Origin: Bugula neritina
Taxonomy: Eukaryota; Bryozoa; Gymnolaemata; Cheilostomatida; Bugulidae
Direction: 5' to 3'
Assembly: GCA_964035545.1 (NCBI GenBank)
Contig: OZ037767.1
Coordinates: 30,246,128 to 30,310,127, forward strand
Length of the DNA stretch: 64,000 nucleotides
A program made the translations under genes and the position numbers. Shown in pieces: positions 1 to 64,000 of this stretch. How positions within the stretch are numbered: the stretch's first letter is position 1; every line of letters begins with the position of its first letter. The notes beneath the pieces were generated by a model that did no database searches, was not told where the DNA came from, and saw only the letters and a list, made by a program, of their open reading frames with translations.

Positions 1-879
1 CCAGACGCAGTGGGTGAGGCTCCACCCCTCCTGGAGCCCCACCGCCAGCCCAACCGTCGAGGACGGGCCACCCAGCCCCGAGAGGTGGAAATTGTGGTTC
101 CCAGAGAGTCGGACCAGGAGCAGGCCGCCTTGATAGAGCAGCTGGAGCGACAACAGAGTGAGGAGCAGGAACAAGAGCGACAGCAAGCCCGAGGACCACC
201 ACCCCTCCAGGGGGAGGACACCCCCACCCGTGTTACGGGTGAAGGCGGGGACCCCCCTTCAGCGGTAGCTGAGGAGCCACTGGCACCAGCAGCGCCTATA
301 CAGCAGGAACGGAGTCAGAGGGCCAGAAGGCCCCCCAGATATCTGGCGGACTACCACGTGGGACACATGGAGATGTCCCCACAGAGGAGTGGTACACCCA
401 GTACGGGTAAAAACTCCGAGCCTCAGTTGCAGAACAGCCCTGGCAGTACCGGACTTCTCCAAAAGCAATTACCCCCAGACCAGCACAGTCACCTGGACAA
501 CAGGTACCCAGCTCTTTCGGGTAATGTTGGCCGAGGTAGGTGGCGATACCCCATACCTATGATTGACTTGGACCCCCCTCCAGAAGAAGAAGATGAGGCC
601 ACGACCCTACTACCCGCCCAGCTGATTGGAGATGGCGCTACCGCAGCCACCACCCAGCCGCTACGGGTAGCGCTGGCAAGACTGGGCAAGGAGCCTGGAG
701 CACCAGGCAGCCAGATAGAAGAGAAGACCCAGCCGACCCACTCACAATTGCCCCGTCACGGGCAGAGTATGGCACTTCCTTACCGCGAGTGCGTCTTTGA
801 TAGTGCAATCCATGCCTGGTCCAGTATCCTTGACCGATGTACCGAAGAGATAGAAAGCCTGGTGCACCACCTCCAATGA
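1..879 (+). CDS. C-terminal tail of LTR-retrotransposon polyprotein (partial)
   Basis: The frame is open from base 1, so the 5' part lies outside the window; it stops at 877-879. The 293 visible residues are Gln/Glu/Pro/Arg-rich and low in complexity. The segment QRARRPPRYLADYH near residue 107 resembles the basic, proline-rich tail that follows integrase in Gypsy-type Pol proteins. No protease, reverse transcriptase or integrase motif is visible, because those would lie upstream. Base composition is much more GC-rich than the flanks, consistent with an inserted element. About 200 bp after the stop come a polypurine tract and an LTR, which fits the 3' end of an element read left to right. It could instead be a third ORF of the element. 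The assignment rests mainly on position before the tract and LTR. Confidence 0.72.
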   Translation, partial: PDAVGEAPPLLEPHRQPNRRGRATQPREVEIVVPRESDQEQAALIEQLERQQSEEQEQERQQARGPPPLQGEDTPTRVTGEGGDPPSAVAEEPLAPAAPIQQERSQRARRPPRYLADYHVGHMEMSPQRSGTPSTGKNSEPQLQNSPGSTGLLQKQLPPDQHSHLDNRYPALSGNVGRGRWRYPIPMIDLDPPPEEEDEATTLLPAQLIGDGATAATTQPLRVALARLGKEPGAPGSQIEEKTQPTHSQLPRHGQSMALPYRECVFDSAIHAWSSILDRCTEEIESLVHHLQ

Positions 880-1073
880 CCAAACCGAACAATTAGGCAT
901 TAGCCGCCCGAACTGTGTATATTATGGGTGCTACTACGATTGTTTATTGTGACACGCCTGATTAATCATAATACTTTTTCTGTTAACCACATATTTTCTA
1001 CTGTTGTGTTTTATTTTTGACCTGTTTGTACAAACACCTTGTCTCTGTTATCGAAAAGGGGATGCTTTTCGAT

Positions 1074-1083
1074 GGGGGGAGAA
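1074..1083 (+). other. Polypurine tract of LTR retrotransposon
   Basis: GGGGGGAGAA lies directly before a TGTAATGG sequence that starts an LTR. This is where plus-strand DNA priming occurs in LTR retroelements. Confidence 0.75.
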
Positions 1084-1642
1084 TGTAATGGATTTTCACC
1101 CTCTTTTAGTTTCGAAATAACAGCGTGCAACAGTATATTATAAATACTGTTGCGTATCATTCTTAATTCTGTAATTATAGTTAAGTAAGTTAGCTTGCTA
1201 ATGCCTAAGTATGGTAATTACGGTTAAAGCTCAACATAATGTAATTTTGCTGAAATACGCATTCTGAAGTTATGTAATATTTCTTTTACTAATGTTGCTT
1301 TCTTTTGTGTGTGTCCTTTGTTGCTGAGATCGGCATTTCGGTCTTCCGAAATGCCGATATGCCGAAAATCGGCGTTTCGGCATTTCGGAGTCCCGAAATG
1401 CCGATATTCGGCATTTCGGAACCCCGATCTCGGCAACAAAGGAATGTCTTTGTCTCGCTTGTATATAAAAGCCAGCGAGTTCCAGTGTAGTTCAGACTAC
1501 TACTGGAGCTCGCTGGTAGTAGGACCACATAGGCTGTATTTGATGCTAATAAAGTTATCTTCATTCGTATTCAAAATACTTGGCTTATTCTCTCTAGAGC
1601 ATGTAGGCACTAGTTGCATTCAAAACCCACAAGTTTACTACA
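1084..1642 (+). mobile_element. 3' LTR of a Gypsy-like retrotransposon
   Basis: It begins TGTAAT immediately after the polypurine tract. It contains a TATA-like box (1462-1470, TATATAAAA) and a polyadenylation signal AATAAA (1548-1553), in the U3-R-U5 order expected of an LTR. The right edge is set at ...TTACTACA (1642), a loose inverted match to the left terminus; the true edge could differ by some tens of bases because the 5' LTR is outside the window. Two strong hairpins flank the TATA box (see findings). Confidence 0.75.
1315..1442 (+). repeat. Large imperfect palindrome in LTR U3
   Basis: Outer 19-bp arms at 1315-1333 and 1424-1442 match as an inverted repeat with one mismatch. Between them the 11-mer CGGCATTTCGG and its complement CCGAAATGCCG alternate several times. 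The block ends 20 bp before the TATA box. Confidence 0.85.
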
Positions 1643-2218
1643 ATAACCATATAATGTTATTGGGATTTTATAGAATAATCAAATAAATTAAATTCAGTGA
1701 ACAATTCAAGCAGCGTGATATTGAAAATTAGCTATAGCATAATAAAGATAATTATATTACAAATTGGAACAGTGACAAACAATATACCGTAAGGTTTTAT
1801 AAAATTAAATGTTAAAATAATACTTGATATACCTTGTCTCAAAATGGTTCCCATATTTGTGGTTTGTGACATATTTCTTAGGTTTGCATTCCGCCCACTG
1901 TGTAGGAGGTAATGTTTTCTCATAGTGTATCTCTACAGAAACATTTGTTACCGGTATACAACTCATAGTAGTTCAACCATAGTCAAGCAAAGCTATAATC
2001 CAAATATTATATTAGTTTTCTGTGAATATTTCTGGTATCAGGACTTGAAACAAAACACACATACTCTAATTGATATCAAAACAAAAAGCAAGAAACTAAA
2101 GTTAGGGCATTTTTATATCTGTTCATAATGAGCTGGTTATTGTTAACTTTCAGTTTTAATGAAAATCGGCGTGTAAAATGATTTTCATAGTTGTTCACAA
2201 ATGAACTATGCAGAACAT
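1643..2218. other. Intergenic DNA
   Basis: AT-rich sequence between the LTR and the 3' end of the next gene. I see no coding exon, RNA gene or repeat that I can support. It probably includes the 3' UTR of the minus-strand gene. Confidence 0.5.
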
Positions 2219-5200
2219 TCACATACCCACGTGACCTGCAGATGGCCTTGCTGTTGCTGCTGACGAGGCTCTGCTGCTTCTCTTAGGCAACTTCCTTTCA
2301 CTCCATGGTTTAGATCGGTTATCCCTATTGGCTGATCTCACTCTGGCCAAATCACTCTGACAACAGCAGACGTACGGGTGACTTCAACAGTAATCTTAGA
2401 AAGTGCCTTGCTCCAACATTTATGCTCAGTTTTAAAATTGGCAAACCAAAAATGCAAAAATTCTAAATAAGAAGCAAACAATATTCTAGCCACTGGCAAA
2501 GTTGCACCTGATAGAGACAGTTAATAGCAACAAGATTAGCCATTTACTTGAACAGCTTCTCCCCATCCTCCCCCCCCCCCTTATTAGGTAGCTAGCTGCC
2601 TGTAGCTAAATTTTCACTTTTCTTTAACCTCATCACTCTTTGCATTCAACATTTCTTACCAACAGTTGATTGTACAAGTAAAGTATAGCTAGTCGGTATT
2701 TGTTATCTGAACTACCCAGGGAGCTAGTCAAAGACTCTATGAAGAGAAAACAAGACTTCCAACCTTCTCTGTCTTACAGACAACGACCTGAACTGGAGAA
2801 CGGTAAGAGATAGTCTCTGCTTTGCTGCTTAAAAACTCAGAAATGCTTCAATTCTACAGCATCCTGCTACAAGCTATGAGACTAATCTTACAAGGCAGTT
2901 TAAAGTTGGTTCCTACATACCTCTTGTGAATCGCTGCCAGGAGAGGCTGAGTCATGTCTCTGACTGCTGCCTTCTGGTTTACTGCTGACTTCCTTGTATT
3001 TCATCATATCCGCTGACTGATAGGAGACTTTATCTCCAGTAGTCCATCTGCTGCTTACCTTCGCCGTGACACTCTTCATGTAAGCTTTCCATTTCATCAG
3101 CTGTCTATTATCTGGTAACAGCAGGACACTGTGTTGTGTAATACAAGAGCTATATCTGCACACACTGTAAATGTTTACTTACTTTCACTTGTATTTTCTT
3201 GCTGGAAAATTATTATTGATTCCCACCATGTTATTTCATAACTCATTAGCTGATATAGCTGGCAATGAAAGGCGGTGCTGATGAAGTTGCAGTCATGTAG
3301 CGTGGAAAATAAGCTTTGTTATTATTTCAATTATGTTGCTCTGTTGGCGGTAATGACCAGGAGTTTAATAATTATGCTACAAGAGCCAACTTATATGTGA
3401 TGCTAACAGCTTTCTTTCTCTTAGGCATACAATGACACCCTTGCAAGCTTTAAACCTATATACCAGGTTATAAGCAAAACATAAAACGTTTCTTAAAGCT
3501 TTTTTGCAACTTGGCGGTAAAGACACATTCTAAATAGCTGCAGGACAAAAATACTAAAATCTTTTCTTACCGTTGCAGCTCCTAAACGTTTTTCCAGCCC
3601 TTTTCCCATTGGCCATACTGTCACCATCGGTTGGAGAGAGAGTGCTGCCGTTTGACTTGCTGCTGCCAACAACTGATGAGGCTTTTTGTTGTTTCAACAT
3701 TCTCTGCCTTTGCTTTTCATGTTCTTGTTAAAAGAAACAAAAAACAATCAATAACATAACTGCATATTTGAAAACAGGATGCAGGGTGTTGCATTTAAAC
3801 TACTGAGTAAAACGTGTATTTCCTAGATATATACATGCAGCTGTTTCCAGAAAATATAAACTTTTTTACTAATCGATATTAAAGCAATCTTTCAAGGTTA
3901 TGAACTGCCATCTCTTGAGAATAGGTACACACTACTAATTGCCTTCAGGCAGTATGCTATTCCATGTATACTAAACCCAAGGCTTTATTCCAAACATGAA
4001 GCTTATGTAACAATCAGTAGCTTCTACTGGCAGTGGAGGCAAATATAATTATAGCTGTTGGTACACTTATACTAAATTATTATATGTATTTATAATACAT
4101 TCAACATCGAGGTTCCGCGTTCTAAATAATAACTAATCCCAAGTATATTGCATTAATTAGGGTCCTGAGAGAAACTGTGCTGTATAAGGTAATAAAGCCT
4201 TTGCATGCGATTTCAAGAGGGAATTCAAGCTCTATTTAAATAACCACGCATTGAAAGACATATCCTCCCCACCTTCCTTCTCCCCAATAACTCCCCGCTA
4301 TCTCCCCCTATCTCCCCCTATCTTCCCATATTCCCCACTATCCCCAACTATCTCCCACTATCCCCCCTCTTCCCACTATCCCCACTATATCCCCCCCTCT
4401 CCCCACTATCTCCCACAGCTGGTGGTGAAAGATAACTGAAAGTCACATCTTACCGACACCAGAGAAGCTGCAGATGCTTTTATACGCAGCTCATGGTAGT
4501 AGAAGGCAGAAAAAACTTGCCTGATTAGCAAAACCTAAAATATAAAAGTTGTATACTACCTGATTGACTTTGCATAGAGGCACCATGGCCCGAGTTCTTT
4601 GTTGAACTGGTAAGAGATGTAGAAGGTCTAGAACTATACCCGCTGTCATTGTCTGTAGCTACACAAGAACATGAGCAATTATGACATTTTCAACAGCTTA
4701 TAAAATAAAAAAGCAAGAGAGCAGAAAATAATGCTATAAGAAGGAACTGCAAACAATGAGATGAAGCAGACGAGACAAAACAAGTTTGAATCTTTCTCCA
4801 CAAGTTTGACTGTCAACTAAGCTAGGGGATTCCAGTGCTGCTTTTGAATACTAAAAGTGCTGACAATTTCTTTGGATAAATAGAAAACGATTTACTACTA
4901 TTTTACAATCCTATGGATGTTCAGAAAGTATTTGATGGCTATTTATAAACTATATGTCTTCACTCGGCAAAAAACAAACATCAATGCTTTATAAATCAGA
5001 TGCTTTCATCAAAATATTCATCGAGAAAAAGAGTCACGATAATTGGTGTATCTTTCAGCTTAAAGCTTCATAGCAAAACTAATTATAATGTAAAATTAGC
5101 AACATGATATTGTGGCAGTGTTACAGGGTTGTCAGAAGAAGCACCCACACTGCGATTCACAGCCTGGTGTATAGAAAGGAGTCTAAATTATTTTATTAGA

Positions 5201-5307
5201 ATAAAAGGAAACTTACCTTGTTGATTGCTAATGCTTAGAGAAGATTTGTTTTTGAATAAGTTTGGTTTGACAGCCTGCCGAGAATACTGATCATATAGAT
5301 TTGACAT
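2219..5307 (-). CDS. Unrecognised 233-residue Ser-rich basic protein, six exons
   Basis: Exons (reverse order): 5217-5307, 4560-4652, 4454-4489, 3571-3723, 2921-3111, 2219-2356. All junctions are GT-AG and in phase, and total 702 nt. The protein starts MSNLYDQYSRQAVKPNLFKN, continues through a Ser/Thr-rich stretch (DSGYSSRPSTSLTSS), has a short charged helix EHEKQRQRMLKQQ near residue 73, then a basic region QLMKWKAYMKSV, and ends in a Ser/Arg-rich tail. There is no signal peptide, membrane segment or known catalytic motif. The 36-nt exon (4454-4489) is the weakest: its acceptor (TACCATGAG) is poor, but phase supports it. A good GTATGT donor overlaps the last codons (2218-2223 area), so the C-terminus could be longer by splicing. 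I do not recognise the family. Confidence 0.65.
4262..4420. repeat. C-rich degenerate tandem repeat
   Basis: Repeated CCCCACTATCTCCC-like units, pyrimidine-rich on the + strand, lying in an intron of the minus-strand gene. Units vary in length and are not in strict register. Confidence 0.7.
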
Positions 5308-6511
5308 ATTCCTAGACACCAGACACCTTAATGTTGATGTCAACTTTCCCTATAACGTGTCACTTTTCTAAACATTGATACATCACATAGTGTTTGTAGT
5401 CACAAAACTCTATGCAACAATATTTAAATCTTGAAAGCAAATATGATTTGCAATTTAAATTTATTGCAAGCCGATATGTTAAAATTTCTTCTAGTGTTGG
5501 AGTTTACAACTGAAACAGAGTACTGGGAGCTGTTACCAGTGACACTAGCATGTTATGATGTAAACAAAGATGAGTGCTCTTCATATCTATCTACTGTATT
5601 ATATTTCCAATAACACAGATACATCTGATATTGATAACGGCTCATCATTGGAGATCATAAAAGAAGGAACAATTGGGAGAATGGAGCATGACTAATGAAT
5701 GAGCAGGGAGAATGGGCCCTTCTATTGATTTGAACCTTAGAGGCTTTATATATTAATTATGAAATAATTTATAGGACTTTGGGAAATGCACGCATGCATT
5801 TGTGTTTACCAGTTCAGCAGAGAATGTGCTGATTTAGTACAAGAGAATGATGTCTTGAGGTTGGGTTAGCTGATTAGTGTGCAGTGATTTGTTCAATAGA
5901 AGATTGTATGCAGGCAGCAACAATGTAACAGCAGCAAAGACAAGTAAACAAAGTGATGGGAGATGATATAATGAGACAGTATTAAATAGCGATCTGAAAT
6001 TTGTCTGCTTTGGGGGTCTAAGAATTACCACATGCACAGCATTTCAGAGCTGGTGGTGAATTTATTAACTGATAGAAAGAGAATATTATGAACAAAAGGA
6101 CCTCCCCTTGCACAAGCGTATAATTTCATGCATTGATTTTAAAAACCTTCTATCAGATTTCCCATACACAGTACACTATTGTTGTGTATACATGTACAGC
6201 ACACTATTGTTGTGTATACATATACAGCACACTATTGTTGTGTATACATGTACAGCACACTATTGTTGTGTATACATGTACAGCACACTATTGTTGTGTA
6301 TACATGTACAACACACTATAAAAATATACAACACAGTAGTGGTGTATATACATGTACACTATATTACAATAAAATAGCTCGGATTTATAAAGTTCTATTT
6401 AGTGATAAGTAGGCGTTGTAAAAAATCCCACAACAGTCTCATTGTGCAAAATGTGAGTGAAAACAAGGCTATTAAAAACAAAAGACAATTTTATACCAAT
6501 TGTTTATAATA
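5308..6511. other. Intergenic DNA between unrecognised gene and AK9
   Basis: Contains the probable promoter of the minus-strand gene that starts at 5307 and, toward the right, a 28-bp minisatellite (6176-6345). I see no supported exon; a 60-codon frame at 5431-5613 has no coding support. Confidence 0.5.
6176..6345. repeat. 28-bp minisatellite, about five copies
   Basis: The unit contains CACACTATTGTTGTGTATAC and then an ATGTACAG segment. Copies are nearly identical, and all three + frames stay open through the array because 28 is not a multiple of three. It lies about 0.4 kb downstream of the AK9 stop codon. Confidence 0.9.
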
Positions 6512-6517
6512 TTTATT
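6512..6517 (-). terminator. AK9: Probable AK9 polyadenylation signal
   Basis: AATAAA on the minus strand (TTTATT on +), about 265 bp past the AK9 stop. It is the first canonical signal I noticed downstream. Confidence 0.5.
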
Positions 6518-6781
6518 GTAATATTTTGTTATTTACATGGTCAATTCTACCGCAATAAAATGCAGTAATTAAAATATCACAGAATAATTGGACGGATAAT
6601 AAACTAGCAAAGTATAAGAATTTTAAAATAAATTTAAAATAGCATTTAAATTCAATCGGAGAACAAGCATAGACCGATATTAATTGTATTCAGTGATGCT
6701 TGTAGATGTCTATCCCTGCTGTCAGCTGACATCAGCTAAGCCTCTGCTGTCTGCTGCCGCTGTCTAGTAACAAGGATGTCT

Positions 6782-9700
6782 TCACGAGACTGGCTTTGTC
6801 TTGAGCTGCAAGAACTCGTTGAGTTTGTGGTTGAAGTCAATAGGCCTAGCCTCAGGCTCCTTGTACCTCACAGTCATGTTGTCACCTAGATAGCGGATGA
6901 GGCTACACGTCTCCTCAAACTTCTCCAGCCTCTTCTTGTACTTCTTTCTCACGTAATCAGAACTTTTAGGATTGAAGGCTAAAATTTAACCACAAATTAA
7001 AATTAAAATTCAATTTATAAGATTTTTATATGATATAAAAATATTAAAATTTTAATGAAAAGCCTAACCAAGCAAACCAGCCCGTTATATTGTTAGAAGT
7101 ATAAGAGTTATCTTCTAATTGGCATAGTGAAAAGGGAAGGCAACTAACCTTTCAAATGATAGGCTATGTATATAAGTGCTGACTGAGTAGCGGTGAGGAA
7201 TGGATATTTCGGTTTGAAGCAGCCACATTTGGTTAGTGCTTTAGTAACAGCCAATGAAACGGCCTGTTCCATATAACCCAACATGGGCAGTCCAGTGACG
7301 TTCACAGGCTCTTTGCGTGGGGGCAGTTTGTGTGGTAACTTCAAATTCCAATACTTTTCAGGCAGCCTAAATTGCAAAGCAAACAAAATGATGATATTTG
7401 ATGATACATGATTAGCAATAAGTTGTTAGTATTATAACTTTTGTTAAAAAATAAATAACCAGATAACCTTCATAAAAAATGAATGAATGGCAAACTTCTT
7501 TAAAACGTGTAGTAAAATCATTATGTTCGAGCCTGTAAACTGTCAAACCTCGTTGCTCAGCAGTATTATAAAAATGCTATTTTAATTTATCATTTAGTTC
7601 ATACAACTCCTTATAATTCTAAAAAAATCAAAAGTCTTATTAAAAGTAGGCTTCTGAACCAAAATATCTGGTCTCACATTAAAGACGGCTGCAAGAAAAC
7701 ACACGACTATTTACCTCAAGAATTTGAGAAGCTTGTCTTCTGATTCAAAAGCATACAATTTATTTCTGTAGAGGACACATCCGATTTCCATGCTGCCAGG
7801 AATGATCGCTTCATATCTACAGTACAGCATAAGCAGACAGCTTTTATACAACATTCATATTCTCAAAAAATACTTTGGAGTTGTCACTACTCTCAGGGAC
7901 AATGCACATGTGACTATGAATAAAAAAATTCAACATTGTTAGTTAATGAAACTAGCAAATTTCAATCTATAGTTATGTCACATAAAAAGAAAATCAAAAA
8001 TTATAGCCTTAAAACCTCATTGCTAACATTTTTCTGTATTGGAAGAACAAATTCACATGTATAAAGTCGACTTAGAATTTGCAGTGGCACACTATTACGT
8101 AGAGAATTCATGAACTGCTCTAAACAGAACCAATACCTGAGTTTCCCATCCAAGAATGTGACGGGACAATATCCTTTGATCTCTAGAGGCATAGGGAAAA
8201 GAGCTTTGGCCTCTTCGGCTGTGATTCTCTTAGGTAGGAGATCAGCTGGCGGTAGACGTCTGGGTGCCAAAGGAGGTACGTACTTCTCTGCCTCCGCTAG
8301 GAACATGTCTCTCTCTTTCTCACCAGCACACTTGTAGTAGAAACCTGCAAAAACACTCACACAATACACACTTGTATAGCACGACACAACTGAACAACAC
8401 TAAAAAACCAACACTCATTGACCTTGGGAAGGTCAGCAAAAAACTCACCTCTGAATTCGACAGCGTATAGAAGTGATGGAGACACTCCACAGTTGACGAG
8501 CTCGCCGTCTGCGAGTCTCACTGGACAGTAGTGACTGAAATCACCGAGTCGAGCGTTGAACTCACTTGGGGTGATGCAGAGGTCGTACACGCTAGCAGCT
8601 TTGCCGTCTGCTACTCTTTCCAAATACGTCTGAAAGAGTCAAAGACGTAAGTTCACAGTCCAATATTTATATTAAGGATAAGATGAAATCAACTAACTTT
8701 TAGTATCTACAAATTTAAATGGAAATTTGAGTAACAAATTAAAACACACATCAGTTATCATTGAAACAACATGCGGTTTTCAAACCCTTAAATCCTTATA
8801 CTAGTTCACCAAGTTCTTATAAATCACAAGAAAACCTTTCAATATAACTTCCACCAAAGTAAAATAGATAAATATGTGGTTAAAAATGAAACTTTCTTTT
8901 TCTAAAATTAAATGAAATAACAACAAGTTTTTCTCGTGTGCTACAGTAGTGCAGGCATTAGTGTACTAAAACACTGCTTAAATAACATGCCATTACTCAA
9001 GGTACTAGTAATCAACATAAAATATCCACTCCCTACAGCTCATCTAAACCAAGAACAGGTCATGTGACTGAGGTACCTGGATTGTACAGACGCTCTTCTT
9101 GGCAAGTTCGACAGCCTCGTTCCAAACCCACCACTTGCTCTTCTCTACCTTGATGACGTCATAGTTCATGTGCTCGTTTCTGTACCACTTCCTCACCTCC
9201 TCTATGTGCTGATTGTAGGTGTTGATCTTCACGGTGGCTATCTGAGACGAGTCATGCTTAGGGAATACCCTGCGTACAATACAGGTATATTACAGACAGG
9301 TATATTACAGACAGGTATATTACAGAGAGGTATATTACAGACAGGTATATTACAGACAGGTATATTACAGACAGGTATATTACAGATGGGTATTATACGG
9401 ATTGCTACCTCTCAGGGTCCAGACGATCTTTAGTGGCCCGAACCATGATCTCCATGTTGCTGCAGGACAGCTCAAGCACCCGGACTGGTATGATACCGGC
9501 AGCTGTCATTAAATCTATCTGCTGCCTATTCAATGGGAACCCATCTAAGATATATCTGCAACATAAATTCAACATGTCTACAGTTCGTCCAAAATTCAGG
9601 GTATATTTGGGCCCTCACTCTAGATTCTAGAACTACACCTTCCAAACACACACCATATGTAACTAATTAGCACTTCATTCTTTTTTCAAAGAGAAATTAA

Positions 9701-11100
9701 GATGCACCGACTAGAAGTAATTGAAGAGCATCACTTAAATTAAACACATTAGTTGTTTTTGTAACCAACACTTCTGCTGATTGACCAACTAAACCGGCTC
9801 TCAGCATCAAATGTCTACTAACCCTCGAGTGGTGCAGTTCATATCCATGAGAGCCACTTGGAGGGCCGCCACGGCAAGCTCATTCGACACAGGACTCCCT
9901 GACTTCAGCACGTCTTGCAGCTGATTGGCCAGACTTGTCTTGGGCTGATTGGCCAGAACGAGTCTCATTGCATCTCCGAGTGAGACGCGTACGACACCAA
10001 ACTCTGACTCAAATCTACGCGCCACTGCAGCAAAACATCATAGAAACGTTAGAGACTTAGAGTTGCTTATAATAATGAATGCAATAGCTTAGTGAAATCT
10101 AGAAATGCGGAAAAAATTAACAACTTCAACATACAAGTTGTTTTGCCAGACTTGGGTGGTCCAATAATCGCCATTCTGATTGGTACAACAGGTTTGGGTG
10201 ACGGCTGTTTGAGGTAATGCAGAGGATTCTGGGAGAAAGCCTCTCTGTTCTGAGCATTAGCCAAGTAGTAGATATAGCCTCTGTATATAACTGGGAAAGA
10301 GGGGTAGCCAACTCCGTGCATGGGCTGTATGCACTCCCCTTCCAACAACTACAGAATATCCAATGTGAAGGCTAAAGGCTAAGACAAGTTAAATAACACT
10401 TTGAATAAGTTTCTCTCTCATTATTTTACAAGAGCCATGAAAAGGTGTCTACAGCAGCCAACTGTGTAAATACAATGAGTTATTCATTGTGATAGTGTAT
10501 CGCACTGAATCATGAATCACTATCATAAGTGACTCACTCTGATACTACTATGAGTCATAGTGCACTGAATGATCACTTTGAATGACTGACTGCTCAATAC
10601 AAGAAATAACCTCAAATTAGTAAGTCAGTACAAATATTTTTAAAGTTTAATTTGTAGAATTTTTTTACATAAATAGTAAAATTTGAGAACAGGTGATATA
10701 TTAAAGTAATATAACTCAGAATTGTATATACAAGTACATAGTTTAGAACAGCACTGTGACATACCTGTACGGGACACCAACGACCAAATCTGCTCGGCTG
10801 TTTATAGCCAATAGTAATCATTCTTTCAGCAAGTTTCTCACTAATAGGATACACTCTTTCAAACATACTCTCTCTATAGACTGTATACGGCTTGAGTGAC
10901 TTGGACAGTTGATAGCGTATAATGTGGGGCTTTCTACCCCCCTCAACCTCCACATGTGGTATAAGAACCTCTTCTAAGGTCTCTGTGACGGAAGACAGTC
11001 TATTAGTGTCATTGTCATACAACTCAGCCAAGTCATTACTCAGTCTATCCCGAGCGTCTTCTGCTGTTTCGTCTTCTTCGTCTTCCTCTTCCTCTTCGGC
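6782..11100 (-). other. AK9: AK9 exons 30-39: module 4 and C-terminus
   Basis: Exons: 10765-11100, 10135-10348, 9823-10024, 9409-9555, 9077-9269, 8449-8629, 8137-8344, 7715-7816, 7149-7366, 6782-6978. Exon 31 has RMAIIGPPKSGKTT (intact Walker A). Exon 33 has YILDGFPLNRQQ. Exons 35-37 hold three more CPV-containing segments (FSHYCPVRLADGE, IKGYCPVTFLDGKLR, YEAIIPGSMEIG). Exon 39 ends FNHKLNEFLQLKTKPVS and then TGA. Confidence 0.94.
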
Positions 11101-14100
11101 CTGTGAACAAACCGTTAGTAATATACTAGTAATACGTTAGTAATATATTAGTAATATGTTAGTAATATACTAGTAATATACTAGTAATACACTAGTAATG
11201 CAGTTAGTAATATACTAGTATATTACTAGTAATACACTAGTAATACACTAGTAATATATTAGTAATACACTAGTAATATACTAGTAATATAGTTAGTAAT
11301 ATACTAGTAATACACTAGTAATATAGTTAGTAATATATTAGTAATACACTAGTAATACGCTAGTAATATATTAGTAATACACTAGTAATATACTAGTAAT
11401 ATAGTTAGTAATATACTAGTAATACACTAGTAATACACTAGTAATGCAGTTAGTAATATACTAGTATATTACTAGTAATACACTAGTAATATATTAGTAA
11501 TACACTAGTAATATACTAGTAATATAGTTAGTAATATACTAGTAATACACTAGTAATATAGTTAGTAATATATTAGTAATACACTAGTAATATACTAGTA
11601 ATATAGTTAGTAATATACTAGTAATACACTAGTAATACACTAGTAATGCAGTTAGTAATATACTAGTATATTACTAGTAATACACTAGTAATACACTAGT
11701 AATATATTAGTAATACACTAGTAATATACTAGTAATATAGTTAGTAATATACTAGTAATACACTAGTAATATAGTTAGTAATATATTAGTAATATAGTTA
11801 GTAATATACTAGTAATATAGTTAGTAATATATTAGTAATATAGTTAGTAATATACTAGTAGTATAGTTAGTAATATATTAGTAATATAGTTAGTAATATA
11901 CTAGTAATATAGTTAGTAATATATTAGTAATACACTAGTAATATGTTAGTAATACACTAGTAATACGTTAGTAATACACTAGTAATACGTTAGTAATACG
12001 CTAGTAATACACTAGTAAGACACTAGTAAGACACTAATAGTATACTAGTAATATGTTAGTAATATACTAGTAATATAGTTAGTAATACACTAGTTATACA
12101 GCTAGTAATACACTAGTAATACGTTAGTAATACACTAGTAATACGTTAGTAATACGCTAGTAATACACTAGTAAGACACTAGTAAGACACTAATAGTATA
12201 CTAGTAATATGTTAGTAATATACTAGTAATATAGTTAGTAATACACTAGTTATACAGCTAGTAATACACTAGTAATACGTTAGTAATACACTAGTAATAC
12301 ATTAGTAATACGCTAGTAATACACTAGTAAGACACTAGTAAGACACTAATAGTATACTAGTAATATGTTAGTAATATACTAGTAATATAGTTAGTAATAC
12401 ACTAGTTATACAGCTAGTAATACACTAGTAATACGCTGCTAGTTATACAGCTAGTAATACACTAGTAATACAGCTAGTAATACAGCTAGTAATGCACTAG
12501 TTATACAGCTAGTAATACGCTGCTAGTAATACAGCTAGTTATACAGCTAGTAATACGCTAGTAATACGCTGCTAGTTATACAGCTAGTAATACACTAGTA
12601 ATACAGCTAGTAATACAGCTAGTAATGCACTAGTTATACAGCTAGTAATACACTAGTAATACAGCTAGTAATACAGCTAGTAATGCACTAGTTATACAGC
12701 TAGTAATACACTAGTAATACAGCTAGTAATACAGCTAGTAATACACTAGTAACACACTAGTAATACAGCTAGTTATACAGCTAGTAATACGCAGCTAGTT
12801 ATACAGCTAGTTATACAGCTAGTTATACAGCTAGTTATACAGCTAGTAATACACTAGTTATACAGCTAGTAATACACTAGTTATACAGCTAGTTATACAG
12901 CTAGTTATACAGCTAGTTATACAGCTAGTTATACAGCTAGTTATACAGCTAGTTATGTACCTCAAACTCCTCGGCAAGGACAGCCTCGATGTCTTCTTCC
13001 TCTTCCTCTTCCTCTTCCTCAGCCTCTTCTTCAGCCTATTCAAGAGATCAATTACTCACCTAATTAACGTTTGAAATCAACACATGAAATTCACACACAA
13101 ACATAATGTACTGTTATCTATTTTACAGTTCCTAGAAAAGTGAATTCACAAAGTTCTCTGTAGCACCTTTACCTCTTCCTCTTCATCCATTTCTGCCTTC
13201 GCAGCTTCCTTTTCTGCTCTACGTTCTTCCAGTCTCTTCTCCTTCTGTTTAACCAATTCCCTTCTCCTCTTTTCTATTTCTTTCTCTCGTAACTTCTTTG
13301 CTTTGTCTTTTTGGCGTTGTCTTCGGGCAAGTTTCCTGAAAAAGGACAGAAATTGCTTGCATCAGGTGAATATTATTGACTCTGCCGGAAAAAACTCCTG
13401 AAAAGATGGTTAAAAAGGCATTCGCTTTTTCATAATACTCACCGATCTCGTTTAGCACTCCACTTTTCCATCTTAGGAGGCAGCAAACGCCCGATGATGT
13501 CGCTGTCTTCTGAGTTGATAGTCACCGCGGTGTCGGGATAATATCCACTCTCCGCCATCCACCTCACCTCATCTGGTATTCGGGGGAAACCCTCCAGTAT
13601 AAAGCCGGTACTTCTGCAAACATACACACACCTCTACATACTCAAGATACACCATCACCACACAACCAGTTATATACAGCTTGAAGAAGAACTTAAAAAA
13701 ACTGAATTGCCCAGACAAAGACTTTACCTGAAGGGTTCGCTGCTCCAGAACTGACCAATCACCTTCTCCAGAATCTCTGGCGGCAGCATGTCATCCATAC
13801 CAGACTCTAGGAATGATTTGATAGCCTCTTCTTCTTCTGTATATTCAGCCTCGGCTTCCTCTTCAACCTACACATAATAAAAGGGCATACATGGTAAGAG
13901 CTGAGGCTAGAAAGTATTAGGCAAGTAAGGCATAGTCACATGAAGACTTGGTTAAAGCTCAGTTACTTGTGAGTATAAGCAAACAATGTGAGCATCAAAA
14001 GCAAACAAAATTGAACAGCCGTCTAAGTTTTTACTAGTTACAGGTGTGCATATTTGACACATAGCTACAGGTGTGTATATGTGACGCATAGTTACAGGTG

Positions 14101-17100
14101 TGCATATTTGACACATAGCTACAGGTGTGTACATGTGACATATAGTTACAGTTATGTTTCAGTTATACTTAAAGTAGAGGTGATAAGTGGTTGCACGAGT
14201 GTTAACTACAGTTAGTGCATTTGTGACAGGTAATTAGTAAAAGTGACAGGTAGTTACAGGTGTGTGCTAGTAACAGTGACAGTGACAGGTAGTTACAGGT
14301 GTGTGCTAGTGACAGTGGTAGTGTATGTGACAGGTGGTTGCAGGTGTGTGCTATTGTTCTACATGGCAGCTAAACAAAGGTGCTAGACAGGCAGCACAGT
14401 GGGTTAATTACCAAGTTAGATAAGACAGAATAGTTGCGAGTAAATCTGCTGCCGACAGCGCTTCTGCTACCCATAGACTGAGTGTCAGTCTCAAACATGT
14501 ACTAAATAGCAACAAGTAAAGAAGTTGGAAAAAAGGCTATCAACCAGAGAATGGAAGAAGTAGAAATAAATAAATAAAGTTAGAAATTGAAATGAAATTT
14601 CCAGGTTTATTGTATAAGCTATGGAGACATAGGAAAATAAATAATACTCAAGTTGCAACTTTAATTTGTTGAAAGATGATAATAAGATTACTTTTAGATG
14701 TAAATATAGCACACAGCAGTTGATACAACTTCATTGCATTTGAAGAACTATGCATACACAACTTGAGAAAATATACACTATACACTGGTGGATGGTCACG
14801 TGATCACTGTAGTCACATGATCACTGGATAATCACATGACCAGTGTAGATGGTCACATTATCACTGCGGATAGTCATATGACCACTGTGGATGGTCACAT
14901 GGTCACTTACCTCTTCCTTGACTTCCTCTTCAGGGAGTGGCTCTTTCCCCTCTTCACCCCCTTCCTCATTATCTTCATCCTCTCCTGCCTTCTCCTCTAC
15001 ATCCAGATCAGCCATGGTGAATGTTCTCTCAAACTCATCCAACTCTTTATTTTCCCTGCAAAAACCAAGGAAAGTTTACAAAACTAGTCATGCTTTGGTA
15101 TTTATATGATTTCAGTATGTCTGTAAATTAAGAGTAAACGGGTGACTAGAGGAGGCCAGTTAAAAATAAAACAATACAGGCTGCAGCATAAATCAAGGTC
15201 ACTCAAGTTATGATAAAGTATTCAAGTTAATATTAATTTATACACTACGTTACAATGACTAGAATTAATATAATGCTAAATTTATAAAACAGAGCTACAA
15301 GAAAACATTATACCATAACAAAAAAACTTCTCATGTTGGCTGCTATTTTCACAGTCATACAATAAACACAGAATAGCCAAGCTAGAAAATGTAAACATAA
15401 TAATTGAGACAACAACTCACTCAATATCTTCTGGGGAATCTTTAAACTCCTCTTCGGCCTCGTAGAAAGGACCGATATACTTCTTAGTTTTCTTCAGCAG
15501 CATTTCCTGCAGCAGCTCCTCGAACTGGATGTGGAAGACGTTGTGTTTCTGTGCGAGTTGACGGGCATGCAGACTTTTCCCAGAACCCTTTGCACCCAGT
15601 ACTAGCAGACGCATGGCCGTTGTCTGCAATAAACAGCAGTTAGAGTGTATCATATGTATCATATATATTAGTCAGAGTGTATCGTATGTATCATATATGT
15701 TAGTCAGAGTGTATCGTATGTATCATATATATTAGTCACAGTGTATCGTATGTATCATATACATTAGTTACAGTGTATCGTATGTATCATATATGTTAGT
15801 CAGAGTGTATCGTATGTATCATATATATTAGTCACAGTGTATCGTATGTATCATATATATTAGTCAGAGTGTATCGTATGTATCATATATGTTAGTCAGA
15901 GTGTATCGTATGTATTATATATATTAGTCAGAGTGTATCGTATGTATTATATATATTAGTCAGAGTGTATCGTATGTATCATATATGTTAGCCAGAGTGT
16001 ATTGTATGCGTTATATTTACATATTTGCATTACAGTTATATGTTTTAAGCATATTTATTAATATTATTTTTATAGAATATTAGTTTAATGTTTATAGTAT
16101 ATATGTTTATTATACTTGAGTTAAATTTACATTTTGTTGATCTTGTATTTTATGTTGCAATTCTTTTTACCCCACATTTATATTACATCTTTACATAATC
16201 CCAAACTAAAATAAAGCTCACTAGTAACATCGATGACTTGACAATACTAGTACTTCCATCAACTATAGTTACCTGGGGTGCCCTCTCTCTCGTCAGATAC
16301 ATAGTCGGGTTTTCCAAGAACTTTGTCCGGTTCTCATCATTGGAGAGGTAATAAACTTTTTCTCTGTACTTGGCCGCACACTCTGGATTTCCCGGCCAGA
16401 GCACATTTTTCTCGAAGAGAGCAACGGGACAGAAATGGTTGAGATCCCCGAGTGGTTTTTTCTTATTCCTGTTGGGATCACCTTCTTCCTGCACCAATCA
16501 GAAACCTCCTTAGATATTGCAGACGTTGACAGTATTATCAAGCATATAAAATAGTTGGAATCCCGTTATTTTACAAGAAAGAAGATATTTGATGATGTCC
16601 ATGAAAAAGGCACCACGACACTACATCAAATAAAATAACTAAAATATTTATAGACATCATATAAGCATAGAATATGTGAGCAACCATATGCTGTATACTG
16701 TAGGCGTGTACCATAATTACATTATATTATAATATTGCGTATACATATCATAAGGTTAAATCATATAAGCATAATATCATATTATGCCATATATGCACAT
16801 TGTAATAATATTATGCTATATAATGTAATATAAGCAAATATGATAGTCTTCCACCATATAAACAGTATTAAAACATTACAACCAAGAATATAGCAGAAGT
16901 AGTAGACAGCGCACTGTCCATAGCTGTAGGATGGGGCTGATAATAAGTGAGGAACACATGCTAAATAATAGTAACTGATAGACAGGGTGAAGTAGTATTC
17001 CACATGCATAGTATCCAATCTACTGTATTCAATTATAATGTATTATATTACATTTTTATGTTGTATTTTATTATTAAATTAGCAGTAAACAAAATATTAA

Positions 17101-20100
17101 ATTTTGCTCTACTAAAATTAACATGCCTCCCACACTTGAATCTTTAAAACAAGAACATTTTTACTTTATGTAACTGATGGACCACACTAAAATATACAAG
17201 TGTTTGTGACAGACCATGTGATATGTCATGTGACATACCATGTGATATGTCATGTGACATACCATGTGATATGTCATGTGACAGACCATGTGATATGTCA
17301 TGTGACATACCATGTGATATGTCATGTGACAGACCATGTGATATGTCATGGGACATGTCATGTGACATGCTGGAAAATAAATGAAACAATTTTATAGTTA
17401 AATTATGGCTCTGTCTTCACTAATACATGCTCAATTGGAATAAATAATGAGTGGGTGGCACACAACAATCTTTTTGTGACACTTAGTAATACATACTTAC
17501 TTTTTTATTAGTACCAAATCTTAATTGCATTTCAAAATCCTTTAAAAAATTACATAACAACCTATATATTAATGTGGTAATATTATAACATTGTTACAAC
17601 CCGATGAGGTGTATACAATATTGTGATATGCATGCTTATAGAAATAGCATTCAACAGGTTCGTGAAAAAGACGTAATTGTTTGTCATGAAATCCTGTATA
17701 GTGTACGTACTGAGACACTCGCAGTTAGAAAGAGGTGCGAATATAAAATGAGTTTAAGCGTATCTAACACTGTTACTACACTACTAGACAGTACGTGTGG
17801 GGATACAACTCCAAATAAACTGTCTACTCATTGTGTCTACTCAAGATACACGGGTACACAACTCCAAAGAGGAGACATCACTATAGAAGAGGCAGCTATT
17901 CAGAGAGTAAACACTGTTTAGTTGGAATGAGATATTTCCACTGACCTCTTCCTCTTCTTCTTCTGCTTCCTCTTCATTCTGCTCATTATCTGCAGCGATG
18001 TCTTCGTCTTCTTCATCCAGATCCATGCCTGTGTACTCCCACCCAGCATACTCGAATCTCTCTACAACCACATCACAGCAAATTTTATCCCGTAAATTAC
18101 ACTTACTAGTAGCAGATGTGATCTTGCAGATTACATTTACTCTCATTATAAAATACTACACTGAATACATGCGGTAGATCACACAGTCTCTAGCCCAAGT
18201 AACAGAGACTAATGCTTGCCTAACCTTTTGTGCTATTTACCTAGTCAAGACTAAACATCAAATGAGAATTCACATTCAAGTTGCTGAAATCCAACATACT
18301 TTCTATTTTCTCGACAGCTTGCTTGAGTACGACATCCACATCGGTGTCATTGATGTCTAATTGAATAGGCTCAATCACGCCGGTGCTGGTGAACACCCCT
18401 TCGATATTCGGGTACTCCCGGTCCCACTCCTTACGCTTCTCTCTGGCGCCTTCTAACTCCGGCCCTTCAACTGGGAGCTCCGCCTGTGAACCAGCGACTC
18501 ACAAATCAACAATCAGTTCATAAAATATAAATCAATAATCAATAATAACAGATCAATTATAAGCTAATAACTGTAAACAAATCACAAGCCAATATGAATA
18601 AGTTTTAAACAATAAAAAGTGATCACATGATTAAAGAGAAGGTAATAATACGAATGTAGCAGTTTATTTAAATTATGAGATAATATAGTATGAAATATAA
18701 TATTAGTATTATAATAAAATACTGCATTTACTTCTTTTACATCTGGGACTCCAAGAAAGTCTAAAGAGCTGGCTGCACCTGTGACAGGTGTGTCGCTGAC
18801 TGTGACAGAGGCAGCTTCGGCAGCGTTCACCTTGTCTTCAGATGGTGGAAGATCCGAAGTAACTTCATTGCCTTCCGGGGCAGGAATTTCATCTTCGACT
18901 GCAGTATGTGCTCTTTCTCCTGAACATGGGGAAATTACGTGAAATAATAACTTAACTAGATAAGCACTACGTTGTAGGTTTTGCAGTTGCTATTTATAAG
19001 TTAAACATATCACTTGACAATGTGTACTCAAGGAGGTTGAGTGTTCAAACTACTCCAAGGACATATATGTAGTGACACAGAGACAACGGAGAAGAGCAGG
19101 AAATAAATGAAAGCAAATAAAAGTGAATCAGCTAAAGAAAAGGTCAACACAGATAGTGACAGATACCTTCCCCTTCCGTTTCTGTTTCATCTTGTATAAT
19201 GATAGTCGGGGTTTTAACCCCGACATCAGCTTCATTACTCGAGGGGACAGCATTGTCATCAACTGCAGACGTAGGCTGAGTTTCCCCTTCTGTATCAGTC
19301 GGGGCGAGTGGGGTTACACCCTCAATAGCTGACTCTAATCATGCCAACAACACACAAGGAAATCATGAAATCATATGGCATGCATAGCTGGTGAAGCAGA
19401 GCTGTGAAAGGCAAAGAACAACATAAACAGGAAAGGATAACAGAGAGCAGCATGCGAAGGGGGGAGGGTACATGAAAGGAGAGAGACACCACTTAGATAC
19501 ACGTACCAGTTGCAGCGACGTCTTCAGATTCTGCCTGTGCTACCAGTTCACTCTCTGGAATTATACCGTAGATCTCTCTGTCCACTTCCACCGGATCCTC
19601 TCCAGCTTCAACTCGTCTGGCTCGCTCGTCTGCTTTTCTCTTTTTCTCGGCTTCTTCTGCAAGTCTCTGCTCTTCCTCCGCCTTGCGTCTAGAAAAGTAG
19701 CAATCAGATGATATAGAATAATGTGAAACTAAAAGTACAGAGGCCTTTAGCCATTAGAACTTGTATGTGACATACTGAGTTTAATCAACATAGGGCATTA
19801 CTGTACTCTGCAAACACACTCTACAATGTAAGACAAACCAGTACCATTTTAAGTAATTTATTCTTAAGGCACATTTACCCTTCAACATTGTGGAATATAG
19901 TTCTCCAATACACTTATTTTCATGCTATATGCATTTACTAAACCTGAAGCATCTCATTGAAGTTTAGTTTATCACAAACATTACAGGCATGTTGTGTAAA
20001 GGGTTAAAATGATACGGTGAAGCTCGTTTGGGCAGAAAATGGAAAAAGGTGTTCAAATGGAAAGGAAAATTATACGAGTGTTTTGTGTAAGGAATAAACG

Positions 20101-23100
20101 CAGTGGAGGAGGCCATGTTGATATAACATTAAGGAGACGTCAAGCTACCCACCCGTCTTGGCTATCATTGTTACACATTGACAAATTCCACGATCTAAAA
20201 GTGAGCAGTGAAGGATCTCTATCAAAAGTTTTCACTATATCAAAGTCCATAGTGATGACAGAAAAAGGAAATGTGGAAAGACAACTTCTATAGCTAAGTG
20301 ATATCCGTATAGTTCAACACCAAAGAAGAAATGTAGCTAATAAAGATAAGTTAGTTGAAAGCACAATATCTAGTAAATTGAGAAACTGAACATATCTAAC
20401 TAAATAATGCACCACAATGCCACACGCTGCTACAGAACGCTACTACAACAAACTAAAAGGAATGTAAAGTCAACACAAGTTTGGCTAAACTTTACATGCA
20501 TGACTCACACACTGAGCTCTACCTGAGACTGAAAAGCTGGTTGAAGTATAAATCCTATAGACATCTTGGACATAATATTTCACTAATTTTACTAACAGCT
20601 TCCAGTAGTGAACTGAAATAGCCCAAGTACCTCAATCTAGTCTATAAACACGTACAGTCGGGTGGTCAGCTATCTACCTGAGTTCCTCTTGCTGTAGCCT
20701 CATAGCCTCAGCTTCTCTAGCCAACCTCTCTGAGATCTGCTGATCCACTTCCTTCCTGTTGAGAGAGTACCACCTCTTCAACAGCATCAGACCTCCCTCC
20801 GAGATGTCCTTGAGGAAGACAGCATCGTCTGGCAGCAAGTTCTTGTCTCCCATCATCGCCCACTGCTCTCGTGTCTGCGGGAAATTATCCAGAATCCATC
20901 CACCAAATCTGCAAGTGACGGATATAGTTTGTTGGCGCAACAAGTGACTAAGCAGAGCAGCTCTGCAGTGAATGACACAGTTGCTGTTGGTTCACAGTAT
21001 AAACATAAAAGTATAAATATATAAAATATGATATCAAAAATAAACATAATGAAAACAATATCACTAAACTGTTGGTAATAATTTCTGCATCACTGAATAA
21101 CATATCATATCAATTTAATTAGTTTAACAAATATATTTAGGAGTTATCTTTTCTCAAGAGAAGTATAGGTGGAAAGTTCCAGAAACACGTAAGCTTTAAT
21201 CGAGTCATGAACTAATTTATGAAAATAATGAATACAATTTGAAAATTACTGGGAGTAGCAGAAGAATCATTTATAATTTTTGTAGATTCACTTTCTTTGA
21301 ACAAAAGTCAAAACATTTTAGTCTTAGAAACAATTTGAATGACTTTTACTACAGTACGTCATCTCATCTACACATCACACTTACCTCGACTTTCTGTCAT
21401 CTACACATTACACTTACCCCAACTATCTGTCGTCTCCACATCACACTTACCTCAACTATCTGTCATCTCCACACCACACTTACCCCAACTATCTGTCATC
21501 TACACATTATACTTACCTCAACTATCTGTCATCTACACATTATACTTACCTCAGCTATCTGCTACTTACACATCACACTTACCTAAACAAACTGTCGCCT
21601 ACACAGTACACTTACCCCAACTATCTGTCACCTACACAGTATACTTACCCCAACTATCTGTCATCTACACATCACACTTACCCCAACTATCTATCATCTA
21701 CACATCACACTTACCTCAACTACATGTTCACAGTAGAAAATACTCACCGTGGCCCGCCTGGTGTTTTCAAAGCTACCTCCTCCTCAACTTCTTTGATAGC
21801 AGCTTCCACCAAATCAACAGTCACCTAGAATGTCATGAAGTGTTTCAGTGAGACATGCTGTACCATGCATCTAATATGTATGCAAGTATATATGTAATAT
21901 AGAACTCTTATATTATATTATATTTATAAGTTTATACTGTAATATACAAGTGATCTAAGGTTTATAAAGCCTAGTATCAGCACAGCCCTACCTATTACCT
22001 AGTATCAACACAGCCCTACCTCAGCGGATAAATTGATTGGCTGTTTCTCTGCTAACTTGATGGCATTTTCAACAATAGCCTTGACCTCTGGATGAGTTTC
22101 ATCTACACTAATCTCAGGCGGAGGTGGGGTGGGTTGAGGGGTCTCGTCTATAATAAAAAGCACTGATGTAAAACCGAGCATGAATGATGAAATATATAAC
22201 ACAAATTTATCTAGCTTTTTATAAAATTAAACAAAAAAGCAACTTTGACACGAACCTATTGCGAGCAGCTTTAAATCAATTTAACTGAATAATATATTAT
22301 TATCTTCATATTAACAATAATATCTCACTGGTGGCCCAAACAGTTTCACCAATAAAGTGTTGAAATCAACTCAGTTAATCTGACTAACATGAAGTGATAT
22401 TGGCTAGAAATGCGTAGAAGAGCACAGATCTGGTATGACACAATGCGGCGCATAGATAGACAGGTAGTATGCTAACTGGAACAAGCAACTCCAAAGCAGC
22501 CATAGCTGAGTGCAACACAATGCAAGGCTGCAACTTCTAAATCGATGTGAAATATAGTTTAATCTAAATGTTCCCGAAATAAAATAGAAAAACAATTTTC
22601 TTTCTATTTTAATAATAACTGAAAAACATACCAAACCCTTTCAATTTTTTTTATTTCAAATTGTATCGGTTTTGAATGCATAAAACAAAAACTCAAATCT
22701 ATTTCACTGAGTTTAGAGTTCATTGCAGCCTCGCTCAATCAAGTATAACATCCTACTCATTAACAATCATCTAACCACACAATAAAAAGAAATCATCTAA
22801 AAATTTTAAAACGCTGAAGAAATTTAATAAAAAAAAAAACGGGTAACAGAGACAATTCGGATGCATGCAACGAGGATTTGTATGCAAGGCTAATCACAAA
22901 CATCAAAAGCAGAGTACGGAAATCTCAGTCGGGACTTGCCTTGTTCATCGACAAACTGAACTGATTTCTTGACCCCTGTTAAAGTGTAAGTATCTACATG
23001 TAACAGACAGGGATTACATTACTACAAACATAGTATTGAAGCTTAGAGAAAGGAATATGCTTACACAAGCAACAGCGGGGCTTAACTATGCTTACAACAC

Positions 23101-26100
23101 GATAAGTTTGTGTATATTGCATACGTCTATCATTATCACAGATATAATATCAGATGGTGAAATGAGAGTAAAGGTGCAATACTTTGGGCTGATGTTAATG
23201 ATGGTGTGGTAAATGAGGGACCTACAGTTTGGGAAGACAATTCCTAACACACCCTTTGATACACACTCATAATATATAGCTGTAATATACATCATGTACA
23301 GCTTTTCAAACACTTAACTTTTCCCAATATAAATGACAGGGTATCAGTTTAATTCTAATTCCTGCATGCATACCACACTATGTCTTGCTGTACAACAACT
23401 CATATATGCACATGTTTACATATAATACACCTAGCCTGAGAGCATATGTTTACATATAATACTAGCCTGTGAGCACATGTTTATATATATTACACTGACC
23501 CTGAGGCTTCAAATCAGCCGACTCAGCTTTCTCATCATCCTCTTCATTTTTCTTTTCCTCTTCTCCAGCAGCCGTTTCACCTTCTGTAGTTTCACCTTCA
23601 CCTTCGGTTGCTCCGTCTTTTTCTTCAGCAGCTTGATCTTTTACAGATAATTGAAATAAACATCAATGGATTTTCATAGAGCTGCTCAATTTTATGCATT
23701 TTCTACTTAAAACATATCCGCATTCTCAAACTCAGCCAGTCAAGTGTGTTCAACCCTCAATACCATAAATATGGTAAAACAGAAAGCAATATCTAAGATG
23801 CAATACATTAACAAGTAATACACAAACAAACAAACAAACCTGCAGGTTGATCAGAGACCTCTCCTTCTTCACCTTCACCAGCCTCTGCTGCTGCTAGTGC
23901 TGCCGCCTCCTTTTCAGCAGCTTCTCTGGCCTGCCGCTCTGCTTCTTCGGCAGCTAATCTTTCTGTAAACAAACAACATTACGTCATGGAGTAAACAAAC
24001 AGCATCACTTCATAGAGGAAACAAACAGCATTACTTCATGGAAGACTGCTGGATGTAATTTATTGAAATTGATAAAAAGACCATCGACTGGTATTGTTCA
24101 AAATAAAATGCATATGCAACATTTATATGCATGCTAAAAGTGGCAAGAAATTACCGGAAACTTCTATACGTGAAATTTCTAAACTAGTCTCGGCTGTTGC
24201 AGTTAGGTTCTCTTTAACACCTGTGATTTTCTCACTCGAGATGGTAAAAAGACATCAGCGGCTTACCTGCTTCCACCCTTGCTGCCTCGGCAGCGGCCTC
24301 CTGAGCATCTTTAATTTTCTTCTTGATCTGTTCAATGGCTGCCTCAGTGGACTCTTGTCTGACTGTCTCAATATACTTGGCTTTCTCCTCGGCCAACTTA
24401 GGGTCAAGCTTAGCCTGCACGTTGACTACCTTAGCGCCGTATCTACAGCACACTTACCAGTTTCAGTAATACAAATACTCAGTCTGATAAAATTTAGACA
24501 GTCTAATACGAATCTGATGCAGTAACAACACTAATTTCAACAGCTATAAATTGAAACAAAATATCTTTTTATAAACTGTGCACAAATTCAGGTACTTAGA
24601 AATTGCTAGTGTCAACATGAAAATTTAGGACGGGCTCCAAAGAAGTTATTTCAACTAAATTCTAAAGAAATATGAATATAACAATATATTTGTGACTAGC
24701 AACAGTATTTACCAATTAACTACAAGTAATGCTCGTACCTTTCTGCCAACAGTTTACTTAGAGTTGAGGTGCCGGAATGAGGTGGCCCCAGAACCGCAAA
24801 CTTAGCTGGAGGTCTTGGTTGAGGAGGAAGCAAGTATGGGCGGGGGTTTTTAAGAAACTTCGCAAAAGCCTCTGGCGTTGACATCAGGTAAAGCTTATCC
24901 AAGAAGCTACAAGAGACAACCAGCGTCACTGTAAATAGCTCCACCTTTTTTGTTGCAGAACATTAGAGTTTTCAAGTTGCATAATATTATCTGATTTAAC
25001 TAGAAATTTGGAACAAAATTTAAAACTCACCCGCACGCAAATTCTGCTCTACCAGGAGAGAGAATACCTTCTTGTAGCGCCACAGGGCAGTATCGAAGCC
25101 ATCTGCTTCTTCTCCATCTAAATCTGGGTGCCACCTGTAGTAGTGACATCACAGAAACTGTATACAGTGTGATGAGTAAGTAATGACATCACAGATACTG
25201 TACACTATACTGTACACTCACCATGTTTTTAGGAGCCAAGTTTCTCATCAACTCGTCTGTCTCCGTGTCCTCGATAACTTCCTCTTCCTCGTCCATATTA
25301 GCCAATCGAATTGGCACGGCAGCCGGCCGGATGTTGAAACAGTTCAATTTGGCTAAAATTTGCTACAAATCACAGACAAAGTTATTATTCTCTCAAAACA
25401 AAATTTCTTTCACCTTAAAGATGCAGCAGATTAAACTATAAAATGATATTTTATAATTGTATAAAATATCATCAATCATAAAAAATAACAGCTAACATTA
25501 GGCCTGCAGCAAAACTTTTCAATGTGAAATTCTTAGCTAAAACCTACATTACAAAATAAAATGTAATAAATTTGATATGATTATTATTGGAGACTATAAT
25601 CATAGAAATATAATGCAAACAAAATAAAAAATCAAAAGACAACAAACAAGAAAAATGACATAAAACCTTTTCCAAGACGTTGACAGGTTGATTAGCATCG
25701 AGTTCTATGAGATGTTGTTGATTGTGATCAGCCATGTAGTCCTCCAGTATTCTCAGCATGGCACTGCGATAGTGAGCCACATTAGTCACCACATGGTCTG
25801 GTAGATCCTCCGGTCTAACGAGCAGACGACTCACAGTGTCTGCTGGTAAGACGGAAGGTTGATCCTGATTCCCTTCCTAATAGACACAAATTGCACAAAA
25901 AAAACTTTAGGCTATATGAAAGTTAGTAACTTTTTAGATGATTAATAAAAAAACTTTGCCAACAGATCTAGCAGTGTTTAGATTTTATTTGCAACAAAAT
26001 TTATAAATTCAAATTAAAGCCTATAAACTAAATGGTGTTAACAAAATATGTTGCTAGATTTCGACAATTACATGCCAGTTGCAAGTTGGATGTCTACAAC

Positions 26101-28322
26101 AATTTTCCCCTCAATAAACCTAAACAGATATTGAGTAATGACTAGCTACAGGAGTTACCTCCTCCTCCTCGTCTTCTGCTTCCTCTTCCTCTTCTTCCTC
26201 CTCGTCTGTTTCCTGTTTAGGTTTCGGCTCAGGTTTGTCGGGATTGTAAACTTCTATAGTATAGATTTCTCCGGTGAGCGGGTCAACTCTTTGCCCGATT
26301 CGCCGTCTCTCTAAATCTGAGTCAGGAATCTGAAATATGAGACGAAAAAGTCTATAATTGATAAAACATGGTGAAAAGTAATTGAATGATGTGAACAATA
26401 TTTTGTCTTCCAAACTTCACTATTAGATGGAATTATTGTGATTATACAAGCATAAGAATTGCAAACACGAAGTGCAATTTAAATGTTTGAAAAGCTTAAT
26501 TTGCATCATGCCAGATATTAGTGATTTAGATTTAACCTAAAAAAACAGACAAATGATTCCACCTTTATATGAACAATAAAATCAGGCTTTAGATTAAAAT
26601 TCTTTATGTGTTCTAATTGGTCTTTGATAGTCATATAGTCCTCATTTAGCGAAGGAAGTCCATCTAGTACATAGCCATGGTGGGCAACCTAGATAACAAA
26701 AGTAAAAACACAATAAAGTAGGAATTCAAAGATATTTTATATTTATCATAGTTGCCGAAGAATATATTGCACATGAGCAGGTTATTTTAGTTTTGCAATA
26801 AATCAAATACCAAACGACAACAAAGAAACATGTATATAGGAAAGTCAACACACTTCCGGAGAGTTGATTTTGTCTTCAATCATTTTGGCCACCATTTCCT
26901 CTGGCACAGCTTCCCCTCTGTGCAGCATTTCTCTGCACTTGTTTCCAATATCTGTGCCCATTTCCATGTTTTGCAATACTAGCTCAGTGGCTACAAAATT
27001 GCAGAAAATAAAATAATACATACAATTGTCACAATCACAATACAAGAAACAAGAATATCCAAAACATTGATACAGCTTGTTAAGTTAGATACTTTGGACT
27101 CGGTCAATGTTATAAAAGCAACTCATTGACTTCAATAAATCAAACATGCTTACGATTCACAAGCTCGCAATGCCAGTTTTGTGAAATCTTTCTGGCAATT
27201 GCTGTTTTCCCAGATCCAGGCTTTCCAAGCACCAGAAAACATGTTGGATTAGACAATAAAAACTTGAGCTCAGTCTGCAAATATATACACGGCAAATAGC
27301 AGTGAGGAACACAAAAAAACTAAAACAATTAAAAATGATAATTATGCAATAAAATTTAGTAATGACATTGACAATGCTCATGAGACAGAACATGACAGAA
27401 TTATACACTCACTATATCATCATCATAACAATCAGTCTTCTCTGATTGTTTTAGCAAAGTTTCTAGATCCATTGAATGACTGACAAGATCTTTACCCTGT
27501 CCAAACAGCAGGGGTTTATTTCCTGGTTCTGCGGTCTAAAATGAATTTAAAATAAAAGAGAAATATGAGCTGCTTTGATCCAATACACCTTAAGCTTTTA
27601 CACAACAGCTTTAGTACAAAAAGCTTAAAGAACTTCTTAACTTGAATTTAGCATTTAATTACAATTTGAAAGCTTACTTTAAAACAAAAAATTTCCACAT
27701 TGCTGTGTTTGGTATAAATGAAACTGCATAAAAATTATGTTATTCTTATTTTAGTACAAAAGAAAAATCTACTTGAAATAGTTTATTTTACAATTTCTTA
27801 TTAATAAATGTAAAATATTACAACAAAAAATCGTTTTCAAGTTGAAAATACTAGAAGCTGAACACTAATAACCAGCACTCAACACCACATATTATTTATT
27901 TCAATTTCAATTTGTCCAACAACTAACAATTTTTTTTAGTTGCTAATTATATTAACTATAAGTATAAGCTAGTCAATAATATTAATAGTAATAGTTAATA
28001 CTATGAAAAATATCATAAAAATATTAATAATAGTTTGATTGTGAATCAAGTATTTGGTGTCCTTTTAATTGCTAAAACTAAAAATAAAACTAAAATAAAA
28101 GTTATTTTCATATTTATAGTCAAGTTATACAGTTGGAGTTATACTAATACTTGTAGTGAAATTGAAAGAGTCACATTCACAATCACAATGATTCACTGTG
28201 ACAATCACAATGACAATTACAATCAACTTCAAAACTCCACAGGAAATCTGACAGTTGGTCTTTCATTCAACAATTATCTTTACATATAAACGCGTGTTTA
28301 GTTAAACAAAACTTACTTCCAT
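6782..28322 (-). CDS. AK9: Adenylate kinase 9 (nucleoside mono/diphosphate kinase with four P-loop modules), complete
   Basis: AK9 interconverts nucleoside mono-, di- and triphosphates; animal AK9 is associated with cilia. My model has 39 coding exons summing to 6165 nt (2054 residues, somewhat longer than human AK9, about 1900), every junction in phase. Start is a 6-nt coding exon ATGGAA (28317-28322); stop TGA at 6782-6784. The order is AK module 1 (GKPGSGKT, residues 60-67), a repeated WRRSRWLRYCPVAL-type segment, module 2 (GPPHSGTS, 420-427), a long acidic Glu-rich linker, a second such segment, module 3 (GAKGSGKS, 1100-1107), another acidic coil, module 4 (GPPKSGKT, 1564-1571), further CPV-type segments, and the basic C-terminus YVRKKYKKRLEKFEE. 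Module 2 lacks the Walker lysine. One intron is GC-AG. Several introns consist almost wholly of tandem repeats. Exons are listed in the four block entries. Confidence 0.96.
9278..9400. repeat. 15-bp minisatellite filling AK9 intron 33
   Basis: About eight copies of AGGTATATTACAGAC. The intron is 9270-9408 (139 bp) and is made almost wholly of this repeat. Confidence 0.92.
11107..12957. repeat. 1.85-kb ACTAGT/AGTAAT satellite filling AK9 intron 29
   Basis: Hundreds of 9-12-bp variants of AGTAATACACT, AGTAATATA and, toward the right, AGCTAGTTATAC. Higher-order units repeat (for example blocks around 11160-11290, 11440-11520 and 11640-11760 share the same order of variants). The array spans nearly the whole intron 11101-12960 and reaches the donor of exon 29. 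Confidence 0.95.
14039..14150. repeat. 28-bp repeat, about four copies, AK9 intron 25
   Basis: Units of GTTACAGGTGTGCATATTTG followed by ACACATA with variants. Looser TTACAGGTGTGTGCTAG copies continue to about 14350. Confidence 0.8.
14790..14910. repeat. About 20-bp repeat against the donor of AK9 exon 25
   Basis: Alternating GATGGTCACATGATCACTG-type units, palindromic around CACATG/CATGTG. The array runs up to the GTAAGT donor at 14905-14910. Confidence 0.8.
15630..16005. repeat. 32-bp minisatellite, about 11 copies, AK9 intron 23
   Basis: The unit is GTCAGAGTGTATCGTATGTA plus TCATATATATTA. The first copies lie within 20 bp of the acceptor of exon 24 (15623). Confidence 0.92.
17212..17370. 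repeat. 24-bp minisatellite, about six copies, AK9 intron 22
   Basis: The unit is CATGTGATATGTCATGTGAC plus ATAC or AGAC. Its length is a multiple of three and all six frames remain open, so apparent reading frames on both strands here are artefacts of the repeat. Confidence 0.92.
21362..21735. repeat. 33-bp minisatellite, 11 copies, AK9 intron 16, carrying GTAAGT sites
   Basis: The unit is CTGTCATCTACACATCACAC plus TTACCTCAACTAT. On the minus (gene) strand each copy contains GAGGTAAGTG or GGGGTAAGTG. ACTTAC occurs from 21379 to 21709 on +, a span of exactly ten 33-bp steps. The nearest copy is 34 bp past the real donor of exon 16. Confidence 0.92.
22940..22975 (-). other. AK9: AK9 36-nt exon 14 with GC donor
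   Basis: It encodes VKKSVQFVDEQ in phase 1-1. The downstream intron begins AAG|GCAAGT, the consensus of GC-AG introns; no GT donor is available at a compatible phase. Skipping the exon would keep the frame. Confidence 0.75.
24739..28322 (-). other. AK9: AK9 exons 1-10: modules 1 and 2
   Basis: Exons: 28317-28322, 27413-27535, 27154-27274, 26854-26990, 26563-26688, 26159-26329, 25667-25876, 25222-25362, 25031-25134, 24739-24906. Exon 3 holds Walker A GKPGSGKT. Exon 5 (HHGYVLDGLPSLNEDYMT) has the VLDGLP segment typical of adenylate kinases. Exon 6 ends in a Glu-rich run. Exon 9 (FRWRRSRWLRYCPVALQEG) and the first half of exon 10 (PRPYLLPPQPRPPAKF) match the AK9 inter-module domain. Exon 10 carries GPPHSGTST, where Thr replaces the Walker-A Lys. 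Confidence 0.93.
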
Positions 28323-28630
28323 TTGAACCTAAACTAAGTAAACTTCTACAGACATTTAAACATTTGTCCTCAGTTTATTGACCACCTATTCTGGAGGGTC
28401 TAAAATCGTGTCTAAATCTTGTACTAGTACGTTTCTTAGCAACAACGTATTCCGCATGCGCTAAAAATAATCTCATAGTTATTAAGAAAAGATTTAAAAA
28501 GTATTGAAACACTGATTGTTTTAAAAAAATTATTTTAAAAATTACAACAAATTAAAATTAAAAAAATTTAAACTGTTTTCTAAATTCTTAAATTCAAAGT
28601 CTTTTTGAGTGAGAGCGGCTATAAACAAAC
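28323..28630. promoter_or_regulatory. Bidirectional promoter region of AK9 and SWSAP1-like gene
   Basis: The two start codons point away from each other across 308 bp. I see no TATA box placed for either gene. The arrangement implies shared regulatory sequence; exact start sites are not visible. Confidence 0.55.
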
Positions 28631-31091
28631 ATGTCTGCTCCCATGCAATGTGTTTTTCCGTTGACCCACCAAGAATATTTCCTATTTGAGAATGAATTCA
28701 AGTTCATTGATCAGCATCTTTTACAGAATAATAAAGTTTTGTTTTCAGGAAAATTTCAAAAGTAAGTTGACTGTAAATTTACTTTGACACGTTTTAAAAT
28801 TATCTTATTTTTGATTGAATTTCAACTTCTAGTTCTACTTAAACTTAAAGTTATTGTTAATGTTAAAGTTTAAGTTAAACTTAAACTACACATTGACATT
28901 GAGAGTGAGACTGAGTTTTAACTTGAAGAACACTGGAACTCAAATTGACATCACCGTTGAATTTGATGTTAATTTAGGTTTAACAGTAACCCAACTTGAA
29001 GTTCAACTTGATAAACAATTTTTGGTTAATAATATTAATAGTTATACTTATAGTACAGGTACTAGTACTAAGTCTAATGCTAATACCAATAGTAATACTA
29101 TAGTAATAGTAAAAGTAATAGTAATACTAATACCAATAATTGGTAACCAAGTTGAAGTTTAACCTGAGCCTAGAACTATGATGTTTAAAAGACCATGTTG
29201 ATATTCATATATACTAAGTAGTAAATTACTTATAGTTTGCTATTATCATGTTTAAAACAAGGCAACTGTTGAAATTTTATGTAAACTTAACAGCTAGACA
29301 TATATCTTATAGTGAATTACTTATACTTATAGTTATAGCTTCCCTTAAGGCTTAGACACGAAAAATGATAAAAAAAACTTTGATGAATGTAGTTGAAGTA
29401 AATATAATTAAATTTAACTTTTCAAGTCACTGTTTTAAATTACCTGTGGTTTAGTTTAGTCACTTCACTGCTCCAACAAGCTGCAGTGAGTTATTCTGCT
29501 CAAGGGAAACATGTTGTATACATTCGACCAGAGCCTCTCTCGAGTCTTCCAACACCAGTGCATGGCATGTATCAGATGAATTACGCTACAGTACAAAATA
29601 TAAAATATTTGTAAGTTAGTAAGTGCGTATCTTTTGTTGGCCTATTTCAGTTTAGCAGTTTGAGTTATTGAGAATTTTGTCAATGTTGTATTACGTATAG
29701 TGGTATCACAATAAAGAAATGTTTGTTTTATAAAATTATAACTAAAATTCAACATCAGATTTTTATTTTCCAAAATAGCAATTCTCAGTAAAGAATACAG
29801 CTACTATTAATAACGTGGCATTGTGATGACATATAGGAATGCAGAAATTCTTATAGTGTTTTATGTTATACAGGTATATGTCCACATCTAAAGAGCTGAT
29901 AGCATACCTGTGTTCTATCAACAATGCCATGCTGATGGTACCCAAGGCTATTATTATAGAAGGTTTTGATGAGTATGTGAGTCAGCTACAGGTAATTATA
30001 CTAGCAGGGGAGATAACTCATTTTATATACTGCGTATCTGTAATATATTCAACATGTAGTTTTGTAGCATCTATAATGTGTTGGCATATTTATCTATATA
30101 GCTTATTCATGAAAGCCTAAACTTTATCTTTGAATAAAATTTTGACTTATATAGGATTTTAAATGGGCAAGTGCTGTGTTTGCATATTCAGTTATGATTA
30201 TCACTAAGGTATGTAGTCATATTGCTGTAAACTAATTGTTTCTATACTTTACAGTCATAATATTACCCATGTCCAATTCTTTGTTCAATAAACCCAATTT
30301 TCGCAGCTTTTTGGCCCAAACATCAAAAGTATTTATTGTATTTTTTTGTTTTAGTTTGGGTCAGAAATTTCTATAGCCAAGATGTGTTCTCTTTTACTCA
30401 ACACTTTGAATTATTTGCATCAGAGGTAAGTAATGGCGTAAGCAACCCAAGACATGACCAGACGTAACATAAGCAGACGTAACATAAGCAGACCAAGACA
30501 TAAGATTACTCATCCAACTGGTTTGTAGGTTAGAAGAAACAGTTCCTGTCCTATTGTCAGTAGTTGATACTCTCTCTCCACATCTCTATGTCTACAGCCG
30601 TTACTGCCAAGTCTTCTCTCTGCAACAGTCTCATAGTACAGGTAGTTATAAACTAAATATACTATTGTGATATAGTTGTAATGTTGTAACATATAAACTA
30701 CTTTCCCAGCCCTGACTTCTAGTAGTGTGAATATCTAATACAATTTGATTTTATTGCTTTCCTATGCTTAACCCTAGTTTTAAAATAGTATCAAGTTTTG
30801 CCAACAGTGTAAATTATGACATTTGAATTGCATAAAAGCCTAATAATTATGTAATTGCATACAAAATGAACAAAATTAGATTTGTAATTTTGTTTACAAT
30901 TAGACTACTATATAAAATATCATGTTATCTATTGTTTTTTAGAAAATGGTTCTGAAACTCATTTTATTCTCTATGAATTATCAAATGAAGAGCCAACATC
31001 TTCAACTTGTCAGCTTTCTCTCACTCAAAGTCATGACAATATCAAATTGACCAAACTAGAACTGGTGAATCGATCTACACCAATTTTATAG
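28631..31091 (+). CDS. SWSAP1: SWSAP1-like RecA-family protein (SWIM7-associated), complete
   Basis: SWSAP1 is a RAD51-paralogue-like ATPase that pairs with SWS1/ZSWIM7 and stabilises RAD51 in homologous recombination, notably in meiosis. Exons: 28631-28761, 29455-29610, 29874-29991, 30155-30208, 30355-30425, 30529-30641, 30943-31091; 792 nt, 263 residues, all in phase. Recognisable parts are LLQQAAVSYSAQGKHVVYI with RPEPLSSLP (the stretch after Walker A), SKELIAYLCSINNA, the Walker-B segment PKAIIIEGFDEY (residues 119-130), and MCSLLLNTLNYLHQRLE. The expected Walker A (around residues 38-47, FSGKFQNLVT) is degenerate, with no GxxxxGKT. An alternative acceptor 6 bp into exon 2 would break the phase. 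Assignment is by motif order, not by search. Confidence 0.8.
28835..29155. repeat. Degenerate simple sequence in SWSAP1 intron 1
   Basis: TTAAACTTAAAGTT-like and then AATAGTAATACTA-like hexamer runs. A 102-codon open frame here is explained by the repeat. Confidence 0.65.
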
Positions 31092-31201
31092 ATCTTACTG
31101 CTTTTCATTTTTAATTTAATTTATTTTTTATCATTGCTTTTCACTTTGTGACCTAATGCTTTTACTAAAAATTACTGCAAACTATATGTTATGTAAATAA
31201 A
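31092..31201 (+). terminator. SWSAP1: SWSAP1 3' UTR with AATAAA
   Basis: AATAAA at 31196-31201, about 105 bp past the stop codon. Confidence 0.6.
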
Positions 31202-34200
31202 TATATGCTATTATCATATCGTGCACCACCAGGTTAATTCTGAATATTATATATTCTATAGTAATTGGGAGGGTAACTCTTCATGTCTCACAAGAGACCA
31301 TTGGAATTGCATTATAATTATTTGGATCTAGATACTTGTAAATTTTGATAAGATTATTGATTTTTAAAAGTAATAGCTATGAGTGGGTCGTAGTGTAGGC
31401 AGCAAAGCTATTGAACAGTAGAATAGTAATTTGGAGCTCACAAACTTGCTCGAACTTCGATGTACTTTCTGGACCAAATCCCCTAGGGTAATCTAAATAG
31501 CGCTTTGTGAGAGGACAACTATTAGCAATACTGAATTTTAAATCGGTGAATCCATTTAATATTTTTATCTATGACTAGACTGAGCACTAGAGAAATAGTC
31601 GGTTTGTAATATCCCCCTCCCCGAAATAAATTTGTGCAAGTTTTTGTTTTCTGAACTGTGACTCAAAAAAGTGAAAACATGGTGCTTCTGTTAATAAAAG
31701 TAAATAAATTAAAGTTATGTAAATATTAAATTAAAGTTATGTTTATAAGTTATAGTTAAAGCCTTGCAGAGCTAAATAATTAGCGTTTCAAAGCTAAAAT
31801 AAACTTCAAATTGAATGAACTGCTGTTCTGAAGTACGCTCCAGGGCATCACATTTAATGATTTATACATTAACATTTAACATTTGTATTTTTATTTTATC
31901 AGTTACAACCAGTATCACTATCAGTATCGTATGGGTATCACTATCACTATGATAGTGACTATGAGTATGACTATCATTTAGTTTTACAATCACTATCAGT
32001 CAGTTACTTAGTATCAGTATGAATATCACCATCATTCATGCTGATTCTATCACTACTATCACTATCAGTATCACAATGACTAATGCCAGTAAATAATGGC
32101 TAACGAGTATCAGTATGAGTATGACATTGACTGGTGAATGGCATGGACAATGCTGAAAGTGAATGCAGATGCTCAAGCCCAAGGACATTTTCATATTGAT
32201 TGAACCACTGAACTCAAAATATCTTCTCCAGTTCAATGGATTGGGCTTAGCAAATGTAATGCTAATATTATTAATAGTAATACTAATACTAATAGTATCA
32301 CCTGTACTAATAGTAATAGTAATACTAAGTCTAATACTAACAATAGTTATAGTAATTGTTATACTATAACTAATAGTAATAGTAATAGAAAATAATTATG
32401 CTTTAACAATAACTTATATAACTGTTTTACTTACTTTTACTTTTAGTTTTAGTCTTATAGTTATAGTAATACTAGTAGTAGTAAACATTCACATAGTTAT
32501 AGTAATATAATTACTGATACTGGTGGGAATAACTATACTTGTGTTTATGCTTATAGTTGTACTAATAATTTATAACTATAAGTTATAAATCACAGAGTTG
32601 AATGAAAATAATCAATGGGCAATCACAATGACAACACAAATATGAAATAATACTATCAATATGTGACCTGGCACCACAAAACAAGGGATGTAGACAAAAT
32701 GTTGAAAATCTAGTTATTACTATGGAGTGATAGAGCAGACTTTCTCGAACATTTTGCACTTTATTTGAAGTCTCTAGCATAAATAGAACTCGAGATATCA
32801 GTATTTAAAAACTTTAACGTTTTTAGAATTTCTAAATTACTGTTTCGAGAAAATCGCGTTTAAAGTTGGCAACTCTAGAATAAGTTGAGAATTATTTGTT
32901 TACAATTTACAAGCCTTAGCAACGGGTCTTTGTATAGAAGAAATAGTGACAAATTTGGTATCAAAATAATTGTGAAAGCTTGGGCTTTCTGTTAAATTAA
33001 ATTTCATGCTGCCTCAACATAAAATTAGGTCAAATATGGCTGCCAAACTTTTTGTCTAATTTATTTGTCAATTCGCTTTTTACTTTGTTTAATGGTTGAA
33101 AGGTTTAACAATTCCAGCAAAGAAGAGGATGTTTCAGCAAGTTTGTGTGTTGAGATATTTAAATTAGGCATCCAAGTCAGCAGGAAGTAATATAAAACAA
33201 AATGGCTGCTGCTTCCTCTTATACATTGAATATCTCCCTTTCCTCTAATATATTGTGTAATATATCAAACTGCAGCTATTGAGCTGTGCTGTTTCATAAT
33301 TATTGCTTAATGAATGGAACACTTATAAGAAAATTATTTGACTATTATGAGATCATGCAAGGTTCATTTATAAATATCTTTATAATCTCTAACAGCAACT
33401 AAATTTAGCAATTGATTTGGCTGAGATGTTCATGTTGAAAATATAAACATAAAATCAGCTATTTGAACTTTTGAGTTTTATTAAGCAATAATATTCACAT
33501 TTAAAACATCAAATACATTATTTTAAAAAACCAATTAGATGCAGTAAAAAATCCAGCCTGGATACAACCATTATGCTTGAATTAACTCTTATCAAGAAAA
33601 GAAAATTAGGTAGCTTCTACGGTTGTTGCAAAGAAGGCACTTATCATCTTTCTACTTCCTAGGTCTTCATAACATGAGTTTACGGAGTATGGACACATAA
33701 CATCATGTATGTGGCAAAACCTTCATCACTATCATCAGCTGATTTTCTAGCAATTATAGATGCTGCTACTTGACATCCATCCTGCCAATCTACCCACTTA
33801 TTGTCTATTCCAGAGCTGAAAGTACAATGTTGACTTTTTTTAAATAACAAAAGGAAACGGTAGCTTGATTAGAAAATATACCCAGTTATATTATAAAAAT
33901 TTAGTTGGCTAAACACTTTTGTGGTACTATTATGGCAGCAGCTAATTGTGATCCTGCATTTCATCAACGTTTAAATTTATTGAATTAAACAGAACAATTT
34001 AAATTAAAAAAATTCTTGATAATTTTAAAGCACATCATTAAAAGACTGCAAACCTTTTTATGAATGAAATAAGCAGAAGCCATAACCTTGCAAGCCAAAA
34101 TCCGGAGTGTCTACATTAGAAGTATTAGATTGAAAGGTAGTAGAGTTGTGTAGGTATAAGTCTTCACTCTAATGCCCTCACAAGCCCACTTTCTAAAATG

Positions 34201-36139
34201 TACAGAATATCGGATTATTCTATATTAACATAGTATCATCAGTAAAATTACACATTATGCACTTGAATATCTAGCATATCTGCAATTGGCAATTTTGAAG
34301 CAATGTCTTTAGATAACTATTAACCACTCAGGCATTTAATAGAGTAAAAAAGCTAGCTAAGTGCAACTGAATCTATTAAAAACATTTACTATAAAATCAA
34401 TTTGAATTCAATAAATTACTTTAAAATATGAATAAATATTTGCTCATCTTATAATAAAATTAAAAAGTTTAGACTATTTATGCATTCAGTTAGTGCTACT
34501 ACTCACTAAATAAGACTAAAAGTAACTCACTGGAAAACCAAGTCAGTCAACTATAGAATCATCATGAACTCGCATTAATATTTCATCATTATACTCGTTT
34601 ACATTTAGTTACATTTATCATTTCAATTTGGTTATAGGTGATGCTTTTATCAATATGAATATGATTATCAATTGAGTTTTGACAGTAACACTACCTGTAA
34701 GCCTGCCTAATGTGATAAAGATTTTATCATTATATTTTAAATCAAACTTTGAGCTAATTTAAAAATCACAAAAGGAACCGGCAGTTTGACTAGTATTAGT
34801 AGGCCTAATATTAATACTGATAGTAATAGTAATCAGTAACTGTATTGACAAAATCTAAAACAGAGGCTAAAAGTTACTAAGAGTAAGAGTAAGTCTAATG
34901 TAAATTGAAATATTAACTATAGAATAAATCAATAAATATAATACTATCAGTATGAGTATCAAGTTTTAAGAGCAAAGGCGAAACTCAGAGTCAGACTCAA
35001 ATACTAATACAGTAATACTAATAGTAATAGTGAATTTATAATTATTAATTACTTATAGTTATACTATAAGTTATAGTAATACTAATAGTAATACTAATAG
35101 TTATACTATTAGTATTAGTATTAGTATTACTATTAGTATTATTATTAAAAATTTAATGAGCTACATTTGGTTTTACTACCAAATACCAGTATCAGTAAAA
35201 CACGAATAATATTCATTATGATTATCATTATAAGTAACCGTACCTCAAACTGTGAGTCATAGTGAGAGTCATTTAAATAGTTACTAGTACTACTAGTACA
35301 GTAGTAGTAGTAGTAATATAGAATAGAATAGACTAACTCCAAGACATACTCCTAGTGATAGTATAAATATTATTATTAATAAATTGATAACTACAAATAA
35401 TCCTGGCAGCAATTCTAAGTTAGTAGCGTAAATGATTGTTTTGAGTATAATTACCTGTATTGTTGTGGTTTTCAAGCTTGAACGCTAAAGATAAAGATTA
35501 AGTTTAGCATTTATCACTAAAGGGCAAAACAGCTCAGTAACTTAAAAGCTAACTTTGGATGGAACGCGATGAAAAACTAAAACTAGCCTTCGATTTTAAA
35601 TATGATGCTTCTGACAATACGAAGAAAGAGGTGTAAGCTAAATTTATTTGATAAAAAATAAATTTGGAAGATCTCACGCTATGAAAATGACTAAAATTGT
35701 CTTCTTTCTTTAATTGATAACTTCGCAATTTTTTCATCATTTAAAAAATTGAAAGCCTTAGTTACCAACTTTAAATGCAATTTTAGAGCTGAAGGAATCA
35801 TCAAATGCTTACGAAAGTATGATTTTTGAAATCCTTGAATTTATTTGTATTAGAAAAGTCCAAAACCTAAAAATTGAAAACTAATTTCAAATTTAAGTAT
35901 TTCCAAATTAAACCTTCATTTACTACACTTTATAAACACCGCCACATCCCCGGTTTTGTCGCGACTGGTCACATATGTTCACTCTGTAAGTCTAATCAAT
36001 AACCTAAAAAGTTAGTCTAGTGTCATGAGATCCCTTTCTTACACGTTGGTGTTCACTCTCACTAAATATTGCCCTAACTTAAAAATGTCTATAATCAAAA
36101 TGATCTTTACAGATTCAGTGAGCAGTCAACATCAGTTGC
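31202..36139. other. Gene-poor simple-sequence-rich DNA
   Basis: No exon chain can be supported on either strand. Blocks of degenerate trinucleotide/hexanucleotide repeats occur at about 31910-32130 (ATCACTATC), 32260-32560 (AATACTAATAGT) and 34790-35350 (AGTAATACTAAT, AGTATT). The last few hundred bases should hold the promoter of the following gene; a possible 5' UTR acceptor (CTTTACAG) is at about 36112. Confidence 0.5.
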
Positions 36140-36650
36140 ATGGCGGATGATTCAAGTCTCCAATTATTGCCTGTTCACAGATTTACTCATCAGATCAAGA
36201 ATCAGTCAGTAGCCTTTCAAGTTATTCAACTTGAAAAAAGTTTTTTTCTTTGGGTAAGTTTTATCATCATAAACATGTAAATCTTTTGTTTCTCTTTTGA
36301 GTATTTAAACATTTTATTCTATTGAACTTGCATAAATATGTGTTTAAGCTAATTAAATAAATATAGTCAATTTGTGTATTTGACTTTTTTAGGTAGGGAC
36401 AGGTGAAGCTGCGGAGTTATCCCATCTCTGTTTGGCTGTACAAAACAGCTATCAGAAAACCCCTATTGCCAGCACATTATTTAGTAACAGCGCTAATAGC
36501 TACAGCAACGCTCTCTCCCAGAGACTAGCTAAGAAAACTGGCAAACAAGTGTTTCTTAGTTACAATATACTGGCTGATGATCCTGACCTCCACCAAGATA
36601 TTCAGCTGAAGATATTTGAGGAGCTTGCTGTTGCTCCCGAGTCTTTCTAG
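36140..36650 (+). CDS. PSMG4: Proteasome assembly chaperone 4
   Basis: PSMG4 (PAC4) pairs with PSMG3 and helps assemble the 20S proteasome alpha ring. There are two exons, 36140-36253 and 36393-36650, with a GTAAGT donor, a TTTTTTAG acceptor and phase 0; 123 residues, the usual length of the family. Exon 1 includes VAFQVIQLEKSFFLW, the typical PSMG4 core strand; exon 2 includes LSQRLAKKTGKQVFLSYN, the most conserved stretch. The stop TAG (36648-36650) is only 9 nt before the next start codon, so PSMG4 and SMIM8 probably share a promoter and transcript. The stop codon also sits in an acceptor-like context (CCCGAGTCTTTCTAG). Confidence 0.94.
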
Positions 36651-36659
36651 AATATTAAA

Positions 36660-36977
36660 ATGTCAGCTGATAAAGGCTTAGAATCTAAAACTTCTGCCGA
36701 GACTAACAGATACGCTAACCCCCATGGACGAACATCTTGGGCACGTGCTGGAGCGACTTCTGCATTCAAAGCTATTAATCCGGAGCTCTTCATTAAGCCT
36801 AACAAGTTCACTACGGTTGTAGGTTTATTAGCTTTGTCTGGCTGTGTTGCTTTCATGGGTTATATGCACGCAATGGATGAAAACCAGAAGGATTTCCGAG
36901 AAGGCACTGCATACAAAGCCGTAGATGAAGATGGAAACTATAGCAAGGTGGTAAGCAGGAAGTCAAGGTGGGATTGA
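36660..36977 (+). CDS. SMIM8: Small integral membrane protein 8
   Basis: 105 residues on one uninterrupted exon. The central segment AFKAINPELFIKPNKFTTVV followed by GLLALSGCVAFMGYMHAM is the SMIM8 signature, with one hydrophobic segment at about residues 55-71; the C-terminus RKSRWD matches the usual RK-x-S-x-WD ending. The function of SMIM8 is not established. The start is 9 nt downstream of the PSMG4 stop, with no room for a promoter between. Expression requires either a dicistronic mRNA or an alternative splice into the acceptor-like sequence that ends with the PSMG4 stop codon. Confidence 0.94.
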   Translation: MSADKGLESKTSAETNRYANPHGRTSWARAGATSAFKAINPELFIKPNKFTTVVGLLALSGCVAFMGYMHAMDENQKDFREGTAYKAVDEDGNYSKVVSRKSRWD

Positions 36978-37382
36978 GATGTGACGGTTGAAACGTATTC
37001 ACCAGATTAATCCTGCTCATTTGCAGTGATAGTTTACCTTTAGAGTGTGTTTTGGTTTTGGCTGATGAAGGATTTTTTGATCACAAAAATCGATGTAGAA
37101 TTGTCAGCAAATGACAGCTGCTGTTTATATGAAGAACTGATTCTAGTGTTTGTAAACAGACAAGACAATGCTGGTGTATTAGTAACATTCTATGATATAA
37201 TAATACTATTTGAATTAAGAATTTCCATTCCATTATAAACACAATATAATATATATAAACTATGAAAGGAGTATTTGTTATACAAGGTACATGTACATAA
37301 AAAGCATTTTCATAACCCTATTGTTATGTAACATAATAATATGGACGATAATCTATTCACGATAAAATACATTTGAATTCAG
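36978..37382. other. Convergent 3' UTR region
   Basis: Holds the 3' UTR of SMIM8 (+) and of the peroxidase gene (-), whose stop codons are 405 bp apart. I found no canonical AATAAA clearly assignable to either gene. Confidence 0.5.
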
Positions 37383-40300
37383 TTATGCCACCAGGGTGAG
37401 CCCTGCACCATTTCCATCCACCATTTTCCTGAAAGCTGGTCCAAGTTCGTCATGGAACTCTTTCTGATTTCGAGCAAAGTCAAATATCTGCAAGAGAAAT
37501 TTTTAAGATTCGAAATTATTACCAAAAGTAATTTTCTCCAAAGATTCGATAATTTTGCTTACTTTTATGAGCACACAACTCCTCAGCTAACACTAGGGCT
37601 TTTTATAAATATTTCACTTCCTTTTGATCCTTTAAACACCAAAGCTTATCAACCATGATTGAAACTAGTACTAACTACCAGTTCAGTGGTACTAACTGTA
37701 TGGGACATTAAGTGAGACAGTTGACAGAGTTGAAAGCTAGTGCAATAATTACTCTTTTACTGACAGAGATACAATTTTCAGGTATCCTTCCTTTCCCTAT
37801 TCAAATATTGCCTGTAATATATGTACAGTTTAAATAAAGTAAGTTTTATCTCCAATTTATTTTTAAATTCAAGATGGTTGCTCGTGTGGGAGTAATTTAC
37901 TGTATAACGAAGGGAGCCATAAGTAGTTGTGATATACTAACGATATGTGCGGAGGGGGTATCTGTACACTCGTCCATTGTTGTACAGGAAGGTTCGTCAA
38001 AGGGCCCTGACACATCATAGTTCTTGAGCATAGACATATCTGCATGCAACATGAGGAAATTAGAATCTGGTCGTGTCCATGCCGTAGAGCTGAAACAAAC
38101 AATGGTTAAATGTGTAAAGTGCGCTATATTTTACTTATTTAATTCATTTTAAAAATTGTTGAAAAATCCATGGTGAAATTATTTCGTCCAAGTTTGAAGG
38201 TCATGTGATACCAAACACTTTTCATATCATTAATAATTTTCGAGATTCACAGAATCTATCAGAAAAATGAATGTTACAATATATGAAAGCGCGAATCACC
38301 ATAAATGCATTATGATCATAAGGTTAAAAATACTTAAATGGTGCCTCTTTTAGGCCTGCATGTCTTCCTACATTGTACTCTGTAGAATACATTTATAAGA
38401 ACTGGTGTAGGTTTCTATTATAGCCTATAATTCATTTCCTGCCAGCATACAACCTGCTTCTGTGAGAACCCCTACATATAAATGCTCTAACCTGCTAGTG
38501 AAATGCAACAAGTAACTTTCAAGGAGTTGTCTTTACATCACTTATAGAGAATATTTGTAGAGAGAGGAGTGTGAAGTTGCAGCAAATATTTGATGCAAAT
38601 AAAATTATTAATTAATTTCATATTGAAACTATATTTATATCACAAAATAGTATTTATCAACAGTTCTTAAAAAAATTAAGTTTAGGGAATTGCAATTTGT
38701 TGCATGAAATTCTTTCCGTGTCTTCATTTTTATAAGGTCATTCATATGGCAAATTACGGCACAAAAATTCTCTGCTTCATGAACTTAGTGTATCATCTGG
38801 GTTAATTCTTTGCATATTTTGTGACTGCCAGTAAAACAGTAAATGAAAGTTATCTGCTCTTTGAAAACAAGGGCACCTAACTCCCAAGAAGTACAAACTC
38901 ACTTGACAAATCTGTTTCTGAAGGGTTTAGCGACCCAGTCTCCGGATGCCATGTTTAAGAAGAAGCCATTGTCGAGTCTGCCGGGGTGACCATCCCAAGT
39001 CCCTGCGAACCCAGATCTGCTGGTGTGTGCTCCACCCAATGAGTGACAACCTGCGTAATGCTTTATATTCAATATGCATATATAATTTACATGCAACCAT
39101 ATTAGTCTGTCACGTTTTATAGATAAATGATAGAGTACTTATGTAAATTATGCAATGTAATTTATATGCATACAGTATTCAAAGTGAAATAAAAGTGCAA
39201 ATTACTGTTTTAAAATGTAACTAACCCTAGCTACTCTTTGAGTACGTCTGGCATGTGGCTACCACAAAGTTGATATGATTGCAATAGCAGTCTCATTCTA
39301 GGTTAAAGAAAAGCTACCAACCCATCAGAGCGACTGCCTCGCGAGCTGTAATTCCGAACTCATCCTGCAGAAGTGGTATTGTGTTGAGGATGGTGCCGTG
39401 TGGAAGATGGCGGTTTGGAAAACCTTGTGCCGGGTTGCAATCCCGTCTACCAATTGAGTATGGTATGTCCACAGTGCCATCTGTTAGAGAAAGAATGTAT
39501 ACTGTACAATACACGAGTTGCTGTAACAAGTAGTTACTGTAGTGTGTTAGTGTAGCCACTCTTTATAACAAGTTACTGTAGCCATGTAACTATTGTAGCA
39601 AGTAAAGTCGCTAGTTAATATCTCGAGACAAAGTATAGGATAGCCTTGTAACAAACACTGCAGGTTACATGTTGATACTCTTCCACCAGTTACTCACTGG
39701 CAAATGTAGCAGCTTGCTTCAAGGACTCTGTTCCAAGTAGAGCAAATATGTCTGCCAGGGACAGCTGTGGTGCATAGTCATTTTTGAACTTCTTAGCAAA
39801 ATCTACTGTACTCTTTAGCCCTTAAAATACACAGTGTTATAAAATCTCTGAAGTTACTTTAAAAAATACTACCCTTGTTCATACTACACAAACGTAGCTT
39901 GAAAGTGGCTCTTTGGTTTGAAAAGTTGAATAATAGTGGTTTATAGCAACATGACTCAGACTACGTCTAGCTAATATACACATTTGTCGAGGAGGAGCAT
40001 ATAATTGGTGCTAAATAAGAATCAACTTATGCAGAAGATAAAACTTTAAGGGGAGAAGAATATAGTGCAATTTCTGCTCACCTCTGTTCCCGGGATTTCC
40101 TTCTGTGTCAACGCACCCGTCACACCCCCCAACACAATCGTGGAATGAAATCTGCACTAATCTGGGCAAAAATGTCATCTGAAAACAATAACAATAACAA
40201 TTTCTGCATCTTCTTAAAATTGCACATACCTATAATTTACATAAAAACTGATATTATTATGTGTTTATATGTAAAAAAAATTATGCAGAAAGGCAAAAAT

Positions 40301-42325
40301 GTATAAATTAAGAAACCAACTGTAACCACTGTGATAGTTGTACATGTAGGTCAATGTAGATCAATGACACTATATCGTTCTGTCCAAAATATATACATAA
40401 TACTATATAACATATCACTGGTTATACTAACAGATGAATACTGGCTAAGGTTGATGAAAAAAGCGTTGAAACCGATAAGTGATGTGTTGGTAAGTAGCAA
40501 CTCTGCTAGTTGGTAAGTAGCAACTCTGCTAGTTGGTAAGTAGCAACTCTGCTAGTTGGTAAGTAGCAATTTCACAAGTTGGTAAATAACAACTAGTGGA
40601 ATTGGCAAAATAGTCAGCAACTGGCAACCATTTGGTTACTCATCAGACAGACTTACAGACGGCTGATTTATATGCACTAGTCTGCCAGACTGGTATTGCA
40701 CAATACGATGCTACCATTTTAGGAATATCAGCTGGTAATTGAGTGTAATGTTTAGGCTGCATATTATATTTTTAGGTTTAGACAACAAAATAGATTATCT
40801 GAAAGAAAAGTAAAGCTATGCAATGCAGATGTAGAAATGGAATTCGGTGACAAACATCACGACTTCAACATTAGCATCTACAACGTAGTATGCTGATCTA
40901 CTCTAGTTTTAGTTAAAATAATACAAACACTAACTTTGGTTTTCAATCTTTAGCATTTTTTGCCTAAAACGAAGGAAAACAATTTTTTCTGTAATAAACA
41001 TAAGAAATAATCATTTATTTTTTGCTGAATAAATTTTTAGCTAGAAAAATCTCTATTTCTTACTTAAAGGCTAACACGGCCCTTGACTGTATACCGTAGG
41101 GATCTATTTTGGTGACTCAGTTATCCCTGTAAAGCGCTTTTTATTGCAGTTAAGATGGTAGTTAAGCAGATTAAGAAACACTCATACCATTTGATTTACC
41201 CTAAGCATGGGATTAATAAACATCTCATCTTATTAGGGAAATCGCAGAATGACAAAACATAAAATATTGTCTTCTGGATCAGACATTGGTGGAGTTCCTT
41301 CAATTAGTCCAGACTAAGCAGCAAGTAGCCTATATAGCAGGCAGTTATTATTAGTGAGAGCACAGGCTATTTAGCACTGCATTCTCTCTCTAATATGAGT
41401 GTAGACAAGCAACAACCAAATTACCATTAGTTTCATGTTCACTCCCTTAGTGTAAACTTAACAGCTAAACACGATCACAAATATGAATATAGCTGGGATA
41501 GAAATGAGCAATAGCTGCAGAATGTTGGGCTGAAAGCTAAGTTATGCAGAAATTTCCACGTATTACACAACTAGTCAACACATGCAAGGTTGAACTTGAG
41601 TGGTTGAAAGGTTTCTGGTAGAGGGGTGGGTTATAGGCCCTTGACTTTCAGTAGACAGAGAAAAGAGCTATATTTATACAAATATGACTACCCATGATAG
41701 ACAATGATATGAAATAGGAGAAGGTAGTGGAAAGGGATGGGCTAATTGAGGAATTATAAAACAGATAAGTTAGAGAAACTTTGTGAGAAGTAGCAGGTTT
41801 ATAACTCTAAAGCCACCTTAATATTCAGTTTAAACAAAAATAATTTTTATTCTATGACTAACATCATATGCTATGCATATCAGCTACGTTTTGCTTTGCA
41901 GTGTTTCTCTTGATATATAACCAAATGTTTTGTTGATGTAGTATGAGTTAAGGTGGTGTACTGTGAGTTAAGGTGATGTACTGATAGTTAAGGTGATGTA
42001 CTGTGAGTTAAGGTGATGTACTGATAGTTAAGGTGATGTACTGTGAGTTAAGGTGATGTACTGTGAGTTAAGGTGATGTACTGTGAGTTAAGGTGATGTA
42101 CTGTGAGTTAAGGTGATGTACTATGAGTTGAGGTTGTATATACTATAGTTAGGTGACATATAAACTATGAGTAAAGTGCTATATCATAAGTTGAATACTG
42201 TATACACTCACGTCTTGTCTCAAACGCTTCACTAACCCTCGCTGCAGGAAGGCATGTTGTGACGGAGTCAGATCGGCAGCTGCTGACGTGACTATCAGTA
42301 TTACTAAAGCTGCTTGAATCACCAT
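37383..42325 (-). CDS. Secreted plant/fungal-type heme peroxidase (PF00141 superfamily)
   Basis: Predicted H2O2-dependent heme peroxidase, secreted. Exons: 42212-42325, 40082-40178, 39698-39820, 39322-39480, 38903-39050, 37942-38089, 37383-37487; 894 nt, 297 residues, all phases consistent. Residues 1-18 form a signal peptide (VIQAALVILIVTSAAA). SFHDCVGGCDGC (49-60) is the distal helix with His51; GCHSLGGAHT (165-174) is the proximal-His motif (His167). MLHADMSMLKNY and QKEFHDELGPAFRKMV match the C-terminal helices of the superfamily. At the place of the distal Arg, four residues before His51, there is Gln47, so activity may be altered. The start is chosen as the first ATG after a probable acceptor at 42340. 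The superfamily is widespread in plants, fungi and bacteria and uncommon in animals. It is unlike animal myeloperoxidase-type enzymes. Confidence 0.9.
40487..40590. repeat. 23-bp repeat, about four copies
   Basis: The unit is GTTGGTAAGTAGCAACTCTG plus CTA, in intron 1 of the peroxidase gene. On the + strand each copy contains GGTAAGT, but no + strand gene is known here. Confidence 0.88.
41941..42130. repeat. 20-bp minisatellite, about nine copies
   Basis: The unit is GAGTTAAGGTGATGTACTGT. It lies in peroxidase intron 1, ending about 80 bp from the donor of exon 1. Confidence 0.92.
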
Positions 42326-42349
42326 GGCTTCCAGAACTGCTGTCAGAAA

Positions 42350-42545
42350 CACAAATAGCACTGTACTACACTGTACACAGCACAGTGCTACAATACATAC
42401 TACACTGTACTACACTATACACAGCACAGTGCTACAATACATACTACACCGTAATTATACACTGTACACTGCACAGTGCTACATTATAACATAGTACCCT
42501 ATACACTGCACAGTGCTACACTACATACTACACTGCGCAGTATTA
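42350..42545. repeat. Palindrome-rich repeat upstream of peroxidase start
   Basis: Four imperfect copies of a roughly 45-bp unit that includes CTGTACACAGCACAGTGCTA. The segment is probably a 5' UTR intron. Confidence 0.75.
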
Positions 42546-42970
42546 CATTACAACAGATGGTTATAACACTCTGTTTAAAAATAATACAGCATATACTTAT
42601 CTAGTTGGAAAGATAATATAATAAAATAAGCAAATTTTCATACTTTGATCAACAAAGCATCTTTTTCTAGTTTAAAGACAAATTTTATAAATGGCCTACA
42701 GTATATACTCGAGGAGAATAGCATTTACTAAATGTTCTTACAAAACGGTAAATTTGTACCCAATACTTAAATACAAAAACAATGTGAACAATTAAATTGT
42801 GGTGACTTTATGTACATGTACAGTAGATATATATATATATATGAGTATGGTATAATGAACGGTTTCATAATAAAATATAAATTTACAAAAATAAAGAAGC
42901 TATTCACTGATTGCTACAAGAGTTTTTTACATACATTCCATCATCTGATGAACATGTAGATAGAACATAC

Positions 42971-43016
42971 CTGCACTAGGTGGGTGCTGATCACTAGAGT
43001 ATAAATACGTTTATAC
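42971..43016 (-). promoter_or_regulatory. Possible peroxidase promoter and 5' non-coding exon
   Basis: On the minus strand TATAAACG and TATTTATA lie just before a sequence ending CTAGTGCAG|GTATGT (donor at 42965-42970). An acceptor at about 42340 would join this to the coding exon. The transcription start is inferred only. Confidence 0.3.
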
Positions 43017-43019
43017 AGA

Positions 43020-46000
43020 ACATACAGCGAGAGATGACAGTCTCTCTATGCAGGAGATGGTAATCCTGGAGCTATGCTAATGGTTGGCTCAACCACCTGT
43101 GACCAAATGACTTCAGCATTGGAACTGACAGTCTTAGAATACCTACAATGTGACGCTGATGAATAAAACTGAATATTCTCAGTCACAGTGATGAAGATTG
43201 ATGAATTGAATTATCATTATTTATTGCATTATTGTGTAGTTATTATTTTGGCAATAAATATTTTTGTTGAGTGATCAATTCCGGTATTGATACATTGCCA
43301 CTGTCATGACTTTTGTAGCTATGGAATATAACTTTGGCAAGATTCTATTAATAGACTCAGTCTCCTTGGCTTACCCAACGAACTTTAGTTTGGGTCGACA
43401 GATAACATTCTTGATATTATTGTTTTTCTAAAACAAGGATCCCAATCTTAACTATTTTTAGTTAGTCACTCCTAGTGACAGGTAGAAACAAGAAATATTT
43501 TCTACTGGCTGTATTATTTGCAAAGAATGAGTAGTGTGAATATTATTTGTAGACATTATGCAGCCATGACAACATAGCAACTAGTTGTGGTGGTACATTA
43601 TGAAGGTCAGGAAATGGTAAACATTTCTGTCCATATACCAGAGCTTGTGTGTTACTGTTAAATCTACACCACATGGCTATGTTAGATACAATAGACTGGC
43701 AGATACAAAAAGTTCAGTTAAAATGCCACATCTGATAAAACTTAAAAGTTTTACTTTGAGCAAATTAATAGTAAATCAACTTTTTAGATTAATTATAAAA
43801 TTAAAGAGTAAAAGCACCACTTCCTCTTTTAAAAATGACATTTGAAATTTGAATCTCTAATACTTTGGCTGTGGAGGTGGAGAGTTCATGAGCACCAACC
43901 TGTATACCTGATCAGCTGAAATACTTTTCACATCCACCATGAAATCTTGGTCAGAGGGCCAAATCCTTGATGGCCTATCAAGGGCTTATAATTTTAGACA
44001 GAAATAAGCCTCTTATAACAAAGAGTCGCCAACATATATCACATGACAGCTACTCCACCCTTTCCCTTAGGACATCACTAACTAGCCCTCCCTACCCTGT
44101 AGCCACCCCACCCATTTCCGCATCTTACCTTAGATTCACCTGTTTTATTTTGCATCAAGAACCTAGCCAGTGCCCAATATATTAGCTGAACAAAAGCCTC
44201 TGAGGTTATTCTCTTGCCAACTGCAAAGAGTCAACTTTTTCCAGATTGTTCTATAAAATTAAATGTTACACAGACACAGCCAATGAAGTGTAAGATACAA
44301 ATGCTGCATGTGTAGTTCTGCCAATGCTTAGCTGGTAAAGTAATCCAAATGAGCACAGGAGATGCTACACTACATGATGAAGTGTAGTGAAGACCTAGCA
44401 CCACTCAGTCGCTTCTACAAGACAGCAGCAAAACCCACCTTTAATTGAAACACGAATAAAGCAGCATTCCCTAAATGATTCTCTAACAAAGCAATACTTC
44501 TACAGCAGTAGATTGGGAAGCTGGTGTTACCAAATATACCTTTACACATAGCACAACACACAGGTGCCACGCAAGTCAAGTATGTTTCAATCCATAGTCC
44601 AGCTTTCTTGCTAAAACAAAACAAAGGTGGCCTAAATTAAAAAAATTACACTCACAGTACCACACAGAATGCGTCTGGCCTACTGGGCAATATCTAAAAT
44701 ATTTCCTTTGAGATAAAGTTTGAAGGTTGAATTATAGCCATGTTTGAGGAATGTCATGGCTTCAACTTATCTCAAATGTGAATTATAGAATGCCCCGGAA
44801 TGTTCTAAAATTGAGAAAATAAAAGTATTAATTGGAGCAGTTGGCAAGACACACTTGTAGTCACTAGTAAAATGTCTTTGAAGCCAAAACTCGGGAATTC
44901 CAGAAATAACTGATAAGTAACTTAATGAGGTGCTGTTCAGCTGCTATTATACTATACTAATCAAATAGAAGCTTCCAGATTATTCGATGTAAGCAGCTGT
45001 TTTTGGAACCAGATAAATATGTAAGACATTGTCCGCCCCTAAAAAAAGCTATTTCTAAATCATAATATTATGGAAAGAATTAGAAAGAAAAAACACAGAT
45101 ACTTTAACTGAAGGCATTTTGATGAATATCTCGTATGAAACATAAATTTGGAAATCTAGTCTTGAATGAGGAATGTTTAGATGAGCAATAAATTATTGTT
45201 GCAGAAAACCTTTCAAGATCAGAGTTAATCTGTAAAATATGGTCACCGCTAACATTCCACAAAACAGAGTAGAGAAGAGTAGAGAGAAGGGATAATCGAA
45301 TATTATTATACCACCACCAAACAGCTTTCCATGAAGTTGAGTAACAAACTGGAACAGATATACAGTAGTTACAGAGGTCAGATGAAAAGCTGTTGCATGT
45401 TGCATGCATGCTAAATGCTCCTTCCTGAGCAGCCAAATATCTGCAGTCAAACAGTTGGCTACATATTCCACATTTATTTAACAACAAACCAATTAATTAT
45501 ATTTCTCTGATAACAGACAGTTAATATTTGAGGATTTGCCAGCTGATCAACATTTGACTGTCACCTCCACAGGTAGTTGGTGTTGACTGCAGATCCAGAT
45601 GCAGTCGTCTTCAAATATGTCTCAAATGTCATCAAAACAATTTAAAGCAATGAATCAATTTTTGACCACAATTATCAATAAATTACAATAAAATATTCAT
45701 TTTTAATACCAATAAAATCATTTACTTGAAAATAATTTTATACATTAATAGCTTTTTGATTATGCTACTCAAAGCTAGATAAATACCCGCAGTTACTAAT
45801 GGCAAAAAGACAACAGCTACATATGAAAACAGGGCACACCTTTCAGCCCTGGATGAACTATAAATTAAATAAAGAAAGTATTTTCATGTTAATTTAAAGA
45901 GAGTAGCTATATGGTCTAGCAGGTAAAAGATCTGGTTTAGTATAGTTTGCAGGGCCCGTGATGTTGCCAGGCAAAACATCTGGTAATAGTTACTTACTTA

Positions 46001-46591
46001 GTTGTATCTTTCAACTCATACTGAATTCTCCCAGAGATAACCAAATGCCAAAGAGTCTTAACTTTAAACACAGAGGTGGGGGGGGGGGAGTACCATACCC
46101 TAATAAGGTGATATCATTCGGATGCAACTGTACAGATTAAACATTGTAACCAGTGTTGTTAGGCAGTTCTGTGCTAGCAGAATAACATGGTGGGTCCCTC
46201 TGTTCGTATGAATGATGATTTGAAGCTCCAAGAACAGTAAAAACTTGTATTTATAAATTCAAAATACTGACAATATAAAGCTTCACATTTATCATTTAAA
46301 ATTATGCGTAAAGAGTTGCAATGGCACATTATTAGCACAACAATGCCTAAAATATCACAATATAATACAAGCTATAAACCACGCGTCTGGAAACTAATAA
46401 GAACTTTAATCTACACTTGTGACCTTTCATAGGTTATTCTGCAGAAAAAAACTGTTACTATGCAGCATCTGAGAATCAAACCTGCAGTAAAGTTTATAAA
46501 AAGCGGCAAATAGTCAGGAAAGCCGCAGCCAATTATGTAAATTTGTGCTACAAGCACAGTGAAGTGAAAATGACTTGGTAGAGGCAGGAAG
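43020..46591. other. Intergenic DNA
   Basis: No exon chain or RNA gene supported on either strand. Open frames of 60-127 codons (for example 45104-45487) show no recognisable protein. The right part must contain the ATM 3' UTR; a minus-strand AATAAA occurs near 45473. Confidence 0.45.
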
Positions 46592-49500
46592 CTAGAGGTA
46601 AGGCTGCCACCCAATGTACATGACAGCCAGGTTGGCGGGGTCCACAGCCTGCTGTATCAGGTAGTTCACCTGGCCGCTGACGCTCAGGTAAGAGTTCTGT
46701 TCCAAACCTCTCAGCTTGTTCCTAACGAGCAGCAGAGCGTTAGCAGCTTGCTGATGTTTGTTTGTGTCAGCAATGGCATTACTATTGGCTGTTTCCTCTC
46801 TGGCAGCAGTGGAGGCTGACCTATTAGCTTGAGTACCTGTAAACAGTACAGCATGACAAAATGTAATACAATACAACATGTATGTAATGCAGTGTAATGT
46901 AATGCAGTACAATAAAATACAGTTCAGTACAATACAATGCAAAGCAATACAAAGCAATGAAATGAAATCGAGCACAATTTAAAAAAGTAAAGCTTTGAGT
47001 GAACCACCATTGATTTTATAAACTACCACTCATGCTTCAAACTAAAATTAAAATATCTATTATACTGAAACTCAGTCTACTACTGCAAGTCAAATGAAAC
47101 TGAAAGAATACGCCAACTGAATATAACAATCAAATGAATACAGCCAAATCATAATGACGGATGCTAGACAAAAAATTTTTCAGGTAAAATGAGGAAGCAA
47201 AGATCAGCCAACTATTCCATGTGAAAAGTTCGTCAATAAAGCGTCAAATACGAGGAGAAGTTTTACGTAACATCTGCATCATAATAAGCTGTGCTAACAC
47301 CTTTTCAGCAGAGTGAAAGTAAGTGAAACTACAGAACAGAGAGTAGAGCTGCAGGGGAACTGATCAGACAGGACATTTTCATTAAAGACAGATGCCTGCC
47401 GTTTCACTGCACCATCAAATTAATGCTCCAACTGGCCGTCAGTTCATGATTTCTTTAACTTCCTACATTTTATTGTCTTGAAACTGAATAGACTATTGAA
47501 AAATTTTATTTTGAAAAGTTTGGGCAGTGCCTATAGACACCAGCATTGACAATAATCGGATCCAAAGGCTAAAGTCAACAAATATTTTGCTAAATCACTC
47601 CGTTAATTAATTTTAATTATCAATATTAACAGGAATGTCATTTACTCTTTGCTATTACCTCGAGCTCAAAGTAGGCATTGTTTAAAATATTTTAAATTAA
47701 AGATAAAGTAAATGAGTCAATGAGTTGGAACCTGACAAGGCATGTTACTGCTAGTACTATATAGATTGAGTGTTACCTCACTGAACTATCTAATACTATA
47801 TGAAGGAAACAGTAAAGTATTCCAATGTTAGTAGTAGTGCATGTAGAGGAGACAAATCCAACAATTTACTGCAGATGGCGTGAATTCACTAATAAATATG
47901 CCACTATTTAATAGCATCTAAATAGTTACATAACAGACAGACAACATATAGAATATCATCTCCGCAGAGTTGGTACACAATACCACCACCGATGGCAGCA
48001 CAGACAGCAATTATACAACAGAATCATATCACATCAGACTCACCCAAAATGACAGATTGGCTGGCCAAGGAGGGGTGTATAAAGCTGTCTACACCAGAGG
48101 GGAGAGGGGTTCTCAGATCGGTTTGCATCCGCTCCAGCTGCTCAGCTGAAAGGGTCCACTCAAGGATGGGGTCATCGATGAGCACCTGCAGGATGGTGTT
48201 GATTATTCTGCCAGATCCCCTTAATACTTTCAGTGTCTTCTCACAACACCTAGCGAGAGAGAGGATAACTCTAACAGTGACAGTACTTTACAGTACTCCG
48301 GATATGGAGTGTTTTTATATTGCTGTATGACTATATTACTATATTAAAATAAAACACATTTGCAGCATGCAGATAGCCCAAGGCCGCCTCTAGAATATGC
48401 AAAGTAGAGAGCATTTCTGCACACCACCAACAGACTCGGATTCACTTCAACCTTCATTGTACCGTCTCACAGTGTGCATGAAGTGCAGTTTAGAATCCAA
48501 GTCTACAAAAGCTATGAGAAGTTCCTAAACTATAGACTGACCTCCTGAAAGCACCATTAACTCCAGTAGGTCCGAAGCCATCAACTAGGTTCCTAGTAAG
48601 TCTGAAGGGTACAATCTCAGGCTTAGGAAGAGCTTTACCCTGCTCAAAGGCTACTCCGAAGTCAATGTGAATGAGTTCCCCAGAGTTCTCATCTATAAGT
48701 ATGTTGTTAGTGTGTCTGTCACCAATACCCAGCACATAGCCAACTACAACACAAAACCATGGAGTGTCAGGTCAAACCACATTTCTGGTGGGAATTTCTT
48801 GAAGGTGCGTTACATCAAATATTAGCTCTCTATCTCACTGGCTGAATGTTACTCTTGTACTTACTCATTGAGGTCAAGGTTACTCTAGTACTTACTCATT
48901 GAGGTCAAGGTCACTCTTGTACTTACTCATTGAGGTCAAGGCTACACTCTGACTGTACTTCCGACGGGCAGACAACCACCGCTCTGGCTCTGTGAATCTT
49001 TCCAAGAAATAATGGCGGAATATCGGTGGGATTTTCCTGCAGAGGTTGTTGTAGGCTTTAACAAAGCTGTCCCGGGAGTAGCTGCCGCTCACGTACTTGT
49101 CTTGTAGCACCGACTGTCAGCGAGTCAACAACAGAACGTTATTGTAAATCAAGTTGTATAGAAGAAGACAACTCCAGAGTCAGCTGATAATTCAAATTGA
49201 TGTGAAATTAAAATGTGGAGGCGCCTTGAGTCTTTAAATTTCTTGTTTTACATGAAATTAAGAACTCTACTATGTTCTCATTTACAAAATAAATGTTGAA
49301 TAATTGTAATATAGTTGTTGTATTATATTATATACATACATTTTCAATGGCTTTCAATTTCAGTAAAACAGTTAATGATGCAATTTATTTTATAAACATT
49401 TAGAAACAAATTTTGATATCATCAGTTTGACTATCTAGTCAGTATGAGTATAATTTCCAATGTGACTTACTAATTCCTGCCTAGCTTTCTGAGGAGGAGT

Positions 49501-52500
49501 TCCATTAGTCTGGTACCTACACAGCGCCCCCTTTCTGTATGTATCGTCTGTGGATCCAAGCCAAGCCCCTGAATAATACACAAATATTTGCTTTACTTGA
49601 TTTGCATGAAGCAGAAAAATATGCTGTCACACAAAAGGTGTATAGAGTGCTACACAGGTGTATATAGAGTAGTACACAGGTGTATAGAGAGTAGTACACA
49701 GGTGTATAGAGAGTACTACACAGGTGTATATAGAGTAGTACGCAGGTGTATAGAGTAGTACACAGGTATATAGAGTAGTACACAGGTGTATATAGAATAG
49801 TACACAGGTGTATAGAGAGTAGTACACAGGTGTGTATAGAGTAGTACACAGGTATATAGAATAGTACACAGGTATACAGAGTAGTACACAGGTGTGTATA
49901 GAGTAGTACACAGGTATACAGAGTAGTACACAGGTGTATTGTGAAGCTCACCTAGCGGTATTGTACCCTCACACCACTCTAGTAACCCAGATCTTTGACT
50001 CAGTGGAATCACTTTGTATGTTCTCAGTGTGAGAGAGGAACTAGACTGATTAGAATGAAGAAGCTCATTGACCAATGAGAAGACTTGTTGCATGACAGCA
50101 TCCTGTCTCGTGTCATCTTTTCCCTACAACCATTCGTTGAACTCTTAAATGAATTTGCTATAACATTTGCAATCATAAGTATTCATAAAATTTGAAAAGC
50201 TGTCACATGTTGCTATTTATAGACAAAAGTATGAAAAGTACAAAGCTTTAAGTTATAATCAAAAGGAAATACTATAGGCTACACTCCTTAACCTATCAGG
50301 GGTCCTACAGAGCTTACCTTACAAAGCTGCTTGTAGATTTTGCCATCCGACCCGACACACTTTATAATCTTTGGTTTACTCAGTCCTGAGGCTATACTAC
50401 ATTGTGAGTCATACTTGTAGACGTGAGGAACGTCACTGTAGTCACATGATGCCCGAGGCTAGAAACAAGCAGGCATAGTCTCACAACAACACAAGAGCGC
50501 GCAGTATGTTGGGGTGATAATGTTTCCAGACTACGAGAATAATTGGGAGAGATTTGTATGCAGATGAATTGAATCTTAAAACAAAATGAATCATGATTGA
50601 ATATTCATAATGAACATTCAGAGACTGGGTAATAGGTTAATTATTAGTTAGTATCAAGTTCAACATGAGCTGTTGTTTTTATGAAATAAGTACTAGTTAA
50701 AGTCTACTAGTCAAAGTCTCAAGTAAAAGTCTACTAGTCAAAGTCACTAGTCCAAAAAATTAGTAGCCAAAATACTTTCCTGCTATAATGGAAGTTTAAA
50801 AAGAGGAGCACTTCTTACCTTCAATGAATGTGTTAAGACGTGCGTCTGCTTCAGAGCCAATAGAGAAACCAGTTTGCAGTTAGAAGGCTGTAACTTTGTC
50901 TTAATGTCTTTGTTGTTAGCCAGGCTGATCAGAGACTCCACGAGCATGTTATACTCTTTGATCAGCTGCGCATTCCTCTGACCAATCTCCTTCAACAAGT
51001 TCTTAGCCACCATGGCTCTGGACTGCAGGAGAGAACAGGCAGAAAGCTGAGCAACCTTTCATATTAAACTGTAATATTCTATTTCTTTAGTGCATTGAGA
51101 GTAAGCCTACACATCATTGCTTTCTACATCAAGCAAGTTACAATGTATTCCACTTTAATGAATTTGTTTTTTGCAAATGTTTTAAGAGTTGTTTTCTCGA
51201 TTAAGTGACAAAAATATAAAGCTACAGTATATATATGGTGCACAAATTACTAAAATAAACTCACTTATAATGTTGAATTTTTTGAACATATATAGATAGT
51301 ACAAGTAACAATAATAGCTATTTCTAAAACATGAATTTTTAAAATTTGTTTATAAATATTCATGCAATATTCAGACTAATGCCACACATATTCAAAAAAT
51401 TTAAAGAAATGAAAGATTGTTGAAGAAATCATTGCACCTTGACTTCTTTCTGCACATGTTTACTGGATGTGTCTGTTGCCGCACATTTTAGAGCGAAGAG
51501 GATGGGAAGGACATGGTGAGGGTGCTCCTTCCCTGCTACTAGAATGAGTTGAGAGAGAGACGTCTGCAAGTCACTAGAGTCTTCGCTCAGTCTTGCTGTC
51601 AGCTGACACATCAGCGGGAGAAACTTATGACTGGGCAAGTCGCCAGGCAGCTTCTCCTACAGAATAACATCCAATCATTTACATGTCAACAGTAAAACTG
51701 GAGACCAACACCAGCCTGCCACTAACAACCAACCAACCAGCAACCACCAGCCTGCCACTAGCAACCAGCCAACCAGCAACCAACCAGTCAACTAACCAGT
51801 CAGTCAACCACCAACAAATCAATTAACTAATCAACCAGCAACAACCACCAACCAGCTAACCACCAACCACCAGTCAACCACCAACCACCAACAAATCCAT
51901 ACTTTTATGAGTTTCCTAATGTCTTCTCTCTTCTCATTATCGAACCAGATGGCTACAACCCGGAAGATGGAAAGCAGATCATACTTGCTGCCATTCTTCA
52001 TGGTTGCTATGTGATTAAGAAGTGCTCTTTGCATGTTGGTCACAAAAGCTTCTCTCGTCGCATTAATCTCTTTCTCATTCATTTCCATGTTACTACGCAG
52101 ATTACGCCGATACCTGCAACAGACGAGTTTACAAATAATCCGACCAGCAGAGGACAATGTGGAGATAACAACAAAACTCTATTAATTATTGTTGTTACAG
52201 CAGACGTGACTTACTTTGACGACTCGATAGTCTTGAGTTCATCCATCTGCTCCTGCTGTACACGGTGGATAGAGAGTTTACTCTCAAACTCTGAGGAGGT
52301 CATGTAAGTTCTCAGTCTTTCGTACTCATTGTCAGCAAACTCTGCGACAGCGTGATACGCTTCTTCTAGTTCTGAATATGATTATAATACGTGTTAGCAA
52401 TCAGTTTCACTGGTCATACTGAACTAGAGTCCCAGAAGCAAAATACACAGACTGTAGCTATGTAAAGCTTTGACCAACAACACTAGGGAAAGTATTTATT

Positions 52501-55500
52501 GTTTTAGTTCAGATATAGATAAGTATTAGAATAATCTACCTACTACTAATTAATACTGTTGTCATAAAAAATAAGCTAGAAAATTTATGTGTTCAGCTGA
52601 TAAAATATTTTATTACTTTCACTACAGTCAATCAGTTTTAGTATAAAAAAATTCAACTACAAACACAAAGCTTGCAATTTAACTTCCTTACACTATGTGC
52701 AACATATTTTGGATAATAATAGCACCTATCAGACTGATTCAATTAAAAAAGTCTACAGACAAGACCTAAACACTACCTAAATTATAACTTGCTGATTTAG
52801 CAATGCACATTTAAAAGTATTCAAGAAGTGATGCTCACCATTTGCAAGCCGAGAGCGTTCTGCCATCTTGACAGCCGGCAGCAAGTAGTTGTCAGTTATG
52901 ACATCAGGACCCTCTAATTTTGTGCTGGTTAGGAAGTCTCCGTAGATTCTCAACGCTCTCGAGTAGAAGCACAGGCTAGAATTGTCTTCTCTTTTCTATA
53001 AAAAATGCGTGTATATTTCTAAAGGTTGACAATCAGTCTAAAATGACTAAACATAATGCTGACACAAGGTAGCTAGTAGCTGCCGTAGAACAGATTACCT
53101 GAGAGAGAGTTTGAAGGTCATCGAGGCAGCGTTTCATAACATACATAGCTCTGTCCTTCTCGCCAAATGCCCAGTACACGAGTCCACTCTCCAAGTCACA
53201 CTCCACACACCAGAGATCTGGGTAGAGTCTCTTGAATCTGGTTAGAACCATCTCACTTGTCTGTAGAAGTTATAGCATACTATATACTGTACTATACAGT
53301 ATATAGTATGCTATATACTGTACTATCAATCTGGTACAGTATACTATATGATATACTATGATATATGTTAGACTATTTGGTATACTATACTTTCTAATAC
53401 ACCTTAGTATACCATATAGTATAGTATATCTGTTAATATACTCAAAAGTATAGTACATAGTATGCATCACATTCGAATTCATTATAGAACATAATATATT
53501 AAAGCAGCTGTTTATTACTGAGATTTGACTGAGAATCAGTCAATACAAACGCGTTGAAAGTAAAGAGTTACATATCATACAGATGGCATGTTGCATTGTT
53601 TAGCCTTTAGACTGAGAGACACTGTAGAGTCCACTAGATATCTGTGTAACGTCTCACATCCACCCTCACTCCCGGATCCAGCTAAACTACGCAGTATCTG
53701 CTTCAGCTCTTGTGTTCTCAAACTTGATTGGCCAGTTTTTGAGTCACAAAGTGAATACTGACAGTTGTCTAACTTCTTCCAACCAATCACAGCCAGACCT
53801 CTGTTCTCATCACTACATACAGTACAATCAGTGCAGACAACTCCTTATAGTGAACACAGCTGAAGGCAACAAACTATAGTAGAAAAGAAATGCTAAAGAT
53901 ATTATGAGGCATACGCTACAGCTTCAAAAAATATTCTTGCCAGAGCAACTTGTATGACTGCAGTTGACAAACTGTGCAATACGTGTTTACAGGAAATATA
54001 CAGGTGGAGGTTTTTGTGCTGATCTAAAAAACCTCCTTTCTAATTACTAAAATAAACTAATTTTAAAATTTCCAGAGTTACAGTCAAATCAATTTGGATG
54101 AGTAGAATCCACACACTGGTGAACTAAACAGCATATATTAGAAAGTTAACAGGTACCACCTGCCGCCTCTGACTGCCACCACATCCTCCAACGTCTGCAC
54201 AAGTTCAAGGTCAGCCAGGGCACTGATGAGATGCTGACCATTCAGGACTCGCCTGCTGTCTACCAATGATGTCTCACATATCTTCTTCATATGCTCTATC
54301 AGAGAAGTCGTGCTGTGAGAGGTACTTGTCACCAGTGACTTGGTAGCCATGTACATGCACTCATTGAATCCAACATGGGGAGATAACCTACAGTATCATA
54401 TTTTACTCATGTTGTGCAAATATAATGCAATAAAAATATCTATTCAATTGTGTTCGTTCAATAAAACTTTTTAATCAATTGATTTTATCTTCAAAGCTCA
54501 CTGAAAAAGTTTTAACTTAGAAAATTAAAAGAAAGTAAAGGTGGTTAATGGGTAGTATTGGAGTTACTACTTCTAAATTAGGTTAAAATCTTAGGCCTGC
54601 TTTGTAGTACAATATCTAAGACAATTAAAGGAAGTTAAAACTAAAATGTTTGTCTGAAAATTAGATGACGTGTATGAAACACAAATAGCCTTAAAGTTTG
54701 TTTTGCAGGTAGGAGAGCGTGCCTTGCGGTAGCTGGTCAGTATAACAGGTGAGTATTATGTTTAGTAACAGTCAATAGGTAAGTCAACAGGCAGGTAAAC
54801 ATACCTGGTAACAGTAGGTAAACATACCTGGTAACAGTAGGTAAACATACCTGGTAACAGTAGGTAAACATACCTGGTAACAGTAGGTAAACATACCTGG
54901 TAACAGTAGGTAGACATACCTGGTAACAGTAGGTAAACATACCTGGTAACAGTAGGTAAACATACCTGGTAACAGTAGGTAAACATACCTGGTAACAGTA
55001 GGTAGACATACCTGGTAACAGTAGGTAGACATACCTGGTAACAGTAGGTAAACATACCTGGTAACAGTAGGTAAACATACCTGGTAACAGTAGGTAAACA
55101 TACCTGGTAACAGTAGGTAGACATACCTGGTAACAGTAGGTAAACATACCTGGTAACAGTAGGTAAACATACCTGGTAACAGTAGGTAAACATACCTGGT
55201 AACAGTAGGTAAACATACCTGGTAACAGTAGGTAAACATACCTGGTAACAGTAGGTAAACATACCTGGTAACAGTAGGTAAACATACCTGGTAACAGTAG
55301 GTAAACATACCTGGTAACAGTAGGTAACTTGTCCCACTGCATGCTGCTCCAAGCCTGCTGGTATCTCATCTCTCTAGTCTCCTCTGATATGCTGTCTACT
55401 GTCTGAATATTCTGCAGGAAGGAGTCCAGAAGATGAGGCAAATCACATGATTGGAGAGTCTCGAGTCCGACGGATAACGGATTGTCTAAAACCAGAAAGC

Positions 55501-58500
55501 ACAAGATTTTCAAAACACAAAAACCCAAAAAAATGGAACAAGTAAAATGCTGTCAGCAAAAAATTGAGTTAAATTCTAAAGTTTTAGGGGGAATATTTTT
55601 CAATTTATTGCATTCAAAAGGAAGCCAAATTCACCAAAATTAGCCAAAATTACTATGTTGCCAATTACTACTGCAAGGTCAGCATATAAAGATGTAATTG
55701 AAGATGCCAATGCCTAGTATGGCGCAGTAGCCTACTTACCCATATCACCAGAGAGCATCAACTCCTTGACTCTCAATTCTCGGCTCCAGTTATTTTCCTG
55801 GCTGTAGTGAGTCAACCTGCAGCAAAATATGAACAGTAACAGAGTTATTCTGCAACAGAAAAATCCTAATATCTTAGGTACAAGGTAGAAGTTGCTACAA
55901 GTAGCTGCACGATGTACATCTATTTCTGAAGTGGAGTAAAAAGCTTGACATTTTATAAACCGAACTCCATAGAGTTGTGCATCTTTGAAATAAAAGAGCT
56001 TTTTGTGATTCTAAAGACAAACGAAAGCCAGGTGTGAATAAGAAAAATGAAACAACCTAAAATTGTCACAGGATGAAGCAACAATACAAATGTTTACATT
56101 TACCTCTACTGAAAGTTTAAACTATATACATTTACCTCTACTGGAAGTTTAAACTATATACATTCACCTCTACTGAGAGTTTAAACTATATACATTTACC
56201 TCTACTGAGAGTTTAAACTATATACATTTACCTCTACTGGAAGTTTAAACTATATACATTTACCCCTACTGGAAGTTTAAACTATATACATTTACCTCTA
56301 CTGAGAGTTTGAACTATATAATGTACATTTACCTCTACTGAGAGTTTAAACTATATACATTTACCTCTACTGAGAGCTTAAACTATATAAAACTAGTTTA
56401 GCAGGCCAAGTTTTGACTCACCTAGATTTTACATCCTCCAACTTGCTGACTCCCCACCCACACAGTATATCTATGTCATCTAGAGCACCATAGACTTCAA
56501 TCATCACTGACTGAGCATTGAATGGAGGTAAGGGAGGGGATGAGGCTTCCCTGAAACACAATGAGAGTACAGAACTAATGCAAATGCAATGTTTATTTTC
56601 AGTCTAGTGTTGGATAATCATACAACCCGATGACCCTCATGATGGTAGAACCCAAGGCTGAATATACCACAGCAGCTCTGTATGATAACTTCTTTCAGGC
56701 AATTTCCCAAGGAATAATTGTCAACATTTGACACTAGATGTCCTGACACCCCATAAAGTACTAGCAACAGCTCTCACAGAAGAATGATCATTTACAGAAT
56801 GGGCAAAAAGCTTTTCAGTACACCATAACTGGGAGAGCATAACTCCCGAGTTATACGTGAGAGAACAAACCTGGACTGGTATATACGGAGCTCAGCGTAA
56901 AGTGCTGCCATGGCATAGTTCTTTACAAACAATGCTGCCTTAGCCAGTAAAGAGTAGTTGACATCGAGCCAAAAGTTATTGCGCCACGCTGTGTGAACTT
57001 TAACCCTACAACAGCATATAAAATACACCAACGTAAAAGTTAGCAAACCGAGTGGAAACTAAAAGATGATCTGATGAATGAAAACCATCAGCAAAAATTA
57101 TAGAACAAAGAAACTTCTAAAGATTTGATCAAAATATACTATAATATTCCAATACACTATAATATTAAAATATACTATAATATTATAATATACTATAATA
57201 TTAAAATATACTATAATATTATACTATACTATAATATTATAATATACTATAATATTAAAATATACTATAATATTATAATATACTACAATATTAAAATATA
57301 CTATAATATTATAATATACTATAATATTAAAATATACTATAATATTATAATATACTATAATATTAAAATATACTATAATATTATACTATACTATAATATT
57401 AAAATATACTATAATATTATAATATACTATAATATTAAAATATACTATAATATTATAATATACTATAATATTATAATATACTATAATATTATAATATATT
57501 ATAATATTCTAATATATTAAAATATTCTAATATATTATAATATTCTAATATACTATAAAATTATAACATACTAAATTATTTAGAATATTATAGTATACAA
57601 TTGACATACCTTTCCGTGTAGTACAAGCTATTCTGTTTAGTTCTGAGAAATTGAACAATCCTCAGCATCATGACAACCACACTTTGGCAAATGCTACTTC
57701 TTTCCTGTTACACAGCATATAATATTACTTTATATAAATACTATAGATATAGATAATAGCCCTTGAGGACAATAGCCCCTGTGGGCAATAGCCACTACGG
57801 AATTATTCACAAATTTAACTAAAGCCACGCACTCAAAACCCTGCTCACCGTTGCTGACATTGCATCAGTTAGTACAGAGGTGAATATAGAGGACAGTTTT
57901 ACTCTCAGGGAGTTATCTCCCTTTAATAGAATATCGTGTATGAGTAAAGGCAGTAGTAGCTCACAGAACTGCTCCTGTAACAGAGGAAGTAGTCACACAT
58001 AAAAAGGATCAAAATAGAAGAGATATTTCACTAATTTGCCCAGTCATTTAAACGATTAAATCAGAATAATATATAAAAACGATATAATAAACAATATATT
58101 ACACTATATAAGACACTGTAATATAAGAAAATATAATAATTATAGTATAGTGCAGTAAAATAATACATAGTTACACAAAATTATTCTTAGATGTTTTTTA
58201 GCAAGACCCAGCTGCCGCAGCAAACATGCTCAGACGAGAGTAAATTGTGCAAACACTTTAACCTATATATAATTTCCTCACTTATTTACTGCAGTGCTAT
58301 ACATAATTTATGTAGCAAATTTTGGCTTTGTTGGGTCATATTTGCCGGGCATGTTGAATTGCTATACCGATAGCTTACCTTAACAGCACACAATGGAGCC
58401 ATTAGCCTGAGGATGTCAGTCTTGCATGCTGAGGTTGCATGGCGGGTCACCAGAACCACCCACTCTTTGTATGTAGATGTTTGATAAGAAGTCCAGTTGT

Positions 58501-60048
58501 CAAGTAAAAGGAGGTTATCTGTAGATTGAGCTAGAGGCACCTTGAACTAACGAGATACAAAAGTGAGTAACTCTAAATTAGAATGGATTCACAAGGGAAA
58601 ACAACTTTACACTATGCAGAAGTGCTTTTATAAATCACAAACTCTTTAAAATTCTTATTGCAGGTTACATTTTATTATTAAAAAGTGATTAGCATTTTCT
58701 AAACTAGAAGTTATATTCTCTCTCACCTTTGCACCGACTTGATAGGAGACTACCAAGTGCTGAGTTTTTCCGCCAACTCGTAGTAGAGACTGCATGACAC
58801 TCTCCCCAGCCTTAGAGCAGAACAGCTTGGCTAGCAGATCATCGCACACACTCATCACCTCCTCTCTACAAACAAGGTCACATGGCAATATAACAAACAA
58901 GAGTCGTCCCACCTCTTTTATGATAAAAACAGGCACTGCCTTACTTACAATGATGACAACAATTAAGAGTTATCTTACCTCTAATTATACTAACAACTGA
59001 GAGTTGTCTTATCTCTTAATATAGCAACACTCAGGGGTCACCCCTTTACATCATAGTAATACATAGGAGTTGCCCTACCTTTAATGTGAGGCAATAAAAT
59101 ATATTGATATATCTAACTGAGTGAACAATTGTCACTGATGAAGCCTTTTCAAAATTTTACACTCAGATATGCTAGTATTAATTATGTTGGCTATTGATAT
59201 ATATTTTAGGTCAAATTACGCTGGTTTGATGCACAAAACAGCGTGATTTGAGTAAGAATCGATTATTAGAGCTGCAACTATAACCAACCTATCATGTAGG
59301 AGATAGTGAATCACGTGGGATAAGATGATGAAGTCTCTTTGGTCAGCCTCGTCTCCATATTCTCTAGTCAAGTTACTCAACTTCTGGTCCACCAGGGAGG
59401 GTTGGACATGGGAGCCCGACAGTGAGTTTGTTACAAATGAAGAGCCAAGTCTACCCAGACATTTCAGTGACTCACTCCTCTCATTGGCTGAGCAGTGTTT
59501 TACACTTTGCACCAGGATGGACACAAACTGAGAGAGTAGAGGTCCTAACAAAATGTACCATATTACATAATATACATCACAATACAATAGAATATAACAA
59601 TGTATATATTACATCATATACATCATAATACAATAGAATATATAACACTGTATATATTACATAATATACATCATAATACAATAGAATATATAACACTGTA
59701 TATATTACATAATATACATGTATCAGAGTACAATAGATGGTAGCATATTTAAGTCTGTAATGAAGATACATTAAATGTAAATAAATACAAGAAATAATAA
59801 AACATGTAAACTTCATTACTTTGTACACAATTTAAAAATATCATCTTATTATATAACTGTGTTACAGTAAAAAGAACTGCACTGATTAAAAAGTAAATAA
59901 AGCTAAAAAATTGTTTTCTGTTTTTACCAGATACTAAAAGTTTCCGCGATTCTGAGTCCATAGCAACCAGTTGCTTGTTAATGGCTTTGAGTAGGAGAGT
60001 ACGATCATGTGACAGGTCATGTGATGCTTCTGCATACATCTGCACCAA
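46592..60048 (-). CDS. ATM: ATM serine/threonine kinase, C-terminal 25 exons (5' part not in window)
   Basis: ATM is the PI3K-like kinase that signals DNA double-strand breaks. Exons: 59928-60048, 59289-59544, 58727-58865, 58379-58546, 57849-57974, 57610-57704, 56871-57005, 56422-56550, 55740-55816, 55311-55485, 54160-54387, 53581-53812, 53099-53260, 52839-52995, 52215-52371, 51903-52113, 51438-51656, 50819-51022, 50318-50458, 49952-50123, 49471-49568, 48927-49113, 48542-48743, 48044-48249, 46592-46836. They give 1413 residues in continuous phase. [18 protein letters not shown] (57849-57974) marks the start of the FAT domain. [26 protein letters not shown] (catalytic loop), [12 protein letters not shown] (metal-binding loop) and [19 protein letters not shown] identify the kinase as ATM rather than ATR, mTOR or DNA-PK. 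It ends with a FATC ([16 protein letters not shown]...GWQPYL). Human ATM has about 3056 residues, so roughly 1600 N-terminal residues are absent here. Confidence 0.95.
48857..48950. repeat. ATM: 31-bp triplication of an ATM exon end with donor
   Basis: On the minus strand CTTGACCTCAATGA|GTAAGT is present three times. GTAAGT lies at 48921-48926 (real donor), 48890-48895 and 48859-48864, exactly 31 bp apart. Confidence 0.93.
49630..49945. repeat. About 20-22-bp repeat abutting an ATM donor
   Basis: Units such as AGTACACAGGTGTATAGAGT with length variants fill most of the intron 49569-49951, up to within a few bases of the donor of exon 49952-50123. Confidence 0.9.
51690..51900. repeat. CAACCACCAACCAG-type repeat abutting an ATM donor
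   Basis: Short variable CCA/AAC-rich units fill the intron between exons 51438-51656 and 51903-52113 (51657-51902). Confidence 0.88.
53273..53430. repeat. Palindromic ACTATATACTGTAC repeat in ATM intron
   Basis: Mirror and inverted copies of ATACTATACAGTATAGTATG-like sequence just past the acceptor of exon 53099-53260. Confidence 0.75.
54787..55325. repeat. ATM: 23-bp minisatellite with a splice donor in each unit, ATM intron
   Basis: Minus-strand unit CTACTGTTACCAG|GTATGTTTAC. The rightmost unit is the coding end of exon 55311-55485. GTATGT occurs from 55310 (real donor) down to 54799, a span of exactly 22 steps of 23 bp, giving 23 donor copies. A few units carry GTATGTCTAC instead. Confidence 0.96.
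56092..56396. repeat. 32-bp minisatellite, about nine copies, ATM intron
   Basis: Unit ATATACATTTACCTCTACTG plus AGAGTTTAAACT. On the gene strand each copy reads CAGTAGAGGTAAATG, a weak donor-like site. It ends 25 bp from the donor of exon 56422-56550. Confidence 0.92.
57131..57560. repeat. 15-bp AT minisatellite, about 28 copies, ATM intron
   Basis: Units AATATACTATAATAT with AAAATATACTATAAT alternating, self-complementary over most of the length. It fills much of intron 57006-57609, close to the donor of exon 57610-57704. Confidence 0.93.
59560..59715. repeat. About 46-bp repeat, three copies, ATM intron
   Basis: Unit containing AATATATAACACTGTATATA and TTACATAATATACATCATA, beginning just beyond the acceptor of exon 59289-59544. 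Confidence 0.88.
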
Positions 60049-61077
60049 CTGCAAACACAAGTGTATACTTACAATGTGCAAAAAATACAAGCTGTCAGTA
60101 AGTTATATTTTATTTAACAAAAGCTAAAGGTTTTATAATTTTTCTACATTAAAAATATTTTTTAGTTTCTGGTGGACAAATAAACATAGGCCAGACCTTT
60201 TAGATTCTGACTTAGGTTATAAAAAATTAACGAAATAGGATTTGTGAACTGTCTAATGATTTGCTTATTTGGCAAATAACTGTGGAAATCTACATTACAT
60301 GAAAAATGTATGCAGAAACTACAGGGCGGCACACATCTGTGAAAGCTTTCCCCAACATCATATGAAACAAAGAGGAGATAACACAATAATAATAATTTGG
60401 CCTTGATATTTTACCTAGTAGAGTGTATAGACAACTCCCCAACTTTGTTAAAGCCAGGTGAAATTGAGTAACTATTCAGTTTATTATTCTAGAAACTTCA
60501 TGTGGAGAGTTCCAAATGAGTCATGGTAAACATTTGGGAAATTCCAAATGAGTAAAACAATGTACTGACCGCTTAGGTATAAGCTTTGCAACCAACATCT
60601 GGTAGACATAGCAAGACGATGTTTTTTTATGTAATGCTTACTGCACATTACTAGTTACAATATCAGAATCCTCTGATAGAATATAATTTGAATAGCAAGA
60701 GTAAAACCACACTGTTTACTCAAGAGACAAAACAATCAAACGGGATCATTTTCACCCAACAAATAAGACTTAACATAAATATTTATTCATAAAAAAATTT
60801 TAAAATAAATATTTATTTATAAATAAGCTTAGATTACAGATGGTCTATTATGGTAAATATATAAAAATACATAGCTCAACAAATAAAATAGCGTAGAAAA
60901 AATGACATTCAGAGCATAACATTTTAAGAAAAAGTTATGCCATGCAAGGCATAGCAATTATGATTAATATAGATGAAAACACAATATACTATTAAATTAT
61001 ATAAATTACATTATCATAACATCCAATGGTTAACCATCACTACACAATTGTCTTTTAATCACGTATCAGCATAACTG
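60049..61077. other. Region between last visible ATM exon and the next gene
   Basis: No further ATM exon can be supported. TTTATT at 60782-60787 (AATAAA on the minus strand), about 290 bp past the kinase stop, is the probable polyadenylation signal of the gene to the right. Confidence 0.5.
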
Positions 61078-62756
61078 TCATCTCTCAAGCTCCACAGCTA
61101 GTGTGTACAGCATTTCTACGTCAAAGCGCTGAAAAACAGCAGCCAAAGGAAAATCATAATCGGTTGCCAGATCTGTTAGTTTGTAAATGATTTCAGGGGC
61201 TAAATTTTGAGATTTCAGTAGTTTGTCTAAGAACACATGCTCGTACCAGTATGGGAATAGAAACTCGTGCATAACGTGAGTCGAGTCTGGAGCGCAAAGC
61301 TTACGGAAGCCTTTGGCGGCATCGCGGGCATCTTTGTATTGCTGACCTTGGAGTAGGAACTGATACATAAATCTCGCAGAAGGTCTGTATCCAGGCACAA
61401 CATGCAAACACTGAACAATTGCTTCAACAAAGTAACTTTTTGCATGAAGCGTCTCTCTGATATGATGCCTCAACTTGGCCCGGCTTTCCTTGGCCAGCAA
61501 CGGGAGCTCGCTCAGCTCATACGGAGTGAGTCGCCTTTGATACCTGATCACAAATAGCAACTCAAACATCATGAGTCCAAAGGACCACATATCCACGGCA
61601 TATGAATATTGCCTATCGGGAGCATCAAACCTATGACGCTGTTTTCTTTTAATTTGACGGGTTTGGCAAAACTCCTGGCATTGGCTAAAACCAAAGTCGG
61701 CTATAACTATTTGAAGTTGCATAAACTCGTGGCCATAGAATCTTAGTAGAATGTTGTTTGCCTTCAGATCATTATGAATGTAGCCACAGCTGTGCAAGTA
61801 CACTAGTCCACGCATAATACACAGCATAATTTCATTTGCGATACATTTTGTAGGAAGTGCGAGGGCTCTGGTGGTAGTATCTGCATCTCCCCACCCCAAC
61901 ACATCTCCCAAATCATCAGGGTACCATTCAAACACCATGAAGAAAGTAGTGCCTGCAACAACCAACCCAAGTACTAATCAAACTTCTTTGTTTTTGATAT
62001 AAAAAACAACATATAGACTGGAATAGAAAATTTGCAGATGTACGGTCATTTAGTTCCTCAGTGCAGACCTTCAATAAATATACAGATTGTATATTTGTTC
62101 AGAAAATTTTAGATTGAAAAGAATTTTGCATTTCAGTTGCTGGGTCTAAAATATAGATTTATTTACTGTATTGATTAGTTTGAAGCATGAGTAGAAGATA
62201 TCAGTGGTGACTATCACAAATGAGTGTTAGATAGTATAGTATAGTTATAGTATAGCTAAAGCATATACATATTGTAAACATATATTTAAACATATAGCTA
62301 CGTTTGAAACTCACCCAAGAAATAACTGAGATGATCGAGTGGAACATTAGCACCATCCTCCAGCACCTCCACTACTTTCTCAGCATCAATCTCTGGCAGC
62401 ACAATCCAGTTCAAGTCAGGATGACTTTTTATGAGATTTTCGTGTTTCAACTGCAACTCCTTACAGATGACAGCTTCTTGACAAGCAAGAGTGAACAAGT
62501 TTAGAGTGTGGTAGTCCTGCACAGCTTGTTGATCAATTTTCAATTCCTTAATGGCGAGGATCTGATCGATGTTGTTTCTGTTTCTAACCTTGTGAATCTT
62601 TCCACACCGTATATCAAGAGGAAACCGATCTTCCACGAGACTTTCATAATGCTCGTCAAAATATTCAGTGTCTTTACAGCTGTGCTCAATCAAACCAGCA
62701 AACTGTCTACACATGTTGTCTGGTAATAAATCACGCAGTTTATAATTAGTAGCCAT
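61078..62756 (-). CDS. Divergent protein kinase with HND catalytic loop
   Basis: Two exons, 62315-62756 and 61078-61952 (GTGAGT donor, TTGTTGCAG acceptor, phase 1), give 438 residues. The fold is a eukaryotic protein kinase: LAIKELKI has the ATP-binding Lys70, and QEAVICKE (93-100) gives a candidate helix-C Glu. The hinge region is FFMVFEWYPDDL. YIHNDLKANNILL (205-217) is the catalytic loop with Asp209 but HND in place of HRD, and IADFGFSQ (231-238) has the DFG. AVDMWSFGLMMFELL follows. No clear glycine-rich GxGxxG is visible (RCGKIHKVRNRNN stands there). The first about 45 residues and the C-terminal about 100 residues are not recognised. All three key catalytic residues are present, so it is probably active. 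The start is the first ATG after an in-frame region without better support (an upstream in-frame ATG lies at 62804). Confidence 0.86.
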
Positions 62757-64000
62757 TGTGCTTGTAGTTATTACCAACCACCACCTATTACCGTTGTTAA
62801 CCACCGACTGGGGACTACTACTCTACTAGTAGCGCGAATCAATAACAAACTTATGGAAAACACTACTGTGGGGAATTTCCCTTAGTCCCGTGGATTGCAA
62901 ACTGAGGCAAGGCACACAAATCTATCCAACCGTAAAAACTCATTTAGTCAAGAATTCAGCCTTTACAGTTGGATTTTACAACAATTGTTGAGTCAGCATT
63001 AGCTAATCTTCTTAGCGAGTCAAATAAAAACTTATAATGGTAGTATCCACGACAGTGCTCAGCGCTAACATCTAATATCTGAAGACTGACATTTGATGCT
63101 GAAGGGTGCAGAGTGAAGTAGTATCAACTGTACGCTAACAGTAAGTGTAACTAGAATATTAATTACTCATTATGTCAATTTGATTGAGAAAAAGTTGCAG
63201 TCTAGTATTTTGCTGAGTAGGTGTAGGCTGACATCGGCCAGCTGTTTGAATGAGCCTTTTCTCATTATTTATTCTAACATGACATATTTCACCAAAGGGT
63301 GAGTTACAGATTCCACACTGGAATCTATGTAGGCTAAGCCTCTACTCTCATACGCGACATGATGTAAATTTATTTAATGTATACTGGAATTGAAACCAAC
63401 AACTATGTGACTAGGTTTCAACTTGATACAGTTTGACACAATTTGATGTTACGTAGAGAACTTGGTTAGAATGGGACTGTGTATTTCACTGCCCCAAGTT
63501 CTTGCAAGTGATTGACGCATGGACTTGAAAGAGATATGACAGGTATATCTGTAACTATTAGTATTTTAGGACTTCATATATCGTATAATTATAAAAAACA
63601 ATAACAACAATAACTTGTCCTTCCAAAGGTAATGCGACAAATAAACATTGTGTCATTAAATCAATACTGCTATGAAAAAAACCATTGCTAATGTAACTGC
63701 AATGCTAACCATAGTATATGACCTGAAGCTATGGGCTTTGTACTGTAACTCTCCAATAACTGCTAGTTATTCCCACAGAAGTTATTGCCACCAGCAGCCT
63801 TAGAATGCTGCCAATATAACACAGATTGCACCTTCACTATAAACAACACATTTCCATGCATGCAGCCCTCAAATTATTAAAAATCACAACTCCTCTGTAT
63901 TCTCTTTCTAACGCCTTTAGGCTTGACATTTTCTCGTACATTTTGAGTGCCAGTATACTAGATTTCTAATAATGTGTTACAGCCCATTCTCCTAACATCC
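62757..64000. other. Upstream region of kinase gene, no gene seen
   Basis: AT-rich sequence with no open frame of note on either strand, no ATM exon and no obvious repeat array. It should contain the kinase promoter; no TATA box could be assigned with confidence. Confidence 0.45.

Follow-up and report, generated by a model that had tools for sequence, protein, structure and literature searches.

The window examined here, by which we mean the whole stretch of 64 kb, carries on its minus strand a gene that its matches identify as ATM, the name already given to it in the preliminary description. Pieces of the FAT region joined by hand matched the ATM chains of PDB, which we take to be human, with an E value of 1.3e-13, and the joined C-terminal pieces matched both PI3_PI4_kinase (4e-59) and FATC (2.2e-16). 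One exon of this gene ends in a minisatellite in which every unit carries a splice donor. The features of that junction, and the other arrays with donor or donor-like words in the window, are as follows.

54160..54387, minus strand: next ATM exon (reading frame and ATM match)
54388..55310, minus strand: intron, 3' end TACTGTAG (sequence and reading frame)
54793..55327, minus strand: 23-bp minisatellite of 23.3 copies with 23 identical CAG/GTATGT (Tandem Repeats Finder, site positions and unit comparison)
54799..55290, minus strand: 22 later identical donors, 7 in frame and 15 not (site positions and frames)
55305..55313, minus strand: first donor CAG/GTATGT, which yields the conserved protein (gapless ATM match across the junction)
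55311..55485, minus strand: ATM exon; the repeat begins within it and takes up its final 17 nt (reading frame and ATM match)
48848..48945, minus strand: second donor array of ATM (31 bp x 3.2), which takes in the donor ATGA/GTAAGT of a kinase-region exon
21364..21722, minus strand: 33-bp array of GRG/GTAAGT in another gene, whose real donor at 21747 precedes the first donor of the array by 33 nt
56095..56389, minus strand: intronic 32-bp array of ATM with the weaker donor-like GAG/GTAAAT, downstream of the real donor at 56421 and not anchored at an exon

The exon end at 55311 reads TTACCTACTGTTACCAG and the intron begins GTATGTTTACC. The word CAG/GTATGT (CAGGTATGT) occurs 23 times on the minus strand between 54804 and 55310, the first intronic G lying at 55310 and the last at 54804, and all 22 spacings are exactly 23 bp, as had been claimed. 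A 23-fold register of this exactness is far beyond chance. Tandem Repeats Finder reported 98% matches within the array; of the 22 full units, 9, 13, 14 and 18 carry a T>C change at one shared position and there is no other difference, and the last unit is partial. In anatomy the array thus fits the IFI6 type of minisatellite, where each unit of a repeat at the end of an exon carries a donor, and the duplicated segment bears AG/GT in every copy. When the repeats were collapsed, TTACCT was found on both sides of the exon-intron junction, 23 bp apart. The array's own reading frame had no protein relatives at E 0.001 among 7,999 candidates scored, and no Rfam family (at the gathering cut-off) or tRNA was found in the 64-kb window. 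Masking of the later donors by hairpins was considered and rejected: the array RNA folds worse than its shuffles (z +2.7), the unit folded as DNA behaves about like shuffles, and the AGGTA/TACCT pairing open to donor 1 is the same as that of the other donors.

Joining donor 1 to the acceptor that ends at 54388 gave an ATM alignment that runs without a gap across the junction, through a 21-residue stretch, which bears out the two exons proposed earlier (55311-55485 and 54160-54387). Every step to a later donor lengthens the exon by 23 nt; of the 22, 7 stay in frame, at the price of 23 extra residues for every three units, and the other 15 lead to a stop in the next exon. If the intron is fully retained, translation meets a stop just past the array. 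The preliminary description had stated that the repeat contains no stop, and this is correct for the units themselves; its corollary, that use of a later donor or retention would merely add residues, did not hold, since most later donors and full retention alike run into a stop beyond the array. Its point that the working donor has to be picked among identical neighbours is supported.

Several other elements of the window deserve description. On the minus strand at 21364-21747, eleven GRG/GTAAGT copies begin exactly one 33-bp period past the real donor ACG/GTGAGT of a gene with adenylate-kinase-like pieces (weak Pfam matches). Two acidic coding stretches on the minus strand are separated by an intron that consists mostly of a 1.8-kb array of 11-bp units (TAGTAATACAC; 11116-12953), which starts 7 nt past an apparent donor and ends 15 nt before an apparent exon. 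Another ATM intron holds an AT-rich 18-bp array of 24.5 copies without donor words (57133-57573). Outside the arrays, a long single-exon open frame at 61081-61977 (minus) encodes a protein kinase domain and is 85% identical over its full length to a JGI metagenome protein, so that some related species has probably had its DNA sequenced. A 292-codon open frame at 1-876 (plus) has both its start and its end outside the window and is GC-richer than its surroundings, and two exons at 38902-39562 (minus) resemble heme peroxidase by eye, their joined pieces giving no Pfam match.

The assembly (215.8 Mb in 295 contigs) was searched for three tandem copies of a donor word with gaps of 6-36, a search that skips very common words. 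Three copies of CAGGTATGT gave 100 matches (50+50), which we grouped by hand into 24 arrays, and the reversed word gave 0+12, that is, not zero. The word CAGGTAAGT gave 320 matches (117+203) against 0+1 for its reversed control, and at least 20 arrays among the matches listed. A knock-out word differing from the first by one letter, GT to GA (CAGGAATGT), gave 0+5 matches in two places that lie 23 kb apart and have a common unit. As single words in 200 kb of sampled loci, CAGGTATGT occurred twice, CAGGAATGT three times and the reversed word not at all, which makes the reversed word the weaker control; since CAGGAATGT is about as frequent as CAGGTATGT and yet makes few tandem matches, the tandem excess is tied to the GT. 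The donor array of ATM is therefore not alone, and the same architecture recurs across the genome.

Anchoring at an exon end was judged by reading frame and a shared tail, with the grouping of arrays and several exon calls made by eye. By this measure 16 of the 24 arrays found with CAGGTATGT begin at an exon end (15 of 23 besides ATM), and 13 of these have homology support (12 besides ATM). The matches were to Peptidase_M10, an RRP6-type exonuclease, the RSE1/DDB1/CPSF1 propeller, a protein kinase, SNX17 FERM, kinesin, EGF, B-raf, poly(A) polymerase and a calcium channel, together with two below the Pfam cut-off, an ATG4-like C54 and uDENN. Genes such as ATM, B-raf and the calcium channel indicate an animal genome. 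Three arrays (L030, L044 and L046) were anchored by frames alone, having no Pfam match and, for L030, no PDB match either; the remaining eight (L029, L033, L037, L038, L040, L042, L047 and L050) were either unclear or not anchored. For CAGGTAAGT, 19 of the 20 listed arrays were fetched, the remaining one being the array of L033, and 18 could be assessed, the stretch taken for L063 lying wholly within its array. Ten of these 18, among the matches listed, look exon-anchored and eight are not anchored or unclear. Homology was found for one of them only, L054, a phosphofructokinase by PDB; Pfam run on nine of the anchored arrays (L069 not among them) gave one match and none for the other eight, and L070 had no PDB match. 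Because the search words are themselves donor words, the anchored fractions tell us that donor-word arrays come largely from real donors, and say nothing of a preference of arrays for donors. Not every donor-word array is in the sense orientation, as a short intron of an SMC2-like gene shows, which is nearly filled by an array with its donor words on the antisense strand (L025:5530-5630).

As in ATM, the first donor yields the conserved protein in B-raf (L031) and in Exosome component 10 (EXOSC10, L035), the join being gapless over the junction, and the SMC2 match (chain 9f5w_A) also spans the join at L025. In 29 anchored arrays (19 + 10) we scored the later donor-like sites that reach 5 bits; for the ten, only the first part of each array was covered, so that their counts are low. 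Out of 289 such sites, 195 lead to a stop, 45 shift the frame and 49 remain open, and in 17 of the 29 arrays no later site is open. All later donors are open in L030, L031, L057 and L070, and their use would be tolerable there. Judged by these reading frames, the conserved genes, if they are working, must use the 5'-most donor for most of their splicing. Donor strength cannot explain this choice, because in 28 of the 29 arrays a later donor equals or exceeds the real one.

We sampled 264 kb, made up of the window and 20 loci of 10 kb at round coordinates on five contigs. Minisatellites are dense in this sample, 27.8 kb of which lies in 136 tandem arrays that do not overlap. A donor word scoring 8 bits or more was present in 9 of 103 array units and in 1 of 103 reversed units (p 0.019), as scored with a donor matrix that was not trained on this genome. 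Arrays beside coding sequence showed no clustering on the donor side (20 v 17 among 133, and 8 v 11 at a stricter threshold). Five arrays were accepted as holding a coding-exon donor with its exon tail, namely the two in ATM, L018, L025:4033-4236 and L022:3972-4016, and none as holding an acceptor with its exon head (one-sided p 0.03), a weak count on a small base, in which some exon calls were made by eye, L018 was included on inspection after the coding score had missed it, and L022 rests on reading frame. The junctions considered numbered 15 per side, several of them antisense or doubtful. Seven candidates had a donor inside the array; for the one at 21364 the real donor lies a unit further upstream, and L021:8730 and 9281 (plus) were not accepted. 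Six had an acceptor inside (L025:9266, L014:3773, L022 minus, 9912, 48848 plus and 1329), of which the first three were inspected and not accepted. Extrapolating very roughly from two or three cases in 200 kb of sampled loci, exon-anchored donor arrays could number perhaps a few thousand genome-wide.

It might be supposed that several of the donors are in fact used, giving ATM a family of isoforms in steps of 23 residues together with out-of-frame products. All 23 ATM donors are identical and seven of the later ones are in frame, and human IFI6 is reported to employ two downstream repeat units as donors (PMC4526556). Across the class, however, 240 of the 289 later sites break the frame, and repeat lengths show no clear bias towards multiples of three (9 of 19 anchored arrays, p 0.22), and we hold the use of several donors to be unlikely. 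An alternative suggested by the unit borders is that each unit works as a very small GT-AG intron or as a recursive site, in which case a wrong first choice would be repaired by splicing from donor 1 to the end of a later unit. Recursive splice sites consist of an acceptor joined to a donor, and CAG/GTATGT at each border resembles such a pair: every ATM unit starts with GTATGT and ends in CCAG, the sequence before that end is fairly pyrimidine-rich (fraction 0.73), in keeping with its earlier description as acceptor-like, and an AG precedes the real donor in 17 of 19 exon-anchored arrays. A 23-nt intron is too short to be spliced, and therefore only the removal of several units at once could work. 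Moreover, 15 of those 17 arrays were found with a word that contains CAG, pyrimidines before the unit ends are near 0.5 in most other arrays, and the sites here are spaced 23 bp apart in a sequence that derives from the end of an exon. No AG precedes the donors in two of the 19 arrays, L018 and the second one of ATM, so recursive removal is not needed for the class, and we regard it as very improbable.

Selection might instead have kept the repeated donors, which could, for instance, protect a long intron by serving as a U1 platform. None of the 23 ATM copies shows a change in its donor letters, and in the diverged 33-bp array at 21364-21722 the scored copies all keep GTAAGT. Against this, donor columns vary little less than the remaining columns in the nine arrays with strong donors (0.060 v 0.077) and do not differ from them in the weaker classes. 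We regard such selection as very improbable. As for the repeat number being an artefact of assembly, a near-perfect repeat of 535 bp is easily collapsed or expanded; the variant units are nevertheless scattered within the ATM array, and many arrays of unlike units have the same architecture, leaving next to no probability for this reading.

We consider it probable, from the arrangement of frames and repeats, that these minisatellites are born by duplication across exon-intron junctions and grow on the intron side, that splicing takes the 5'-most donor with the later copies as passengers, and that they form a class in this genome. A short segment spanning the junction would be duplicated in tandem, perhaps by slippage or unequal exchange between short repeats such as the TTACCT pair of ATM, and the array would then extend towards the intron. 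The copy bound to the exon would remain the working donor, with the later copies carried along in the intron. The spliceosome may mostly take the 5'-most of identical donors, either through exon definition or because it is transcribed earliest. A duplication over a donor would be harmless as long as splicing holds to the exon-bound copy, and thus free to become a minisatellite, whereas one over an acceptor would set extra exon heads upstream, and splicing may use these. Since arrays beside coding sequence show no side bias, selective survival suffices and seeding at donors is not required. More tentatively, and with rather less than even confidence, we suggest that the arrays form a large natural series in which donors and exon ends have been copied from a few to more than 20 times under one rule, that the 5'-most donor wins even over identical or stronger copies.

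A minisatellite in human IFI6 (6-16, G1P3) was reportedly described by Turri, Cuin and Porter in 1995 as providing multiple splice donor sites. From the accessible parts of the literature this gene is the nearest precedent, in that a minisatellite lies at an exon end and its repeats can act as donors; the present case differs in the 23 identical donors of ATM, an exon tail within the unit, mostly frame-breaking copies and many unrelated host genes in one genome. Tandem genomic duplication of an AGGT-bearing segment is a route to intron gain according to the available part of the source (PMC4974935). The duplicated segment with AG/GT is the common element as far as that text goes, whereas here the duplication sits at the donor of an existing intron, which it lengthens, and the array stays within one intron. 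In the earthworm, intronic minisatellites are described with no connection to donors in the accessible part of that paper's account. The open-access literature on minisatellites at splice sites or in sponge genomes, in its accessible portions, gave no account of donor arrays in many genes.

Choice among equal 5' splice sites has often been studied with two competitors, as in DOK7, going by the accessible part of the paper (PMC5585400). The native introns described here offer up to 23 identical donors with a clear frame cost for a wrong pick, and so constitute a natural test of splice-site choice. The arrays also illustrate one way for minisatellites to arise at exon ends and for introns to grow longer, and gene predictors are likely to be misled by them. 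If the 5'-most rule is true, the places in which minisatellites can persist would depend on donor arrays being tolerated and acceptor arrays not.
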